The position numbers and the translations under genes were made by a program. DNA of 64,000 nt from Litorimonas cladophorae (GTDB taxonomy: Bacteria; Pseudomonadota; Alphaproteobacteria; Caulobacterales; Maricaulaceae). This document shows, in pieces, positions 1 through 64,000 of the stretch (positions within the stretch are counted from its first letter, which is position 1; each line of letters starts with the position of its first letter). The notes under the pieces are model-generated. The model searched no databases and was not told where the DNA came from. It was given only the letters and a program-made list of their open reading frames with translations. Location: assembly GCF_014652455.1 (NCBI RefSeq), contig NZ_BMYV01000002.1:372001-436000 (forward strand), written 5' to 3'.

Positions 1-1
1 A

Positions 2-1189
2 TCCGACCTTTTAGACGATGCCGATGATGCGCCTGTTATTCGCTTGATCAATGGAATTTTGCAGGAGGCTATTCGGTCTCGCGCCTCAGATATACATGTG
101 GAGCCCTATGAAGAACGTTTATCTGTCAGGTTCCGTATTGATGGAACTCTAACCGAGAAACTCTCGCTGCCCGCGCGTCTTGCGCCAGTTTTGGTCAGTC
201 GGGTCAAAGTTATGGCGCGCTTGGATATTGCCAATAAGCGCATCCCGCAGGACGGACGTTTTTCCTTTAATCTTGGCGACCGCCAGATTGATGTACGAGT
301 TTCAACTTTGCCAGCGCGCCATGGCGAACGACTTGTTATGCGGATTTTGGAAAAAGATAGTCAAGGCATTGGCCTGTCAGAACTCGGCATGGATGCCAAC
401 ATGTTGACGGATTTCCAAACCATGCTAGCGCGCCCCAATGGCATCATACTCGTCACGGGTCCGACGGGCTCGGGTAAAACAACAACACTCTACGGTGCGT
501 TGTCGCGGTTAAATGATGGTACGCGGAATGTGCTGACGGTGGAGGACCCTGTTGAATATGCGCTGGACGGGATTGGCCAAACTCAGGTGAACGACAAAGT
601 CGGTATGAGCTTTGCGGCGGGTTTGCGCGCTATTTTGCGGCAAGATCCAGACGTGGTGATGGTCGGTGAAATCCGCGATCCTGAAACCGCCGAAATCGCA
701 GTGCAAGCCGCGTTGACGGGACATCTTGTTTTATCGACCGTACATACAAATTCCGCCGTCGCCGCCATTGCGCGTCTGCGAGATATGGGGGTGGAGCCGT
801 TCCTTTTGTCTTCAACTGTTACCGCTCTGGTGGCGCAGCGTTTGGTGCGCAGACTCTGCGAGCATTGTAAAAAGCCTTACCAACCCACCGCTTCAGAATG
901 TGCGGAATTGGGCGTGAAATCTGGGTCGACGTTCCATAAACCTTCGGGCTGTATGAAGTGTCAGAATATCGGATATCAGGGTCGGCTTGGTCTCTATGAG
1001 ATGGTCATCAATGACGATACGCTGCGGCAGATGATACATGACGGTGCTTCGGAAACCGATATGGCGACATATGCTTTTAAAACGCGTATGACACTTTTGC
1101 AGAGTGGCGCAGACGCTGTGCTGTCAGGGGCGACAAGTTTTGAAGAAGTGCTCCGCGTCTGTTCGGCCAACGTCGCAGAGACGATTTAA
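2..1189 (+). CDS. gspE: Type II secretion ATPase GspE (5' partial)
   Basis: Cytoplasmic hexameric ATPase that powers pseudopilus assembly in type II secretion. The reading frame is open to base 2 and runs into the first codons seen, so the gene starts outside the window; family members are about 500 residues and roughly 100 N-terminal residues are missing. Visible motifs are Walker A GPTGSGKTTT, Asp-box and Walker B around VMVGEIRDPETAE, the His box STVHTN, and the two CxxC pairs (CEHC, CMKC) of the zinc-binding C-terminal module typical of GspE. It is followed after 2 bases by gspF, and the rest of the operon overlaps. Assignment is by family motifs and operon context and is firm. Confidence 0.96.
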   Translation, partial: SDLLDDADDAPVIRLINGILQEAIRSRASDIHVEPYEERLSVRFRIDGTLTEKLSLPARLAPVLVSRVKVMARLDIANKRIPQDGRFSFNLGDRQIDVRVSTLPARHGERLVMRILEKDSQGIGLSELGMDANMLTDFQTMLARPNGIILVTGPTGSGKTTTLYGALSRLNDGTRNVLTVEDPVEYALDGIGQTQVNDKVGMSFAAGLRAILRQDPDVVMVGEIRDPETAEIAVQAALTGHLVLSTVHTNSAVAAIARLRDMGVEPFLLSSTVTALVAQRLVRRLCEHCKKPYQPTASECAELGVKSGSTFHKPSGCMKCQNIGYQGRLGLYEMVINDDTLRQMIHDGASETDMATYAFKTRMTLLQSGADAVLSGATSFEEVLRVCSANVAETI

Positions 1190-1191
1190 AA

Positions 1192-2418
1192 ATGGACGCG
1201 TTTGATTACAGCGCATTGGATGCCAGCGGCATCAAACGATCTGGTACCTTGATGGCGGGAAGCGCTCGTGAAGCGCGGGACCTCCTGCGCGCACGTGCAC
1301 TGACGCCACTGGATCTAAACCAATCTCGAAAGAAGGGGGCTAAAACAGGAGTCGTCGCGGGCTCAAAAAATTTCGGGTCGGGTAAGATCAAGCACACTGA
1401 ATTGACTCGGGCCACCCGACAGCTCGCAATTCTGATCGATGCCGCTACGCCCATTGAAGATGCCCTGCGCGTGACGGCACTTCAATTTGAGAAATCGCCA
1501 ATGAAAGGTGTCTTGCTCTCTATCCGTTCACAGGTTGTGGAAGGCGCGACATTGTCCCAAGCGCTGCGCAGTCAACCCCAAGCCTTTTCGGAGCTTTACA
1601 CGGCGATGGTATCATCGGGCGAAACGTCAGGGAAGTTGCCAGAGGTTCTGCTCCGTCTTGCGGATGATTTGGAAGCTGCTCAAGCAATCCGCCGCAAGAT
1701 TGCGGGCGCGACAGCATATCCGCTTGTTCTGACGGTTGTCGCTTTAGTCGTCATCGTTGTCTTGATGATTTTTGTGGTCCCGAAAGTCGTTGAACAATTT
1801 GATACCTTTGGACAAAAGTTGCCGCCGCTCACGCGCGCGACGATCTGGTTTTCTGAATTTTTGCAAAACTACGGCCTTATCCTTTTTGGACTGTTGGTGG
1901 CGGTATTCTTTGGATTTCGTTTCGCTTTAAAAACCCCTCGCATTCGGCGGCGCTGGGACGGATTTAAACTCCGCATACCTTTGACGGGGCGATTGCACCG
2001 CGACGTCAATGCCGCGCGCTTTTCGCGGACGATGGCGGGGCTGGTGGGCGCTGGAACGCCAGCTTTGGCAGCTATGGACACAGCCCAACATACGCTGAGA
2101 AACAGCGTGATGCGCGATGCCATGACGGGCGCGGTAGAACGTGTTCGTTCGGGCGCGCCTATGTCGGCCGCTTTGAAAGAAACAGGCGTTTTCCCACCAC
2201 TCGTCACGCAAATGGTCATGGGCGGGGAGGCCTCTGGCGACATGGGAAAAATGTTCGCCAAGTCCGCTGACTATCTAGAGGATGAATTCAACGCGCAGAC
2301 GACTGTCTTCCTGACACTGTTAGAACCTGCCATAATAATAATGTTAGCAGGAGTTGTTCTCATGGTCGTAGCCGCTATCTTCTTGCCAATCTTGCAACTC
2401 AACACGCTCGCCTATTAA
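1192..2418 (+). CDS. gspF: Type II secretion inner-membrane platform protein GspF
   Basis: 408 residues, the normal length for GspF, the polytopic inner-membrane platform protein that couples GspE to the pseudopilus. The sequence shows two homologous T2SSF domains (residues about 65-190 and 270-400) and three hydrophobic segments: one after TAYPLVL, one around GLILFGLLVAVFF and one near the C-terminus around LEPAIIIMLAGVVLM. It begins 2 bases after gspE and is followed by gspG with a purine-rich ribosome site, so it is an internal gene of the gsp operon. Nothing odd. Confidence 0.96.
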   Translation: MDAFDYSALDASGIKRSGTLMAGSAREARDLLRARALTPLDLNQSRKKGAKTGVVAGSKNFGSGKIKHTELTRATRQLAILIDAATPIEDALRVTALQFEKSPMKGVLLSIRSQVVEGATLSQALRSQPQAFSELYTAMVSSGETSGKLPEVLLRLADDLEAAQAIRRKIAGATAYPLVLTVVALVVIVVLMIFVVPKVVEQFDTFGQKLPPLTRATIWFSEFLQNYGLILFGLLVAVFFGFRFALKTPRIRRRWDGFKLRIPLTGRLHRDVNAARFSRTMAGLVGAGTPALAAMDTAQHTLRNSVMRDAMTGAVERVRSGAPMSAALKETGVFPPLVTQMVMGGEASGDMGKMFAKSADYLEDEFNAQTTVFLTLLEPAIIIMLAGVVLMVVAAIFLPILQLNTLAY

Positions 2419-2433
2419 GGAGCTTTGAACACC

Positions 2434-2859
2434 ATGAAGCATAAAACGAACGAAGACGGATTTACCTTGGTCGAAGTGATGGTGACCTTGGTAATTATTG
2501 GTTTGCTGACGACATTTGTGGTGCTCAATGTCTTGCCTGCCCAAGGTAAAGCCCAAGTTCAAAAAGCCAAGGGCGACATAGCAGCAATCGAAACAGCCCT
2601 AGAGATGTTCTATCTGGATATGAACCAATACCCGACCGAGCAGCAAGGGCTTGAGGCCCTGACCACGCCGCCCTCTGGTGTGAACGAAGGAGCTTATCGC
2701 ACGGGGGGGTATATCAAGAAAATGTCACTCGACCCTTGGGGTAATCCATATGAATATCGCAACCCGGGTGAGCGTTCCTTGGTAGATATTTATTCGCTCG
2801 GCGCGGATGGCGAACCGGGTGGTGAAGACCAAAATGCGGATATTGGGAATTGGCAATAA
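2434..2859 (+). CDS. gspG: Major pseudopilin GspG
   Basis: 141 residues. Short basic leader then the class III signal GFTLVE and a hydrophobic helix, cleaved and methylated by prepilin peptidase. The mature protein carries the GspG-type core with DPWGNPY and a C-terminal acidic calcium-site region (GADGEPGGEDQNADIGNW). I place the start at ATG 2434 because AAGGAG lies at 2417-2422; a TTG at 2425 would be only two bases from that site. The stop overlaps the start of gspH. It forms the pseudopilus shaft. Confidence 0.95.
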   Translation: MKHKTNEDGFTLVEVMVTLVIIGLLTTFVVLNVLPAQGKAQVQKAKGDIAAIETALEMFYLDMNQYPTEQQGLEALTTPPSGVNEGAYRTGGYIKKMSLDPWGNPYEYRNPGERSLVDIYSLGADGEPGGEDQNADIGNWQ

Positions 2860-3353
2860 CGGCACATCAGACAGCTCGTCACGCGCGTGAAGCGGGCTTT
2901 ACGCTCGTCGAAATCCTTTGCGTTCTAGCTCTATTGGGTTTGACAGCAGGCATGGTTGTTTTGAATCTACCCAAGTCAACGCCGCCTATCCAAACCGAGG
3001 TCCAAATGCTGGCGACAACGCTCAATCTTGCTGCACGAGAAAGCGTAATTGACGGCAAGACCCGCGCTATTGATGTCAACGTCGGAGGTATTGAGCTTTT
3101 TATTTATGACGGGGAATGGGTCGCTGAAACGCGCCGGGATTTCTCAGATGCCGCGCGCATTGAATTGGATGTCGACGATCAGCGTGTCGACCTTAAAGCA
3201 CGATCTAAATCCAAAATTGACCTCCCGCCTTTGATTCAATTTGACGCAACCGGAAATGTGACACCCTTTATTCTCTCGCTATCTGGAGAGGGTGGGAGTT
3301 TCGTTTTGTCGCCGAACTCGAGAGGCCGAATTACCGTCGAGGTTCAACCATGA
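2850..3353 (+). CDS. gspH: Minor pseudopilin GspH
   Basis: 167 residues with the prepilin signal GFTLVE followed by a hydrophobic stretch (ILCVLALLGLTAG). The only in-frame start candidate after the upstream stop is TTG at 2850, which overlaps the end of gspG by 10 bases and suggests translational coupling. The low-conservation C-terminal beta domain and the position between gspG and gspI identify it as GspH, part of the pseudopilus tip complex. Confidence 0.88.
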   Translation: MAITAHQTARHAREAGFTLVEILCVLALLGLTAGMVVLNLPKSTPPIQTEVQMLATTLNLAARESVIDGKTRAIDVNVGGIELFIYDGEWVAETRRDFSDAARIELDVDDQRVDLKARSKSKIDLPPLIQFDATGNVTPFILSLSGEGGSFVLSPNSRGRITVEVQP

Positions 3354-3721
3354 AAGACTCTGGATTTACACTCGTCGAAGTCATGGCCGCCTTAGTTATT
3401 TTTTCAGTCGCCATTGTCGGACTATCACATGTGGGTACGCAGTCGGTTTCGCACAGTCAGCGTTTGGCTGATAAAACCTTCGCGGGGGTTGTGGCTGATA
3501 ATCAACTCATTCGCGCCCGAATGCAACGCCCGCAAGTCGGAACGAAATCTGGTGAAGAGGCGGCAGGTGGGCAAACCTATCGATGGCGGATTCTGACTGC
3601 CGAAACACCGCAAGCGGGCTTATTAGAACTACAGGTTCAAGTTTCCCAATCCGAAGATGTCCTCATCACACGACGTGCTTGGCTAAGCCAGGGTGGTAAT
3701 GCGACCACGGTGCAACAATGA
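3350..3721 (+). CDS. gspI: Minor pseudopilin GspI
   Basis: 123 residues, the usual small size for GspI. It starts SGFTLVEVMAAL, a prepilin cleavage site with Glu+5, then one hydrophobic helix and a compact beta domain. The ATG overlaps the gspH stop by 4 bases and its own stop overlaps gspJ by 4 bases. In characterised systems GspI nucleates the tip complex with J and K. Confidence 0.92.
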   Translation: MKDSGFTLVEVMAALVIFSVAIVGLSHVGTQSVSHSQRLADKTFAGVVADNQLIRARMQRPQVGTKSGEEAAGGQTYRWRILTAETPQAGLLELQVQVSQSEDVLITRRAWLSQGGNATTVQQ

Positions 3722-4347
3722 GACGGGATAGACTTGAATCGAATTCTGAGGCTGGCTTCACTTTAGTGGAAGTGCTCGTCTCGTTATTTATATTTGCTGT
3801 GATCAGCGCAGGCACGATGACCGCTATGATGCAAACCTTTGCGGCGAAAGATCGATTGGATCAAGCGGCGACCGAGCTGTCTGATCTAGCCGCGTTTCGA
3901 TCAATCCTCCGTGCAGATATGGCCGCGCTGGATTTGCGTCCTGCCCGGGATGGGTTCGGTGGGCGCGAACAAACATTGGTCACGACGGATGGCGATGCGT
4001 TGCTGACATTTACCCGACTCGGACGATCTAATACATTGGGGGCGAAACGGGGGCAGGCCGAGCGGGTCCGATACCTTTTTCGGGATGGCCAATTTATTCG
4101 CGAAAGTCTGCCGCATGAAAATCCTGCGGAACTGGGATTGTGGCGCGGGCGTGTCATTCTGGAAGGCCTGCAGAATGCGGAACTTACCTACTTAACACGA
4201 ACTGCGAATGTCGATCTGGAACTCCAGAATTGGACGATCCCAAATCCGCCTGCGGCCAGACCAGTTCTGACCACCTCAGCTGTAGAACTCTTAATCACGG
4301 ATCGTCGCGGGAATGTGACAGCGCATTTGTTCGAGTTGGGTCTATGA
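3718..4347 (+). CDS. gspJ: Minor pseudopilin GspJ
   Basis: 209 residues with a prepilin motif (AGFTLVEVLVSLFIF) after a 12-residue basic leader, and a longer soluble domain typical of GspJ. It overlaps gspI by 4 bases and gspK by 4 bases (ATGA junctions). Tip-complex partner of GspI and GspK. Placement and size are unambiguous within the operon. Confidence 0.92.
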   Translation: MRRDRLESNSEAGFTLVEVLVSLFIFAVISAGTMTAMMQTFAAKDRLDQAATELSDLAAFRSILRADMAALDLRPARDGFGGREQTLVTTDGDALLTFTRLGRSNTLGAKRGQAERVRYLFRDGQFIRESLPHENPAELGLWRGRVILEGLQNAELTYLTRTANVDLELQNWTIPNPPAARPVLTTSAVELLITDRRGNVTAHLFELGL

Positions 4348-5375
4348 CGCGCAAATCGAAAAGTGAACAAGGCACTGTCCTGCTGACCACTTTGCTTATC
4401 ATGGCGGTGATGGCAGCCCTAACCGTCGCGCTGATGGAAGATATCCGCTTTGCAGTGAAGCGAACGATCAATGTGAACGCCTACGCTCAGGCGGATTGGC
4501 AAGCCGGCGGCGCTGAAGATTTCATCGCGGCGTATCTGCAGAATGATTTCCGTGAATTGGATCCGGCTGCGAAGGCCGTTTTGTTGCAATCGCGAACACC
4601 ATTGATACTGCCAACTCCAGAAGGTGCCATCACGTTGATCCTGAAAGATGCCAGCCATTGTTTTAATTTGAGCCATGTCGTGACCGACGCCGGTGAGCAA
4701 AACAGCGTTGCCGCCGCAGAGTTTAGCAATGTGGCGCAACTCTTAGGTTTGCCGCCTAATCAAGCTATCGCTTTAGCCAGCACCCTCATCGATTGGCAGG
4801 ATAAGGATCAACAGATGAGGTCGGGCGGTGCAGAGGATGGGACCTATCTCCGACGTAACCCCCCATATCGTACGGCGGATACCGCCATGCGAAGCCCAGA
4901 AGAAATGCGGGCTTTGAATGGAATGGATGAGGATTTATGGGAGCTTTTCAAACCCTTTGTTTGCACTGGCCCCACCAAGGGGGAGGGACAACAATCCCAA
5001 TCCATCAATATTAACAGCCTTCCGCCCGAGCGCCTGATTCTATTGGCGGCGGCCTTGGCAGGCGTCGGCTCGGCGCAAGACGCTGTTCCTGTGGCGGAGG
5101 CGCTGCTGCGAGATAGGCCCATGACGGGGTATGAAACTCTCGATGAGATAACGACAAAATTAGAAGGCCTCGGATTCGAACTTCAGAATCCAGAACGTCT
5201 CGGTATTGATGTGACCGCAATCTTCGTTGAGGTTGTGACCCAGGTCGGCCCCGCCGAACGTGTCCGAACTTACAGATATGATGGGGTGGACACAGGGGTC
5301 TTACAACTGACATATCGCGGGTGGGGGCGTGAAACCTTTAGACCTGAAATCGAAATCGAATTGGACGCGCGCTAA
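4344..5375 (+). CDS. gspK: Minor pseudopilin GspK
   Basis: 343 residues. ATG at 4344 overlaps the gspJ stop; a much earlier in-frame start at 4140 lies inside gspJ and is rejected. The N-terminus (MTRKSKSEQG then hydrophobic VLLTTLLIMAVMAAL) is a prepilin-like leader with Gly before the helix, and the residue at +5 is not Glu, as is usual for GspK. The large helical domain includes the SININSLPPERL segment common to T2SSK proteins. It caps the pseudopilus tip. The stop overlaps the gspL start by one base (TAATG). Confidence 0.92.
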   Translation: MTRKSKSEQGTVLLTTLLIMAVMAALTVALMEDIRFAVKRTINVNAYAQADWQAGGAEDFIAAYLQNDFRELDPAAKAVLLQSRTPLILPTPEGAITLILKDASHCFNLSHVVTDAGEQNSVAAAEFSNVAQLLGLPPNQAIALASTLIDWQDKDQQMRSGGAEDGTYLRRNPPYRTADTAMRSPEEMRALNGMDEDLWELFKPFVCTGPTKGEGQQSQSININSLPPERLILLAAALAGVGSAQDAVPVAEALLRDRPMTGYETLDEITTKLEGLGFELQNPERLGIDVTAIFVEVVTQVGPAERVRTYRYDGVDTGVLQLTYRGWGRETFRPEIEIELDAR

Positions 5376-6433
5376 TGGCGGCACCGACATTAATTATTTT
5401 GCCCGGGTTAGAGGGTGGTGAGGCCATTGTCGCAACCGCGTCTGGGCAAGGCCACGCGACATCTCGTGTTGCGGTTGCTGACGTACCTAGCCTTGGACTA
5501 TCCGAGCCAGTCATCATTTTGCCTGGACAGTGGGTCCGCATTTTTGAAACCGAACTGCCCAAAGCAGGGCGAGCGCAGCAATTGAAAATGTCTCGTTTCG
5601 CGCGTGAAGACGATATTGCCAATGGAGCCGATGAGCTGCATTTCGCTTTGTCGGATGCTCAACCTCCTGCGCTGGCTGTTGTCGACAAACGGATCATGAA
5701 TCAGCTGTTTGAGGCATTGGGAGCTTCGCGACCCAAAGCGATTTTCGCTGATTATGATCTGCTGATGGGAGAGGAGGCGGTTCTCGTCATAGATCGCGCT
5801 GTTGAACCGCAACGCGCGGCGGTTGATTTGGATTGGACGGATGAAAATTTAGTTCAACTCCCAGATTCTCAGCTGGCGTCGACCTTTGCTGAAGCGGTCT
5901 ACGCGGGTCACGGGTTGAACTTAATGCAAGGGGATTATCGCCCGCGTTCTAATTTAAACCTGCCTCGCGTACCTCTGATCCGTTTTGCCGCTCTGGCCGC
6001 GTCTGCTGCTTTGGCGCTGTTCATATGGAGTGGTGTTCAGGATCGCTCTGCCGCGACACAAGCTAAAGATTTGCGCGCACAAACAGCCGCCGATTATTTG
6101 GCGCTTACGGGTGAGCGCGCTCCAAACAATCCGGGGCGCGTCGCGGCGCAATCTGTTAAATCAGGTTCTGTGACACGCACGGGGTTTCTGGACCTGTCTT
6201 CCATTCTATTTACGGGACTATCGGAATTTGACGACCTTCGCGTCGATCAGTTGCGATATAATGCGGAAGACGGTGTGCTGCGCTTACGACTCATTTACCC
6301 CAGTTTCGATGCCGCGTCTCGTGCGGAATCCGCGGTGGCGAAAGCGGGTGGCATTCTGACGACGGGCGGTGTGCGAGAGCAAAATGGCGCTTTTGTCGGT
6401 GATGCCACGCTGAGCGTCGGGGGCGCATCATGA
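5375..6433 (+). CDS. gspL: Type II secretion assembly protein GspL
   Basis: 352 residues. The cytoplasmic actin-like domain (about residues 1-195) binds GspE in known systems. A single membrane segment follows around residues 205-222 (RFAALAASAALALFIW), then a periplasmic ferredoxin-like domain. Sequence conservation of GspL is low; position after gspK and before gspM and the domain layout support the call. Overlaps gspM by 4 bases. Confidence 0.88.
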   Translation: MAAPTLIILPGLEGGEAIVATASGQGHATSRVAVADVPSLGLSEPVIILPGQWVRIFETELPKAGRAQQLKMSRFAREDDIANGADELHFALSDAQPPALAVVDKRIMNQLFEALGASRPKAIFADYDLLMGEEAVLVIDRAVEPQRAAVDLDWTDENLVQLPDSQLASTFAEAVYAGHGLNLMQGDYRPRSNLNLPRVPLIRFAALAASAALALFIWSGVQDRSAATQAKDLRAQTAADYLALTGERAPNNPGRVAAQSVKSGSVTRTGFLDLSSILFTGLSEFDDLRVDQLRYNAEDGVLRLRLIYPSFDAASRAESAVAKAGGILTTGGVREQNGAFVGDATLSVGGAS

Positions 6434-6882
6434 TGTCTTGGTTCCAATCTCGGGAACCACGCGAACGCGTGCTGCTCCTCATTATGGGCGCAATGCTCGC
6501 ACTATTTGTCGCATGGTTTTTGGTCAATCGTGAGGTGGGTCCGACAGGACAATCTAAACTTGAAGCTGCTCAGACAGATCGTGAATTATGGCTGCGTGCG
6601 GCTCCAAAGTTGAATGTATCGGGAGCAAATGGAGAACGGGCTGCATTTACCCGTGGCGCATTAATTGACGTGGCGCGCAAACGTGACGTCGAGTTGTCAC
6701 GCATTCAACCCCAGCCCAGCGGTGGATTGACGGTTTATATTGAAGACGTAGGCACGCTGGAGTTCTACGCAATCATCGGTGATCTCGTCGCGGGCTATAA
6801 TGTCGATGTCGAGAACGTCCTCATTAGCACGACTCCCAATGGCGTTCTAAACGCGCAATTTACATTGGCGGAATTGGGATAG
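6430..6882 (+). CDS. gspM: Type II secretion protein GspM
   Basis: 150 residues: short cytoplasmic N-terminus, one membrane helix (LLLIMGAMLALFVAWFLV), then a periplasmic domain. It is the partner of GspL in the inner-membrane platform. Last gene of the visible gsp run. No gspN or prepilin peptidase follows, and the next gene is on the other strand 10 bases away. GspC and GspD, if present, must lie upstream of the window or elsewhere. Confidence 0.86.
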   Translation: MMSWFQSREPRERVLLLIMGAMLALFVAWFLVNREVGPTGQSKLEAAQTDRELWLRAAPKLNVSGANGERAAFTRGALIDVARKRDVELSRIQPQPSGGLTVYIEDVGTLEFYAIIGDLVAGYNVDVENVLISTTPNGVLNAQFTLAELG

Positions 6883-6892
6883 CGGTTGAGCT

Positions 6893-7948
6893 TCAAAGTT
6901 CGGTGGCGTTCTTTTCTAAATCCAACAAATCGCGCTTGCGTTTCAAACCACCTGCATAGCCGCCCAAGCTGCCGTCTTTCGCAATGACGCGATGACAGGG
7001 TATGATCAAGGCCAAACCATTATTGGCATTTGCTGATGCCACAGCGCGCACCGCAGACGGCTTCCCAATCATCTCGGCTAGTTGGGCGTAAGATCGTGTT
7101 TCGCCGTGTGGGATTTTTTGAAGCGCTTCCCATGTCTGTCTTTGGAAACTTGTACCTGAAGTCGCCAGTGGCGTTTCGAAGTTTGATAGCTCCCCTTTGA
7201 AATAAGCCGCTAACTCGACCTCAATCTGTTCAGTGATCTCTGTTCGCCCGGGAAGAACCGGTCGTCCTTGGATTTTGCGCAGACGATCAAATTGTCGACG
7301 CATATTTTTTCGATTGGTAAACTCTAACAAATAAAGCGCAGCCTCATCGGCAATGATGATCATGCGCCCCATCGGTGTTTCAATCCAGTCAATAGACAGT
7401 GGCGTGGCCTGACCTTTTGCGGGGGCGGTTCCAAACAGCTTGGCATAGGCTGTCCGAAATCCTGATGGGCTATCGAAGCCTGCATCTAATTGCGCGTCCA
7501 AAACGGATCCACCTTTTGCCAAGGTTTGCGCAGCGCGTCCAAGCCGCCTTGCCCGCGCATAATCGGCGAAGCTCATGCCAAATCGGGTGAGAAATTTTCG
7601 CCGTGCCGTTGATGCATCAATGCCGCGTTTGGCCAAAGCCGCTTGCGTTATTTTAAGTTCCGGTTCGTCTTCGACGAGGGTGATGAGCTGTTTGATAAGC
7701 GTCATGTCGCCGCCCGCAGGGTGGCAGCGTTTACAGGCGCGATAACCAGCAGACAGCGCGGCGTCAGCTGAGGGGTAAAAGGCGCAATTTTCTGGCTTTG
7801 GCAATCGGGCCGGACAGCCCGGTCGACAGAATATACCGGTTGAACTGACACCAAGAAACAGATGCCCATCATAAGCGAGGTCTTTCTCTCGAAAAATTTC
7901 GTAGCACGCCGTATTATTGGGCGGTTTTGACGGTGAGAGCAGGTCCAT
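6893..7948 (-). CDS. ada: Bifunctional Ada DNA alkylation repair protein / regulator
   Basis: 351 residues, the same size as E. coli Ada. The N-terminal zinc domain has four Cys ligands in the pattern FCRPGC ... CKRC and would accept methyl groups from phosphotriesters. An AraC-type DNA-binding domain follows. The C-terminal O6-methylguanine methyltransferase carries the acceptor motif PCHRVI. I take ATG 7948 as the start because family homology begins there (MDLLSPS); an upstream extension to 8182 would run into the divergent RNase D-like gene. In known systems Ada activates its own promoter when methylated, so the 130-base gap to the divergent gene probably holds its operator. Confidence 0.93.
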   Translation of the reverse strand: MDLLSPSKPPNNTACYEIFREKDLAYDGHLFLGVSSTGIFCRPGCPARLPKPENCAFYPSADAALSAGYRACKRCHPAGGDMTLIKQLITLVEDEPELKITQAALAKRGIDASTARRKFLTRFGMSFADYARARRLGRAAQTLAKGGSVLDAQLDAGFDSPSGFRTAYAKLFGTAPAKGQATPLSIDWIETPMGRMIIIADEAALYLLEFTNRKNMRRQFDRLRKIQGRPVLPGRTEITEQIEVELAAYFKGELSNFETPLATSGTSFQRQTWEALQKIPHGETRSYAQLAEMIGKPSAVRAVASANANNGLALIIPCHRVIAKDGSLGGYAGGLKRKRDLLDLEKNATEL

Positions 7949-8078
7949 GATTGCCCTATAGCAGGGGTTTTCGGTCACCGTCGCCGAAAATCTAGCAAGA
8001 CAGTCGAAAACCGCTTGCGAAACTTGCAACACAGCGATGTCCCGCTTACAGCCAAGCTTCGATAAGAAAGAGCGTACT

Positions 8079-8708
8079 ATGACTGTGTATCTGCATAAAC
8101 ATGACCTTCCAGATGGACTGGACTTTGGAAAATCCGTTGCCGTAGATACCGAAACCCAGGGCTTGTCCTTGGTTCGTGACAAGCTTTGCCTCGTTCAGCT
8201 TTCAGCTGGCGATGGGGATGCCCACATTGTGCAAATGGACCGCGATGCTTATAACGCGCCCAACCTTAGTAAACTTATGACAGACCCTGACGTCGTGAAG
8301 ATTTTCCATTTCGCACGTTTCGATGTCGCGATGATGATGCGTGATATGAAAATCACAGTTGCGCCTGTGTTCTGTACCAAAATCGCGTCAGGCCTCGTGC
8401 GGACCTATACGGACCGTCATGGGTTGAAAGACCTGACCAAAGAATTGATCAACGTCGATCTGTCGAAGCAACAACAGTCTTCGGATTGGGCGGCAGACGA
8501 ATTGACGGAAGCGCAATTGAACTATGCCGCTTCTGATGTGCTGTATTTGCATCAACTAAAGACGATCCTATCGGGCCGCCTCATGCGTGAAGGTCGTTGG
8601 GATATTGCTCAGGGCTGTTTCGAATTCCTGCCTACGCGGGCTATGCTCGACCTGAACGGCTGGTCGGATGTCGATATATTCTCTCATCGCATGCGTCGCG
8701 CCGATTAA
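8079..8708 (+). CDS. Ribonuclease D-like 3'-5' exonuclease (single domain)
   Basis: 209 residues from ATG 8079. DEDDy exonuclease motifs are present: VAVDTET (ExoI), FHFARFDVAMM (ExoII) and YAASDVLYL (ExoIII). The length covers only the nuclease domain; the HRDC domains of E. coli RNase D (375 residues) are absent, as in the short alphaproteobacterial form. It probably trims tRNA or other RNA 3' ends. It lies divergent from ada and 90 bases upstream of the lpt genes, so co-transcription with lptC is possible. Confidence 0.88.
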   Translation: MTVYLHKHDLPDGLDFGKSVAVDTETQGLSLVRDKLCLVQLSAGDGDAHIVQMDRDAYNAPNLSKLMTDPDVVKIFHFARFDVAMMMRDMKITVAPVFCTKIASGLVRTYTDRHGLKDLTKELINVDLSKQQQSSDWAADELTEAQLNYAASDVLYLHQLKTILSGRLMREGRWDIAQGCFEFLPTRAMLDLNGWSDVDIFSHRMRRAD

Positions 8709-8798
8709 TGTTTCACATGGGGCGCATTACGATTAAGTTATTCCCGCACATTATGTGTCGCGCCCTCGTGCGTGAAACGCTATAGCTACGCAGAGATT

Positions 8799-9947
8799 AT
8801 GAGCACGGCTGCACCCATATCCCCTAGTCCCGATCGTAGGGTCTCTGAAGGCTTAGGCCTTTGGGAGCCTAAGCGTGCCCTCACACTTGAGGCAGCACGC
8901 GCGCACACGCAACGCATTAAGGTAATGCGCTACCTATTGATTGGCCTGTCAGTCGTTCTGGTTGCTGTTTTAATCTGGCAGTTTTTGTCAGATCGTGGGG
9001 GATTTGATCCTATCAATGATCCGACCGAGAGCGTGAAAATGGTCAATCCGCGATATTCGGGTCGCACAGGCGATGGCCTTCCGTTTTATCTGACAGCGGA
9101 CACAGCCGTGCGTCGGATGGAGGATCGCAATACTGTATTGTTAGATAATCCCGTGCTCGAATTTATTCGGGACGCAGGCGTGGAAAGCAGCGCCGTTATC
9201 GCAAAGACAGGCTCATATAATGACGTAGATAAAATTCTGGAGCTAAATACCGACGTGAATTTGGAAACGGACGACGGTAATAGTTGTGACACAACCCATG
9301 CCCGTATTTTCAACGTAGAAAAGCGTATCGAAGGTGACGCTCCAATCTCCTGCACGGGCAGCTTTGGCAAAGTGAACGGCCAGACCTATGAAATTCAAGA
9401 CGACTATAAGACCTTTGTTTTCAAGGATGGTATGGTTGCAAGGCTTGAACGGGGTCCAGACAGCGGACCCGCGCCGACCGATGGTCTGAGCTTCGGCTTT
9501 GGCGGATCTGGTCCCGTCGATATCGTGGCCAAAACGGGAATTTATAAAGGTGACTTTACCGACTTAGAAGGTGATGTCCGCGTTGTGCAAGAAGGTGCTG
9601 TCATCACGTCAGACCAGATGGATATTTTCCGTATCCAAGAAGATGGCCCCGCCGCGGGCAGCATTAAATTAGGGGCCATCCAGAAGATCGATGCCGAAGG
9701 AAATTTCCGTTACGTCACCGCAGAGAATGATATCCGCGGGCGCAAAGGCGTTTACGAGCGCGAGAAAAGCCTTATGACCGTGACAGGCGATGTGATTGTT
9801 ATTCAACCAGGTGGCAATCGCGTTGAGGCGCAAAAACTGACATATGATACCAAAACTGGCACTATTCGATTTTCGGGAAAGTGTCTTGGACGTGATTGTG
9901 ATACCAATGGACGGGTCGGCATTCGAATTCCCGGCTCAAAGAATTAG
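8799..9947 (+). CDS. lptC: LPS export protein LptC with C-terminal LptA-like domain
   Basis: 382 residues from ATG 8799; a GTG at 8772 would add nine residues. A cytoplasmic tail is followed by one membrane helix at about residues 43-62 and a periplasmic region. E. coli LptC is 191 residues, so this protein is about twice normal size. Its last about 75 residues closely resemble the end of the LptA encoded next door: both contain the pattern RG.KGVY.R, VTGDV and C.GR.C followed by RV.I.I. I read it as LptC fused to an extra LptA/OstA-type beta-jellyroll domain, extending the periplasmic bridge. Upstream of lptA and lptB in one operon. Confidence 0.85.
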   Translation: MSTAAPISPSPDRRVSEGLGLWEPKRALTLEAARAHTQRIKVMRYLLIGLSVVLVAVLIWQFLSDRGGFDPINDPTESVKMVNPRYSGRTGDGLPFYLTADTAVRRMEDRNTVLLDNPVLEFIRDAGVESSAVIAKTGSYNDVDKILELNTDVNLETDDGNSCDTTHARIFNVEKRIEGDAPISCTGSFGKVNGQTYEIQDDYKTFVFKDGMVARLERGPDSGPAPTDGLSFGFGGSGPVDIVAKTGIYKGDFTDLEGDVRVVQEGAVITSDQMDIFRIQEDGPAAGSIKLGAIQKIDAEGNFRYVTAENDIRGRKGVYEREKSLMTVTGDVIVIQPGGNRVEAQKLTYDTKTGTIRFSGKCLGRDCDTNGRVGIRIPGSKN

Positions 9948-9958
9948 GACGTGATGTA

Positions 9959-10486
9959 ATGCGCAGTTTTCTGACCTTTTCGGCAGCCCTTTTGATGAGC
10001 GCCTTTTCTCATTCAGCCTACGCACAGTTCTCTCCTGACTCCGCTGCAGACACAGTGCTTTACGCGGATGATACAGTGTCCACGAATGGCGTGATTACGC
10101 TCACGGGTCAGGCTGACATTCGTCAAGGTGACGTTCGGTTGCTTGCCGATAAAATCGAAATTTACACGGATGGCAACGGCGGCGGATTGGTCTCTACCGA
10201 AGGATTTAACCGCATGGTCGCAACGGGTAATTTTTATTACATCACGCCTGAGCAAGAAGTGCGCGGCGAAAAGGGCGTCTATACCCGCGCAAATGATAGC
10301 TTCGTCGTGACAGGGGATGTGATTTTGTTGCAAGAGGATAGCGTCGTGACCGGCAGCCGCCTCGATTACAACCTTACAACACGAGCCGCCAAAGTTGTTT
10401 CCGAATGTAAGGGCCGTGGCTGTGCCAAAGAACAACGTGTTGCCATCCTGATCCGTTCGACAAACTCAGACCAAGGTACAAATTAA
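9959..10486 (+). CDS. lptA: LPS transport periplasmic bridge protein LptA
   Basis: 175 residues with a cleavable signal peptide (cleavage likely after AYA, before QFSPDS). The rest is an OstA/LptA beta-jellyroll, as in the protein that forms the LPS bridge between LptC and LptD. The C-terminal part has a Cys pair (CKGRGC) matching one in the LptC gene product. Starts 11 bases after lptC and its stop overlaps the lptB start by one base. Confidence 0.9.
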   Translation: MRSFLTFSAALLMSAFSHSAYAQFSPDSAADTVLYADDTVSTNGVITLTGQADIRQGDVRLLADKIEIYTDGNGGGLVSTEGFNRMVATGNFYYITPEQEVRGEKGVYTRANDSFVVTGDVILLQEDSVVTGSRLDYNLTTRAAKVVSECKGRGCAKEQRVAILIRSTNSDQGTN

Positions 10487-11253
10487 TGGCCGAAGCTGAC
10501 CCACGCTTAAAACCCAAAATTATTACGCCGCCTGCAACGGGTTTGGCGGCCAATAATATTGGCAAAGCCTATCGTGGTCGCGTGGTTGTTAAAGATATTA
10601 CTTTGACCGTTCAGCGCGGCGAAGTTGTGGCGCTCATGGGTCCGAATGGTGCCGGTAAGACGACCAGTTTTTACATGATCATGGGCTTGATCGAAGCTGA
10701 CCGCGGTTCAATTTCGTTGGATGGGCAAGACATCACCAAACTTCCGATGTATCAGCGTGCTCGTCTGGGCGTTGGTTACCTACCGCAAGAACAATCGATT
10801 TTTCGCGGGCTGACCGTTGAAGAAAATATCAAAGCTGTTGTTCAACTGACGGAAAAAGATCGGTCCAAATGGGATGATAATGTTTCGGCTCTGCTGGATG
10901 AACTTAATATTGGGCATATCCGAAAGTCACCCGCTTTGGCATTGTCAGGTGGTGAACGTCGTCGGGTAGAAATTGCGCGTGCTCTTGCCTCCCGCCCAAG
11001 CTTCATTCTCTTGGATGAGCCTTTCACGGGCATCGACCCCATTGCCATTGCAGATATTTCTGAACTTGTGCTCTATCTGAAAAAGCGCGGTATCGGAATT
11101 TTGATCACGGATCACCGTGTGCGTGAGACATTGGACATCGTCGATCGTGCGTCGATCCTGTTCCAAGGAGAAGCTCTGTTCGAAGGCACACCAGACGAAA
11201 TCCGCGCCAACCCAGATGTCCGTCGCGTCTATCTCGGTGAGAAATACGCGTAA
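10486..11253 (+). CDS. lptB: LPS export ABC transporter ATPase LptB
   Basis: 255 residues. Walker A GPNGAGKTTS, Q-loop LPQEQSIFR, signature LSGGERRR and Walker B FILLDEPFTGIDP are all present, and the sequence follows the LptB pattern closely (PMYQRARLGVGYLPQE). It drives extraction of LPS from the inner membrane with LptFG, which are not in the window. No rpoN follows, although that is a frequent neighbour in proteobacteria. Last gene of the operon. Confidence 0.95.
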   Translation: MAEADPRLKPKIITPPATGLAANNIGKAYRGRVVVKDITLTVQRGEVVALMGPNGAGKTTSFYMIMGLIEADRGSISLDGQDITKLPMYQRARLGVGYLPQEQSIFRGLTVEENIKAVVQLTEKDRSKWDDNVSALLDELNIGHIRKSPALALSGGERRRVEIARALASRPSFILLDEPFTGIDPIAIADISELVLYLKKRGIGILITDHRVRETLDIVDRASILFQGEALFEGTPDEIRANPDVRRVYLGEKYA

Positions 11254-11268
11254 AGCCGTCCTGTTCGC

Positions 11269-11287
11269 GTAAGGGGATACCCTTTAC
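11269..11287. terminator. Short hairpin between convergent genes
   Basis: GTAAGGGG-ATA-CCCTTTAC can form about eight pairs in the gap between lptB and the convergent lipoprotein gene. There is no T tract on either side, so an intrinsic terminator is only a weak suggestion. Confidence 0.3.
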
Positions 11288-11294
11288 TGTCTAG

Positions 11295-11699
11295 CTAATT
11301 CGCCCAAATATGAATTCGTTCATCGTTTTCGGCAAATATGAATAAATCGCCACAATCCTTCACACCTTCATTTAAATGGATTTTCTCTGGGAACAGTTTT
11401 GTTACTTTCCTTGGCCGCATCGGTTGATTTGCGTCTCGACAATTCAGCATTGAAACAAATGTTTGAGCTTCAGGAAGTGTAAGGCTTATCGCGCGGATAT
11501 TCGTGTCGAGATTGTGAGCTTCATGAATTTCAGTCGCCTGTTCTGGTATCCAATCTGGGATCCAGCCCCGTTCTATAGCTTTGTCATCTTTTGCCTCAGA
11601 TAAAGATGGATAAATGATATAAAAATCCATCTCAGACATGGAGCAAGCGGTGGCGAAAGTTAGAAATGCCAGGATTATGAAATTTATTTCAGTGCGCAT
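11295..11699 (-). CDS. Small predicted lipoprotein, function unknown
   Basis: 134 residues from the ATG at 11699. The N-terminus MRTEINFIILAFLTFATAC looks like a lipoprotein signal with Cys19 as the modified residue. The mature part has two more Cys that could pair, and no domain I recognise. A longer frame would overlap the end of the upstream FMN protein; the 11699 start avoids this and leaves a 13-base gap, so it may be the tail of that transcript. The region is more AT-rich than its neighbours. Confidence 0.65.
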   Translation of the reverse strand: MRTEINFIILAFLTFATACSMSEMDFYIIYPSLSEAKDDKAIERGWIPDWIPEQATEIHEAHNLDTNIRAISLTLPEAQTFVSMLNCRDANQPMRPRKVTKLFPEKIHLNEGVKDCGDLFIFAENDERIHIWAN

Positions 11700-11712
11700 C
11701 GGCGGACTACCT

Positions 11713-13248
11713 CTACATATATCGAGAGCTGTCCCAAACTTTGTCAAATGGCTTCGAGCGGCCCGAGGCTTGTACGATTAGGAGATGCTCACGTTGCAAT
11801 TGACGCGGTTCATCGACGCCGCAGGCATGAGCGATGATTTCAACTTCTTTGATGATGTTCTTTATATAGTTGTGAACCCGCACGGCTTTGTTGGCAGGGT
11901 CCAGCCCCTTTTGTAATCGTGGGTTATGCGTGGTGATACCCGTTGGACAGGTGTTTTTATCGCATTTCAGGGCTTGGATGCAGCCGAGTGCGAACATGAA
12001 ACCGCGTGCATTATTGACCATATCCGCCCCCGCACAAAACGCCCACGCCACATCGGCAGAGGTGACCAACTTTCCAGACGCAATAATTTTCACGCGATCC
12101 CGCAAGTTATATTCCCGCAACAGATCATCCATGAGCGGCAGCCCCTCTCGAACTGAGAGGCCCGTATTATCGATCAAGGGCAGGGGCGCTGCACCTGTTC
12201 CACCATCCCCACCATCGATAACAATATAATCTGGCGCAGAGGCGTCACCGCGAACTTTGATCGCTTTGAGGAGGTCCACAATAGGTCCAACTTGGCCGAT
12301 GCAGAGCTTAATTCCCGTCGGGCGGCCAGAGGCCTCACGGACTTTATGGATCAAATCCAAGAGCTCTTCCGAATTGCTTGCGTCTATGTGTCGGTTCGGC
12401 GAGATCGCATCTTCACCTTCTGGGATACCGCGAATTTCTGCGATTTCCGCGTTAACCTTGCCGCCGGGCAGGATGCCGCCCTTGCCAGGTTTTGCGCCTT
12501 GGCTCAGTTTGATTTCCACCATTTTAATATGGGGGTTTTCACAGACCTTACGAAGCTTGTCCTCGTTCAGAGTTGCATCATCATTCCGTGCCCCGAATTT
12601 TGCTGTGCCCAGTTGATAGACCACGTCACACCCACCTTCGAGGTGATAGGGTGATACGCCGCCTTCGCCTGTATTTAGATAACAGCGAGAGAGCGCGGCG
12701 CCGCGCGAAAGGGCTTGAATGGCTGGCTTAGATAAGCTGCCATAACTCATCGCGGAGATGTTAAAGAGGGAGCCGGGTTGGTAGGGATTGCGTGTATTTG
12801 GGCCAATAATGAAATCAGGCACCGGGCGTTCGTCATCGTCCAGCGCCGGAAACAATCCATTTGCAAAGATTGGTGTGCCCGGATCTAGGTTTTTCGTCGA
12901 GCCGAAGGGCACAACATCACTGCCGTCTTCACAGACATGGTCAATCCACTCGCGCTCTGCGCGGTTGAACGGCATTTCTTCGCGGTCGAGGGCGAAGAAA
13001 TACTGTCGGAAAAACTCACCTAAATGCGAGAAAAGCGTCCGAAAACGGCCAATCACAGGGTAATTGCGGCGGACGGCCGAACGCGTCTGTGTGATGTCCA
13101 AAACAAATAAGACGACCGCTGCCGCGACGGCTAATCCCACAAGAAACAAAAAGAGCGAGCCTAAGAGGTTCAAGCCCGACATTGCTAACCCTCCGAATTG
13201 CGCCATCATCGTAGGGTCGCCTTCGGCGAAGATTAGAGTGTTGGGCAT
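11713..13248 (-). CDS. Membrane-anchored glutamate-synthase-like FMN/Fe-S protein
   Basis: 511 residues from ATG 13248, which has GGAG seven bases upstream. An N-terminal hydrophobic helix lies at about residues 20-45. The remainder is the FMN-binding TIM barrel of the glutamate synthase large subunit (GltB2 family), with VIDGGDGGTGAAP, MVNNARGFMFALGCIQ and a Cys cluster CIQALKCDKNTC matching the 3Fe-4S site. The glutaminase domain of true GltB is absent, so it is not a complete glutamate synthase. The physiological reaction of such stand-alone proteins is not established; a membrane-bound oxidoreductase is the inference. Confidence 0.85.
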   Translation of the reverse strand: MPNTLIFAEGDPTMMAQFGGLAMSGLNLLGSLFLFLVGLAVAAAVVLFVLDITQTRSAVRRNYPVIGRFRTLFSHLGEFFRQYFFALDREEMPFNRAEREWIDHVCEDGSDVVPFGSTKNLDPGTPIFANGLFPALDDDERPVPDFIIGPNTRNPYQPGSLFNISAMSYGSLSKPAIQALSRGAALSRCYLNTGEGGVSPYHLEGGCDVVYQLGTAKFGARNDDATLNEDKLRKVCENPHIKMVEIKLSQGAKPGKGGILPGGKVNAEIAEIRGIPEGEDAISPNRHIDASNSEELLDLIHKVREASGRPTGIKLCIGQVGPIVDLLKAIKVRGDASAPDYIVIDGGDGGTGAAPLPLIDNTGLSVREGLPLMDDLLREYNLRDRVKIIASGKLVTSADVAWAFCAGADMVNNARGFMFALGCIQALKCDKNTCPTGITTHNPRLQKGLDPANKAVRVHNYIKNIIKEVEIIAHACGVDEPRQLQREHLLIVQASGRSKPFDKVWDSSRYM

Positions 13249-13345
13249 GGGTGGTCTCCTCTTCACGAGATTATGAAGGGCTGCGCGAGTCCCCGCAATC
13301 CGTTTTTATTGGCCACCACAGGCGATTGGTGATTTAACAGCTCTC

Positions 13346-13867
13346 ATGAAATGGTTATTCCACATCATTGGACTCATTCTCCTCCTATTTGTCGCACTTT
13401 GTGTCGCGGGGTATTTCATTCCTGCGCGCCAAGTCGTGGATGCGAATGTTCAATTGGACGCTGATCCCTATACCGTATTTGAAGTCGTTTCAGATTTAAA
13501 ATCCTATCCCGAGTGGAGTGGTATAGGTGGTCCCGAAAGCGAATGGGTTTTTGGCGGTGCCGCCGATGGGACGGGCCAAACAGCGGCTTGGCAGTCGGGC
13601 GCACGTTTTGGGTCCCTTGAAATCCTGCAATCTACCCCTGGAGAATTTGTTCTTGTACGGACAATTGGTCCGTTGGGAGAGCAAAAGGTGACGCTAGCAA
13701 TTCAGGAAAGCGGCGCGATGACAAATTTCTTAATCGAGGCGCAACGGGACTTAGGTGGTTTCCCCTACATCGGACGGGTGGCTGCCCTCCGACAAAATGT
13801 TGCGACGCAAGAGGCAATGGACCGCGCCGCAATAGGTCTCGAGCAGATGACCGTCGCCCAAAATTAG
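13346..13867 (+). CDS. SRPBCC (START-like) family protein with membrane anchor
   Basis: 173 residues. The N-terminal helix FHIIGLILLLFVALCVAGYF anchors or exports the protein. The rest resembles the polyketide-cyclase/START fold: the segment DPYTVFEVVSDLKSYPEWSG is typical of the family. Ligand unknown. It stands alone between divergent and convergent neighbours. Confidence 0.75.
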   Translation: MKWLFHIIGLILLLFVALCVAGYFIPARQVVDANVQLDADPYTVFEVVSDLKSYPEWSGIGGPESEWVFGGAADGTGQTAAWQSGARFGSLEILQSTPGEFVLVRTIGPLGEQKVTLAIQESGAMTNFLIEAQRDLGGFPYIGRVAALRQNVATQEAMDRAAIGLEQMTVAQN

Positions 13868-13882
13868 TTTCTGCCCCTCGAT

Positions 13883-15598
13883 CTACTCATCGGGAAGTGT
13901 GTCTAATACCCAATCTATTGAATCATCGGTTGTTTCTTCATTTGCGGCCGTCGGCGTAGACAGGCCCCAATCATTGACTTTTGGCGGGGGCTCCGATGGT
14001 GTGAAAAGGTCAGATAAACCTTTGGGTCGCGGCCCTAAATCTAAGGGCTTATTCACAAACTCACGATCAAAATTCGTGTCTTGAAAATCTAGCACGCTGG
14101 TGGATGGCCCGCCGCTATTTACCGCGTTGTCGCCAATATTGACGCCAAGTGCACTACGAGACGGGATAGCTCGCGATCCCGAGATGCGTTCACCGCGATC
14201 CGCACCTGTGCCGGCCATACCTTCGAAACTCTCGCGGCCTGTTCGGTCACGCCCCTTATTTGCACGCAGATATTCTGGACAATCCAGATGGGTGCGGCCC
14301 TCTTCGCGGCAACGAATGTCCAGATTGATGCCTTCAAAAGCTTTGTTTCCGCCGCTGGGTTGAGGGGCAAGTGTCCAACCGCCCGCGCCAGGATTGGTCC
14401 GACCAATTTGTGTGCCTCCACCAGGCGGGGCGGCAATATCACCCCCCTGGCTAATCGGGCCTTGGTTGCCCCCGCCGGCAGGTGGCGTGATCGCTGGATC
14501 ATTGAGCGATGATTGGGAATCTTTCTTCAATAACTCAAGGAAGGGATCGCTTTGCTCTTGCGGTACGGCCCGCACCTCTTCTTCCTGAGTCTCCGGCGCA
14601 TCGGGTGAGGCTAAAACAGTCGGGGCCGTCGGAACGATTTCGGGTTCCGGTTCGGTTGTAACCTCTGGTTCAATCAAGATAGGGTCCGGAACTATAGGCT
14701 CTGGTGCAACGGGCTCTGGGTCAGGTTCAATTATGATCTCTGGAGGCAATGGCTCTGCTTCAACAATTTCGGGCAGTGGGTCGGCATCAATGATGCCAGG
14801 CGTCGCCGGGACCTCTGGCGCAATCGACAAGGGGTCCGGCTCGACGACAGCCTCGGGTTCAAAAATCTCAACCATCGGATCAGGGGTGGGCTCAATTAAA
14901 GGCTCTGGCAGCGGTTGCAGAGGGACTTCGGGCAAAACCTCTGGGAGCGGCTCAACAATGGGCTCAGGAATAGGATCGAAAAATTCAATGATCTGTTCTG
15001 GTTCAGGTTTTGGAAGAGGGTCTAAATCGGGCAGCGGTTCTGGCTCGATAGGGTCAAGCGGCTCAGGCGCAGGTTCTGGTTCGGGTTCCGGATCAGGTTG
15101 CACCAAAATCTCCGGCGGGGGAGGTGTCACAACCCGCTCTGGTTCTACTTCGGGCTCAGGAATAGGCTCTGGCGGCGGTGTCGGTCGCGGTATAGGCGCA
15201 GGTTCTGGCCGTGGTTGTGGCTTGGGCGATGGGCGCGGCGCAGGCACGGCGACGGGCGGCTTTGATGTGATCTGAGGTTCAATCACGATAGGTTCGGGTT
15301 CAGGCTCCGGCTCTTGCACGGGATCAAATGTGACGATCTCAACAGTAATGGGTTCGGGCGGAAGCGGTGGTTTCAGATCTGGAACGATGAAGCTGCCCGA
15401 CAAGGCGAAGACAAGTCCGACGTGGACTACAAATACAATGGCGGCATTCGTCGAAAATCGCTGCACGTCGCCGTCTAAAAAATCGGATATCCGATCTTCA
15501 TCGTGGTAGGGCGAAAAGCTCGCGTCTCTGGGTCCCGTGGGTCGCACGTTGTGCCAATCTTTTCGCCATTGAAGCAAAAAGACTAGGACGGTTTGCAC
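13883..15598 (-). CDS. Proline/glutamate-rich TonB-like inner-membrane protein
   Basis: 571 residues if translated from GTG 15598; GTG at 15547 or TTG at 15577 are alternatives, and none has a clear ribosome site. A predicted membrane helix at about residues 49-70 (STNAAIVFVVHVGLVFALSG) is followed by about 270 residues dominated by Pro, Glu, Asp and Val in PEPEPEPI-like repeats, the layout of TonB periplasmic spacers. The C-terminal part is Gly/Ser/Arg-rich and I do not see a TonB C-terminal domain. It could be a TonB relative that lost this domain or another envelope-spanning protein. The 28-residue membrane peptide just upstream on the same strand may be its partner. Confidence 0.7.
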   Translation of the reverse strand: MQTVLVFLLQWRKDWHNVRPTGPRDASFSPYHDEDRISDFLDGDVQRFSTNAAIVFVVHVGLVFALSGSFIVPDLKPPLPPEPITVEIVTFDPVQEPEPEPEPIVIEPQITSKPPVAVPAPRPSPKPQPRPEPAPIPRPTPPPEPIPEPEVEPERVVTPPPPEILVQPDPEPEPEPAPEPLDPIEPEPLPDLDPLPKPEPEQIIEFFDPIPEPIVEPLPEVLPEVPLQPLPEPLIEPTPDPMVEIFEPEAVVEPDPLSIAPEVPATPGIIDADPLPEIVEAEPLPPEIIIEPDPEPVAPEPIVPDPILIEPEVTTEPEPEIVPTAPTVLASPDAPETQEEEVRAVPQEQSDPFLELLKKDSQSSLNDPAITPPAGGGNQGPISQGGDIAAPPGGGTQIGRTNPGAGGWTLAPQPSGGNKAFEGINLDIRCREEGRTHLDCPEYLRANKGRDRTGRESFEGMAGTGADRGERISGSRAIPSRSALGVNIGDNAVNSGGPSTSVLDFQDTNFDREFVNKPLDLGPRPKGLSDLFTPSEPPPKVNDWGLSTPTAANEETTDDSIDWVLDTLPDE

Positions 15599-15688
15599 GC
15601 AGGGCCAAGGTGGGGAGCACCTAGTATTGGCTTAAATTTCAGTCAGGCTGGGGATGGCTTTTCTGAACGTACCTTGGGTAGGAATTGT

Positions 15689-15775
15689 CTAAATGCCCTG
15701 CGCGACGAACAAAAACACGGCCATGACGACAGTGCTGATCAAGACGGCTTTCTCGAATTTCAAATCTTGTGTCAT
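15689..15775 (-). CDS. 28-residue predicted membrane peptide
   Basis: ATG at 15775, stop at 15689-15691. An AGGTG ribosome site lies seven bases upstream of the ATG. The product begins MTQDLKFEKAVLIS and continues as a hydrophobic helix (TVVMAVFLFVAQGI) that would span the inner membrane once with a charged cytoplasmic N-terminus. It lies 90 bases upstream of the proline-rich TonB-like gene on the same strand. No family recognised. Too short for ORF statistics; the ribosome site and coherent membrane topology are the evidence. Confidence 0.6.
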   Translation of the reverse strand: MTQDLKFEKAVLISTVVMAVFLFVAQGI

Positions 15776-15836
15776 ACTCAGTCACCTTTGTTCTTAAGGT
15801 CTTATCCGATCTAACAATGGCGAGAAAATGACAGTC

Positions 15837-16751
15837 TTATGAACTCTCTGTGACTTTACGCTTCGCCTCTTCCCGGTTTCGCCAGAGAATGACGCAAATG
15901 CCAGAGATCGTCACGAGGGCGCCCAGCAAGATGATAGGCGTCAATTTTTCGCCCAAAATTACGACGCCGCCGATGACGCCAATGACTGTTGTCATCAAGC
16001 CTGACGGGGCAACAGTATGAATGGGCAGCCGCTGTAATAGCCAATAGTAAGACCCATGCGCGACGAGGCTAACCAGTAAAACGGAATAAATTAGCGCTAA
16101 ACCAAAATTCACACGCGTTTCAGGATTAAAGGCCCGCGTTTGCCCGTCTTCCAAAAATAGGCTCAAGGGCCACAGTACGATTGACCCAACAATCCCAAAC
16201 CAGACAAGAAGCTGCACCGGAGAAATTGATTTCACCGATTTCACGCTGATGGCCCCGACGGCTTCTGCCATAGCCCCGCATGCAATAAGCGCTATGCCCA
16301 AAACGAAACCCTCACTCGCGGCCTCTGGCGGTGCGCCTAAGCCAATCAGGACAACGCCAAGAAAAGCCAAGGCCGCTCCGCTAGTGCGCCATATGCCAAT
16401 ACGTTCGCCTAGGACTAGGACGGATAATATGATCGAGAATGGCATATAAAGCTCGATCGTGACCGCTGCAGCGCTGGCTGTCGTCAGCTTCATGGCGGGG
16501 AACATAAAGGCGTAATTTAGTGCGCCAAACCCAAGTCCGCCCATCAGAACAGCCCGCATCTGCCCTTTATGCCAACGCAAAAAAGGCAGAAGGATCAGGG
16601 CCATAATCGACACGCGAAGAGCTGCGTAAAACAACGGCGGGATATTCATCTCAACAATTGTGAATTTCATGACAACGAAATGCAGGCCCCAAATAAGGCA
16701 AATCATCATCAAGACAGCAAATTCTCGTAGCGACATGGTCGATCCACTCAT
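15837..16751 (-). CDS. EamA/DMT-family transporter
   Basis: 304 residues (ATG 16751; ATG 16736, MSLREF, is equally possible). Ten hydrophobic segments arranged as two EamA repeats, with CLIWGLHFVVMKF at the start of the first, as in drug/metabolite transporters. Substrate cannot be read from sequence. Divergent from the aminotransferase gene, with a 60-base gap that must hold both promoters. Confidence 0.85.
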   Translation of the reverse strand: MSGSTMSLREFAVLMMICLIWGLHFVVMKFTIVEMNIPPLFYAALRVSIMALILLPFLRWHKGQMRAVLMGGLGFGALNYAFMFPAMKLTTASAAAVTIELYMPFSIILSVLVLGERIGIWRTSGAALAFLGVVLIGLGAPPEAASEGFVLGIALIACGAMAEAVGAISVKSVKSISPVQLLVWFGIVGSIVLWPLSLFLEDGQTRAFNPETRVNFGLALIYSVLLVSLVAHGSYYWLLQRLPIHTVAPSGLMTTVIGVIGGVVILGEKLTPIILLGALVTISGICVILWRNREEAKRKVTESS

Positions 16752-16811
16752 ACCTTAGGGGAGCCAACTTACAGGCTTTCCAAAAACTTCTGTCGCGCCT
16801 ATGCCTCTCTT

Positions 16812-17981
16812 ATGGCGGACACAAGACTTTCGGATCGAATAACGCGCATTGGGACATCTGCGACTATGGCGATCACGCAAACGGCACGCGACATGCGCGC
16901 CAATGGACGTGACGTGATCTCACTATCTGCTGGGGAGCCGGATTTCGATACGCCCAAACATATTCGTGACGCCGCGGTCGCCGCCATGGCAGCGGGCGCG
17001 ACACGTTACACGGCCGTAGATGGAATTTCAGAGTTAAAGTCCGCGATCATTTCAAAATTTGAGCGGGATAATGATCTGAAATTCACGCCAGAACAGATCA
17101 ACGTGTCGCCCGGCGGGAAGCCAGTCATCTTCAATGCCCTCGCTGTTACAATAGGGGCAGGTGACGAGGTTATCGTTCCCGCGCCGTGCTGGGTCAGCTA
17201 TCCTGATATGGTGAAACTTTGCGGTGGCACGCCAGTCGTCGTGTCCTGTGGGGCTGAGACTGCGTTTAGATTGACATCGGAGGCTCTCGAAGCGGCCATC
17301 ACGCCCCGCACAAAATGGTTGATGCTCAATTCACCGTCTAATCCGACAGGTGCGGCTTACACCGCAGATGAGTTAAGGGCTTTAGCTGAAGTCCTGCGCG
17401 CTCATCCGCACGTCATGGTGCTGAGTGACGATATTTACGAGCATCTTGTGTATGATGACTTTGAATTTGCGACCTTCGCGCAGGTCGCGCCTGATCTAGC
17501 GGACCGGACGCTCACCATGAATGGTGTGTCCAAAGCTTATGCGATGACAGGTTGGCGCATCGGTTATGCGGGCGGACCAGACTGGCTCATTTCTGCGATG
17601 CGCAAATATATGGGGCAGACAACGTCAAACCCTGCCAGTATTAGCCAATGGGCCGCCGTCGCCGCGTTAAATGGTCCGCAGGCGTTTTTGAACGACTGGC
17701 GATCCACCTATGTCCAACGCCGCGATCGTGTGGTGTCGCGTTTAAATGCCATGCATGGCGTAACTTGCCTCACGCCGCCCGGCGCATTTTATGCATTTGG
17801 TGATGTGTCGGAACTAACGCAAGATGATGCAGATTTTGCACTTCGCCTCTTGGAAGAGACAGGTGTTGCCACGGTCCCTGGCAGCGCATTTCATGCACCG
17901 GGTCATATTCGGATTAGCTATGCCGCCGCCATCGAAGAATTAGATGGGGCGCTGGACCGATTGGAAGTATTTCTGTCTTAG
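16812..17981 (+). CDS. Class I pyridoxal-phosphate aminotransferase (aspartate type)
   Basis: 389 residues. N-terminal SLSAGEPDFDTP, NSPSNPTGAAY, the PLP-lysine motif SKAYAMTGWRIGYAGG and C-terminal HIRISYA (carboxylate-binding Arg) match the alphaproteobacterial aspartate/prephenate aminotransferase subgroup. Likely transfers amino groups between aspartate or an aromatic/arogenate substrate and 2-oxoglutarate; substrate cannot be fixed from sequence alone. The stop overlaps the convergent yqeY stop by 4 bases. Confidence 0.9.
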   Translation: MADTRLSDRITRIGTSATMAITQTARDMRANGRDVISLSAGEPDFDTPKHIRDAAVAAMAAGATRYTAVDGISELKSAIISKFERDNDLKFTPEQINVSPGGKPVIFNALAVTIGAGDEVIVPAPCWVSYPDMVKLCGGTPVVVSCGAETAFRLTSEALEAAITPRTKWLMLNSPSNPTGAAYTADELRALAEVLRAHPHVMVLSDDIYEHLVYDDFEFATFAQVAPDLADRTLTMNGVSKAYAMTGWRIGYAGGPDWLISAMRKYMGQTTSNPASISQWAAVAALNGPQAFLNDWRSTYVQRRDRVVSRLNAMHGVTCLTPPGAFYAFGDVSELTQDDADFALRLLEETGVATVPGSAFHAPGHIRISYAAAIEELDGALDRLEVFLS

Positions 17982-18463
17982 CTGGCGGCTTGATTGCAGA
18001 GGTGATCTTTCACGACGGCACCTGCTTTGCCCATGTCGACACGGCCCGCGTAACCTGTCTTTAGTTTACCCATGATCTTGCCCATATCTTTCAGGCAAGT
18101 TGCGCCCGAATCTTTGACAAGGTTTGCGATGACCGTTTTCATTTCGTCATCTGAGAGTGGCTTCGGCATGAAATCTCGAATGATCTCAATTTCTTCGCGT
18201 TCGCGTTCGGCCAGCTCTGGGCGGCCATTGTCTTCATAGGTTTTAGCGCTCTCTTTGCGCTGTTTGACCATTTTGGCCAGCAGAGACATGATCTCTGCGG
18301 CATCGATACCTTCGCAGCGGTCTTCGGCGCGGGCCGCAATATCGCGGTCTTTCACCGCTGCTGTTACCAAACGCAGCGTTGAAACGCGCAATTTGTCTTT
18401 GCTCTTCATCGCGGCCTTAATGGCCTCGTTGATTTGTGAACGAATTTCTGCGGCATCCGTCAT
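17978..18463 (-). CDS. GatB/YqeY domain protein
   Basis: 161 residues from ATG 18463 (another ATG at 18475 adds four residues). A helical YqeY domain spans the whole protein, with the typical features LRVSTLRLVTAAVKD, RKESAKTYEDNGRPELA and KDMGKIMGKLK. The family is related to the tRNA-binding tail of the GatB amidotransferase subunit; a role with charged tRNA is inferred. Convergent with the aminotransferase gene. Confidence 0.88.
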   Translation of the reverse strand: MTDAAEIRSQINEAIKAAMKSKDKLRVSTLRLVTAAVKDRDIAARAEDRCEGIDAAEIMSLLAKMVKQRKESAKTYEDNGRPELAEREREEIEIIRDFMPKPLSDDEMKTVIANLVKDSGATCLKDMGKIMGKLKTGYAGRVDMGKAGAVVKDHLCNQAAS

Positions 18464-18648
18464 ACGGTTTACCATCTATCTGCCCAGGGCGCCCCACACC
18501 CATGTCTTCAAGCGAGCACTCATAAGCCTCTCTGACAAGATTGCCAAGTATCCAGAGTCGGTTTTGCACAGAGGGTGTATTGTTTAGGGATTCGCAGGGG
18601 TGTGGGTTAGGGTTTTGTTTTTGGGGTCTTGCCTATTGCGACGTGGAC

Positions 18649-18654
18649 TATAAA
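18649..18654 (+). promoter_or_regulatory. Candidate -10 element upstream of carA
   Basis: TATAAA at 18649-18654, 75 bases before the carA start. TTG-type -35 candidates (around 18627-18634) have short spacing. The leader between here and carA contains a TTGCC...GGCAA hairpin at about 18667-18689. Prediction only. Confidence 0.35.
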
Positions 18655-18728
18655 AGCTCCGACAGTTTGCCTGATCGTTAGTGCGGCAAGTCACAGACTG
18701 ACCCCGTTGAAGAATAAAGTGTAAAACC

Positions 18729-19886
18729 ATGACAGATTATAAGCCGACGCAAGAACCTACGGCCGCACTCGTTTTGGCTAATGGACAAGTTTTTTATGGT
18801 GCCGGTATTGGTCACGTCGGATCCGCGGTTGGCGAAGTCTGTTTCAACACTGCGATGACGGGATATCAGGAGATTCTCACGGACCCGTCCTATGCCGCGC
18901 AGATCGTCTGCTTTACCTTCCCACATGTCGGGAATACCGGCACATCCATAGACGATGAAGAGGCCAGTAGCCCGCGCGCAGAAACCGCTGCCGTCGGCGC
19001 CATCTTCCGCGCCGCTGTGACACCTGCCTCAAACTGGCGCTCTGACGCGGAGCTGGGCGACTGGCTCGCGGCCCGTAAGATTATTGGCCTGTCGGGTGTC
19101 GACACACGTGCCTTAACGGCATTCATCCGCGACAATGGCATGCCGAACGGCGTCATAGCGCACGCGCCCGACGGCGTTTTCGATATTGAAGCGCTCACGC
19201 AACAGGCGCGCGAATGGGCTGGATTGGTTGGCGCAGATTTGGCCAAAGATGTTGGCTCGCAGGAATACTTCGATTGGACACAAGCGCGTTGGAACTTGCC
19301 GGGAGGTTACAGCGATGTCGAAAACACGAAACGCGTCGTCATGATCGACTATGGCGTAAAGCGGAATATCATGCGGAATTTGGTCAGTTGTGGTCTCGCC
19401 GTGACAGTTGTGCCGGCAACGGCATCCGCTGAGGATATTTTGGCTTTGAAACCTGATGGCGTTGTCCTGTCCAATGGGCCTGGCGATCCAGAAGCGACAG
19501 GCACTTACGCGATACCAACGATCCAAAAGTTGATTGCGGCTGACTTACCGCTTTTGGGAATTTGTCTCGGACATCAATTGCTGGCCCTCGCATTGGGCGC
19601 GAAAACGGTCAAAATGGACCAAGGCCATCACGGCGCCAATCATCCCGTCAAAGACTACACAACGAATAAGGTCGAAATCGTTTCCATGAATCATGGCTTT
19701 GCTGTCGACCGTCAGTCTTTGCCTGATAGCGTAGAAGAGACGCATGTTAGCCTATTTGACGGTTCAAATTGTGGTATTCGCGTGAAGGGCAAGCCCGTGT
19801 TTTCCGTCCAACACCATCCAGAAGCCAGCCCTGGTCCGCAAGATAGTTTCTATCTCTTCGAACGTTTTGCGGATGCGGTCGGCTAA
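18729..19886 (+). CDS. carA: Carbamoyl-phosphate synthase small subunit
   Basis: 385 residues, normal for CarA. The N-terminal domain is followed by the class I glutamine amidotransferase domain, with the nucleophile motif [14 protein letters not shown] and the HHPEASPGP box containing the catalytic His and Glu. It supplies ammonia from glutamine to CarB for arginine and pyrimidine synthesis. carB is on the same strand but 3.2 kb downstream, separated by five minus-strand genes, so the two subunits are not one operon here. Confidence 0.97.
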
Positions 19887-19900
19887 TTTCCCTTCGGGCG

Positions 19901-20245
19901 TCAGTAGAGAAATCGGCCCAGCCAATAAAACCCTAAGGTCATTCCCATCGCTGCACCAAGATGTTTCGCGGTGGTTTTTATGCGCGGCCAAATCAAGCGC
20001 TCGAAAAATGTTGCGGGTGGAAACTCGTCGCCCGTTCGAAAATTTTCGGCTTTATAAGATTTGGGCTTTAATAGACGCAGCGGCGCATCATAAGCCCAAG
20101 CAATCAGGGCGAGACTGAACAGCATGAGATATAGAGCAGCCATAGGCCCAGCCGCAGTCGCGCCCAGATAAATCATGGCAAAGCGGGTCGGCACCCGAAT
20201 AGCGTGAGCGATCCAACCCAGATTTTGGTCGACGAAATTTCGCAT
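19901..20245 (-). CDS. Small membrane protein, function unknown
   Basis: 114 residues with two or three hydrophobic segments (FAMIYLGATAAGPMAALYLMLFSLALIAWAY and a C-terminal LGAAMGMTLGFYWLGRFL). No recognised domain. It is convergent with carA, 14 bases apart, and has no obvious operon partner. Amino-acid composition and uninterrupted frame support a real gene. Confidence 0.55.
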   Translation of the reverse strand: MRNFVDQNLGWIAHAIRVPTRFAMIYLGATAAGPMAALYLMLFSLALIAWAYDAPLRLLKPKSYKAENFRTGDEFPPATFFERLIWPRIKTTAKHLGAAMGMTLGFYWLGRFLY

Positions 20246-20282
20246 AGGTAAGGGAGTCTCAGACGGATATTTTATTTATCGC

Positions 20283-21305
20283 TCAAAGCCTGATTTTACC
20301 GTTTTCAATTAAACTCTCGGCCGCCGCCAGAACAGCTTCTTTCGCAGGGCGGGGGATAACACCTGTTAAACCCGTGACATAGCCTGCGTCAGCTTCGTGG
20401 AAGATCCCGACATCGGGTACGATGCTCTTGATGGAATTGTCGAAAAATCCGCCCAGCCTGACGGCAATATCTGGCAACTCACGTTGCGGCAGCTTTGCTT
20501 TTGGATAGGCTTGGCGAAGGATCGCTGCGATTTCTGAAAACCATAATGTATTGGATGCAGACATAAGACGTCGTCCCCCTGCATCGGGCAAAGTCATGGA
20601 TTTGATATGTAAAGAGGCGCAGTCGCGCACATCGACAATCGGGTAGGCAATGCGCGGAATCATTGGCATTTTGCCCGTAAACATCGCCGTGATGATCGCC
20701 AAAGACGCGCCTGAGTTATTATAGGTGTCGGGGCCAAATACGAGGCCAGGGCAGACTGTCGCGAGACGATCTTTCATATCGTGAGATTCGACATAGTCCC
20801 ACACTGCGCGTTCGGCGCGTGTCTTGGAGACGGGATAGGCGGTCAGGGGGTTCCAATTCGGATCTGACCAATCGTTTTCTTTGACTAACATATGTTCGCC
20901 ACGTCCTGCCTGTCCCATCATTGAAACCATAGAGGAGGTCATGACGATGCGCTCAGCGCCCGCGCCTATGGCTTGTTCGATCACGCGCATGGCCCCTGCG
21001 CGGGCGGCAGGCACAAGCGCTTCACGATTTGATGGCGATTCTAACGGAAAAGGCGAGGCAATATGTTGGACATAACGACAGTCCTGGACCGCGTCTTTCC
21101 AACCCGCGTCCTTGTCGAGGCCCGCCTCAATAAGCTCGAGTTTTGAGGTGTCGATGGCATTTGCAGCTAAAGCCTCGACGATACGTTCGCCTTTGACTTT
21201 GTTTCGCACAGTGCCGCGTACGGCGAACCCTTGGGTCAGCAAACCCGCCGCAACATGGCTGGCAATGAATCCGGAAATCCCGGTAACAAGAACGGTATCA
21301 GTCAT
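20283..21305 (-). CDS. NAD(P)-dependent epimerase/reductase (dihydroflavonol-reductase type)
   Basis: 340 residues. N-terminal Rossmann motif TGISGFIASHVAAGLL, then the extended-SDR catalytic set S...YPVSKTRAE (Tyr-x3-Lys), as in the aldehyde/dihydroflavonol 4-reductase branch. Substrate unknown. ATG at 21305 overlaps the stop of the doc toxin gene (TCATGA), so it is translationally coupled to a toxin-antitoxin module. Confidence 0.85.
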   Translation of the reverse strand: MTDTVLVTGISGFIASHVAAGLLTQGFAVRGTVRNKVKGERIVEALAANAIDTSKLELIEAGLDKDAGWKDAVQDCRYVQHIASPFPLESPSNREALVPAARAGAMRVIEQAIGAGAERIVMTSSMVSMMGQAGRGEHMLVKENDWSDPNWNPLTAYPVSKTRAERAVWDYVESHDMKDRLATVCPGLVFGPDTYNNSGASLAIITAMFTGKMPMIPRIAYPIVDVRDCASLHIKSMTLPDAGGRRLMSASNTLWFSEIAAILRQAYPKAKLPQRELPDIAVRLGGFFDNSIKSIVPDVGIFHEADAGYVTGLTGVIPRPAKEAVLAAAESLIENGKIRL

Positions 21306-21682
21306 GAAATTGCTTTCGTGTTCGCCCGGAGCCAGGTCTCGAACGTGTGATAATCGGCTTTCGCATTTTCATAGCATTCAACGACAAAGGTTTTGGCGGA
21401 TGGTCCCGATGCCGTCACATTGACGTCATTCACGTCTAGAAAAACGAGTGTTGAGACGAAGGCTGTGCGTTTGTTTCCGTCTATGAAAGGATGGCTTTGA
21501 GAAAGGCTTTCCCAAAGCGCCGCCGCTTCTTGGATGAGGTCGGTATAATATCCGCTTTGTGGCCGAAACAATGCGGCCTCTAATGCCCCTGCGTCCCGTA
21601 GACCGTCGCCACCGCCGAATTTTTCGATTTGCATGTCATGTATGGCGATGACGTCTGCAAGGGTTAAATAGCGAACGATCAC
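21302..21682 (-). CDS. doc: Doc-type toxin (Fic superfamily)
   Basis: 126 residues. The motif HPFIDGNKR (His64, Asp68, Asn70, Lys71, Arg72) fits the Doc variant HxFx(D/N)xNKR rather than the AMPylating Fic motif HPFx(D/E)GNGRxxR. P1 Doc phosphorylates EF-Tu and stops translation; the same action is inferred. ATG overlaps the antitoxin stop by 4 bases, and its stop overlaps the reductase gene. All key residues are present, so it looks active. Confidence 0.88.
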   Translation of the reverse strand: MIVRYLTLADVIAIHDMQIEKFGGGDGLRDAGALEAALFRPQSGYYTDLIQEAAALWESLSQSHPFIDGNKRTAFVSTLVFLDVNDVNVTASGPSAKTFVVECYENAKADYHTFETWLRANTKAIS

Positions 21683-21906
21683 TTCGCAAGATACTCCAAT
21701 GCGTCACTATATTTTGCCATTGCAGACTCAGCTCTGGTTAAGACATCTGCATTGGGGCGCCTAGCGTCTTTTTCTTCCAGAAGTCGATCAACAGCCTCTT
21801 CAATGAGAGACTGAAGCTGTCGCCCTTCCTGTTTCGCAACCCGTCGTAAATCAGACAGAAGCTTGGCGTCCATCTGGGTTGAAAACTTTTCACGTTGTAC
21901 TGACAT
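21679..21906 (-). CDS. Ribbon-helix-helix antitoxin for the Doc toxin
   Basis: 75 residues. The N-terminal strand REKFSTQMD followed by two helices (AKLLSDLRRVAKQEG, LQSLIEEAVDRLLEE) is a ribbon-helix-helix DNA-binding unit; the C-terminal about 30 residues would wrap the toxin. The canonical partner of Doc is Phd, which has a different fold, so this is an RHH-Doc pairing. Overlaps doc by 4 bases. It would be expected to repress the operon from the AT-rich stretch around 21907-21970. Confidence 0.8.
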   Translation of the reverse strand: MSVQREKFSTQMDAKLLSDLRRVAKQEGRQLQSLIEEAVDRLLEEKDARRPNADVLTRAESAMAKYSDALEYLAK

Positions 21907-21970
21907 TTCTTAACTCCGCTTCCCAAAATAGAACGTTATCAAGAAACATCAAGTTCTATCTGGATTGAGG

Positions 21971-22879
21971 CTACCGCATCGAGATTTTTGTTGGGCAATT
22001 GGCGTTATAGATTTCTATTGCCTCCGGCATCCAACGTTGGAAATCTGAAACACGCGTTTCAGGGCTAGGGTGGGTGGATTGGAACTCTGGTGGCGTTGCA
22101 CCGCCATTTGCGCCCATGCGCTCCCACAGACGCGGCGCTTCACGCGGGTCGTAACAGGCGCGTGCAACTAAGATCAGGCCGATGTAATCCGCTTCTGTTT
22201 CATGTTTTCGCGAAAATGGCAGGGCGAAACCATATTGGCTGATGCCGCCAAAGACGCCCATGACGGCTTTTTGCGCGCTGTAGTCCATCCCGCCCGCACC
22301 CAGTGAAACACCCGCGCCAACAATGCGCTGCATATTTTGCTGGGCCATACGCTCTGCACCATGATGGGCGAGGGCGTGCCCGATTTCATGTCCCATGATC
22401 ACCGCGATACCATCTTCATTTTCCGCGATTGGAATGAGACCCGTATAGATGGCCGTATATCCGCCCGGCAGGGCGAACGCATTGGCTTGTTCGCTATCGA
22501 TGACATTAAACGCCCATTCAAAGCCAGGGTCTTCAGGCGCTGCCGCGCGTTTCAAACGCCCCCCAATTTGCCGCACAGCCTTCACCACCGGTTGATTGGG
22601 CGAGACCACGCGGGAGTCGCTCAGTATTTGTTGGTAAGACTGCAGGCCAAGTTGCATTTCTTGCTGGGGCTCCATGGTGCGCAATTGCTTGCGCCCCGTT
22701 AGCGGCACGGTTTCCTGATTCATGAGATAGTAGACGCCTGCGCCAATCGCGAAAAGTAACATGATCTGCCAGCGAAAGCCGCCACGCCGACGCATTCCGC
22801 CACTGCGGCCCAATTGCGACAGGCCTTGGGCCGAACGACGCACGGGGCGTTGGGTCTGATATTGTCTGCGATACACCAT
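21971..22879 (-). CDS. M48-family zinc metalloprotease, membrane-anchored
   Basis: 302 residues from ATG 22879, preceded by a strong AAGGAGG site. A basic N-terminus and one hydrophobic helix (IMLLFAIGAGVYYLM) are followed by the M48 peptidase domain with the zinc motif HEIGHALAHH and the third ligand in ETEADYIGL. Similar to BepA/LoiP-type proteins that handle outer-membrane proteins; the domain faces the periplasm if the helix is an uncleaved anchor. Confidence 0.88.
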   Translation of the reverse strand: MVYRRQYQTQRPVRRSAQGLSQLGRSGGMRRRGGFRWQIMLLFAIGAGVYYLMNQETVPLTGRKQLRTMEPQQEMQLGLQSYQQILSDSRVVSPNQPVVKAVRQIGGRLKRAAAPEDPGFEWAFNVIDSEQANAFALPGGYTAIYTGLIPIAENEDGIAVIMGHEIGHALAHHGAERMAQQNMQRIVGAGVSLGAGGMDYSAQKAVMGVFGGISQYGFALPFSRKHETEADYIGLILVARACYDPREAPRLWERMGANGGATPPEFQSTHPSPETRVSDFQRWMPEAIEIYNANCPTKISMR

Positions 22880-23095
22880 GACGGGGCCTCCTTATGTCTG
22901 GAATAGACTAGCGTGCAGGCCATGCAAGGCCAACCCGACAGCCAAAACGGTCGAGATAGGCGCTAAACAGCTAAAAATTGCGCAGTTTTCCACATTCCCG
23001 CAGGCAGGATGCTTGCACCTGCGCTCAGGCTTCATTATGGCGAGACAATTTGCTTTTCCGCCCGTGGTCCGCCGTCTTCGAATTGTAGAGAAAAC

Positions 23096-26000
23096 ATGCC
23101 TAAACGTACCGATATTTCGTCCATTCTCATCATCGGCGCTGGTCCGATCATCATTGGTCAGGCTTGCGAGTTTGATTATTCGGGTGTTCAGGCCTGTAAG
23201 GCGCTGCGAGACGAGGGTTACCGGGTCATCTTGGTGAACTCCAATCCTGCCACGATTATGACGGATCCTGGCATGGCAGATGCGACTTATGTCGAGCCGA
23301 TCACCCCTGAAATCGTTGAGAAAATTATCGCAATCGAGCGGCCAGACGCGTTGCTGCCGACGATGGGCGGGCAGACAGCCCTGAATACCGCATTGTCGCT
23401 CGAGCAAATGGGCGTGTTGGAAAAATATAACGTTGAGATGATTGGGGCCAAGGCCGACGTCATCGACAAGGCCGAATCGCGTGAACGATTTGCCGAAGCT
23501 ATGACAAAGATCGGTCTGGAAAATCCACGCGCCAGCATGATTTCTGCGCCAATGGGCCCAGACGGAAAGCCAAATATCGCCGAGGGTGTCGCTGAAGCTG
23601 TGCGCAAGCTACATGAAACAGGCTTGCCCGCAATTATCCGACCCGCTTTCACTATGGGCGGCACAGGCGGCGGCGTGGCTTACAACCAAGAAGAGTTCGA
23701 GGAGATTGTACGTTCGGGCCTTGTCGCGTCGCCAACAAATGAAGTTCTCGTCGATGAAAGCCTAATCGGTTGGAAAGAATATGAAATGGAAGTTGTCCGT
23801 GACAAAGCGGATAACTGCATCATCATTTGCGCGATTGAAAACATCGACCCCATGGGTGTCCACACAGGCGACTCTATCACGGTCGCGCCCGCCCTGACGC
23901 TGACGGATAAAGAATATCAAATCATGCGTGATGCCTCCATCGCGGTTTTGCGCGAAATCGGCGTGGAGACAGGCGGATCAAACGTACAATTTGGTGTAAA
24001 TCCGAAAGATGGCCGCATGGTCGTTATTGAGATGAACCCGCGCGTGTCGCGATCGTCTGCGCTGGCGTCCAAAGCTACAGGTTTCCCGATTGCCAAAATC
24101 GCGGCGAAACTGGCTGTCGGTTATACGCTGGATGAACTCGACAATGATATCACGGGCGCGACCCCTGCGGCGTTCGAGCCGACGATTGATTACGTCGTCA
24201 CAAAAATTCCGCGTTTCGCGTTTGAGAAATTCCCAGGCAGCGAAGCCATTCTGACGACAGCCATGCGCTCTGTGGGTGAAGCCATGGCGATTGGTCGTAC
24301 CTTTGCCGAGAGTTTGCAAAAAGCACTACGGTCACTGGAAACGGATTTGGTCGGTCTTGACCCGATTGATATGGGGATCGACGACCCTGAAGAGCTGAAC
24401 GCGGCGCTGAAATCGCGCCTGACGATTCAAGCCCCTGACCGCATCTTGGTGATCGCCCAAGCCTTCCGCGCGGGCTTCACCGTAGAGAAAGTCCAGACTT
24501 ATACGAAATTTGATCCATGGTTCCTGCGCCAGATTGAAGCCATTGTGAAAGCCGAAAACTGGTTGGCCGAAATGGGCCTCCCCAAAGACACCGCAACATG
24601 GCGCGCGATTAAGGCGGAAGGCTTTTCCGACGTCCGGATAGGTCAACTTACAGGGAAATCTGAGCAAGCGGTTCGCAAAGCTCGTCACAAAGCGGGCGTC
24701 CGTCCCGTCTATAAGCGTGTTGATACCTGCGCGGCCGAATTTGCGGCCAAGACGCCCTATATGTATTCCACATATGAGCAGCCAAGTTTCAACGGCGAAG
24801 TCGTCAATGAGGCCCGTGTCACAGACCGCAAAAAAGTCGTCATCTTGGGTGGTGGTCCGAACCGTATCGGCCAAGGCATCGAATTTGATTATTGCTGCTG
24901 TCACGCCGCTTACGCCATGGCGGAACTCGATATTGAATCCATCATGGTCAATTGTAACCCCGAGACAGTGTCGACGGATTATGACACATCCGACCGTCTC
25001 TATTTTGAGCCGCTCACCGAAGAAGATGTTTTGGAATTGATCCAAGGCGAAATGGCCTCAGGTGAGCTTCTGGGCGTGATCGTACAATTTGGTGGGCAGA
25101 CACCACTGAAATTGGCCGAAGCGTTAGAGGCCAATGGCATTCCATTGCTGGGGACAAAACGCGACGCGCTGGACCGCGCCGAAGATCGTGAGCGTTTCAA
25201 GGCGCTTGTCGAAATGCTCGGTCTAAAGCAGCCCAATAACGGCATCGCGCGCAACGCTAAGGAAGCGCAAGAGGCCGCAGATATTGTGGGCTACCCGCTT
25301 GTCCTTCGCCCCTCCAACGTCTTGGGTGGACGCGGTATGGAGATCGTTAATTCTGACGCCGAATTAAATCGCTACATTAAAGAAGCCGTCAAGGTTTCGG
25401 GCAAGTCGCCGCTGCTGATCGATCAATATTTGCGCGACGCCGTTGAAGTTGATGTCGATGTTATATGTGATGGTGAAGAGGTTTTCGTCGCGGGCATTAT
25501 GGAACATATCGAAGAAGCGGGCGTCCATTCGGGCGACTCGGCTTGCTCGCTCCCGCCTTATACGTTGTCTGATGAGATCGTCGCAGAACTGGGCCGTCAA
25601 GCCACAGTCCTCGCGCTCGAGCTTGGCGTCGTTGGGTTTATGAACACGCAATTCGCGGTCAAAGATAATGTGGTTTACCTCATCGAAGTGAACCCACGCG
25701 CCTCGCGGACCGTGCCATTTGTGGCCAAAGCCATTGGCTTGCCCGTTGCCAATATCGCCGCCAAAGTCATGGCGGGCATGAAGCTCTCCGAATTTGATCT
25801 GAACCTGCGCCCGCAGAAATATATCGCGGTCAAAGAAGCCGTCTTCCCCTTCGCCCGTTTCCCGGGTGTGGACACCGTGTTGGGGCCTGAGATGCGCTCG
25901 ACAGGCGAAGTCATGGGACTGGCGGCTAATTTCGGCATGGCCTTCGCCAAGAGCCAACTCGGTGGTGGCGTGACATTGCCGTCCTCAGGCAAGGTTTTCA

Positions 26001-26383
26001 TCTCTGTGCGCGAAGATCACAAACCCGCTATGGTGCAAATGGCAAAAGACTTGATTTCGCTTGGCTTCACAATCATCGCGACGGGCGGGACGACGAAACA
26101 TTTGCGCGAACATGGCGTCGAGGTTGAATATGTCCGCAAGGTCCACGAGGGCCGTCCGCACATTGTCGATCAAATGAAAAATGGAGAGATCGCGCTCGTC
26201 TTTAACACGACCAGTGGCAAACAAGCGTTAGACGATAGTAAGTCGCTGCGCCGTACAGCTCTCACGCAGAAAATCCCATATTTCACAACCGCCGCCGCCG
26301 CCAAAGCCACCGTCGAAGCGATTAAGGCGTTGGCGAAAGGGGATTATGAGGTGGAGAGCCTGCAGAGCATTGCGGCGGGGTAG
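23096..26383 (+). CDS. carB: Carbamoyl-phosphate synthase large subunit
   Basis: 1095 residues from ATG 23096 (MPKRTDISS), where family homology begins; an upstream in-frame start at 23009 is rejected. Two tandem ATP-grasp synthetase halves, each with a GGGPNRIGQ / GAGPIIIGQ type motif and an ATP-grasp core ending NPR(V/A)SR, then a C-terminal MGS-like allosteric domain ([16 protein letters not shown] onwards). Makes carbamoyl phosphate from bicarbonate, ammonia and 2 ATP. Flanked by unrelated minus-strand genes. Confidence 0.98.
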
Positions 26384-26438
26384 GCTTGCTTCCAACAAGG
26401 TCAAATTAACTTCATGAATTCAAAATAGAGAGCTTTGA

Positions 26439-26945
26439 TTAGTGAATTTGGCCGGTTGTGGCATTAATCCTCAAGGTGAGAAGCGTCGATCCGCTGCGCG
26501 TTCGGCTTGCGCTGTACCCCATTAGAAAAATTTTAAAGTCATCTTCTATACAGGTGGTTTGCACATCAATTGTTGTGAAGTCATCAAAGTCTGTTGATCT
26601 GCCCTCTCCTTGGAAAATATCAATTTTCTCACCGTTGAGCGTTGCTGAAAAATCGAAAACTCGAAGTGTGTCCTGATCACTGTCCTCAACTCGTCGCGTT
26701 ACGATAATCATCGCTGTGTTAGACTGGCAAAAAAGTTGATGCTTTGTTTCACTGACTTGAGAAGAAAAGTATTTTGTATCTGGGCCAGTAGAGATCACAA
26801 TTTCTCCGGCTTGATTTCTCTCGACGACACCCAAATACTTTCCATCAGGGTCTAACACGTTTTGAGCTGTTGCCGCGGTGAAAGACGCTAAGGTGGCTGC
26901 GATGAGCAATCCTATTATTGCAGAATGTTTCACAAACATGTTCAT
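26439..26945 (-). CDS. Secreted protein of unknown function
   Basis: 168 residues. Signal peptide with likely cleavage after AATA (before QNVLDPDG). The mature part has two Cys that could form a disulfide and no domain I recognise; it is probably a small beta-rich periplasmic protein. The DNA here is AT-richer than the adjacent carB. The next gene on the same strand also encodes a small secreted protein with a similar opening (DGKYLGVVER versus DGRYYAVER) and two Cys, so the two may be distant paralogues. Confidence 0.6.
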   Translation of the reverse strand: MNMFVKHSAIIGLLIAATLASFTAATAQNVLDPDGKYLGVVERNQAGEIVISTGPDTKYFSSQVSETKHQLFCQSNTAMIIVTRRVEDSDQDTLRVFDFSATLNGEKIDIFQGEGRSTDFDDFTTIDVQTTCIEDDFKIFLMGYSASRTRSGSTLLTLRINATTGQIH

Positions 26946-27028
26946 ATCGGATATCTCATCAACCGTCTCTTTTTGTATCTAATTCCAAATTCTAATCAGT
27001 CTGGCGAATTCGGAAAATTGAACGACTA

Positions 27029-27511
27029 TTATTTCACTAATTTAAATCCTGTTTGATCAAAATTTGTAAACACGCGGCCGTCTCTATCAATTTGGATATG
27101 GGCGTTATGACTTACGCCTTGTGTTGAGTGGAGAATAAGTCCTACTCCGCCGTCTCCAGATAAGCACCCCAACTCCATGTTTTTCAGTGCATGGCTCTCG
27201 TCTAGTAAGTGATTTAATTCATCTGAGAGCTGAAAGGCTCGTGTATTTGCACCGTCAGAAACGATAATTCTGGCGAAAAGTTCTGTGCCTCGTCCATGCA
27301 AGAGTTGGGCTATCATACGAACGCTTATGCCTTTGCAATCGGCGGACCGCCTCTGCATCGATGAAGGCCGCTCCACAGCGTAATACCGACCGTCCTCACC
27401 GCGCTTAACAGAGACGCCATTCGCGGAGCTAAGCTGTGGCAAGGCCATCAGCATGCCCAAGGTTAGCATTGCGGCGGCTTTTGATGGCTTTAACTTGGGC
27501 ATTTTAGCCAT
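27029..27511 (-). CDS. Secreted protein of unknown function
   Basis: 160 residues (ATG 27511; ATG 27502 also possible). Signal peptide ending SSA-N around residue 31. The mature part has two Cys, 'DGRYYAVERP' near the start and an 'IQIDRDGRVFTN' strand near the end. No family recognised. Its stop lies 83 bases upstream of the start of the secreted gene at 26439-26945, on the same strand. Confidence 0.6.
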   Translation of the reverse strand: MAKMPKLKPSKAAAMLTLGMLMALPQLSSANGVSVKRGEDGRYYAVERPSSMQRRSADCKGISVRMIAQLLHGRGTELFARIIVSDGANTRAFQLSDELNHLLDESHALKNMELGCLSGDGGVGLILHSTQGVSHNAHIQIDRDGRVFTNFDQTGFKLVK

Positions 27512-27601
27512 TCTCCGTAAGTCTATAAATTTTTATCTTCTAGCGCGATGATACGACCATGGTTTACCTGTGCTGATCGCGTCAATCGAGTCAAACCCCT
27601 C

Positions 27602-27619
27602 ACCCGACGATCGTCGGGT
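27602..27619. repeat. 18-base perfect palindrome
   Basis: ACCCGACGATCGTCGGGT is its own reverse complement. It lies in the 374-base gap upstream of the secreted-protein gene at 27029-27511 and upstream of a candidate sRNA on the other strand. It could be an operator or a hairpin; there is no T tract beside it. Confidence 0.6.
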
Positions 27620-27696
27620 CTGGCGTGACTGCGGCGGATTGGCTTGGCCGTATCGCGACCTTGACACTCTGCCTGAAAATCCCGTAACCTATTCAT

Positions 27697-27773
27697 GTCT
27701 TTAGATTTTCGTCTCCTTTCGATTGACAAAGACGTATGGCGGCGGGGTGGCACTCCTGCCGCCTTTTTCTTTT
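27697..27773 (+). ncRNA. Candidate small RNA with intrinsic terminator
   Basis: A strong intrinsic terminator on the + strand (stem 27738-27747 / 27754-27763, beginning GGCGGC and ending GCCGCC, then TTTTTCTTTT) has no + strand protein gene before it; the previous one ends 1.35 kb upstream. A perfect -35 TTGACA at 27661-27666 and a -10-like TAACCT at 27685-27690 (18-base spacer) predict a start near 27697. Between lies a hairpin GTCTTT ... AAAGAC whose loop carries GTCTCCTTTC, complementary to Shine-Dalgarno sequences. It ends tail-to-tail with the urcA terminator. The -10 is weak, so the 5' end is uncertain. Confidence 0.5.
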
Positions 27774-27829
27774 GAAAAATACGACAGCTCCTCGTCTGGA
27801 CGGTTTTCGCCGTCGGGCACTTCCCTCCC

Positions 27830-27858
27830 AAAAAAAAAGGCCCTCCCGTGGGAGGACC
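27830..27858 (-). terminator. Intrinsic terminator of urcA
   Basis: On the minus strand, GGTCCTCCC and GGGAGGGCC pair around a tiny loop (27839-27858) and are followed by nine T (27838-27830). It lies 28 bases after the urcA stop. Textbook structure. Confidence 0.92.
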
Positions 27859-27885
27859 TCGCGGTCAGTTTACTGTGGCGCAGGA

Positions 27886-28200
27886 TTAGCTCGTCATGCG
27901 CACGTGGTAGGAGGTCAATGAGTCCTCATCGGCGTTGACGATGAAATCGTCGAGCAAGTCGCTCATGCAATCGCGGGCAAATTTGCGCGCGGCGATATCG
28001 CGCGTGTGTCCAGCGTCGCAAGCGCTCTCGGCCTTGCTGGCGAGCGTGTTATAAACTTTTTCGACGCCCCAATCTGTTTCGAGGTAGCGCGTATCGATGG
28101 TAACGGTGACATCATCAGATGTGGACGCAAACGCAGCCGGCGCCAGTGTTGTGCCCAAGGCAGCCAAAGCAATCGCGGTTGTTTTAAATAAAGTTTTCAT
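27886..28200 (-). CDS. UrcA family secreted protein
   Basis: 104 residues from ATG 28200, with AAAGGAG upstream. Signal peptide ending APAAFA-S. The mature part follows the UrcA pattern: a strand (VTVTIDTRYLETDWG), a helix with one Cys (AESACDAG), a second helix with another Cys (FARDCMSDLL) and a short end. UrcA proteins are common in alphaproteobacteria and their role is not known. The promoter region carries several inverted repeats. Confidence 0.75.
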   Translation of the reverse strand: MKTLFKTTAIALAALGTTLAPAAFASTSDDVTVTIDTRYLETDWGVEKVYNTLASKAESACDAGHTRDIAARKFARDCMSDLLDDFIVNADEDSLTSYHVRMTS

Positions 28201-28257
28201 GTCAGTTCTCCTTTGTTCCGCCTGCATCTCCCAATGAAATACTTGGGCGGGTAATCT

Positions 28258-28297
28258 CCACTTTCGGTCCGGTTGGCACGCCGGGATCCGAAAGTGG
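28258..28297. repeat. 10-base inverted repeat upstream of urcA
   Basis: CCACTTTCGG at 28258-28267 and CCGAAAGTGG at 28288-28297 are perfect reverse complements around 20 bases, inside which TCCGG/CCGGGA could extend the pairing. It lies 58 bases before the urcA start and has no T tract, so it is either a leader-RNA hairpin or an operator. Confidence 0.7.
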
Positions 28298-28339
28298 TAT
28301 AAGGCGTTCGGAAGGGGTTATTCGTCTGCCTTATTGTTA

Positions 28340-28394
28340 TTCGATAATATATTTGAACGTCGTTGTCCAGAAAATATTATCGAAAAACGATAAT
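28340..28394. promoter_or_regulatory. Three CGATAAT elements in the urcA-greA gap
   Basis: CGATAAT occurs at 28342-28348, inverted at 28376-28382 and again direct at 28388-28394. The first pair extends to an 11-base inverted repeat (TTCGATAATAT / ATATTATCGAA). This spacing and symmetry look like binding sites for a dimeric regulator in the divergent urcA/greA region. No regulator can be named. Confidence 0.5.
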
Positions 28395-28574
28395 TTGTGT
28401 TTTGGAAACACCTGCATATATAAAGTCATCAGAGGTAACAGGAGGGTGACACCTTTGTGAGGATTTGGTTAGACAAGGTCCTTCACTCGCCTTTCGGCGT
28501 GATTTTCAGCTTGACGACCCGATTTTTGCGCCTATCTGCTTGCGGCTTATAAATTTTACGACGAGATCGTTTCC

Positions 28575-29051
28575 ATGATGCAAAAATTTCCGATGACAGT
28601 CCACGGCCACGCCGCGCTGGAAGCTGAGCTCAAACACCTCAAATCTGTTGAGCGTCCAGAGATCATCAATGCCATTTCGGTTGCGCGCGATCATGGCGAT
28701 CTAAAAGAGAACGCAGAATATCACGCAGCAAAGGAAAAGCAGGGCTTCATCGAAGGCCGGATCCAAGAACTGGAAAGCAAGCTTTCCCTAGCGCAGGTCA
28801 TCGACCCGTCTTCCATGTCAGGTGAAGTCGTCCGCTTTGGCGCAACGGTAAAAATCGTGAATGAAGATACGGATGTCGAAAGCACCTATCAAATCGTGGG
28901 TGAAGACGAAGCCAATGTGAAAGATGGCAAAATCTCGATCACATCGCCGATCGCGCGCGCGATGATCACGAAAGAAGTCGGTGACGGATTTGAAGTCGTC
29001 GCGCCGGGTGGGTCTAAGCTCTATGAAATCCTAGAGGTCTTCTACAAATAA
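28575..29051 (+). CDS. greA: Transcription elongation factor GreA
   Basis: 158 residues (ATG ATG at 28575; the second Met is equally possible). N-terminal coiled coil with the acidic tip in [18 protein letters not shown], followed by the C-terminal FKBP-like domain ending LYEILEV. GreA rescues backtracked RNA polymerase by stimulating transcript cleavage. Its stop overlaps the next ATG by one base (TAATG), so it is co-transcribed with the ELM1-family gene. Confidence 0.97.
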
Positions 29052-30025
29052 TGACCGAGGCGGCGGCAGCTCAGCCGCTGCGTTGCCTCGTCCTGTCTGA
29101 CGGGCGTCGCGGAATAGAGAACCAAGCACTCGGCTTGGCTGAGGCTTGCAGTCGCATTTCCGAATTGCAGATATGTACGCAGGTCATTGCCCATTCCAAA
29201 GCCATTGCGGCGCTTCCGCCCAAAGGACAGCTTCGGCTGGCGACCTTTGATCTGCCTGAATGCGACATCGCGATTGGTTGCGGACGGCAAGCGATTGCCG
29301 CGCTCCTCCATCTTAAACGTTCGCGCCCCGATGTATTTACGGTCTATGTTCAAGACCCCCGGCGCGCACCTACAGATTTTGATCTTGTCATCGCGCCAGA
29401 GCATGACAGCGTGAGCGGTGAGAACGTCATCGAAATGATTGGGTCGCCAAATCGTGTCACAGATACGAAGATTATTGGTGAAACTTTGAACTTTGCCCAA
29501 GGCCTCTCAAAGCTCCCTGCGCCGCGCGCCGCGTTCCTTATCGGGGGTACGTCCAATACACATAAGTTGGATCAAGAGGCCCATGCCGCGCATCTGATCG
29601 CAGCTCAGGGCCTGCTCAAGGCCGGACATTCGCTGCTAATTACGACCTCTCGCCGGACGCCTGAGTTTGCAGCTTTGGCGTGGCGACGGTTAGCCTCAGA
29701 TCATGACAATATTTGGCTGCATGATGGCGAAGGCCCTAACCCCTATTTTGCTTTTCTCGGTGGGGCAGAGCTCATCCTCGTAACTGAAGATAGTACGAAT
29801 ATGCTGACAGAAGCCTGCGCGACGGGAAAACCCGTGTTTCGCCTACCGATGTCAGGTAAGGCCGGCAAATTTCAAAGACTCTACGACGCGTTAGAAGTGC
29901 GATGCGGTGTTGGACGCTACGCGGGACAGGTCGAGGGTCCAGACTACGAGCCGCTCGACGAAACCGCACGGGTTGCCGAATTGTTAAGTGATCAAGTTAA
30001 GGCGTCTGATCACGGCAACGCCTGA
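29051..30025 (+). CDS. ELM1/GtrOC1-family protein
   Basis: 324 residues. The opening CLVLSDGRRGIENQALGLAEA and the later TEDSTNMLTEACATGKPVF match the ELM1 (formerly DUF1022) family, related to GT-B glycosyltransferases and named after a plant mitochondrial fission factor. In bacteria some members modify outer-core LPS sugars, so an envelope glycosylation role is plausible here. Starts on the greA stop; its 3' end overlaps the convergent Sel1-repeat gene by 16 bases. Confidence 0.85.
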   Translation: MTEAAAAQPLRCLVLSDGRRGIENQALGLAEACSRISELQICTQVIAHSKAIAALPPKGQLRLATFDLPECDIAIGCGRQAIAALLHLKRSRPDVFTVYVQDPRRAPTDFDLVIAPEHDSVSGENVIEMIGSPNRVTDTKIIGETLNFAQGLSKLPAPRAAFLIGGTSNTHKLDQEAHAAHLIAAQGLLKAGHSLLITTSRRTPEFAALAWRRLASDHDNIWLHDGEGPNPYFAFLGGAELILVTEDSTNMLTEACATGKPVFRLPMSGKAGKFQRLYDALEVRCGVGRYAGQVEGPDYEPLDETARVAELLSDQVKASDHGNA

Positions 30026-31458
30026 CCTAAACTGGCCCCATGTTTAATGATGGCGGGAATGGCATCAATCGACCCGAAGTAAGTGATATATCCGTCAATC
30101 ACATCCATTTCTTCAATGACGCGCGGATGTTCCGAATGGGCGACCTTTTTTAAGATAAGCTGAGCTTTACGGATGTCACGGTCCACGCCGCTGGCGGCAC
30201 GGTAGTGTCGTGCGAGTAGGAAACTGGCGTAGGGATCTCCAGCTTTGGCGGGTATCTCTAAGGCTGCGATATAAGGGGCCACTTCTTTAATATAACCCGT
30301 ATCCATATAGCCATAGCCAAGGATATCTTGAGAATGTTGGTCGCCATGCATTGCGGCCCGAGCACGCCAGTGCGCCTTCTCATTATTCGGATTTGCTACG
30401 CCCTCAGTTTCGTAATGGCGGGCTAGACCAACCATAGCGTGGACGTCTCCTGAGCGCGCATGGATTTCCAGGTATTTTATCCCTGACTGACGATCCTGTA
30501 GGCTCGTTGGGTCAGAGAGGAGACTAAATCCCGCCATCTTCTGTGCATAGGGGTTCCCAAGTTCGGCCGCTCTTGCGAAGAGTTCGGAAGCCTTACCGTC
30601 ATCTTTTTCGACGCCTAAACCTGCCTTATACATATAACCAAGTTCCCCAAGTGAAGCGGGGTGCAGGAAGGCTGACATACGTTGGATCATCTCAGCGTAT
30701 CGCTCGAGATCTTTTTCGAAATACCGCCCCGTCTTATATTCGATGGCCAAAGTGTAGCCCGCGTCGAAATCATTCAGGCTATAAGCCTTTTCGAGATTGC
30801 GTTTTCCACGCGGGACGTTGCGGTATCGCGGGCGCCCCCTGAAATCAAACTCTGCCAGACCGTGCATGGCATTCGTGTTGCCGTGTTTAATGGCCTGTTG
30901 GAGATGGTACCGCATCAATTGGGGTGAGGCTTTCGGATGATCTAAGCCATATAAGGATTGAAGGCCCCGATGGGCGCGCGCAGGATCCGTTTTGATTAAG
31001 GCTTGGAATTTTTTATGGGCACCTTTCCAGTCCATATTATCGGGGTTGGCGCGAAGGTCCCGGTAAATCAGATTGGCTTTGGCTGCTGAAAAGCCTTTCT
31101 TAGCTGAGGTTTCACAAATCTCGTATCCCCGGTCCTCATCTTCTTCAATACCTATCCCAGCGATCAGTAAATAACAGGACATCAATTCGGCTTCGTCGTC
31201 GCCCTTAGCCGCTTCTGCGAATACGCGCTGCGCGCCCATGCCATTTGGTTGGTTGTATATATAGCTTTGGATCAAACTATTTTGTGCTAGGCCATTATCC
31301 GCCAACAGCATCAACTCTTGAAATGTCGGAGGGCGTTCGGGAAGGGCGGCAACTGCAGTCCTATTCGGCCTAGGTGATAAGACAAGAACAGAGACGAAGG
31401 CCAAACCTGTCAGAGCAACCAAACTTATCCACCCGTATGTCTTTTTTGAATTTGTCAT
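30010..31458 (-). CDS. Sel1-like repeat protein with membrane anchor
   Basis: 482 residues. An N-terminal hydrophobic helix (ISLVALTGLAFVSVLVL) is followed by several Sel1-type tetratricopeptide repeats, seen as recurring A..LG..Y..G.G...D..KA..L..RAAE-like units such as LGELGYMYKAGLGVEKDDGKASELFARAAELGN (split across several helices). Probably a periplasmic scaffold for protein-protein contacts; partner unknown. Overlaps the ELM1 gene end by 16 bases, tail to tail. Confidence 0.82.
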   Translation of the reverse strand: MTNSKKTYGWISLVALTGLAFVSVLVLSPRPNRTAVAALPERPPTFQELMLLADNGLAQNSLIQSYIYNQPNGMGAQRVFAEAAKGDDEAELMSCYLLIAGIGIEEDEDRGYEICETSAKKGFSAAKANLIYRDLRANPDNMDWKGAHKKFQALIKTDPARAHRGLQSLYGLDHPKASPQLMRYHLQQAIKHGNTNAMHGLAEFDFRGRPRYRNVPRGKRNLEKAYSLNDFDAGYTLAIEYKTGRYFEKDLERYAEMIQRMSAFLHPASLGELGYMYKAGLGVEKDDGKASELFARAAELGNPYAQKMAGFSLLSDPTSLQDRQSGIKYLEIHARSGDVHAMVGLARHYETEGVANPNNEKAHWRARAAMHGDQHSQDILGYGYMDTGYIKEVAPYIAALEIPAKAGDPYASFLLARHYRAASGVDRDIRKAQLILKKVAHSEHPRVIEEMDVIDGYITYFGSIDAIPAIIKHGASLGQALP

Positions 31459-31526
31459 AGTTCCCTCGCCACCTGAGATAGCAAGGGGGAGTTAAAAAAC
31501 CCAATTTGAGTGTAGTTAATTAGGTT

Positions 31527-32408
31527 TTAAGGGCAACCCGCGTCGCTTTCTGCCCGCACCCATGCCATCGCGTTGCGCAGGATGTTTTTATGAGCTTCGG
31601 AATCATAGGCGTCGGCTTTGTGACCCAGGGCAGAATAAACAATCTTGCCATTTCCAGGGCATTTCGCCCAAATGATAGGGTGATCTGTGGGCTCTGGCCC
31701 CATGCGTAAATCTTCGACTCCGTAAACCTTATTCAGCGGCGAATAGGTGCTCTCGTCTAAACCTGCGAGCACGACGACGTCTCCACCAACTGGGCCAGTG
31801 AATGAATACCATTCGTCATTATGGGCGAACTTTGCGCCGATGCCATCCATGACGGGATGATCCGTCGCTAAGGTGACCACATCTGCTGTCTGAAATTGTG
31901 GGTCGGCGGGGTGGCTCACGAACTCTGTTCCAAATTGGGTTTCCCACCACGGCCAGCTTTCGGCCAAGCTGCTATCGCCAGCGGCGTGCTGCGCGATTAA
32001 GCCGCCGCCCGCTTCGACGAAGCGTTGGAGGGCTTTTTGTTGATCTCCATTCAACACATTGCCGGTCGCGGAATTCAAAACAATGACGTCAAATTTCGTA
32101 AGGTTCTCGTCCGAAAAGATACGCGCGTCTTCGGATATAAAAATGCCTGATCCGTTTTCATCGGACTCACGCGACCAGAATGCCTGTGCGCCTGCGATCC
32201 CGCTGTCATGTCGCCAGTCCAGGGTGGCTGAATATACCAGCGTCGCGCCTTCGGGCATATAATCGTAACTTCGCGGCCACACAAATTTCGAAGAAAGGTC
32301 TACGGTTGTGACCTCTGGCGCGGGTGGTGGGGCTGTCTCTTCGGGCGCAGCGCAGGCCACGAGAGCGGTGAGCGGAAGGGCGAGAAAGGCAGGTATAAGG
32401 TGTTTCAT
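31527..32408 (-). CDS. ThuA-like domain lipoprotein
   Basis: 293 residues from ATG 32408. Lipoprotein signal with lipobox LVAC, Cys19. The mature domain has the ThuA (class I glutamine-amidotransferase-like) pattern: FDVIVLNSATG, FVEAGGGLIAQHAAGD, HPVMDGIG, NDEWYSFTGPV and KIVYSALGHKADAY. Members are often linked to trehalose or other sugar use, and the enzymatic role is uncertain. Divergent from trxB. Confidence 0.82.
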   Translation of the reverse strand: MKHLIPAFLALPLTALVACAAPEETAPPPAPEVTTVDLSSKFVWPRSYDYMPEGATLVYSATLDWRHDSGIAGAQAFWSRESDENGSGIFISEDARIFSDENLTKFDVIVLNSATGNVLNGDQQKALQRFVEAGGGLIAQHAAGDSSLAESWPWWETQFGTEFVSHPADPQFQTADVVTLATDHPVMDGIGAKFAHNDEWYSFTGPVGGDVVVLAGLDESTYSPLNKVYGVEDLRMGPEPTDHPIIWAKCPGNGKIVYSALGHKADAYDSEAHKNILRNAMAWVRAESDAGCP

Positions 32409-32540
32409 AGCCTCGTGTTGCCAGACCTTAGCAGGAGCCTCAATCATTTCTGTCCAAAAAACGGTCAGCCTGCCCCAAGATTATCGACTTTGCCGAAAAC
32501 CAAGCCTGCCCACAGGCACCGTGCCGAGTCTGGTTGCGGA

Positions 32541-32574
32541 TGTAGATAGCAATGTCTACATTGGGCAGGATAAT
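32541..32574 (+). promoter_or_regulatory. Candidate trxB promoter and operator
   Basis: TGTAGA (32541-32546) and TCTACA (32555-32560) form an inverted repeat with an 8-base spacer, 10 bases before a -10-like GATAAT at 32569-32574. The repeat would cover the -35 region of trxB. The LysR gene downstream of trxB is a possible regulator. Prediction only. Confidence 0.4.
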
Positions 32575-32594
32575 TTTTTAAAGAGCGAAACCGC

Positions 32595-33566
32595 ATGACC
32601 GAGACTATTCATCACCGCGTCCTAATCATTGGATCTGGACCTGCGGGTTATACGGCGGCCGTCTATGCAGCGCGCGCCATGCTGGAGCCAGGTATTGTGG
32701 CGGGCATGCAACCCGGCGGACAGCTGACAATCACGACGGATGTTGAAAATTATCCCGGTTTCCCGTCCATTATGGGCCCAGAGCTTATGGAGCATTTTAA
32801 AGAGCATGCGTTGAAATTCGGTACAGCTTTTCATGAAGACATGATCACCGACGTCGATTTTTCCGAGCGTCCGTTCAAGCTTAGCGGTGAGAGCGGAAAA
32901 AAATATACAGCCGATGCCGTGATTATTGCGACAGGCGCACAAGCCAAATGGTTAGGATTGCCGTCGGAAGATAAGTTCCAAGGCTTTGGCGTATCCGCCT
33001 GCGCGACTTGCGACGGTTTTTTCTACCGCGAGAAGGAAGTCGTTGTTGTCGGCGGCGGCAATACAGCGGTCGAGGAAGCCTTATTCCTGACCAATTTCGC
33101 GTCGCGTGTGACGCTTGTCCATCGTCGTGACACCTTGCGGGCAGAGAAGATTTTGCAGCAACGCCTATTTGATCATCCAAAGGTCGAAATCCTCTGGGAT
33201 ACGACGCTGGAAGAAATTCTCGGTGATGATCAGCCTCTGGGCGTGACGGGCGTACGTCTGAAAAACGCAAAGACGGGCGAAGTGTATGATCGCGAAACCC
33301 ATGGTGTTTTCATCGCGATCGGGCACAAGCCCTCGACAGATATCTTCAAAGGTCATGTCGTGATGAATGAAGGCGGTTATATCACAACGGCCCCTGACAG
33401 TACGGCGACCAATATTCCCGGCGTATTCGCAGCAGGCGACGTTTCCGATGAGGAGTGGCGTCAGGCGGTCACAGCCGCAGGTCTTGGTTGTATGGGCGCG
33501 TTAGAAGCCGAACGTTATTTGGCAGAAGTCGACGCGGCGGAGAAACTCGCCGAGGCCGCCGAATAA
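32595..33566 (+). CDS. trxB: Thioredoxin-disulfide reductase
   Basis: 323 residues. FAD motif [15 protein letters not shown], redox-active CATC, NADPH motif [11 protein letters not shown] and C-terminal FAD contact [16 protein letters not shown]. Reduces thioredoxin with NADPH in the cytoplasm. Its stop is directly followed by the ATG of a LysR-type regulator with no spacer. Confidence 0.96.
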
Positions 33567-34475
33567 ATGCCGCATTCCCTCGATTGGGATAAGTTGAAGA
33601 CTTTTCATGCTGCAGCGATGACAGGATCTCTGACCGCCGCTGCGGATAAGCTCAAAATCTCTCAGTCGGCGGTCTCGAGGCAGATCACGGCTCTCGAAGA
33701 ATTTCTCAATATGCCGTTGTTTCATCGGCATGCGCGCGGTCTTACCCTGACAGAGCAGGGGCAAATTCTATATAAGACCGCAGATGATGTCGCAGTTCGT
33801 ATCGCGCGGGTCCAAAGTCGCGTCATCGACAGCCGGCAAAAACCTCAAGGCGTCTTGCGCGTATCATCGCCGATATCGCTAGGGTCAAATTGGCTGCCGT
33901 CAGTCCTGCCAGAGTTCCTCAAAGCCTATCCTGACATTGATGTGCAATTGATTTTGGAAGATGCGGAGCATGACCTTTCAGCGTTCGATGTCGATTGTGC
34001 TCTACGGCCGTGGCCCTCGACGCAAGGTGATTTGATTGAGCGAAAATTGGGCCAAATCACGCAGTCGCTTTATGCTAGTCATCAATATTTGTCTGATCAT
34101 GGGGCGCCGACGTCTGCGCGAGATTTGGACAATCACCGAATTGTCGCCTTTGGAGAATTGATCCCCAAAAACCTCAATAGTGCAAACTGGGTATTGAACG
34201 TTGGACATGAACCGGGCGAGGCCCCGCGGAAACCTGCATTGGTTGTCAATAATTTGCACGGCATTATGCGCGCGGCAGAGGCAGGAATCGGCATTGTCGG
34301 TATTCCAGACTATATGACGGTTCTGTCAAAACGACTCGTGCGGATACTGCCAAGCGTCCGTGGTGAAGAATTTGATCTATATTTTGTCTATCCGACGGAG
34401 TTGCGGGGCTCGGTTCGCGCAAAAGTCTTCCGCGAATTTTTAACCGAAATGACTCGAAACTGGCCGAACGGCTAG
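33567..34475 (+). CDS. LysR-family transcriptional regulator
   Basis: 302 residues. N-terminal winged helix-turn-helix (WDKLKTFHAAAMTGSLTAAADKL, then ISQSAVSRQITALEE) and C-terminal periplasmic-binding-like effector domain. It begins on the base after the trxB stop, so it must share that transcript. Target genes unknown; the usual LysR arrangement (divergent from a target) is not seen, and autoregulation through the trxB promoter is inferred. The next + feature is a candidate sRNA 130 bases downstream. Confidence 0.93.
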   Translation: MPHSLDWDKLKTFHAAAMTGSLTAAADKLKISQSAVSRQITALEEFLNMPLFHRHARGLTLTEQGQILYKTADDVAVRIARVQSRVIDSRQKPQGVLRVSSPISLGSNWLPSVLPEFLKAYPDIDVQLILEDAEHDLSAFDVDCALRPWPSTQGDLIERKLGQITQSLYASHQYLSDHGAPTSARDLDNHRIVAFGELIPKNLNSANWVLNVGHEPGEAPRKPALVVNNLHGIMRAAEAGIGIVGIPDYMTVLSKRLVRILPSVRGEEFDLYFVYPTELRGSVRAKVFREFLTEMTRNWPNG

Positions 34476-34604
34476 ATTTACGGCCGTTCCTGACGCGAAT
34501 GTGAACGAAGATAGTGAGATAGGGCAAATTCCTATGCGTTTTCGCATAGCTCACTTGCGCGGGCGCGGGTTCCGAACGTGACGGGTTATTCCTATATAGA
34601 GCTC

Positions 34605-34722
34605 ACGAACACGGCAACGTCCTCCCCTTTTGTTGCCGCGCTTCATACCGCATTCACTCTCCCCGATTGGATTGCGAAGACTTTCACGGCCCCTGTCTTT
34701 TAGACAGTGGGCCGTTTTTTTT
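34605..34722 (+). ncRNA. Candidate small RNA with anti-Shine-Dalgarno loop
   Basis: Hairpin CGGCAAC (34612-34618) / GTTGCCG (34632-34638) presents the loop GTCCTCCCCTTTT, complementary to ribosome-binding sites. A pyrimidine stretch follows at 34657-34664, then an intrinsic terminator (34687-34712: CGGCCC ... GGGCCG) and eight T. A -10-like TATATA at 34593-34598 predicts a start near 34605; the -35 (TTCCGA, 34570-34575) is weak. Pyrimidine-loop sRNAs of this design are known in alphaproteobacteria. The alternative is a long 3' UTR of the LysR gene. Confidence 0.55.
34687..34720 (+). terminator. Intrinsic terminator
   Basis: Stem CGGCCCCTGTC / GACAGTGGGCCG with one small bulge, followed by eight T at 34715-34722. 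It ends the candidate sRNA or read-through from the LysR gene and isolates the kinase gene downstream. Confidence 0.9.
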
Positions 34723-34802
34723 GTGTTTTATTAACCTTGAGGGGCCAAGACTTTCGCCAAGCAGCGACGGCTGCACCGCGGTGTGTCAAAGGTTTTCGTA
34801 GA

Positions 34803-37214
34803 ATGTCGGATCAGTCCATTAATCAAAGTGATGATCCGGGCTTGAAAGACACCGAATACCTGAAAATTCTAGCCGAAAATCTTGAGTCAGGCGTCAGTAT
34901 TCTTGACGCGGACATGAACTATTTGCTCATTTCCAAAGCCGTGTATCGACACCTTGGTATAACGGAAGAAGAGCTGAAGCCCGGCGACCCGCTCTCACAA
35001 TGCCATGACCTTATGCTGCAAAACGGCTTATTCACGCCTGAAATGCTAGACCAGCAAAATCTGTCGCCGGACGAACAGATCCGACGAAACGCCGCGGGCA
35101 TTTCTGAAACTGCGCGCCTGGTTACATTGGGGAATGGAACGACACATCGGTTTCTCAGGAAAAACCTGCCTTGTGGTCGGGTGATTTCAATTGCGGATGA
35201 TGTCTCCGAACTCGTCGAAAAAGAGGTTCTATTGGATAAGGCCCTAGCCTTAGGTCACGCGGGCTATTGGTCTTTTGACATTTCGACGAAGACCTACACG
35301 CTAAGCAACTCTTTGCAGCAGTTTTTCGGCTCTAAAGTTGTGAAACAGATCGAAACTCACGGAATAATGAGCATTCTTCAACCTGATGCGCGGCGGTCTT
35401 TTAAAGCGGCCTTGGCAAACGCGCCGAAAACCGGAAACCGTTTCGAAAGTACGGATAATATTAAAACGCAGTCTGGCGAAGACAGTTGGTTTACCACATC
35501 CGGAGAAATCATTCGGGATGTTGACGGTAAAGCCATTCGTATCCAAGCGTTTGTAAAAAATGTGACGCGTGAACGGCGTCAAGCCGCAGAGCTGGAGCAG
35601 GCTAAGGATGAAGCAATAGCGGCGTCTCGGGCGAAATCGGAATTTCTCGCAAATATGAGCCATGAAATACGAACCCCGATGAACGGGATTTTGGGTATGG
35701 CAGAGCTGTTGGAGAATTCTGAAATCAGCGATCGCCAGCGTGATTTTGTGTCGGTGATCAATAATTCTGCCTCGGCACTTTTAACGATCATCAACGACAT
35801 TCTCGATTTCTCAAAGATCGAAGCAGGCGCGTTTGAAATTGATCCGATGCCTTTTAATTTTAAATCGTCTCTGAATGATGTGACGTCGCTTCTTCGAGCC
35901 AATGCGCAGAGCAAAGGGCTTGAGCTGATCATTAACTATCCGTCTGACCTACCAAAGGGTTTCATTGGCGATGCAGGTCGTTTGCGTCAGGTCATTACAA
36001 ACCTTTTGGGGAACGCCGTTAAATTTACTGAAACCGGACATATCACCATCAATGTGGATGTGCAGACCGTTCGTGACATGGCGGTGTGCACCGTTGAGGT
36101 GACCGACACAGGTATCGGTATATCGCCTGAAAAAATGAGCCGTATTTTCGATAAATTCACTCAAGCCGATGGATCTACGACGCGTGTCTATGGCGGCACA
36201 GGCCTAGGCCTGACCATTTCAAAATATATCATTGAAATGATGGGTGGCCGCATGAGCGTGCGATCAACTTTAGGCGAGGGGTCAACCTTCGGCTTTCGGG
36301 TGCCGCTCCCCATTGATGCAGCGGCCAAGGAAGAATCTTTTGACCGAAGCTTGGTTGAAGGTAAACGCGTACTGATCGTTGATGATATTGAGGTCAATCG
36401 CAACCTCTTTACGGAGCAACTTGGAGCTTGGGGCCTACGCACGGACGTCGCTATTGATGGTGTGGATGCGCTAGCCAAGATTAAGGTGGCACAAGAATCT
36501 GCAAAACCGTATGACCTAATTCTTCTGGATTTTTTGATGCCTGGCATTAATGGGCAGGAGTTTGCTCAGTTGATCAGTCAGACACCTTCACTCAAAGCTC
36601 CGCAAATAATTATGCTGTCCTCTTGCGATCAACCCGTGAGCATGACGGCCTTGGCAGACATTGGTATTGATAGCTATCTCATCAAACCTGTGCGTGAACG
36701 CCGTCTCTTTGATACAATTGTGCGGGTCCTCTCAAACCCTATGACGCCAAAAGTGTTAGCCCCTCAAGAAACTACCGCGGCGGCGCAGGAGGTCCAACGT
36801 TCGCAAAAACAGGAAATTCTCGTCGCTGAGGATTTCACGCTGAACCAAGAAGTCGTCAAACTCATGCTGGCCGATACCGCTTTCAAACCTATCTTTGCCA
36901 ATAATGGTCAGGAGGCGATTGAGATGTTTACCGCTGACCCAGAACGTTTTCCACTGATCATCATGGACGTATCTATGCCGGTGGTGGATGGCTTCCAAGC
37001 GACACGCCGAATTCGCAGCTTTGAGCGCGAAAATGGCTTGTCCCCGACGCCTGTTGTCGCCTTGACGGGACATGCCTTGAAAGATGACCGGGAAAATTGT
37101 TTAGACGCGGGTATGGATGACTATTTGACGAAGCCTGTCAAACAAGCCGCCCTACTCGAAAAGCTGGAGTCCTATTCCGGACGCGCCATCACCATTCGTC
37201 GATCGGTATCATGA
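34803..37214 (+). CDS. Cytoplasmic hybrid histidine kinase, PAS-PAS-HisKA-HATPase-REC-REC
   Basis: 803 residues from ATG 34803; an in-frame start at 34707 lies in the terminator and is rejected. Two PAS-like regions (about 20-135 and 145-260), HisKA with His287 in NMSHEIRTPMNG, HATPase_c with the N box NLLGNAVKFT and G boxes (DTGIGI, GGTGLGL), then two receiver domains (about 520-640 with LLDF; about 670-795 with IIMDVSMP and TKPVK). No membrane segment and no HPt domain, so signal must pass to a separate HPt protein or the receivers act as brakes. Input signal unknown. The lipoprotein gene follows after one base. Confidence 0.92.
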   Translation: MSDQSINQSDDPGLKDTEYLKILAENLESGVSILDADMNYLLISKAVYRHLGITEEELKPGDPLSQCHDLMLQNGLFTPEMLDQQNLSPDEQIRRNAAGISETARLVTLGNGTTHRFLRKNLPCGRVISIADDVSELVEKEVLLDKALALGHAGYWSFDISTKTYTLSNSLQQFFGSKVVKQIETHGIMSILQPDARRSFKAALANAPKTGNRFESTDNIKTQSGEDSWFTTSGEIIRDVDGKAIRIQAFVKNVTRERRQAAELEQAKDEAIAASRAKSEFLANMSHEIRTPMNGILGMAELLENSEISDRQRDFVSVINNSASALLTIINDILDFSKIEAGAFEIDPMPFNFKSSLNDVTSLLRANAQSKGLELIINYPSDLPKGFIGDAGRLRQVITNLLGNAVKFTETGHITINVDVQTVRDMAVCTVEVTDTGIGISPEKMSRIFDKFTQADGSTTRVYGGTGLGLTISKYIIEMMGGRMSVRSTLGEGSTFGFRVPLPIDAAAKEESFDRSLVEGKRVLIVDDIEVNRNLFTEQLGAWGLRTDVAIDGVDALAKIKVAQESAKPYDLILLDFLMPGINGQEFAQLISQTPSLKAPQIIMLSSCDQPVSMTALADIGIDSYLIKPVRERRLFDTIVRVLSNPMTPKVLAPQETTAAAQEVQRSQKQEILVAEDFTLNQEVVKLMLADTAFKPIFANNGQEAIEMFTADPERFPLIIMDVSMPVVDGFQATRRIRSFERENGLSPTPVVALTGHALKDDRENCLDAGMDDYLTKPVKQAALLEKLESYSGRAITIRRSVS

Positions 37215-37215
37215 A

Positions 37216-37824
37216 ATGAACTTTTTCTCGTCTTCTCTTCAAGCCCCGATAAAGTTTCGGGTTATCAAAACACTGGGTTTCGCGCTCGGTGTTCTGTCTT
37301 TGACAGCCTGCGCAGAAACCCAAGTCGAAACACCGCTGTCGGCGTTCCATCACAGCATTCAATCCCTGTGCGGGCAGAGCTTCCAAGGTAAAGTGATCAG
37401 TCAAGACGCGGTGGACGAAGACTGGCGACGAGAGGTTTTGACCCTCGGCCCGATTACGTGTTTGTCAGAGAATAAGACCTCTATGGCGCTGGATGTCGGC
37501 GCAGACAAAAGCCGCGTCTGGTCTCTGGAAATGATGGATCAAGGCCAAGCCCTAGAATTTAAACATGCGCATACGCTCAAAGATGGATCTCCTGATCCCG
37601 TCACAAATTATGGTGGCATGGCGTCAGGCGAGAGCACCGCAACCCGCGTAGTCTTCCCGGTCGATCAAGAGTCGATTGATAATTTTCGTGAAAATGGGTT
37701 GGATGCTTCTGTGACCAATGTTTGGTCTTTTACGCTCGTCCCAGAGACGTCGCTAACTTATGAGTTGCGCCGCGAGAACCGAGAATTCATCGCTGTTTTC
37801 GACCTGACGAAGCCGTCGCCATAA
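37216..37824 (+). CDS. Predicted lipoprotein, function unknown
   Basis: 202 residues. N-terminal signal with lipobox LTAC and Cys32. The mature part has two more Cys and mixed strands; no recognised domain. It begins one base after the stop of the hybrid kinase and is presumably co-transcribed, so it may belong to the same signalling process, although that is inference. Confidence 0.75.
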   Translation: MNFFSSSLQAPIKFRVIKTLGFALGVLSLTACAETQVETPLSAFHHSIQSLCGQSFQGKVISQDAVDEDWRREVLTLGPITCLSENKTSMALDVGADKSRVWSLEMMDQGQALEFKHAHTLKDGSPDPVTNYGGMASGESTATRVVFPVDQESIDNFRENGLDASVTNVWSFTLVPETSLTYELRRENREFIAVFDLTKPSP

Positions 37825-37902
37825 AGGCAGCCGCGAACGAAAGTAGGGGCTTTGGAAGTCTTTCCCTACTTATAAGAAAACTGAACCCTTTGTTATTACG
37901 CC

Positions 37903-37920
37903 CTTAAATCTAAATTTAAG
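37903..37920. promoter_or_regulatory. CTTAAAT inverted repeat upstream of RNA copy A
   Basis: CTTAAAT (37903-37909) and ATTTAAG (37914-37920) are perfect reverse complements with a 4-base spacer, centred about 58 bases before the predicted start of the structured RNA. Could be a regulator site. The TTAA spacing (8 bases) does not fit the CtrA consensus of 7. Confidence 0.45.
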
Positions 37921-37969
37921 AGAATGATCCCCGCTCACCATTTCACCCCTATGTTTAAATAGTTCTTTC

Positions 37970-38240
37970 GGACACGGGACAGGTAGGAGCTCACCTGCCG
38001 TATCGAGAGACGGCGGGGTTGAGCGGCTGCGTGTGAGAGCGCGGCGTGTGCCGGACCTTTTGGGTGAGAGCCGATGCCTGGGGCCAAAGTTGCCCTAACT
38101 GGTAGGACAGACGGGCCGCTCCGTCAAAAACCGCTGCCGCAGGGTTCGTGCATCTGATTAGCAACCAGATACACGGTCATCGCGTAAAACATTTTTCTAT
38201 TTTGGTCCTCCATCGCGGAGACCACCCTGCGGACTGTCCC
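37970..38240 (+). ncRNA. Structured RNA of unknown family, copy A
   Basis: No ORF explains this 488-base gap. The 25 bases at 37959-37983 (from the -10 region into the RNA) are identical to 58782-58806 on the minus strand, and three later blocks recur in the same order: TCGCGTAAAACA (38180), CCATCGCGG (38210) and GCGGAC (38229). Predicted helices: GGACACG (37970) with CGTGTGCC (38045); GGGACAG (37977) with CTGTCCC (38234), which would close the molecule; ATCTG/CAGAT around loop ATTAGCAAC (38152-38170); and a hairpin capped by ATCGC (38204-38223). CTGATTAG in one loop is also complementary to CTAATCAG at 38243-38250. The ends are predictions. It fits none of tmRNA, RNase P, SRP or 6S consensus that I know. 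Confidence 0.7.
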
Positions 38241-38266
38241 ACCTAATCAGACATCGCATAATTTGG

Positions 38267-38295
38267 CAGCCCCCCTGAAACAAGGTGAGGGGCTG
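38267..38295. terminator. GC-rich hairpin between RNA copy A and dapD
   Basis: CAGCCCCCCT and AGGGGCTG pair around an 11-base loop. It lies 18 bases beyond the dapD stop and just after RNA copy A, so it may end transcription from both sides, but neither strand has a T tract. Confidence 0.4.
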
Positions 38296-38312
38296 TGAGC
38301 GATGACGCTTGG

Positions 38313-39158
38313 TTAGTCGCGCAACAGTTCGTTCACACCTGTCTTCGCGCGGGTCTTCGCATCCACAGTTTTTACGATAACGGCACAGGCCAGACTATGC
38401 GAACCATCTTTGCTGGGAAGCGTGCCCGGAACGACAACCGAGTAAGCTGGCACTTCGCCGAAGTGAATTTCACCCGTGGCGCGGTTATAAATTTTCGTTG
38501 ATTGCGAGAGGAACACGCCCATCGCCAAGACGGCGCCTTCGCGAACAATCACGCCTTCAACGACTTCGGAGCGGGCGCCGATGAAACAATTATCTTCGAT
38601 AATAGTGGGGTTGGCTTGGAGAGGTTCCAAAACACCACCGATACCGACGCCACCAGAGAGGTGAACATTTTCACCGATTTGGGCGCAGGAGCCAACTGTT
38701 GCCCATGTGTCGACCATCGTGCCCGAACCGACATGTGCACCAATATTCACATAGGACGGCATCAAGACGGCATTGGGCGCGATGTAAGATCCGCGACGCA
38801 CAGTGGCGGGCGGAACAACGCGGAAGGCCGCTTTGGCAAAATCGTCTTCTGTCCAGCCTTCAAATTTGGAGGGGACTTTATCGTAAAAATGACCAGCGCC
38901 GCGCCCCACAGTCGCTGGCCCGCCTGTCATCATCGCATTCGGATGAAGACGGAAACCCAGCAGGACGGCTTTCTTGAGCCATTGATGCACAACCCAATCC
39001 CCATTCCCTGCCTTGGAGGCTACGCGAAATGTACCATCATCAAGGCCTGAGATTGCGGCCTCTACGGCGTCGCGCGCTTCACCTTTTGTGTCAGGCGATA
39101 GAGCCGCGCGGTCATCCCATGCGGCTTCGATGGCGGTTTCAAGCTGGGTCGGGGTCAT
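38313..39158 (-). CDS. dapD: 2,3,4,5-tetrahydropyridine-2,6-dicarboxylate N-succinyltransferase
   Basis: 281 residues, normal for DapD. N-terminal helical domain, then left-handed beta-helix hexapeptide repeats ([33 protein letters not shown]) and a C-terminal domain. Succinylates tetrahydrodipicolinate in lysine and diaminopimelate synthesis. Isolated from other dap genes here. Confidence 0.96.
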
Positions 39159-39318
39159 ATTTCTATCCTGTCAAAAGCGGGCGCAACATAGGGCGGCGGT
39201 CACGAAGGTCAACGCGTAGCTGGTCAGAGGACAAAGAATTTCTAATAAAAATTGGCGGCAAAATGAACCTTTCTCCCACTTGGTCTGACTATAAGGTGAA
39301 AACACGCGAAGGATATGT

Positions 39319-39891
39319 GTGAAACGCCAAGGGCCGAACATAACAAACCTGCAAAAGCGGCAAGCGGCTGCGCTGGACATTTATCACGTCAGCTTAGCGG
39401 CGCAGGGAGATGTTCAGGCCTTTGACGCGCTCTACCGACGTTGGCATCCGCGTTGGTTACGCCTAGCCCATCGTTTGACGGGTAACGCCGATGAAGCGCG
39501 CGACGTCATGCAGGATGCGTCACTGACCATCGCGCGAGATATCCATAAATTGCGTGAACCTGAACGATTTTCTGCATGGGCCTATACAATCATCCGTCGT
39601 CGGGCTGCGGACCATATAGAGCGCGCGATACGTGACCGACAAGTGATTGCCGATATGCCAGAGCCCGAGGCCAAAACAGGGCCGGAGTCCGCGTTTTCAT
39701 TACGCCAAGCTTTGTTGCATTTGCCTGAAACCGAACAACTGATGTTGAGCTTATTCTATGTTGAAGGGCTGCGAGGGACAGAGATCGCAGCGGCATTAGG
39801 TATTCCACTGGGCACGGTGAAGTCCAGATTATCAACCGCGCGGCGAAAGCTGAAAGCACAATATGAAACCCAAGAAGGAGAGATCAGATGA
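39319..39891 (+). CDS. ECF-type RNA polymerase sigma factor
   Basis: 190 residues from GTG 39319. Sigma region 2 (FDALYRRWHPRWLRLAHRLTGNADEARDVMQDASL) and region 4 (LPETEQLMLSLFYVEGLRGTEIAAALGIPLGTVKSRLSTARRKL) with a short linker. It overlaps the next gene by 4 bases; that gene encodes a small membrane protein of the DUF6768 type, which often accompanies such sigma factors and may act as regulator. Confidence 0.9.
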   Translation: MKRQGPNITNLQKRQAAALDIYHVSLAAQGDVQAFDALYRRWHPRWLRLAHRLTGNADEARDVMQDASLTIARDIHKLREPERFSAWAYTIIRRRAADHIERAIRDRQVIADMPEPEAKTGPESAFSLRQALLHLPETEQLMLSLFYVEGLRGTEIAAALGIPLGTVKSRLSTARRKLKAQYETQEGEIR

Positions 39892-40250
39892 ACGACTTTG
39901 ACGCAGAAATGAAAGCGATACTCAGCGAAGCCGACACTAGTTTCGATGGGGATACAATCGACGAAACGGGCTACTACAAAGCAGCTTTGGGCAGCTTGCG
40001 TGGTCAAGGCAGTGGCATGCGGGTGATGGCCTGGGGGGGTATTCTTGTCTTTGGCGTGATCTTAATTGTCTCGATCTGGCAAATGTTCGTGGCGGACACT
40101 TTGCGGATGCAAATCATTTGGGGCGTCTTTGCGATCCTCACAAATTCTGCGCAGATTGCGCTGAAACTTTGGTTCAACATGCAGCTAAATCGCCGCGCGA
40201 TTTCTCAAGAAATCAGGCGCCTTCAATTGGTCGTAGCGAGCCGAAGCTAA
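39888..40250 (+). CDS. DUF6768-like small membrane protein, putative sigma regulator
   Basis: 120 residues with an acidic N-terminal tail, two hydrophobic helices (VMAWGGILVFGVILIVSIW; IIWGVFAILTNSAQIAL) and a basic C-terminal helix. ATG overlaps the sigma factor stop by 4 bases. Family recognition (DUF6768) rests on the KLWFNMQLNR...EIRRLQL ending and the genomic context. Acting as an anti-sigma factor is inference; no zinc-binding anti-sigma motif is present. Confidence 0.7.
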   Translation: MNDFDAEMKAILSEADTSFDGDTIDETGYYKAALGSLRGQGSGMRVMAWGGILVFGVILIVSIWQMFVADTLRMQIIWGVFAILTNSAQIALKLWFNMQLNRRAISQEIRRLQLVVASRS

Positions 40251-40256
40251 GCCGCC

Positions 40257-40703
40257 CTATTTGACGAGCAACAGGTGCAAGGCCTCTAGAAAACGTGATC
40301 TGTCGCGTTGAGAAAATGGCGCGGGACCGCCCAAATTGGGTTGCTCTGCACCTGCGCGCAAATCGGCCATGATGGCGCGGATGGCGATCTGACTGCCGAT
40401 GGTGTCCATTGTCATCAGCTTGCCATTCGACCCTAGGACACGCCCGCCAGATTTCAGCACGCGTTCGGCCAATAAAATATCGGAAGTGATAACGATTGAA
40501 TTTTCATCGGCGGCTTCGGCGATATAATCATCAGCAGCGTCAAAACTGTCGTCGACTAATCGAAAGGTAAAGTTAGGTTCCTTAGGGACGCGAATATATT
40601 GATTGGCAACCACAGTCACGGGCACCTTATGCCGTCTTGCGACGCGATAGGTTTCATCCCGAACGGGGCAGGCATCGGCATCAATATAAACATGGTAATT
40701 CAT
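40257..40703 (-). CDS. YaiI/YqxD family protein (DUF188)
   Basis: 148 residues. IDADACPV at the N-terminus, VANQYIRVP, DDYIAEAADENSIVITSDILLAERVL and the GGPAPFSQRDRSRF ending are signatures of the YaiI/YqxD family, a PIN-like fold with conserved acidic residues. A nuclease activity is suspected for the family but not settled. Convergent with the DUF6768 gene. Confidence 0.92.
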   Translation of the reverse strand: MNYHVYIDADACPVRDETYRVARRHKVPVTVVANQYIRVPKEPNFTFRLVDDSFDAADDYIAEAADENSIVITSDILLAERVLKSGGRVLGSNGKLMTMDTIGSQIAIRAIMADLRAGAEQPNLGGPAPFSQRDRSRFLEALHLLLVK

Positions 40704-40758
40704 ATGCGCGTCTTAAGCTGGCACTGGTCATCGCCGCAAGAGCGGGATAGGGCAGGAC

Positions 40759-42006
40759 ATGAGTTCGCCCACCACAGATGAAGACCGTTTTGCCGCGTTT
40801 CGCCATAGCGCCTTTAAGCGTTATTTCTGGGCGCGATTCATCACATCTTCCGCGACGCAGATCGTGTCGGTCGCCGTTGGCTGGCAGCTTTGGGAGCAAA
40901 CGAAAAACGCCCTTCTGCTGGGCTTGATCGGATTAGTGCAATTCTTGCCCGCCTTAACTTTGGTCTTGGTAACGGGCTTGGCTTCAGATCGTCTGGGGCG
41001 TCGCCGCGTGATGGCGACAGCCACGACATTAGAAATGTTCTGCGCAGCAACGATTTTAGGGCTAGCTGTTACGGGAAATTTTTCGCCTGTCTTGGTGCTA
41101 AGCGCACTGACCGTTTTCGGCATAGCGCGCGCTTTCTACACGCCGGCCTCGTCGTCTTTGGTCGTGAATGTCGTGCCTCAAGCGGATTTTTCCAACGCGA
41201 TTGGATGGGTCACGCTGACCTGGCAATTAGCGGCAATTGTCGGGCCTGCCGCGGGCGGCTTATTATTTGGGATCTCGGGGCCTTTCGCCTATGGCGTCGC
41301 GGCCGTGATGTTTGCAATTTCTACTGTTCTGATCTTGAGCATTCCTAAGCCCAACCAAGACATGGAAACCGATCCGACAAGTTGGTCGATGATCCTTGGC
41401 GGCTTCCGCTACATTTGGAAGGAAAAAGTCGTCTTGGGCGCGATATCGCTAGATATGTTTGCGGTTCTGCTTGGCGGAGCGGTCGCACTCTTGCCGATCT
41501 ATGCCAGCGACATTTTGGATGTTGGCGTTATCGGTTTGGGATTGTTGCGCGCCGCGCCCGCGGTCGGGGCTGTGCTGATGATTGGGGTGCTGATCCGTTT
41601 CCCTGTGCGGGATCACGCGGGGTTTATCTTATTGCTCAGCGTCGCTGCCTTCGGCGGTGCGACGGCTGTGTTTGGTGTCTCAACCTTGGCTTGGGTATCG
41701 ATTTTGGCGCTCGCATTTGTGGGGGCTTTCGACATGATCAGCGTTTATATTCGCGAAATTCTTTTGCAGCTGTGGACACCAGATCGTGTGCGCGGGCGGG
41801 TCAATGCGGTGAACTCGATCTTCCTCGGGGCGAGCAATGAGCTGGGCGAGTTTCGTGCAGGGACAATGGCCGCGGTCTACGGAGCGGTTTTCACCGTTAC
41901 CGCAGGGGGCGTGGCTGCGGTTGGGGTTGCCGCGATCTGGCGCGTGATCTTCCCAAAGATGAGCCAAACGAAGAAATTAGAAGCCCCTGATTTAGGCGAG
42001 GACTGA
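40759..42006 (+). CDS. Major facilitator superfamily transporter (MFS_3/EntS-like)
   Basis: 415 residues with about 12 hydrophobic segments and MFS motif A variant ASDRLGRRRVM between helices 2 and 3. Resembles the MFS_3 branch that includes siderophore exporters; the substrate cannot be assigned. The 3' end overlaps the convergent sirtuin gene by 15 bases. Confidence 0.87.
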   Translation: MSSPTTDEDRFAAFRHSAFKRYFWARFITSSATQIVSVAVGWQLWEQTKNALLLGLIGLVQFLPALTLVLVTGLASDRLGRRRVMATATTLEMFCAATILGLAVTGNFSPVLVLSALTVFGIARAFYTPASSSLVVNVVPQADFSNAIGWVTLTWQLAAIVGPAAGGLLFGISGPFAYGVAAVMFAISTVLILSIPKPNQDMETDPTSWSMILGGFRYIWKEKVVLGAISLDMFAVLLGGAVALLPIYASDILDVGVIGLGLLRAAPAVGAVLMIGVLIRFPVRDHAGFILLLSVAAFGGATAVFGVSTLAWVSILALAFVGAFDMISVYIREILLQLWTPDRVRGRVNAVNSIFLGASNELGEFRAGTMAAVYGAVFTVTAGGVAAVGVAAIWRVIFPKMSQTKKLEAPDLGED

Positions 42007-42693
42007 GGCGACCCATTCGGGAACAAGCTTTGTCGCGGGGCCATGCCGCGCCTCATCAAACACTGCGCTACCTTGTGAGGGATCAAGATTTAGTTCCAAG
42101 GTCCGCGCGCCATATGTCTTCGCCAAATGTACAAACCCCGCCGCTGGATATACCGCGCCTGATGTGCCGATCGACACGAACAGGTCGCAAGCTTGCACGG
42201 CGGCTTCCAACCGACGCATTTGATAAGGCATCTCGCCGAACCAAACGATATCGGGACGCGGGCCACCGCGTGTTTGGCAAGCGGGGCAGGGTGTTGATGG
42301 GCTCAAATCGCTGAGCTGTTGCCAGTGGTGGTCACAAGCGGAACAAAAAGCGGATAGCAACTCGCCATGCATATGGATCACATCGCTTGATCCGCCGCGT
42401 TCGTGTAGGTCATCTACGTTCTGGGTCACGAGCGTTAACTTGCCCGCAAATTCATGTTGTAAGCGTCCCAGCGCCAGATGCGCAGCATTGGGTTTGACTT
42501 TCGAAAGCGCCGCGCGGCGCAAGTTATAGAACCGGTGAACCAACTCTGGGTCCTTCGCAAAACCCTCCGGAGTCGCGACCTGCTCAATAGGGTGATTTTC
42601 CCACAGGCCGCCCGTGTCACGAAAAGTATCAATGCCGCTCTCAGCAGAAATTCCTGCACCCGTGAGGATGACAATTTGATCGGGTTCAGCCAT
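41992..42693 (-). CDS. cobB: NAD-dependent protein deacylase, sirtuin (CobB)
   Basis: 233 residues. NAD-binding GAGISAESGIDTFRD, TQNVDDLHERGGS, catalytic His in HMHGELLS, two Cys pairs for the structural zinc (C..C, CPAC) and FGEMPY. Removes acetyl or succinyl groups from lysines using NAD. The gene is divergent from the low-MW phosphatase gene with only 9 bases between starts, so their promoters overlap each other's coding regions. Confidence 0.94.
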   Translation of the reverse strand: MAEPDQIVILTGAGISAESGIDTFRDTGGLWENHPIEQVATPEGFAKDPELVHRFYNLRRAALSKVKPNAAHLALGRLQHEFAGKLTLVTQNVDDLHERGGSSDVIHMHGELLSAFCSACDHHWQQLSDLSPSTPCPACQTRGGPRPDIVWFGEMPYQMRRLEAAVQACDLFVSIGTSGAVYPAAGFVHLAKTYGARTLELNLDPSQGSAVFDEARHGPATKLVPEWVASVLA

Positions 42694-42702
42694 GAGCCCC
42701 TT

Positions 42703-43146
42703 ATGACATCTGTTCTATTCGTTTGCCTAGGCAATATCTGCCGTTCACCCACAGCGGAAGCTGTCTTTCGCGCGCGATCCGCCGGGAAAGACATTCGTAT
42801 TGATAGCGCGGGTACGGGCGCCTGGCATACGGGTGAGGGCCCGGATCCGCGTAGTCGTGCCGAAGGTGAGAGCCGAGGTTACAGCTTTGCGGGGCAGACG
42901 GCACGTAAAGTGCGAGTGGAGGACTTTTATGATTTCGATTTAGTCTTGGCAATGGATGCGTCCAATCTTGTTGATCTAGAGGCTATTCGTCCAAGTGATG
43001 CGACGGCAGAGCTATCGCTGTTTTTGCCGGATAATTCGGATGTTCCTGACCCTTATTATGGTGGGCCGGATGGATTTAAGGATGTCGTCGACCTGATTGA
43101 AGCCGCCTCAGATCACTGGCTTGCCAGGTTGGGCGCTAAGAGTTGA
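42703..43146 (+). CDS. Low-molecular-weight protein tyrosine phosphatase
   Basis: 147 residues from ATG 42703; a longer frame from 42478 would overlap the divergent sirtuin gene. Active-site loop CLGNICRS (CX5R) at residues 8-15 and the general-acid Asp in DPYYGG near the C-terminus. Dephosphorylates tyrosine (or arginine) residues; in bacteria often linked to polysaccharide export, but no such genes are nearby. Confidence 0.93.
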   Translation: MTSVLFVCLGNICRSPTAEAVFRARSAGKDIRIDSAGTGAWHTGEGPDPRSRAEGESRGYSFAGQTARKVRVEDFYDFDLVLAMDASNLVDLEAIRPSDATAELSLFLPDNSDVPDPYYGGPDGFKDVVDLIEAASDHWLARLGAKS

Positions 43147-43252
43147 GTTAAAAAGCGCAGTGGACACAACCCTGCCAAGGGCTTAATCCGCGCTCTAAGA
43201 ATTGCGCAGCGAACGCTGTGTTTAGACGACTGTTCACGAAGGACACTTCATC

Positions 43253-44236
43253 ATGGCTTCAAACCCCGGTCTCGTTACCGTCTTCGGCGCCTCTGGATTT
43301 TTAGGGCGCTATGTTGTTCGTGCGCTCACTGCGCGGGGCTGGCGTGTCCGTGCTGCCGTGCGCAATCCACACACTGCGCATGAGCTGAAAGTTATCGGGG
43401 ATGTTGGCCAAGTGCAATTAATGCAAGCAAACTTGCGATTCCCAAATTCTGTTGCCCGCGCCGTCGAAGGTGCTGACGCTGTAATCAATTTGGTCGGCGT
43501 CTTGTTCGAAGCTGGCCGTCAGACATTTGAGTCTCTCCACGTGAATGGCTCAGACGTCATCGGTGATGCATGTGCCGCTGCAGGTATTCGTAATGTTGTC
43601 GGGGTTTCCGCGATTGGCGCGAATGCCGAGAGCGAAAGCGACTATGCCCGTACAAAGGGCGAAGGCGAGAATGTCTTGCGCGAACATGTCCCGACCGCGG
43701 ATATCCTGCGCCCGTCAATCCTGTTCGGACCCGAAGATGATTTCTTCAATCGGTTTGCGGGCCTCACCAGCTTTGCACCTGCGTTGCCCTTGATCGGTGG
43801 CGGCAAAACAAAGTTTCAGCCAGCCTATGTTGAAGACGTGGCGAATGCTGTGGCGATTTCTGTCACACGAGGGACTACGGGTGAGACTTTTGAGCTTGGT
43901 GGACCCAACGTTTACACCTTCAAAGCCCTGCTCCAGTTCGTTCTCGATACGATTGACAAGAAGCGTTTTCTCGCGCCTGTGCCGTGGTTCGCCGCAAATA
44001 TGATGGGTTTTGGCGGCGAGCTTTCTGGCGCGCTACCCTTCGTCAAACCGTTCCTGACGCGGGACCAAGTTGAGAACCTCAAAGTCGACAATGTGGTTTC
44101 TGAGACCGCTAAAGGGTTTGAAGCTTTCGATATTCGCCCTGAGACAATCGAAGCCATTGTGCCAAGCTATCTGTCCAAGTATCGCAAATATGGACAGTTT
44201 CATGAAAAGCGCGAAATCGTTGACGACGCCCTCTAG
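43253..44236 (+). CDS. NDUFA9-like NAD(P)-binding protein (complex I-associated)
   Basis: 327 residues. Atypical SDR: N-terminal VFGASGFLGRYVVRAL, then GADAVINLVGVLFEAGRQTFE and RPSILFGPEDDFFNRFA, the pattern of the alphaproteobacterial homologue of mitochondrial complex I subunit NDUFA9. No catalytic YxxxK of classical SDRs is obvious. Probably stabilises or assembles NADH dehydrogenase; the nuo genes are not in the window. Confidence 0.88.
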   Translation: MASNPGLVTVFGASGFLGRYVVRALTARGWRVRAAVRNPHTAHELKVIGDVGQVQLMQANLRFPNSVARAVEGADAVINLVGVLFEAGRQTFESLHVNGSDVIGDACAAAGIRNVVGVSAIGANAESESDYARTKGEGENVLREHVPTADILRPSILFGPEDDFFNRFAGLTSFAPALPLIGGGKTKFQPAYVEDVANAVAISVTRGTTGETFELGGPNVYTFKALLQFVLDTIDKKRFLAPVPWFAANMMGFGGELSGALPFVKPFLTRDQVENLKVDNVVSETAKGFEAFDIRPETIEAIVPSYLSKYRKYGQFHEKREIVDDAL

Positions 44237-44250
44237 GCGACAATATTCTT

Positions 44251-44340
44251 CTTAACGGCTGCCGAAAACAGGCTTCCTGACGTTAAAAGTCAAAGCCGTT
44301 AAGGCAGTGGCTGAGCTATATGGCGGGCTAGTTTCGGCAG
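44251..44340 (+). other. Intergenic RNA-like element with interleaved helices
   Basis: CTTAACGGCT (44251-44260) is the exact complement of AGCCGTTAAG (44294-44303), and CTGCCGAAA (44259-44267) of TTTCGGCAG (44332-44340). The order A-B-A'-B' means the helices either form a pseudoknot or exclude each other. A third small helix TGAC/GTCA (44278/44289) sits inside. No T tract follows. It lies 14 bases after the NDUFA9-like gene and 132 bases before the methyltransferase gene. Confidence 0.55.
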
Positions 44341-44472
44341 TTATCTCACCAGACCACCTGCCTTTGGAAACGAAGCAGATGACAAAATGGTGATGATGCT
44401 AGGTAAACTCGCCCTCTTGGAGCTTGGAGTATAGGCTGTTACGTTTTCCCAAATAATATTGGGAGACAGAAT

Positions 44473-45372
44473 ATGCGCAGATTTTTAACAGCCACCGCAG
44501 CGGCCTTTATCTTGGCTGCCTGCAGCAGTGGAGACACGACCACGAAAATGTCGGGTGGAGAGGCGCAACTTGCTGAAATCACGAAAAGAGATACGGCTAA
44601 GTTAGCCAAGGTTCTCGCGGTCCAACCCGAAAAAACTCAAGCCCGCTATGTCGCCCGTCATCCTGCGGAAACGCTGGAATTCTTTGGGATTGCACCAGGA
44701 ATGGCCATTGGCGAAGCCTTGCCAGGTGGTGGATGGTACACCAAAATCCTTGTTCCTTATTTAGGAAGTGAAGGAAAGCTGGTCGGGATTGATTACGCCT
44801 TGGAGATGTATCCCGAATTTAGCTTTGCAAATGAAGCCTTTATGGAGACTAAGCGAAACTGGCCTGTGGAATTTGTCGAAAAATCTGCTGAATGGGCGCC
44901 CGAAGATGGAGCGGAAATTTCTGCGACAACGTTTGGGGATACATCTGGGGCCATGGACGGGCAGTTGGATGCCGTCCTGTTTGTGCGGGCGATGCACAAT
45001 CTATCTCGCTTCGAAGACGCGGGGCAATATATGACGAATGCTTTGGCAATGACGCATGATGTCCTAAAACCAGGTGGCATTGTTGGCGTTGTGCAGCACC
45101 GGGCACCGGCGTCTGCGACCGATGAGTGGGCAGATGGTTCTGCCGGATATCTCAAAGAAGCAAATGTTATCGCAGCCTTTAAAGCGGCTGGATTTGAATT
45201 CGTAAAGTCCTCCGAGATCAATGCTAATCCGAACGATCAACCTGTCGGAGATGACATTGTTTGGCGACTACCACCGTCGATGAACGGCGTAGGTGACAAT
45301 GAAGCCCTGAAAGCTGAACGCCTCGCTATTGGTGAATCTGACCGCATGACCCTGTTGTTTAGAAAGCCCTAG
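44473..45372 (+). CDS. Lipoprotein with class I methyltransferase-like domain
   Basis: 299 residues. Lipobox ILAAC with Cys17 predicts a lipoprotein. The domain has a Rossmann methyltransferase layout: GIAPGMAIGEALPGGGWYTKILVPYLG, GIDYALEMYP, DAVLFVRAMHNL and LKPGGIVGVVQHR. Export of an SAM-dependent enzyme would be odd because the periplasm lacks SAM, so it may use another ligand or the domain may be non-catalytic. Similar exported proteins occur in other proteobacteria. Confidence 0.82.
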   Translation: MRRFLTATAAAFILAACSSGDTTTKMSGGEAQLAEITKRDTAKLAKVLAVQPEKTQARYVARHPAETLEFFGIAPGMAIGEALPGGGWYTKILVPYLGSEGKLVGIDYALEMYPEFSFANEAFMETKRNWPVEFVEKSAEWAPEDGAEISATTFGDTSGAMDGQLDAVLFVRAMHNLSRFEDAGQYMTNALAMTHDVLKPGGIVGVVQHRAPASATDEWADGSAGYLKEANVIAAFKAAGFEFVKSSEINANPNDQPVGDDIVWRLPPSMNGVGDNEALKAERLAIGESDRMTLLFRKP

Positions 45373-45432
45373 TTTCGATCAAGTTGTCTGCGGAAGCGGA
45401 CGCGACCTTGCTGAAATTTAGGAATATATCCC

Positions 45433-45474
45433 TTGATTATCTAGTTTGTTCCACCTATGTTCTATTTATGGAAC
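45433..45474 (+). promoter_or_regulatory. Promoter with LexA (SOS) box
   Basis: -35 TTGATT (45433-45438), 17-base spacer, -10 TATGTT (45456-45461). GTTC at 45448-45451 and 45459-45462 are exactly 7 bases apart, the alphaproteobacterial LexA box GTTC-N7-GTTC, overlapping the -10. A further GAAC lies at 45471-45474. The downstream gene starts at 45493 with AAAGGAG before it. Confidence 0.75.
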
Positions 45475-45492
45475 AGGCAAAGGAGCGGTGAG

Positions 45493-45765
45493 ATGGAAAC
45501 ACGAACCCAGACTAAACCGGTAAAAAAGCAAACGGCTACAAAACATTATTTGAATGTGGCCTATAAAGATCGTGACCTTGCCAAGCGGCTGGGTGCGAAA
45601 TGGGACCCGTCTGTAAGGCGATGGTATTGTCTGGCTGGGTCGCCACTTTCTAAAATTTTCAGCTGGCGAAAAGCGGCGAATACGGTCAACGCCGAAGTCG
45701 CAGCCGCCAGCCAGGCTACTGTCGCAATGAACGAGAATTTCGACATGTTTCAAGCCGCTGGCTAG
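45493..45765 (+). CDS. DUF5710-domain small protein, likely SOS-induced
   Basis: 90 residues from ATG 45493, with AAAGGAGCGG upstream. The core KHYLNVAYKDRDLAKRLGAKWDPSVRRWYC matches DUF5710, a small domain often attached to DNA primase or helicase-like mobile-element proteins and thought to bind nucleic acid; here it stands alone with a short basic N-terminus. A LexA box in its promoter suggests induction by DNA damage. A strong terminator follows, so it is a single-gene unit. Confidence 0.75.
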   Translation: METRTQTKPVKKQTATKHYLNVAYKDRDLAKRLGAKWDPSVRRWYCLAGSPLSKIFSWRKAANTVNAEVAAASQATVAMNENFDMFQAAG

Positions 45766-45831
45766 CGTTAGCTATTGAATGACCCGCGCGGCAAGAGTGT
45801 CGGATTGGTTTTCAGTGTCATTCTATTGAAA

Positions 45832-45860
45832 GTCTGCGACATTTGTCGCAGGCTTTTTTT
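45832..45860 (+). terminator. Intrinsic terminator of the DUF5710 gene
   Basis: GTCTGCGAC (45832-45840) pairs with GTCGCAGGC (45845-45853) around ATTT, followed by seven T at 45854-45860. The next base begins the proposed ATG of the DUF4112 gene. Confidence 0.93.
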
Positions 45861-46319
45861 ATGACACAACCTATCTACCCCGCATCTGATCCTGAAATCT
45901 TGTCGCCCGCGGCTCAATCTCGCTTGGAAGCGCTTGAGGCGGCTCACGCTATTGAGTCTGCTAAACTTGTGCGCATGGAAAGCCTTGCCAATCTGATGGA
46001 CACGCAGTTTAACCTTCCATTTCTTCCCGTTCCGATTGGCTTAGACAGTTTGATCGGTCTTATTCCAGGAATTGGTGATACGATTAGCCTAGGTGTATCT
46101 GGCGTGATTGTGGTGGGCGCTCATCGGCTAGATATTCCAAAGACTCATTTATTCCGCATGCTGGGAAATATACTGATCGACTGGATCATTGGCCTTGTCC
46201 CCATCATCGGGGATATTTTCGACATTGGCTGGCGCGGAAACGTCCGGAACGTGAAGATCGCCCGCGAACATCTAGAAGCACGCTGGCAAAAAGAACGTAC
46301 TGATGCCGCCGCTCTTTAA
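45861..46319 (+). CDS. DUF4112 family membrane protein
   Basis: 152 residues from ATG 45861. The DUF4112 core is evident: LMDTQFNLPFLPVPIGLDSLIGLIPGIGD and later IDWIIGLVPIIGDIFDIGWRGN, with two or three membrane helices. Function unknown. The ATG abuts the T tract of a terminator and has no Shine-Dalgarno, so translation may start lower, for example at the Met of MESLANLMD (45975), or the mRNA may be leaderless. Stop overlaps the convergent creA stop by 4 bases. Confidence 0.8.
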   Translation: MTQPIYPASDPEILSPAAQSRLEALEAAHAIESAKLVRMESLANLMDTQFNLPFLPVPIGLDSLIGLIPGIGDTISLGVSGVIVVGAHRLDIPKTHLFRMLGNILIDWIIGLVPIIGDIFDIGWRGNVRNVKIAREHLEARWQKERTDAAAL

Positions 46320-46801
46320 GGGGCGCCATCTGCCCATGTGATGTCCGCGCCATAAAGCGGCACGCTTGCTATACTCATTTTCGCGGAACCTTCGACAACG
46401 CGTCTCGAATAGACGAGGTAAATAAGCGTATTATTTTCTATGTCATAGACCCGGCGGACCGTCAGTTTCTTAAAGACGGGCGATTGCCGCTGACGGAAGA
46501 CTTCTTCTCCGCCTTTCCCCATATCAATGTTGCCTACAGTGATCGGGCCGGTTTGGACGCAGTTGATCGAACCATTTGACGGGTTTTCAAACCATGACCC
46601 TTTCTTCAAACGATCGTAAACGCCACGATCAAAATGGGCCATGTGGCAGGTCACGCCTTTGACTTTCTCATCGGTAAAAGCGTCGATTTTGATCTCGTTG
46701 CCCGTCCAATCATTATTGATTTCTGCCACCTCCTGCGTGTTATTTGCGCCGCAGGCGCTCAGTAGAAGAGCTGTCAAAATGGTAATTGAAAGATGCCGCA
46801 T
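46316..46801 (-). CDS. creA: CreA family lipoprotein
   Basis: 161 residues from ATG 46801, with GGGGA five bases upstream; a Met four codons earlier (46813) is an alternative and a far longer frame to 47200 is rejected. Lipobox LLSAC, Cys17. The mature part has the CreA core: IKIDAFTDEKVKGVTCHMAHFDRGVYDR, NCVQTGPI and VFRQRQSPVFKKLTVRRVYD. CreA is conserved in proteobacteria without a known function. Divergent from mmsA. Confidence 0.9.
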   Translation of the reverse strand: MRHLSITILTALLLSACGANNTQEVAEINNDWTGNEIKIDAFTDEKVKGVTCHMAHFDRGVYDRLKKGSWFENPSNGSINCVQTGPITVGNIDMGKGGEEVFRQRQSPVFKKLTVRRVYDIENNTLIYLVYSRRVVEGSAKMSIASVPLYGADITWADGAP

Positions 46802-46945
46802 ATTGTTCCCCATTAGAATACAATTCCACAACGTGTTGAAAGCCGAATGGTTCCTGCAAACTTGTACTGGAAGGTCGCGCTTTCTGTCACTGGCATCGCA
46901 AATTTTAAGGCGTATAACGAGGCAAATACAATATTGGGGAAAACC

Positions 46946-48442
46946 ATGAAGACCATTGGACATTTCATTGACGGTGCGCGGGTTGCAGGGACGAGTGATC
47001 GTTTCAAAGATATTTTTGACCCCAACACGGGTGCTGTCCAATCTCGCGTAAATCTGGCTACGCCTGCCGAATTGGACGCGGCTGTAATCTCTGCCGCTGA
47101 TGCCCAACGAAAATGGGCGCAGGAAAATCCTCAACGTAGATCCCGGATCATGTTCCGCTATAAACAGCTCGTCGAGGACAATATGGAAGACCTCGCGCAC
47201 ATGCTCAGTTCAGAGCATGGGAAAGTTATTGCCGACTCACGCGGCGACGTGATGCGCGGGATTGACGTCATCGAATTTGCCTGTGGCGTTCCGCACGGCC
47301 AAAAAGGGGAGCACACCTACGGCGCGGGCCCTGGCATTGATGTCTATAGCTTACGCAAACCGCTCGGTGTTGTCGCAGGCATTACGCCATTCAATTTTCC
47401 CGCGATGATTCCGATGTGGATGTTTGGCATGGCGATCTCTACGGGCAATGCCTGTATTCTCAAACCCTCAGAAAAAGACCCAAGTGTTCCAATGCGCCTC
47501 ACTGAGCTTTTTGCTGAAGCGGGCGGACCCACGGGGCTTCTGCAGTGTATCAATGGCGACAAAGAGATCGTTGATGCGATCTGTGATCACCCGACAATCA
47601 AAGCCGTCAGCTTCGTTGGATCGTCAGATATTGCGCAATATGTCTACGCGCGGGCAACGGCGAATGGCAAACGCGCACAATGTATGGGCGGGGCGAAGAA
47701 CCACGGCATCATCATGCCAGACGCCAATATGGAGCAAGCAGCCAAAGACATCCTTGGTGCTGCATATGGCTCTGCTGGCGAACGGTGCATGGCGCTGCCT
47801 GTTGTCGTCCCCGTCGGAGACGGTACAGCCGAAAAGTTCCTCGAGGCATTTATGCCGAAGCTCGAAGCCATGACGGTTGGAACGTCAACGGATCCCGATG
47901 CTGATTATGGTCCCGTCGTGACGCAAGTACACAAGGAAAGCATCGAAGCCAATATCGACAAAGCCGTCGAAGAGGGCGCCACGCTTCTCGTCGATGGTCG
48001 GGGCTTCACTTTGCAAGGGCATGAAGGGGGATTCTTTGTTGGACCGACATTGTTGGATAATGTCACGCCAGACATGGAAACCTATCATGACGAAATTTTC
48101 GGACCTGTTTTGCAAATCGTCCGAGCTAAAAATTTTGAAGAAGCCGTCGCGCTCCCGTCCAACCATCAATATGGTAATGGCGTTGCTATCTTCACTCAAA
48201 ATGGCCGCGTCGCACGTGAATTTGCGGACCGTGTCGAAGTCGGTATGGTCGGTATAAATGTGCCAATTCCGGTGCCCGTCGCCTATCACAGCTTTGGCGG
48301 GTGGAAACGCTCGGCCTTTGGTGATGCAAACCAGTATGGAATGGAAGGCTTGCGCTTCTACACCAAAGTCAAAACTGTCACTCAGCGATGGCCAGAAGGC
48401 GAAACAGAAGACAGCGCCTTTATTATTCCGCATTTTGGGTAA
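46946..48442 (+). CDS. mmsA: CoA-acylating methylmalonate-semialdehyde dehydrogenase
   Basis: 498 residues from ATG 46946 with GGGGA upstream. Aldehyde dehydrogenase fold with ITPFNFPAMIPMWM, SFVGSSDIAQYVY, MGGAKNHGIIMPDA and the catalytic Cys in GSAGERCMAL, all as in MmsA. Converts methylmalonate semialdehyde to propionyl-CoA in valine degradation. First gene of a five-gene run ending in mmsB. Confidence 0.95.
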   Translation: MKTIGHFIDGARVAGTSDRFKDIFDPNTGAVQSRVNLATPAELDAAVISAADAQRKWAQENPQRRSRIMFRYKQLVEDNMEDLAHMLSSEHGKVIADSRGDVMRGIDVIEFACGVPHGQKGEHTYGAGPGIDVYSLRKPLGVVAGITPFNFPAMIPMWMFGMAISTGNACILKPSEKDPSVPMRLTELFAEAGGPTGLLQCINGDKEIVDAICDHPTIKAVSFVGSSDIAQYVYARATANGKRAQCMGGAKNHGIIMPDANMEQAAKDILGAAYGSAGERCMALPVVVPVGDGTAEKFLEAFMPKLEAMTVGTSTDPDADYGPVVTQVHKESIEANIDKAVEEGATLLVDGRGFTLQGHEGGFFVGPTLLDNVTPDMETYHDEIFGPVLQIVRAKNFEEAVALPSNHQYGNGVAIFTQNGRVAREFADRVEVGMVGINVPIPVPVAYHSFGGWKRSAFGDANQYGMEGLRFYTKVKTVTQRWPEGETEDSAFIIPHFG

Positions 48443-48449
48443 TTGAAGC

Positions 48450-48971
48450 GTGGGATTTAACGCGTTCCAAATATTCGGAAAAAGGCAATCCCCGCGCAGT
48501 CTCTGCGTTTGGATGGCGGCTTGTGCTTTGGCAATGCTCCCCACATACTCGGTGGCGGCTGAGACTTCGAAAGGGAACGTGGTCAGTCTTCAGGATGCGC
48601 CGCGTATTCTGGCCTTCTGCGACAACCCAGCTTCAGATCAGAGTCTCTTACTTGCCGAACGCGTACGCCCCACAATTGACTGGGTCGGCTTCAATGAAAG
48701 AGACTTGGTCTTGGTCGAAGTCATCGGAGATACAACACATCCGATCATCAGTCTGAAAGACGGGCAGCGAGATCGCGTCGAACAGGTTTTGCTGAACGAT
48801 TTCCAGCCCAAAGAGATTTGCCGCGAGGACTTTGAATTTGTCCTGATCGGAAGAGATGGAGCCGTTAAAAAGCGTTGGCAGAAATTTCTATCGGTTGAGG
48901 ATTTATTCCAGACCATTGACGCGATGCCCATGCGCCGTTTTGAAATAATGTCTTCACAAAGGTCGAATTAG
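48450..48971 (+). CDS. DUF4174 secreted protein
   Basis: 173 residues from GTG 48450. Signal peptide ending SVA-A near residue 36. The mature domain is thioredoxin-like DUF4174: APRILAFCDNPAS, NERDLVLVEVIGD, FEFVLIGRDGAVKKRW and IDAMPMRRFE. No CxxC pair, so no thiol redox activity is predicted. It sits 7 bases after mmsA and directly abuts the acyl-CoA dehydrogenase gene, an unexpected passenger in a catabolic operon. Confidence 0.8.
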   Translation: MGFNAFQIFGKRQSPRSLCVWMAACALAMLPTYSVAAETSKGNVVSLQDAPRILAFCDNPASDQSLLLAERVRPTIDWVGFNERDLVLVEVIGDTTHPIISLKDGQRDRVEQVLLNDFQPKEICREDFEFVLIGRDGAVKKRWQKFLSVEDLFQTIDAMPMRRFEIMSSQRSN

Positions 48972-50111
48972 ATGCACTTCCAACTTGCCGAAGAACAGAC
49001 TCTCATCCAAGATATGGCGCGGCAATTTGCGAGTGTTGAGCTCGCCCCTCATAGCGCCATGTGGGACGAAGAAAAATTTTTGGATCGCAGCGTATTTACC
49101 AAAGCGGCGAAGCTTGGCTTCTTGGGCATTTACACAGGTGAAGAACACGGTGGTACAGCCCTATCTCGTTTGGACTCCGCGCTAGTGTTCGAACAACTTG
49201 CGGCGGGTGACGTCTCCCATACGGCTATGATGACCATCCACAATATGGCGACGTGGATGGTTGATCGCTATGGGAACGCCGACTTGCGCGCGAAATATGT
49301 ACCGCGCCTCACTGCGGGTGAGCTTATTGCTAGCTATTGCTTGACGGAGCCTGGCGCAGGGTCTGACGCGGCTTCGCTTGCGACCAAAGCTGTACGTGAT
49401 GGGGATGATTACGTTTTAAATGGCACCAAAACATTTATTTCTGGGGCAGGTTGGTCAGATATTTATGTGGTCATGGCGCGCACGAGCGATGATGGAGCGC
49501 GCGGCATTTCCTGTTTCGTCGTGGAAAAGAACACGTCCGGATTAGCCTTTGGCGCGAATGAGAAAAAAATGGGCTGGAACGCCCAACCTACGGCTCAGAT
49601 CATATTTGAAGATTGCCGCGTCCCAGCCTCCAACCGGGTTGGAGGTGAGGGCGAAGGCTTTGGTTTTGCAATGTCTGGTCTCGACGGGGGACGAGTTAAT
49701 ATTGGCGCCTGTAGTCTCGGTGGCGCGCAGAAAGCCTTGGACGCGGCTTTAGACTATACATCCGAACGCAGACAATTCGGGAAGGCCATTGGAGCCTTCC
49801 AAAACACGCAATTCATGCTGGCCGATATGGCTACAGAATTAGAAGCTTCTCGCTTGATGCTCTATCGCGCGGCAGACCTACTTGACCACAAAGCACCAAA
49901 CGCTGGAGCGGCATGCGCTATGGCCAAGCGGTTCGCGACAGATATGTGTTCAAAGATCGCCAATGACGCACTGCAACTGCATGGCGGTTACGGCTATCTT
50001 AAGGACTATCCTTTGGAGCAGATTGTCCGAGACCTTCGCGTCCATCAAATCCTCGAAGGCACAAACCAAATCATGCGCATGATCGTTGGCCGCAGTTTGA
50101 CGCGACAGTAA
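48972..50111 (+). CDS. Acyl-CoA dehydrogenase (isobutyryl-CoA type)
   Basis: 379 residues. Acyl-CoA dehydrogenase N-, middle and C-domains, with YCLTEPGAGSDAASL, RQFGKAIGAFQNTQFMLADM and the catalytic Glu region LHGGYGYLKDYPLEQIVRDLR. Position between mmsA and a hydroxyisobutyryl-CoA hydrolase gene makes isobutyryl-CoA the likely substrate (valine pathway). ATG directly follows the upstream stop. Confidence 0.93.
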   Translation: MHFQLAEEQTLIQDMARQFASVELAPHSAMWDEEKFLDRSVFTKAAKLGFLGIYTGEEHGGTALSRLDSALVFEQLAAGDVSHTAMMTIHNMATWMVDRYGNADLRAKYVPRLTAGELIASYCLTEPGAGSDAASLATKAVRDGDDYVLNGTKTFISGAGWSDIYVVMARTSDDGARGISCFVVEKNTSGLAFGANEKKMGWNAQPTAQIIFEDCRVPASNRVGGEGEGFGFAMSGLDGGRVNIGACSLGGAQKALDAALDYTSERRQFGKAIGAFQNTQFMLADMATELEASRLMLYRAADLLDHKAPNAGAACAMAKRFATDMCSKIANDALQLHGGYGYLKDYPLEQIVRDLRVHQILEGTNQIMRMIVGRSLTRQ

Positions 50112-50163
50112 ATGCGACTACGCTAATCCTAAGAAACGTGACATAAAACGGATAACCACCCCG

Positions 50164-51222
50164 ATGACAGATCAGATTATCGCCCGAAAGCGTGGCTCCA
50201 TAGGTCATATCACTTTGGATCGTCCAGAAGCGCTCAACGCTCTCACGGAAGAGATGTGCGTTGCAATTACGCGTGCGCTGCAAGGCTTTGCGGCAGATGA
50301 TAGCATAGGCGCGGTTGTCATTGATGGTGCCGGAGAACGCGCGTTTTGCGCGGGTGGTGATGTCATTCTGTTGCATGATAGCGGCAAAGCGGGCGACACA
50401 CGCGCGGAAAACTTTTGGCGAACAGAATATGCACTCAATGAATATATCTCGCGCTACCCCAAACCCTATATCGCATTGATCGATGGGTTCGTCATGGGCG
50501 GAGGCGTAGGTTTGTCGGTTCATGGTCGTTTGCGGGTTGCCGGCGACAACACATTATTCGCCATGCCGGAAACAGGTATCGGCTATTTCCCTGATGTCGG
50601 TGGATCTTATTTCCTCCCACGTCTCGGTACAGCTGTTGGCAACTGGTTGGGTCTGACGGGTGCGCGATTGAATACGGCTGCGAGTTATGCACTCGGCGTG
50701 GCCAATGCTTACGTTCCGACCAATCTACATGACGCTCTCATTGACGCTCTGGGCGCAGCGGATCTTGATGGTAGCGACGCTGCAGTCGCCAATGTCATGA
50801 AGCAGTTTGTGCGTCGGCCGCCTGTTGCTGAAACATTGCCCGCCGCAATTAAATGTTTTGAAGAATCCACGGTTCCTGCCATTTTGCGTAGTCTTGAGGC
50901 AGACGGGTCTGACTGGGCCACGAAGCAAGCAGTAACATTGCGGCGGAAGTCACCTCTGGCGCTCGCCGTCACACTCGAAGCGCTCCGCCGCGGCAGTACA
51001 ATGACGTTTCGCGAAGCTATGGCACGGGAACTAGATTATTCGTTAGGCTTCCTAAAAACGCAAGATTTTTACGAAGGAATTCGCGCTCAGTTAATCGATA
51101 AGGACCGTAATCCAAAGTGGTCTCATGGCATGGATGAGGTGACGCAAGGTCAAGTCTCACGTGTGTTGGGTCGACATGCGATGGAGCCATTAAAATTCTT
51201 ATCTTCGGAGAATGATGCATGA
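50164..51222 (+). CDS. 3-hydroxyisobutyryl-CoA hydrolase (crotonase family)
   Basis: 352 residues, longer than ordinary enoyl-CoA hydratases (about 260) and normal for the HIBYL-CoA hydrolase group. Crotonase oxyanion-hole segments AFCAGGDVILLHD and DGFVMGGGVGLSVHG, then PETGIGYFPDVGGSYFLPRL as in hydrolases. Releases 3-hydroxyisobutyrate from its CoA ester. Overlaps mmsB by 4 bases. Confidence 0.92.
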   Translation: MTDQIIARKRGSIGHITLDRPEALNALTEEMCVAITRALQGFAADDSIGAVVIDGAGERAFCAGGDVILLHDSGKAGDTRAENFWRTEYALNEYISRYPKPYIALIDGFVMGGGVGLSVHGRLRVAGDNTLFAMPETGIGYFPDVGGSYFLPRLGTAVGNWLGLTGARLNTAASYALGVANAYVPTNLHDALIDALGAADLDGSDAAVANVMKQFVRRPPVAETLPAAIKCFEESTVPAILRSLEADGSDWATKQAVTLRRKSPLALAVTLEALRRGSTMTFREAMARELDYSLGFLKTQDFYEGIRAQLIDKDRNPKWSHGMDEVTQGQVSRVLGRHAMEPLKFLSSENDA

Positions 51223-52100
51223 CCACGATCGCATTTATCGGCCTCGGCAATATGGGGCTTGGGATGGCGAGCAATCTCGCAAAGGCGGGGCACGTTGTTC
51301 GCGCTTTAGACATCAATGCCGATGCGCTGGCAAAGGCCGTCGCAGCGGGCTGTGTCCAAGCGAAAAACGCGGAAGATGCGGTCGCGACGGCTGATATTGT
51401 TGTCACTATGTTGCCGGCAGGAAAGCATGTTGAGTTGGTTTATGCCGATGTAATGACGCATGCTGCACCGAGCACTCTCTTTATCGATTGCTCGACAATT
51501 GATGTAGATATTGCACGCAAAGTTATCGCCGAAGCGGAGGAAGCAGGATTTGCTATGATCGACGCGCCTGTTTCGGGTGGCGTAGGCGGCGCGACGGCAG
51601 GTACATTGACCTTCATGTGTGGCGGTACAGAGCCAGCCTTTAGGCGGGCCAAACCTGTGTTGGACATCATGGGCAAGAATATTTTTCATGCCGGCGGAGC
51701 GGGGAACGGGCAGGTTGCCAAGATCGCCAATAATATGCTGCTGGGCATACATATGATTGGAACATGTGAGGCATTTAACTTGGCTGAAAAACTGGGTCTA
51801 GATGCGCAAACTTTTTTCGATATTTCGTCGACGGCTTCTGGGCAGAACTGGTCCATGACCAGCTATTGCCCAGCTCCGGGACCCGTCGAAACAGCCCCGT
51901 CAAATCACGACTATCAACCTGGATTTGCCGCGGCAATGATGCTGAAAGATTTGCGTCTCGCCCAAGATGCGGCTCAATCTGCCAAGGCCGCAACACCTCT
52001 GGGTGCACAAGCTATGGCGCTTTATGGCCTAATGGAGGCCAGTGGCGATGATGGTCTTGATTTTTCGGGTATCATGAAGTTGATAGACGGAACGCTTTAA
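51219..52100 (+). CDS. mmsB: 3-hydroxyisobutyrate dehydrogenase
   Basis: 293 residues. NAD-binding IGLGNMGLGMASNLAKAGH, substrate motif DAPVSGGVGGATAGTL and the catalytic Lys segment GNGQVAKIANNMLLG. Oxidises 3-hydroxyisobutyrate to methylmalonate semialdehyde, the substrate of MmsA. Last gene of the valine operon, followed by a bidirectional hairpin. Confidence 0.95.
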   Translation: MTTIAFIGLGNMGLGMASNLAKAGHVVRALDINADALAKAVAAGCVQAKNAEDAVATADIVVTMLPAGKHVELVYADVMTHAAPSTLFIDCSTIDVDIARKVIAEAEEAGFAMIDAPVSGGVGGATAGTLTFMCGGTEPAFRRAKPVLDIMGKNIFHAGGAGNGQVAKIANNMLLGIHMIGTCEAFNLAEKLGLDAQTFFDISSTASGQNWSMTSYCPAPGPVETAPSNHDYQPGFAAAMMLKDLRLAQDAAQSAKAATPLGAQAMALYGLMEASGDDGLDFSGIMKLIDGTL

Positions 52101-52103
52101 GCT

Positions 52104-52135
52104 GACAAAAAAAGCCCCGGCGAAACCGAGGCTTT
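52104..52135. terminator. Bidirectional intrinsic terminator
   Basis: AAAGCCCCGG (52111-52120) and CCGAGGCTTT (52126-52135) pair around CGAAA. On the minus strand seven T follow, ending the HPPD-like gene; on the plus strand it closes the mmsB transcript with the shorter CTTTGATT tail. Confidence 0.88.
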
Positions 52136-52164
52136 GATTAAATATCTAAAATAGGTTTGGCGGA

Positions 52165-52791
52165 TTATGCGCCAGTCTTTTCTTGAACCGGCGGAACACT
52201 CCAATCCGTTGGCATCTTTTTGAAGTCGAAGAATGGCGTTGTATCATTTTCTTCAATGGCCTTTTGCACCTGCGCATAGAAACCTTCACCGGCCATCTCA
52301 GAGAATGTAATTTCCATGTCACGGGCTTCTGATGCATTGCGCGGGCGTTCGCAATACTCTGGGAAAGTTGCTTCGCCAGCATGGCCAGAGGCAAAGCCTT
52401 TAGCGAACATTTGCTTCAGGATACCGAAGCCGTCGTCTTGAATAATCACGTCGCCGCGCGGGTGACCGCCCAGTGTTTTCATATGCGCGATGAATTTGTC
52501 CAAACTGTAGCAGTCATATGCGACGTGCTGACAAGAATGGTCGCCATGAAGATCTGTAAAAGCGGTGACCTGTGACTTCTCTTCGCGATCAATACCTTCG
52601 ATCAACGCAATTCCGAAATTGCCGTAGTCGATGCACCAGATTTTCATTGAGGATTTTCCATCAGGGTTCACATCATCGATACGTTTAATGAGTGTTCCGC
52701 CTTCGACTTCAATATGGAACCAAGCCCATTTTTCGATCATGCCTTTTTCACAGGCATAAGTGACGTGATCAATGCTCTTCAAATGTGACAT
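52165..52791 (-). CDS. VOC-family protein resembling half of 4-hydroxyphenylpyruvate dioxygenase
   Basis: 208 residues; HPPD is about 350. The sequence resembles the C-terminal catalytic half: IDHVTYAC (His9), QHVAYDCYSLDKFIAHMKTLGG (His89) and FPEYCERP (Glu145) give a two-His one-Glu iron site, with GFGILKQMFAKGF before it. The N-terminal half of HPPD is missing and there is no frameshift. It could be an active single-domain dioxygenase for an aromatic keto acid or a related enzyme. Divergent from an Lrp-type regulator gene, which probably controls it. Confidence 0.75.
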   Translation of the reverse strand: MSHLKSIDHVTYACEKGMIEKWAWFHIEVEGGTLIKRIDDVNPDGKSSMKIWCIDYGNFGIALIEGIDREEKSQVTAFTDLHGDHSCQHVAYDCYSLDKFIAHMKTLGGHPRGDVIIQDDGFGILKQMFAKGFASGHAGEATFPEYCERPRNASEARDMEITFSEMAGEGFYAQVQKAIEENDTTPFFDFKKMPTDWSVPPVQEKTGA

Positions 52792-52833
52792 ATAAACTCC
52801 GATTTGGGTGAATTAGGTTGCACTATAACAGAT

Positions 52834-52896
52834 GTATCATAAGCTTAGTCTGCGTATTCATGCAGAATTTTCTTAAATTTAGCAGGAATATGATAC
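52834..52896. promoter_or_regulatory. Candidate Lrp operator between the HPPD-like gene and lrp
   Basis: GTATCAT (52834-52840) and ATGATAC (52890-52896) are exact reverse complements 49 bases apart; between them CTGC/GCAG (52850/52862) forms a smaller palindrome. Paired, widely spaced half-sites in a divergent gap are typical of Lrp/AsnC regulators. Prediction only. Confidence 0.4.
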
Positions 52897-52920
52897 TTTC
52901 GTTCAAAATTGAGAGTTTTT

Positions 52921-53373
52921 ATGCTGTCTCCAATTGATAAAAAGATAATTCATGAGTTATCGCTCAATGCCAGGATCAGTTGGGTAAACCTTGGTGCTGA
53001 GGTCGGGTTATCTCCGTCGGCTTGTCAGAGACGTGTCGAGGCCTTGCAAACGAACGGTGTGATTAAGCGATTCACCGTTGAGGTAGACCCAGTCGCCGTT
53101 GGACAGGCCATTCATGCCGTCGTGCAGATCAAGGTGGAACGCCAAGATGTCGAAACTGCACGCGCGTTTCGGGCCCGATTATCGAGCTACACCGAAATCA
53201 GCGGTTTCTACAAATTATCAGGTGCGATCGATTATCTGATCCACCTTCACGTTGCAGACATTCGCGCCTTATCTGATTTTCTCGACAATCGCCTGCTTGC
53301 GCTCGACGGCGTTGTTGATGCGAGTTCTGCTATCGTGTTGGCAGAGCAAAAGGTGGGGTATCGGCCAGCATAA
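52921..53373 (+). CDS. Lrp/AsnC-family transcriptional regulator
   Basis: 150 residues from ATG 52921 (an upstream TTG at 52909 is unlikely). N-terminal helix-turn-helix (LGAEVGLSPSACQRRVEALQTNGVI) and C-terminal RAM ligand-binding domain (VQIKVERQDVETARAF onwards). Divergent from the HPPD-like gene and convergent with putA, so either may be a target. Ligand is probably an amino acid. Confidence 0.92.
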   Translation: MLSPIDKKIIHELSLNARISWVNLGAEVGLSPSACQRRVEALQTNGVIKRFTVEVDPVAVGQAIHAVVQIKVERQDVETARAFRARLSSYTEISGFYKLSGAIDYLIHLHVADIRALSDFLDNRLLALDGVVDASSAIVLAEQKVGYRPA

Positions 53374-53395
53374 GCGGTTTTCCGTGAGACGTTAT

Positions 53396-56300
53396 TTAAG
53401 CCTTCCCCGCCAGTAAGTCGGCATTGCCGCCACTCGCGGTCGTATCGATACACACGTGAACTTCGGTCGTAACGGCCCAGTGCACGTCTTCCCCTGTCAT
53501 CAGAGGTAAGATGGCTCCATCTCGTTGAGCTAGGGCTTTACGGGCGCTCTTTTGCTCGCTTTCAGAGCCCCAAAAAATCACAGCGGAAAACCCACTGAGG
53601 TTCTCTAGTTCAGTTGGCGCGAGTGTCGGTAATTTCACCGGGCTGCCACCTGCGGCTTTGATAAGGTCCGCTTGTACATCAACATCGGGGCCCAAACATA
53701 AAACGCGGCCACGCGCATAGGTCGACAGACGATTGCTTTCGCCCGTAGGTCCAGGGCAATCTATCGCGTGCAGAACGTCTTTGTCTGGTAGAGGCGTCGC
53801 GTCAATTTGGGCTTGTGCTTTGGCGGGGTCAGATTGCCTGCGATCCGGCTCGTCTCGGGTTGTGTGGGATTTTTTTAGGAAACGAGGGAGATAGTCTGGT
53901 CCGCCAGCCTTTGGACCCGTTCCAGATAAGCCTGAGCCGCCGAAGGGTTGACTGCCGACAACAGCGCCAATTTGATTGCGGTTTACGTAAATGTTTCCGA
54001 CTCGAAGCTTTTGCGTGATGTCATCAACTCGATTGTCGATCCGCGTGTGAAGTCCAAATGTGAGCGCATAATCTGCGGAATCAATATCTTCTAAGATTGC
54101 AGGAATTTCCTTTGGATTGAATTTCGCAACATGGAGAACGGGGCCGAATATTTCTTGCTCCATATCTTTTCGGCCGCCTACTCGGACCAAGGTTGGTTGT
54201 ATGAAATGCCCAACATCTGGAAAATCACTCGCTTGATGGATGACATCGGCTTCGGCGATGTAAGCCGAGAAACGCGCCCTTGCCGCTTCGTCAATCACGG
54301 GACCGACATCGGTCCTCATGTCCCAAGGATTTCCAAGCGCCAGTTCATCCATGGCCTCAGTGAGCATTTTCAAAACAGGTTCATAAATGTCGTCTTGAAT
54401 GTATAACATCCGAAGCGCGGAGCATCTCTGCCCGGCACTTTGAAAGGCGCTGGCAATGATATCTGCGACCGCTTGTTGTGGAAGGGCCGTGCTGTCGACA
54501 ATCATGCAGTTAATGCCGCCCGTCTCAGCAATGAAAAGAGCATGAGGCGAGAGCGCGTCCGCCACGTTTCGGTTAATGATCTGGGCCGTGGATGTGCTGC
54601 CCGTAAAGACGACACCATCTGCGCGTGGATCAGTTGTTAAAGCAGTTCCGATCACAGGGCCTTCGCCAGGGAGGTTTTGAAGGGCTGTGTTGGGAACGCC
54701 GGCCTTGTGCAATATTTCGACGGCGAGTGCGGCGATCAACGGCGTCGCTTCTGCGGGCTTGGCGATCACCGCATTTCCAGCCGCCAAAGCCGCTGCAATC
54801 TGGCCCAAGAAAATGGCGAGAGGAAAATTCCACGGTGCAATCGTGATAATGCACCCGCGGGCTTCTCCAATATTGCTTTCGCCTTCATCGGCATAAAAGC
54901 GAAGGAAATCGACGGCTTCGCGAAGTTCTGCTATTCCGTCAGCGGCGGTTTTTCCGGCCTCACGTGTGAGCAGGGCAAAGATTTCACTGTGCCGCGCCTC
55001 TAAGTTATCAGCGGCGCGTCGCAGAATATTGGCTCTTTCTTCAACGGGCGCGTTCCAAGGTGTGGCATGTTTGAATGCGGCGTCTACATGTTGGGACGTT
55101 GCGAACCAAGCGATGCCTACGACGTCAGAACTATCCGCTGGATTTACAATCTCGCGAGGTGTTCCCTTTTTCCGCGTGGACTTTGCCAATTGTGGCTTGG
55201 CCGTCCATTGCTTCGTCTCGAAGAGAGAGCGCCCTTTTTCAAATACCTCGAGTTCCACAGGATCTTGTAAGTTCCATCCGCGAGAGTTTTTTCGAGGCGC
55301 AAAAATATCTTCAGCGTTTGTGACGATCGGGATTTGGGTCTGCTCGAAAGGGTCTGCGACGATCACATCTATTGGAACGTCACGATTGGTGATTTGGCTG
55401 ACAAATGATGAGTTAGCGCCATTTTCCAAAAGGCGTCTGACGAGATAGGCGAGAAGATCGCGATGAATACCGACCGGCGCGTAAATGCGGCAAGGCACTT
55501 TCGTTTCTTTCCGCAGAATCTCATGCAAGGCGTCGCCCATGCCGTGCAAACGTTGGAATTCGAAGCCGCTTAAATCTCCATTCGCAAGCTCCAAAACTTC
55601 GGCTGTTGTACGGGCATTGTGGGTCGCGAATTGTGGATAAAGGCGATCCCGCAACCCCATAAGTTTGGCGGCGCAGAGTGCGAAATTCTGATCAGTTTCT
55701 GCCTTGGTCGTGAAGACGGGAAAATGTGTGTGCCCGCCGACTTGAGCGTGTTTTATTTCGCCATCCCAATAGGCGCCTTTGACAAGACGTACCATGAAAC
55801 GGCGGTTTGTATCTTTGGCAAGAGCCGCAAGCCAATCAATCACGGAGGCCGCTCTCAACCCATAGGCTTGGACGACGAGGCCCAACCCATCCCAGCCAGA
55901 CAATTCAGGATCGCGAGCCAATTTTTCGAACAGGTCCAGCGAAAGGTCAAGACGGTCAGCCTCTTCCGCGTCAATATTGAGGCCTATTCCAGATTTGGCT
56001 GCGATAAGCGCTAAGCCTTTCAGACGCGGCAGTAACTCATCCTCTACCCGCGACGCTTGTAAAGTTTCATAGCGCGGATGTAGGGCTGAAAGCTTCACCG
56101 AAATACCCGGATTGTCGTGAATGGACACCGAGTTGCAATAGGGCGCTAATGCTTCCGCGGCCAAACGATAGGCGTTTTCATAACGCCGCGCATCGGCCGT
56201 TGAGATTGCAGCCTCGCCTAGCATGTCGAAAGAGTATCGATATCCCGAACGACGATTTTTAAGGGCGTCTTGTATGTCTTCGCCCAGCACAAATTGGCGT

Positions 56301-56788
56301 CCCATTTCGCGCATGGCTTGGCGAACTGCGGTCCGAATAACGGGTTCGCCTAACCGCTTCACAAGCGTGCGCAGGGTCTTGACCACGCCGCGGCTGTCAT
56401 CTGTGTCCAAGACTTTCCCTGTGAGCATCAATCCCCAAGTCGACGCATTTACAAGTGCCGAGCTGCTCTTGTTCAAATGCGCACCCCATTCGGAAGGTGC
56501 GATTTTGTCCTCGATCAGGTCGTCCATGGTCTCCTTGTCAGGTACACGGAGCAAGGCTTCGGCAAGGCACATAAGTGCGACGCCTTCATCAGTGGACAGA
56601 CCATATTCCCCGAGGAACTTTTCCATCAGGCCTGGTTCGGCCTCGTCTCTTAGACGTTTAACTAAACCTGTCGCGCGCGCAGTGGCAGCAGCCCGAATAT
56701 GGGCCGGAATCGGGGTTTGCTTTTTTAGAACGACAGCTGGGTCGAGCTCTAAATCCGATTGAATGGCTGTGCGATAGGAGTTGATCAT
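53396..56788 (-). CDS. putA: Bifunctional proline dehydrogenase / P5C dehydrogenase
   Basis: 1130 residues from ATG 56788, with AGAGG upstream. Proline dehydrogenase barrel (about residues 170-470, with RLVKGAYWDGEIKHAQ), then the P5C dehydrogenase domain (about 560-1000) with TIAPWNFPLAI, Glu in AETGG and the catalytic Cys in SAGQRCSAL, and a C-terminal extension. No N-terminal ribbon-helix-helix, so unlike E. coli PutA it should not bind DNA and needs a separate regulator. Oxidises proline to glutamate at the membrane. Confidence 0.96.
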   Translation of the reverse strand: MINSYRTAIQSDLELDPAVVLKKQTPIPAHIRAAATARATGLVKRLRDEAEPGLMEKFLGEYGLSTDEGVALMCLAEALLRVPDKETMDDLIEDKIAPSEWGAHLNKSSSALVNASTWGLMLTGKVLDTDDSRGVVKTLRTLVKRLGEPVIRTAVRQAMREMGRQFVLGEDIQDALKNRRSGYRYSFDMLGEAAISTADARRYENAYRLAAEALAPYCNSVSIHDNPGISVKLSALHPRYETLQASRVEDELLPRLKGLALIAAKSGIGLNIDAEEADRLDLSLDLFEKLARDPELSGWDGLGLVVQAYGLRAASVIDWLAALAKDTNRRFMVRLVKGAYWDGEIKHAQVGGHTHFPVFTTKAETDQNFALCAAKLMGLRDRLYPQFATHNARTTAEVLELANGDLSGFEFQRLHGMGDALHEILRKETKVPCRIYAPVGIHRDLLAYLVRRLLENGANSSFVSQITNRDVPIDVIVADPFEQTQIPIVTNAEDIFAPRKNSRGWNLQDPVELEVFEKGRSLFETKQWTAKPQLAKSTRKKGTPREIVNPADSSDVVGIAWFATSQHVDAAFKHATPWNAPVEERANILRRAADNLEARHSEIFALLTREAGKTAADGIAELREAVDFLRFYADEGESNIGEARGCIITIAPWNFPLAIFLGQIAAALAAGNAVIAKPAEATPLIAALAVEILHKAGVPNTALQNLPGEGPVIGTALTTDPRADGVVFTGSTSTAQIINRNVADALSPHALFIAETGGINCMIVDSTALPQQAVADIIASAFQSAGQRCSALRMLYIQDDIYEPVLKMLTEAMDELALGNPWDMRTDVGPVIDEAARARFSAYIAEADVIHQASDFPDVGHFIQPTLVRVGGRKDMEQEIFGPVLHVAKFNPKEIPAILEDIDSADYALTFGLHTRIDNRVDDITQKLRVGNIYVNRNQIGAVVGSQPFGGSGLSGTGPKAGGPDYLPRFLKKSHTTRDEPDRRQSDPAKAQAQIDATPLPDKDVLHAIDCPGPTGESNRLSTYARGRVLCLGPDVDVQADLIKAAGGSPVKLPTLAPTELENLSGFSAVIFWGSESEQKSARKALAQRDGAILPLMTGEDVHWAVTTEVHVCIDTTASGGNADLLAGKA

Positions 56789-56853
56789 GGATGAACCTCT
56801 AGCCCTCGTGCTGAGCGGCGTTTTATTCATTTTGAAGACAAGAAATCCATTTG

Positions 56854-56937
56854 GCGCAAAAATTTTCTGCGACCTTGACCCTTCTAAAAACGTCGTTCTG
56901 TTTTTGACATTGCGGCTTTCAACGAAAATATTTTCGT
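56854..56937. promoter_or_regulatory. AT-core palindromes upstream of putA
   Basis: ACGAAAATATTTTCGT at 56922-56937 is a perfect 16-base palindrome. A second imperfect one, CGCAAAAATTTTCTGCG, lies at 56855-56871, about 66 bases away centre to centre. Both are within 150 bases of the putA start, a plausible control region for an Lrp/PutR-type regulator. Confidence 0.5.
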
Positions 56938-57030
56938 CGAGATCTCCGTTAACCGCTACTGTCTCGGGCCTAAAACTTAAAGGGCAATTGAACGTGGTGA
57001 GAGGTTCGGGCGCAAAGCAGAGCTAGGCAA

Positions 57031-57273
57031 TTAGGCTGGATTTTTATCAGCCTCCGCACAGGGCAAAATGCTCTTATCTCGATGCGTCACCATCGTGTGG
57101 TGCAACGTGCCAATCGTTTTGCTTCCCGTTTTGGTGCAAATGAAAGGGAAGAGACCGTGTAGAAAACATCCGAGACCCGCCACGAGCATGCGCGCGCCGA
57201 AACCAAACGATGTCCGCATGTGCTCGAAATATGTCTCGCCCACAGATTCCGGATGTTCGGTAAAAGCTTTCAT
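57031..57273 (-). CDS. DUF6356-like small membrane protein
   Basis: 80 residues from ATG 57273, preceded by AAGGAG. The opening MKAFTEHPESVGETYFEHMRTSFGFG and the helix MLVAGLGCFLHGLFPFICTKTGS match the small family labelled DUF6356. One or two membrane helices. Function unknown. It lies upstream of putA on the same strand, 242 bases away, so it is likely separately expressed. Confidence 0.75.
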   Translation of the reverse strand: MKAFTEHPESVGETYFEHMRTSFGFGARMLVAGLGCFLHGLFPFICTKTGSKTIGTLHHTMVTHRDKSILPCAEADKNPA

Positions 57274-57499
57274 CAAATATCTCCTTGAACGAGGACTATA
57301 AAGTGGATGTCTCGTAAAGACTTTACGAAAAACACCGTATTTCACTCCATTTATCAAAAAAATTTTGCTTAATGTAGCTCCAGCCGAAAATATTACATAG
57401 TTTTTGTTCAATCTGAGTGTTAATATTTGAATATCCTTTGACGTTTGAGGGATTGCTCAATAGAGACGCAGCGGCGCAAATGGAGATGGAGACAACGTT

Positions 57500-57976
57500 T
57501 TGGAAACGCTCACACGAAACGACGTGCACATCTTGGAAATCCTGCAACATGACGCAACTCGGTCTTTGGATTCGATTGCCGACGAAGTTGGTGTGTCATT
57601 GAATACGTGTTGGCGGCGTGTTCGAAAGCTCGAAGACGTTGGAATTCTTGAACGGCGTGTGGCCCTGATTGACAATGAGAAAGTTGGATTGCCGCTGACC
57701 GTTTTCGTGTCCGTGCGAACGGATGATCATTCAAAAACTTGGTCGGATAGTTTTACGCAAGCCGTCGAAGCGACGCCTGAAATTGTTGAATTTTACCGCC
57801 TCGCTGGCGATGTCGATTATATTTTGAAGATGATGGTTGCCAGTGTTTCCGATTATGATCGCGTCTATCAGGCCTTGATTTCCCAAGTCCGTCTTTCGGA
57901 TGTCTCGGCGAGTTTTGCGATGGAAAAGCTCAAATTTACAACGGAACTTCCCATCCGTCATGCTGTCAGAAATTAG
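57500..57976 (+). CDS. Lrp/AsnC-family regulator (KynR- or PutR-like)
   Basis: 158 residues from TTG 57500, the only in-frame start near the family N-terminus, with GGAGATGGAG upstream. Helix-turn-helix (IADEVGVSLNTCWRRVRKLEDVGIL) and RAM domain. Neighbours are putA on one side and the kyn genes on the other. In other proteobacteria Lrp-type proteins control put (PutR) and kyn (KynR) genes, so either role is plausible. The weak start may keep its level low. Confidence 0.9.
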   Translation: METLTRNDVHILEILQHDATRSLDSIADEVGVSLNTCWRRVRKLEDVGILERRVALIDNEKVGLPLTVFVSVRTDDHSKTWSDSFTQAVEATPEIVEFYRLAGDVDYILKMMVASVSDYDRVYQALISQVRLSDVSASFAMEKLKFTTELPIRHAVRN

Positions 57977-58033
57977 ATTTACAATCCAATCGCATTGGCA
58001 ACTCTAATCAATCCCAAAAATGTGAGACTTAAG

Positions 58034-58462
58034 ATGCCGTCTAATGACAATAAGCCGTTTACCGATATTGCCGCCGTGAACGCCATGTTTGCAGCCCATT
58101 TCCCTGACAACGAAACCCGGGCGATCGTAACGGAAATGCGGGATGGCTTTGCTGCATTAGAATTAAAATCCGATGCGCGCCATCTGCGCCCAGGAAATAT
58201 GGTGAGCGGCCCCACGCAAATGGCCCTTGCTGATACTGTTGCCTATGTCGTTGTTTTCACCAAATTGGGTATTACGCCAATGGCGGTGACATCGAATTTG
58301 AATATGCATTTTTTACGTCCATGTTTGGGGCCTTTGGTGCGTGCGGAAGGAACTTTGCTGCGTATTGGAAAAACGTCTGCCACAATAGAGGTTCGCATTT
58401 TTGGGGAAGGTCATTCGGAGCCGTCGTCATTCTCGACCGTGGCCTACGCATTGCCCAAGTGA
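58034..58462 (+). CDS. PaaI-type hotdog thioesterase
   Basis: 142 residues from ATG 58034 (TTG at 57995 would add 13 non-conserved residues). Hotdog fold pattern: HLRPGNMVSGPTQMALADTVAYVV and SNLNMHFLRPC, then LLRIGKTSATIEVRIF, as in the PaaI/YbgC-like thioesterases. Hydrolyses an acyl-CoA thioester, perhaps from amino-acid breakdown given the context. The following gap carries a structured RNA on the opposite strand. Confidence 0.82.
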   Translation: MPSNDNKPFTDIAAVNAMFAAHFPDNETRAIVTEMRDGFAALELKSDARHLRPGNMVSGPTQMALADTVAYVVVFTKLGITPMAVTSNLNMHFLRPCLGPLVRAEGTLLRIGKTSATIEVRIFGEGHSEPSSFSTVAYALPK

Positions 58463-58507
58463 AAACCCTTACAGCCCATCTCGTGACTGCCGATATTGAG
58501 AATAATC

Positions 58508-58795
58508 AGGACGTCCGCGTGGCGCAAACCGCGATGGCCTGCCAAGAGTGTTCTAAATGTGTTTTACGCGACTTGCGACCAATGTGTGTCAATCCATTGA
58601 CCTATGCGAAGCGGCGCATGCCGCACCGCAATACCACGCGGCGGTGTGTCTCGAATAACGGCCTCACTTGATTGCAACCGTTCCAGGTTGTCAGGCACGC
58701 GCTACTCGGCCCCTCTACATTTGCATTACTAAATGCAGATAGGCACACCGTCTTTCGGACCAGCCAGTCAATGATCACGAGCCTGTCCCGTGTCC
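58508..58795 (-). ncRNA. Structured RNA of unknown family, copy B
   Basis: Minus-strand counterpart of the RNA at 37970-38240. The 25 bases at 58782-58806 are identical, and TCGCGTAAAACA (58571-58560), CCATCGCGG (58537-58529) and GCGGAC (58518-58513) follow in the same order with nearly the same spacing. Helices are kept with different bases: CAATG/CATTG around GATTGACACA instead of ATCTG/CAGAT around ATTAGCAAC, and GGCC/GGTT around the same ATCGC loop instead of TCC/GGA. A further hairpin CTGCATTT/AAATGTAG lies at about 58716-58739. Predicted start 58795 from a good promoter. The 3' end is set by GTCCT near 58508 pairing with GGGAC. Function unknown. Confidence 0.72.
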
Positions 58796-58801
58796 GAAAG
58801 A

Positions 58802-58831
58802 ACTATAGAACCCTATCACAGTTTCTTTCAA
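58802..58831 (-). promoter_or_regulatory. Promoter of RNA copy B
   Basis: On the minus strand, -35 TTGAAA (58831-58826), an 18-base spacer and -10 TATAGT (58807-58802), predicting a start at about 58795 on GGACACG. The -10 to start segment is identical in copy A, whose -35 is poorer. Confidence 0.7.
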
Positions 58832-59141
58832 CGCGGAGTATTGTCCCAAAATGCGGCTCTGAGAATTGATTTCTTATCAGAAAAGTTTTTCAAAAAAGCG
58901 GAAAGAAATGAATTTGAGGGTCTTCAACGCGGTTCACTCGCATAGAATGGTGACTTATGAGGCGGGTTAGGAAAGCCTAATTCATGGATTTACAAAACCA
59001 TCTAAACCCTACATCCTCCGATCGTGTTCAATGACTTTCAAATCGCGCTTGCACAACACGTGCTCCGAAACTGGCTGACAGGTCACGCTTAGACAGCTTT
59101 CATTTTGCTGACGATATCAGACATTATGAAAGACAGAGACA
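58832..59141. other. Gap upstream of kynA, nothing recognised
   Basis: Between the promoter of RNA copy B and kynA. AT-rich around 58870-58915, no ORF with a ribosome site, no terminator and no clear palindrome. It presumably contains the kynA promoter. Confidence 0.5.
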
Positions 59142-59888
59142 ATGAACCGATCCGAATATGAAGTGATGATGCGTGGCGCAGGCCAGCTTGATTACGAAAT
59201 TTATTTAAATACAGCGCGTCTTTTGGCGTGTCAGAAGACACCCGAAGACCTCTGTAATCCTGACGAATTACAGTTTATGATTGTCCATCAGGTCGAAGAG
59301 CTGTGGATGAAGCTCATGGCGACAACTCTGCTGGATATTCATGACGAAATGCTTGCGGGGAATACATTTAAAGCGCTGACGCTGTTTCGACGAGTCCATA
59401 TTTGCCAAGAAATGATGACGACCCAGTTGTCGCTTTTGGAAACTATGTCGCCGAAGGATTATCAAGAGATCCGTCTTCTTTTGGGGAATGGAAGCGGGCA
59501 AGAAAGCCCTGGATTTCGAGTTCTGCTGAAGATGCCGAAGGACCTTTGGGCTACGTTTGAGGCGGTTTATCTGGAGAGTGGGAACCGCACGCTTGAACAG
59601 GTTTATGACAGCGAATATAGGCATGATGATACCTATATGATCGCTGAAGCGCTCGCGGAATTTGATGAACAGTTCCAAAAGTTTCGCAATGCGCACATGC
59701 AATTGATCTATCGGTCCATCGGCGTCGCAGCCAATTCCCTCAAAGGACGGCCCGTGGAAATATTGAATGAAGGTTTACGTCAAAAATTTTTCCCAGCGCT
59801 TTGGACGGTACGGGCTGAAATGACAGATCGTTGGGGCGGCAGCTATGGCCAAAAGCGCGCAAAATTAGAGCCCAAAGCAGATGCGTGA
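59142..59888 (+). CDS. kynA: Tryptophan 2,3-dioxygenase family protein (divergent)
   Basis: 248 residues, shorter than usual (about 270-280). Recognisable by DELQFMIVHQVEELWMKL (distal His), YQEIRLLLGNGSGQESPGFR (carboxylate-binding Arg region) and KFRNAHMQLIYRSIG (heme-ligand His). The loop after it, normally GTGGSSG and contacting the substrate amino group, reads VAANSLKGRP, so the substrate may not be free tryptophan. Overlaps the kynureninase-like gene by 8 bases. The kyn symbol rests on this pairing. Confidence 0.78.
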   Translation: MNRSEYEVMMRGAGQLDYEIYLNTARLLACQKTPEDLCNPDELQFMIVHQVEELWMKLMATTLLDIHDEMLAGNTFKALTLFRRVHICQEMMTTQLSLLETMSPKDYQEIRLLLGNGSGQESPGFRVLLKMPKDLWATFEAVYLESGNRTLEQVYDSEYRHDDTYMIAEALAEFDEQFQKFRNAHMQLIYRSIGVAANSLKGRPVEILNEGLRQKFFPALWTVRAEMTDRWGGSYGQKRAKLEPKADA

Positions 59889-60969
59889 TTTATTCTACGT
59901 TCCAGATACTTACTTTCTCTCGCACAGCGTGGGATGCCTGCCGATTACGAGCGGAGATGCGTTAATGGCGCAATTCCTAGAGCCCTGGATCTCTGGCTCT
60001 AACTGGATGGATTGGATGCCAATATTTGATGAGTTTCGAGCGGGGATGGCAGAGCTACTCGATGTGAAATCTGAAAGCATTTGCCCGCAAAATAATATTT
60101 CTAGCGCGTTGACGAAAGTTCTTTTCAGCCTCCCGCAGGAAAGGGGCCGCAACGTCATTGTATTGTCGAAGCAGGACTTTCCGACTATCGGGTTTGTCAT
60201 CAAACAAGCGGAGCGTCAGGGCTATAAACTTCGCTTTGTCGAGGGTGACCCGACACATATTGAGACGTGGGAGGCTGCCATAGATGGGCGTGTCGCGGTT
60301 GCGCACATCACTCATGCGACATCCAATACGTCCCATATTCTACCCGTTAAAGATATTGCCGGGTTGGCGAAATCTAACGGGGCTGTCTCGATTGTTGATG
60401 TTGCGCAGTCCTTGGGGGCTGTGCCTGTTGATATCTCAGTTTGGGGCGTAGATTTTGCAATCGGGACAGGGGTGAAATTTCTATGTTTTGGTCCGGGGGC
60501 CTGTTTTCTTTATGTGGCCCCGCATATCTTAAAGCGTTGTGAGCCCATCGATGTCGGTTGGTTTTCACATCAAAACCCTTTCGAAATGGCCATTGAAAAC
60601 TTTAGATATGCGGATGATGCATTGCGTTTCTTTGGGGGCACACCGTCACCTGCGCCCTTCGTTATGGCTAACAACGCGATGAAAATCTGGCAGGCTACGA
60701 CGCCACATCACACGCATAATCGTATTGAAACCTGTCTCTCTCGGCTTTGTGATCATGTCGATCAAGAAATGATCGTTTCGCCTATTCAGCCAAAGGCTCG
60801 CGGTGCAACTTTTGTCGTCTCACCAGACAATCGGCTTGCGTTGCATGACAAACTAAAGGCGAAGGCTATCCGCTATGACGAGCGCGAAGAAGGCTTTCGT
60901 TTCTCCATACATGGCTACACATCAGATCAAGATTTGGATGTCTTATTAGGCGCAATTTTGGAAATCTAA
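59881..60969 (+). CDS. kynU: Kynureninase-like class V PLP enzyme
   Basis: 362 residues; typical kynureninase is about 410-420. QDFPTIGFVI, HATSNTSHILPVKDI, SIVDVAQSLGAVPVDIS and the probable PLP Lys in GTGVKFLCFGPG, then DVGWFSH, follow the kynureninase/class V pattern, although the usual YKYLNAGPG lysine motif is altered. Expected reaction: kynurenine to anthranilate and alanine. No formamidase gene (kynB) is in the window. Ends one base before the convergent enoyl-CoA hydratase gene. Confidence 0.78.
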   Translation: MRDLFYVPDTYFLSHSVGCLPITSGDALMAQFLEPWISGSNWMDWMPIFDEFRAGMAELLDVKSESICPQNNISSALTKVLFSLPQERGRNVIVLSKQDFPTIGFVIKQAERQGYKLRFVEGDPTHIETWEAAIDGRVAVAHITHATSNTSHILPVKDIAGLAKSNGAVSIVDVAQSLGAVPVDISVWGVDFAIGTGVKFLCFGPGACFLYVAPHILKRCEPIDVGWFSHQNPFEMAIENFRYADDALRFFGGTPSPAPFVMANNAMKIWQATTPHHTHNRIETCLSRLCDHVDQEMIVSPIQPKARGATFVVSPDNRLALHDKLKAKAIRYDEREEGFRFSIHGYTSDQDLDVLLGAILEI

Positions 60970-61752
60970 TTAACTGAAATCGGGCTTCCGCTTCTCGAGG
61001 AATGCCCGGAAACCCTCGCCGAAATCCTTGGATGAAAATCCCGCTAGGAATTGCGCGTCGGTCTGTGGTGTGTCAGTGCGCTGGCCTTCACGATAGGCCG
61101 TGATCATAGATTTCGTGACCCGTAGGCTTTCGGGGGAAAGTGTGGTCAGGCCTCCGACATAGGCCATCACTTCGGCATCCAATGCGTCAACGTCGACAAC
61201 GCGGTGGATCAATCCCATCTCCCGTGCTGGTTTGGCTCCAATCACCCGCGCGGAGAGCATCATGTCACTGGCATTGGCAACACCCACGGCGTCGATCAAC
61301 CGCGCAACATCTCCGAATGGGTAGACGAGACCAAGCTTGGCGGGCGTGATCGCAAATTTCGCTGTTGCATCGGCAAAGCGTAGATCACAACATAATGCCA
61401 AGCCGCACCCGCCGCCGACACAGGCGCCGCGGATCATTGCGAGGGTGGGCATTGGAAAGGCCGCAATCGCTCTAAACGCGTTCTGTATATCGGCGCTGAT
61501 TTTTGCCGCAGAGTCTGGTGTCGCATAGAGCGTCCCGAATTCAGAAATATCCGCCCCTGCTGCAAAATGTTCACCGTCTCCCGTTATGATCAAAGCGCGG
61601 AGGGTTTCGTCCGACGCCAACTCCGTCATGATACCAGGAATGGCGGCCCACATGGCCGCGTTCAGTGCATTACGGCGCGCAGGTTGCGAAAGGGTCAGGC
61701 GTGCAACATTCTTATGTGGTCGATCAATTCGTAAATTCGGTGTGTCGGTCAT
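60970..61752 (-). CDS. Enoyl-CoA hydratase/isomerase family protein
   Basis: 260 residues from ATG 61752 (a Met eight codons earlier is less likely). Crotonase fold with oxyanion-hole segments HFAAGADISEF and RGACVGGGCGLALCCDLRFA, and AKFAITPAKLGLVYPFGD. A catalytic Glu in the usual hydratase position is not evident (ITPAKLGL), so isomerase or other crotonase chemistry is possible. Convergent with the kynureninase-like gene with no gap. Confidence 0.87.
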   Translation of the reverse strand: MTDTPNLRIDRPHKNVARLTLSQPARRNALNAAMWAAIPGIMTELASDETLRALIITGDGEHFAAGADISEFGTLYATPDSAAKISADIQNAFRAIAAFPMPTLAMIRGACVGGGCGLALCCDLRFADATAKFAITPAKLGLVYPFGDVARLIDAVGVANASDMMLSARVIGAKPAREMGLIHRVVDVDALDAEVMAYVGGLTTLSPESLRVTKSMITAYREGQRTDTPQTDAQFLAGFSSKDFGEGFRAFLEKRKPDFS

Positions 61753-61885
61753 GGGCCCCTGTAACGTTGAAAACACCGCAGTGCATCCTGAATATTCTTG
61801 TGACTGACTTCACGCGATAGATCGCCTAGTCTGCAGCCCAGACCCAAAATGGCCGAGGCCTTGGGCCTGAGACATTGGGGACTAC

Positions 61886-63307
61886 ATGACCGAAACGACC
61901 ATCGTTCTGATCACATTGATCGCGTATAAAATTATCTTACTCGGTGTCGGCTGGTGGGCTTCGCGTCGGGTGTCCGATGAGTCCGATTTTTTCATTGCGG
62001 GTGGTGGTAAGGGCGGCGGATTAGGTGCGTGGACGGCCGGATTGTCCTACGCCGCGTCAACAAGTTCGGCTTGGGTTCTGCTGGGTTTCACAGGCATTGT
62101 CTTCACACAAGGCGCTGTTGGGCTCTGGCTCGTGCCGGGGATTTTTGGTGGCTATCTTATGACATGGCTCGTGATGGGGCCGCGTCTGAACGCTGAAACG
62201 GCAGCCAAAGGCCACATTACGATCGTGGATTTCATCACGGATGGAATGGCGGGAAAAGCCAAGCGTTTGACGGGCTTGCTTTGCGCGGCGCTCATCCTCT
62301 TTTGTTTCGTTTTTTATATCTCTAGCCAATTCCAAGCCGCAGGGAATGCGCTGGATGAAGTCTTTGGCTTGGGCGTGGCCGAAGCCGTCCTCTTGGGCGC
62401 GGCTGTGATTGTCGCCTATTGCTTACTCGGTGGGTTTTGGGCCGCCAGTGTAACAGATGCCTTGCAAGCAGGCGTAATGATGCTTGCCTGCATCCTTGTG
62501 CCTCTGGCGACTGTTTCAGCCGCTGGCGGAATTGGTGCGGTGATTGAGACACTTCACGCGACCGAGCCCCATGATTATTTCAGCTTCACAAATGGTTCGG
62601 CAGGCATGGCAGGTATTGGCGTCGCGATGGGTCTGCTTGGCACAGGATTGGGCGCGTTAGGTCAGCCACAATTACTGAACCGCATCATGTCTGTCCGCAC
62701 CGACCGCGAGCGTAAGCAAGCCGCCGCCATAACAATTGGCTGGGGCGTGATCATTTATTCAGGTCTCATCTGTTTGGCCTTTGCCGGACGAGCGTTGAAA
62801 GTGGACACTGGCGGCGAGAGTTTGTTTTTCGCGGCCGCGCAAAATTATCTGCCGCCCGTGGTTGCGGGTGTTGTCATTGCTGCGGTTCTCTCGGCCGTCA
62901 TGTCGACCGTCGACAGTTTGTTGCTTGCGGCGGCATCCGCAGTCTCTCACGATAGCGGCATTCAATATTCAGATCCAAAACGGGGGCTTCTGTATGGTCG
63001 CTTGGCAATGATTGGCGTCGCGGTCATCGCCGTGATTATGACCCTAACCTTACCCAAAGATATTTTCACGCGTGTTTTGTTTTCTTGGGTGGCCTTAGGC
63101 GCGGCCTTCGGTCCTGTGATCCTCGTCAAATGTCTTGGGATGAAAGTTCGCGATATATTCATTTTCGCCGCGATTGTTGCAGGGTTTAGCATTGCGGTGA
63201 TCGCTTATAATATCGCTGGACCCTTGGCAGATGTGATTGAGAAATGGGCGAGTTGGATCATCGGCTTTGCGATTTTATTCGCGGGAAGGACACCTCGGCC
63301 TATTTAA
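61886..63307 (+). CDS. Sodium:solute symporter, PutP-like
   Basis: 473 residues with about 13 hydrophobic segments. SSS family markers: SDESDFFIAGGG, the unwound first-core helix WTAGLSYAASTSSAWVLLGFTG, GFWAASVTDALQ and LSAVMSTVDSLLLAAASAVSHD, whose Ser/Thr residues form the Na2 site in PutP. With putA nearby, proline is the likely substrate, though other SSS substrates cannot be excluded. The 3' end overlaps the convergent amine oxidase gene by 8 bases. Confidence 0.88.
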   Translation: MTETTIVLITLIAYKIILLGVGWWASRRVSDESDFFIAGGGKGGGLGAWTAGLSYAASTSSAWVLLGFTGIVFTQGAVGLWLVPGIFGGYLMTWLVMGPRLNAETAAKGHITIVDFITDGMAGKAKRLTGLLCAALILFCFVFYISSQFQAAGNALDEVFGLGVAEAVLLGAAVIVAYCLLGGFWAASVTDALQAGVMMLACILVPLATVSAAGGIGAVIETLHATEPHDYFSFTNGSAGMAGIGVAMGLLGTGLGALGQPQLLNRIMSVRTDRERKQAAAITIGWGVIIYSGLICLAFAGRALKVDTGGESLFFAAAQNYLPPVVAGVVIAAVLSAVMSTVDSLLLAAASAVSHDSGIQYSDPKRGLLYGRLAMIGVAVIAVIMTLTLPKDIFTRVLFSWVALGAAFGPVILVKCLGMKVRDIFIFAAIVAGFSIAVIAYNIAGPLADVIEKWASWIIGFAILFAGRTPRPI

Positions 63308-64000
63308 TTAAACGCGCGCAAACTGTTTCCGCAGACTCCATCGCGGCTTCCATACCCAGTGCTGTCACGCCCAGATGTGCGCCCGCGAAATGAAGCCGTC
63401 CGACAGGCTCACCCATGGTCGCGGCCCATTGCGCAATCTGCTCTGGTGCCCAATCCATATAGGCCCCGCCCGAGGCGTGATTATTTTTGGTCCAGTCGAC
63501 CACATTCAGAATATCAATAGCGGCATAGGTTGAGGGTCGCAGACGCGCGAGTTCCGCACGGAAACGCTGATAGAGCCCCGCACCGCCATCCTGATAAAGG
63601 CTCGCCAAACCCGCGCCGCGAATAGAGGCGCGAAATAATCCCGTGGGCATGCCATCGGCGTCGCGGCTGGCCGTGACTTGGGAAATAGGTCCATCAGTCC
63701 ACATATCGGCAGGTAGGTGATCTTTTGTCCAGAATTGCGATATCGCACGAAAATGGACTTGAACTATTTGCACATATGGCAAGCGGGCGATAGCGGCTTT
63801 CTGTACTGCGGGGATGGGCGCGTTGACCTTCAATTGCCGCAATGCGCCAAATGGCAGGGTGCAAATCATTTCAGGAGCACGCCAAACTCGCCCCGTATGA
63901 TCGGTCGCCGTGACGAGGCTGTCCGAAACCTCCAACGCCTTGATATAGGATTTCAATATAGGTGCGCGAGGCAGTTTTTTCGCCATAGCTTCGGGAAGAC
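63300..64000 (-). CDS. Flavin-dependent amine oxidase (C-terminal part, 5' partial)
   Basis: The frame stays open to the window edge, so the N-terminus with the FAD dinucleotide motif is outside. What is seen is the substrate domain (APEMICTLPFGALRQL) and the C-terminal FAD contact LHFAGAHLGVTALGMEAAMESAETV of the monoamine oxidase family. Normally GEH precedes this segment; here it is GAH. An in-frame Met at 63986 lies inside the conserved domain and is not the true start. Substrate unknown. Confidence 0.85.
   Translation of the reverse strand, partial: LPEAMAKKLPRAPILKSYIKALEVSDSLVTATDHTGRVWRAPEMICTLPFGALRQLKVNAPIPAVQKAAIARLPYVQIVQVHFRAISQFWTKDHLPADMWTDGPISQVTASRDADGMPTGLFRASIRGAGLASLYQDGGAGLYQRFRAELARLRPSTYAAIDILNVVDWTKNNHASGGAYMDWAPEQIAQWAATMGEPVGRLHFAGAHLGVTALGMEAAMESAETVCARLIK

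Follow-up and report, generated by a model that had tools for sequence, protein, structure and literature searches.

The window analysed here, a 64,000-nt stretch of the Litorimonas cladophorae genome (contig NZ_BMYV01000002.1, positions 372,001 to 436,000), holds two copies of an element that likely represents a new, probably dimerizing RNA family, one that is multi-copy, is probably co-regulated with the gene transfer agent (GTA), the virus-like particle by which these bacteria hand DNA to one another, and would constitute an RNA part of the GTA programme. Comparative evidence describes its members as structured RNAs of about 230-420 nt with their own promoters; the family is apparently undescribed, and occurs in marine Hellea-like bacteria as dozens of scattered copies. 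Folding energy alone makes a weak case, being just modestly below that of shuffles (z -1.95 and -2.72), and it is therefore on the relatives of these two copies that the argument rests.

Two copies in the window

The first-pass annotation of the window had drawn attention to a 25-base block at 37959-37983 (+) with an exact repeat at 58782-58806 (-). The repeat is as reported, and a search allowing up to 3 mismatches gave 2 matches, with 0 in 100 shuffles. The motifs said to recur in both copies, TCGCGTAAAACA, CCATCGCGG and GCGGAC, do so in the same order, with gaps of 196/210, 18/22 and 10/10 bases, the first of which had been counted as 197/211, i.e., off by one. Copy 1 is flanked by ORFs ending at 37824 and 38313, and its RNA core, delimited by BLAST and covariance-model matches, begins on the + strand with the conserved head GTTCTTTCGGACACGGGACAGG and finishes with the second strand of helix P1 (37962-38240). 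Copy 2 lies between a thioesterase-like ORF (end 58462) and an ORF starting at 59142 (families named by eye), with a 116-aa ORF (58321-58671) on the opposite strand within its interval; its core, placed by alignment, occupies 58509-58803 (-).

The RNA fold

The fold was established by comparative sequence analysis. Helix P1 closes the RNA, and inside it come hairpin P2 on the 5' side, a central domain (P3) that is exchangeable between copies, and a domain on the 3' side (P4). The P1 5' strand of copy 1, GGGACAG, is at 37976-37982 (earlier placed at 37977) and its partner CTGTCCC, confirmed by a sequence check, at 38234-38240, both on the + strand, as are all features of this copy given below. 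Long-range closure by these two words had been proposed from the window, and its outline stood: among 114 near copies the outermost P1 pair is G-C in 74, G-U in 36 and A-U in 4. Among the divergent copies that could be located, by contrast, the outer pair formed in just 17 of 34. Folding places the P2 hairpin, CAGGTAGGAGCTCACCTG, at 37980-37997, directly 3' of the P1 5' strand, and its loop carries the palindrome GAGCTC (37987-37992), a predicted homotypic kissing loop.

Helix P3, with strands CGGCGG (38011-38016) and CCGCTG (38131-38136) in copy 1, closes the central domain. Over 107 near and 34 divergent elements it was 92.9% paired in 40 distinct combinations, as against at most 86.3% when shuffled. 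The domain it encloses comes in at least three unlike classes (30, 12 and 4 of 46), all closed by the same P3; copy 2 has the class II version.

The 3' domain was matched by covariance model R1 at 38136-38240 in copy 1 (92.5 bits) and at 58508-58642 (-) in copy 2 (61.7 bits), both copies being among the sequences from which R1 was built. An alignment of 45 such domains, 44 of them distinct, had 93.5% of its cells paired and 77 cells changed on both sides (0 of 500 shuffles), and partners slid out of register were at most 50.9% paired. Helix P4 (CCGCAGGG at 38137-38144 with CCCTGCGG at 38225-38232) was 99.7% paired in these 45 domains, with exchanges between G-C and A-U. Within P4 the alignments and covariation define an exchangeable hairpin with a ATTAGCAA loop (38152-38170), strand A (38174-38184), the conserved GTAAAACA in invariant or nearly invariant columns (38184-38191), strand B (38203-38210) and strand C (38214-38224), which can pair with A or, alternatively, with B. 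Two-sided changes occur in 7 of the 11 pairs of helix A-C, while the competing helix B-C was 93.2% paired, with two-sided changes in 4 of its 8 pairs, several kept by G-U; as strand C covaries with both A and B, the 3' domain would have two states. P4 and A-C recurred in 71 matches from 12 other genomes, with 290 two-sided cells in an alignment fitted to the model.

Two further pairings proposed from the window were abandoned. The letters of the supposed pseudoknot between CTGATTAG (38154-38161) and CTAATCAG (38243-38250) are present, but such a 7-nt match turns up in 4 of 113 copies, no more often than in a control that takes the downstream region from a different copy (also 4 of 113), so it looks like chance. 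The closure of a 5' domain by GGACACG with CGTGTGCC is not conserved, CGTGTGCC being found in 5 of 114 copies.

Beyond P1, two hairpins, GCAGCCCC..GGGGCTGT and AGCG-ATGA-CGCT (38266-38309), mark the probable 3' end region of copy 1, and hairpin words of this kind (any of a set) lie downstream of 75 of 113 copies. Short hairpin cassettes, slightly varying forms of TTGAAACnnnnnGTTTCAA, occupy one loop in one copy and another loop in the next, like exchangeable inserts; they were seen in the downstream regions of L014, L016, L020, L024, L025, L030, L033 and L038, and in the class III central domain of L032-L034 and L042.

Comparison with known RNA classes

That the element is a new structured ncRNA family, as first suggested, is strongly supported: a search of Rfam placed no family on the RNA at its gathering threshold, so the novelty stands, a covariance-model search of related genomes found further homologues with compensatory changes, and the promoter is conserved. 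Equally sound was the statement that it is not tmRNA, RNase P, SRP or 6S RNA, since no Rfam 15 family matched in the window and ARAGORN found no tmRNA there. In eight loci of the same genome, searched at E up to 10, the only Rfam match was to skipping-rope, below its cut-off (26.5 of 36.7 bits) and on the minus strand of L003; in 16 distant loci the sole match over cut-off was a tRNA gene (L206:199-270), outside the RNA 3' domain at 600-715. A known Rfam class was rejected on the absence of any match at cut-off on the RNA in the window and in these 8 own and 16 distant loci. Near another copy, L197:555-635 gave a sub-threshold match to mir-1295 (45.5 of 100 bits, E 2e-6) that is probably a chance hairpin.

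HEARO, the omega RNA of IscB, is likewise structured and can occur in many stand-alone copies; the RNAs described here differ in having no Rfam match and in carrying on their 5' side a conserved promoter, not a variable guide. In the open-access literature GGACACGGGACAGG was not found, nor a noncoding RNA mentioned together with Hellea or an RNA motif with Robiginitomaculaceae, which leaves absence from print unproved. Papers there that deal with gene transfer agents and Rhodobacter and name noncoding RNA do so once each. The main texts of PMC11150451, PMC9632790 and PMC13236601 contain none of the searched terms for non-coding RNA or sRNA.

Copies and taxonomic range

The two-copy state proposed at first proved far too low. 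The L. cladophorae genome holds at least 42 copies, if loci are counted that match a model or the head; 43 matches were obtained with model R1, for which 45 copies were used, and 52 by BLAST with copy 1. Within the genus, 13 of 18 genomes were positive at E 0.01, with up to 50 matches per genome (R1). Across the order 17 of 398 genomes were positive, all 17 within the same family. A broader model, R2, found the RNA at E 0.001 in 36 of 137 genomes of the family, spread over 6 of 19 genera, with a single and sometimes weak match in 7 of the 36, and in a sample of the class in only 1 of 385, L. cladophorae itself. These counts and absences are lower bounds, as at most 9 candidates per genome were scored under strict filters in the order and class searches and at most 26 in the family search, and distant family members could have been missed. 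The sole model match in one genome (L070:1501-1579 in G007), by eye lacking a recognizable P2 and a head upstream, may be chance or degenerate.

In a collection of contigs the head motif occurred in at least 101 stretches. Among the 80 contig titles listed, 5 were from unrelated bacteria, and these matches, which lack the 3' domain, we take as chance; the remaining listed matches came from uncultured Caulobacterales MAGs and from Hellea sp. MAG-194, Hellea being placed by NCBI in Robiginitomaculaceae. Many MAG copies sit at contig ends (e.g., G011:C3 and C6; G343:C7, C22 and C31), so near-identical copies probably break the assemblies, and MAG counts may be too low.

On contigs C1-C3 of the L. 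cladophorae genome the copies are spaced slightly more evenly than random (41 copies, mean 65 kb, CV 0.74 vs 0.95, P 0.037), none of the 41 positions being closer than 7 kb to another; the positions were entered by hand, some approximately, and we regard the evenness as too weak to use. A protein partner encoded beside the copies was sought and none found, the nearest ORFs varying from copy to copy.

Conserved places, exchanged sequences

Comparison of flanking genes yielded 12 cross-species pairs, involving 10 L. cladophorae loci, with matching genes on both sides. In 35 pairs with at least one matching side, hand-picked from the flank list (11 of these, and one further pair, match on both sides), the P2 palindrome was shared by 2, where random pairing gives 4.6. 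Copies within one genome, in turn, share long identical modules: L011 and L015 have an identical 3' domain of 110 bases but different P2 hairpins. The comparison established a pattern in which, to judge from the flanks, loci are old and sequences exchanged, orthologous places being kept between species while the sequences in them turn over. Reverse transcription is not needed for this turnover, given that the L. cladophorae genome has no RVT_1 match.

Such turnover is also what might be expected of a selfish non-coding element riding the GTA, i.e., one that captured the GTA promoter, so that its DNA or RNA gains an advantage during particle production, and that overwrites homologous places in recipient cells by conversion, with no gain to the host. 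This is the best rival to a functional RNA, and we hold it to be unlikely, if by no means fanciful. The many copies fit it, as do their patchy presence in 36 of 137 genomes, the scarcity of shared palindromes at orthologous places, the mosaic exchange of domains and the promoter signature held in common with the GTA. It fits less well with the conservation of many places across species, or with a genome that carries 43 copies and no reverse transcriptase. Plasmids, phages and viral contigs, searched by exact patterns and by blastn with copy 1 only, yielded no copy, and a plasmid-, phage- or virus-borne element was set aside for the same reason. Pure selfish DNA needs neither covarying RNA helices nor palindromic loops that change.

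The promoter and its link to the GTA

A profile of upstream regions, using 109 of the 114 elements, contains a far element TCCccGTTTT, an element TTTCAnnnCTTA that we take to be IHF-like from the general form of the IHF consensus, then the signature AAGAGAATGATCCCCGC and lastly a -10 embedded in the pattern TGnTA. In copy 1 these correspond to CCCTACTTAT (37864-37873), which aligns with the family's far element in the -98 block, to the weak IHF-like TTATTACGCCCTTA (37893-37906), to an exact copy of AAGAGAATGATCCCCGC in the -35 region (37918-37934) and to the -10 TATGTT (37950-37955). Copy 2 lacks a clean signature; its promoter (58804-58875, -), with a degenerate one, has a profile score of 20.0, the second best in the window. 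In many promoters (e.g., L019, L024, L016) the -10 is flanked by inverted repeats, AACCTGTG..CACAGGTT or CCATTTTA..TAAATGG, and in some copies the arms vary together. As a general feature they were dropped, the best fixed register being just 57% paired.

The promoter signature proved to be common to the RNAs and the GTA cluster. With up to 2 mismatches, AAGAGAATGATCCCCGC has 25 sites in the L. cladophorae genome, 24 at RNA copies and one, the sole non-RNA site, ending 69 bases before a phage portal gene; the reversed control pattern gave 2 sites at up to 3 mismatches. The search also uncovered a new copy, L246, with the loop GTCGAC. The portal gene lies in a GTA cluster (G000:C1:84.5-100 kb) of portal, prohead protease, capsid, connector and tail proteins with GTA_TIM and GTA_megatron, and the families characteristic of an RcGTA-like agent (PF04860, PF04586, PF05065, PF13547 and NF048004 GTA_megatron) are all found in this one cluster. 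Genome G010 gave 16 signature sites and no control-pattern site: 13 right before RNA heads, one at 244 bases before a head, the portal promoter, and a divergent RNA-like element. The last (L286, G010:C4:353966) has the promoter signature and a TTGCAA-centred hairpin and was missed by model R2; further RNA classes may lie beyond the reach of that model.

In 14 of 20 portal loci, the top-scoring site of a matrix made from RNA promoters alone fell immediately before the portal gene, against a chance that we estimate at ~1/40 per locus; these were 11 of 14 loci in genomes with RNAs and 3 of 6 in genomes without. Twenty of 21 portal loci were tested, L272, a weak second match in G014, being left out. 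In a locus cut at a contig edge (L266) the top-scoring site stops 94 bases short of the portal match, and in G343 (L260) the two best sites of the locus precede the portal gene and the capsid gene, respectively. This capsid-gene promoter of the same type lies inside the GTA cluster, ~2.1 kb after the start of the portal match. The matrix did not rank the portal promoter best in 6 of the 20 loci, the L. cladophorae GTA promoter itself scores just 6.7 bits, and chance sites in apparently coding DNA reach 18.3 bits. When the portal upstream region was instead aligned to the RNAs of its own genome, it ranked first in 6 of 11 genomes, with G022 barely above background, and elsewhere 45th (G003), 10th (G361) and 23rd (G087); 11 of 14 genomes were scored, G008, G010 and G016 being left out.

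The presence of the RNA is uncoupled from that of the GTA. Among 22 genomes tested, a portal homologue was found in 14 of 15 with the RNA, the search giving no portal match in G163, and in 6 of 7 without it (G001, G012, G014, G017, G018 and G020), a mismatch that makes the RNA at most an accessory of the GTA and not a core part. Between terminase and portal in the GTA cluster (L245:1177-3059) lie an HTH plus N_BRCA1_IG protein, a DUF2726 protein and one protein with no family; no phage families were seen there.

According to PMC11150451, the Caulobacter GTA promoter combines elements for GafY and IHF with a -35 AATCAT and a -10; beyond gafYZ and the GTA, GafY occupies 18 further places, and at 18 of the 20 in all it does so together with IHF. 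The RNA promoters have the same order of elements, i.e., a far activator site, an IHF-like site, an unusual -35 (AATGAT here) and a -10. Unlike the Caulobacter GTA promoters, they appear by eye to lack a GafZ-type palindrome between -35 and -10. From this shared layout we infer that the RNAs may belong to a GafY/IHF regulon, and, by analogy with that paper's account, CCCTACTTAT of copy 1 is a candidate GafY element.

The same layout could arise if the RNAs were ordinary regulatory sRNAs under IHF and a general activator, their likeness to GTA promoters being no more than a shared IHF architecture. IHF, according to the text of PMC11150451, binds hundreds of places in Caulobacter (430 peaks), and the unmatched portal loci and the uncoupled presence of RNA and GTA would cause such a reading no difficulty. 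We nonetheless rate it somewhat below the selfish element, as the 17-nt signature at up to 2 mismatches marks RNAs and GTA only in L. cladophorae, and likewise in G010 bar the one divergent RNA-like element. Moreover, the signature falls between the IHF-like site and the -10, and hence is not the IHF site itself.

Palindromic P2 loops

The tip of P2 is a self-complementary six-mer that differs between copies yet stays palindromic. A 6-nt Watson-Crick palindrome was present in 24 of 31 distinct P2 windows (mean 4.7 and maximum 12 in 2000 shuffles), and in 7% of other windows of the same RNAs; in divergent genomes the count was 15 of 23 (shuffle mean 3.8, maximum 12). With G-U allowed the excess was smaller: 29 of 31 windows qualified where shuffles reached up to 25, and in the divergent genomes 19 of 23 where they reached up to 20, so that there only the Watson-Crick count beats the shuffles. 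The windows include stem bases, and the shuffle is thus not a pure hairpin null. For the near count 10 of 140 heads were dropped, the 5 chance matches from unrelated bacteria and a further 5, L142, L152, L165, L167 and L171, that were truncated or escaped the class rule; of these, L152, L165 and L167 do have a Watson-Crick palindrome. The divergent set took 67 of 71 model matches (L199, L220, L223 and L230 left out), 34 of the 67 being placed by rule.

Thirty-six copies of the L. cladophorae genome carry GAGCTC (7), GGGCCT (7), TGATCA (6), GACGTC (5), AGCGCT (4), GTATAC (4), GACGTT (2) and AGGCCT (1). The Watson-Crick types are GAGCTC, AGGCCT, AGCGCT, TGATCA, GTATAC, GACGTC, GGCGCC and CGATCG, joined in divergent genomes by ACGCGT, ACATGT, CGTACG and GATATC and, by eye, by GTCGAC, GTGCAC, ACTAGT and GCGCGC. 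Copy 2 has TGATCA (58772-58777, -), and its predicted pairing specificity is therefore unlike that of copy 1. The predicted borders of the loop vary between copies, the outer bases of the six-mer often lying in the stem. Complementary change in both halves of the loop amounts to intermolecular covariation, which suggests pairing between the same loop of two molecules; the tips predict homotypic kissing-loop dimers between copies with the same loop.

It was also considered that the palindromes act as DNA, i.e., that dimeric proteins or modification enzymes recognize them, the RNA fold being of lesser importance. Perfect DNA palindromes are present in 100 of 127 typed copies. The remaining 27 are symmetric only via G-U (GGGCCU in 20 copies, UGAUCG in 5, GACGUU in 2) and favour pairing as RNA, and the palindrome stands at a hairpin tip and differs from copy to copy, a variability at odds with recognition by a single fixed DNA-binding protein; a DNA role is accordingly improbable. 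A SINE-like retroelement, reverse-transcribed in trans, would account for dispersed mosaic copies with internal RNA structure, and the text of PMC4066764 describes retroviral dimer initiation sites as palindromic loops too, but we give it hardly any credence, spread by reverse transcription being largely refuted by a 100% complete genome with 43 RNA matches and no RVT_1 (6 of 18 genus members have one) and by promoters that the copies keep although these lie upstream of the presumed RNA start.

A possible role in the GTA programme

The reading that we prefer, a dimerizing RNA family co-regulated with the GTA, implies a simple course of events. GafY and IHF would transcribe the RNAs together with the GTA, so that they accumulate when it is switched on; like would then pair with like through P2 to give kissing-loop homodimers; the choice of strand C between A and B would set two states; and an RNP or RNA assembly could form and be used in the producing cell. 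As a working guess, the RNA is a structural or regulatory component of an RNP in that cell and not a guide RNA. A fuller version, which we put forward tentatively and with more doubt than conviction, would make the paralogous RNAs a non-coding arm of the GTA, sorted into homodimer classes by palindrome and switched on with the particle genes, that helps to make, load or release particles or else exploits them to spread, while gene transfer keeps swapping domains among the RNAs and thereby renews their sequences at conserved places.

The packaging RNA of phi29 is a structured RNA that oligomerizes through its loops and works with the phage portal, but it forms a ring by pairs of non-identical loops and is encoded once, whereas the loops here are self-palindromic and the copies many; a packaging role lies outside the claims made. 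The closest analogy for an assembly is provided by the phage-borne, homo-oligomeric ROOL and GOLLD, which the text of PMC12286853 presents as large bacterial RNAs of phage-like elements with kissing loops and a function as yet unknown, GOLLD rising during phage lysis. By comparison, the RNAs here are about 230-420 nt, occur as dozens of scattered chromosomal copies per genome, have one short palindromic loop in many variants and share a promoter signature with a GTA, and their oligomers are predicted from sequence. OLE RNA, in the same paper, is an RNA-only homodimer held by an intermolecular kissing loop; it is another family by sequence, and the likeness in dimerization is on our side a predicted one. 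In the window and in the 8 own and 16 distant loci searched, the RNA copies matched none of the ROOL, GOLLD and OLE family models of Rfam.

GTAs are domesticated viruses whose fitness value is debated, and a large RNA family, spread over many loci and sharing their promoter signature, would add a new layer to this system. Loops that have diversified while each stays self-complementary could serve as a natural code keeping RNA homodimers orthogonal, and places that persist while their sequences are swapped would preserve a natural history of recombination between repeats, to which the GTA may contribute.
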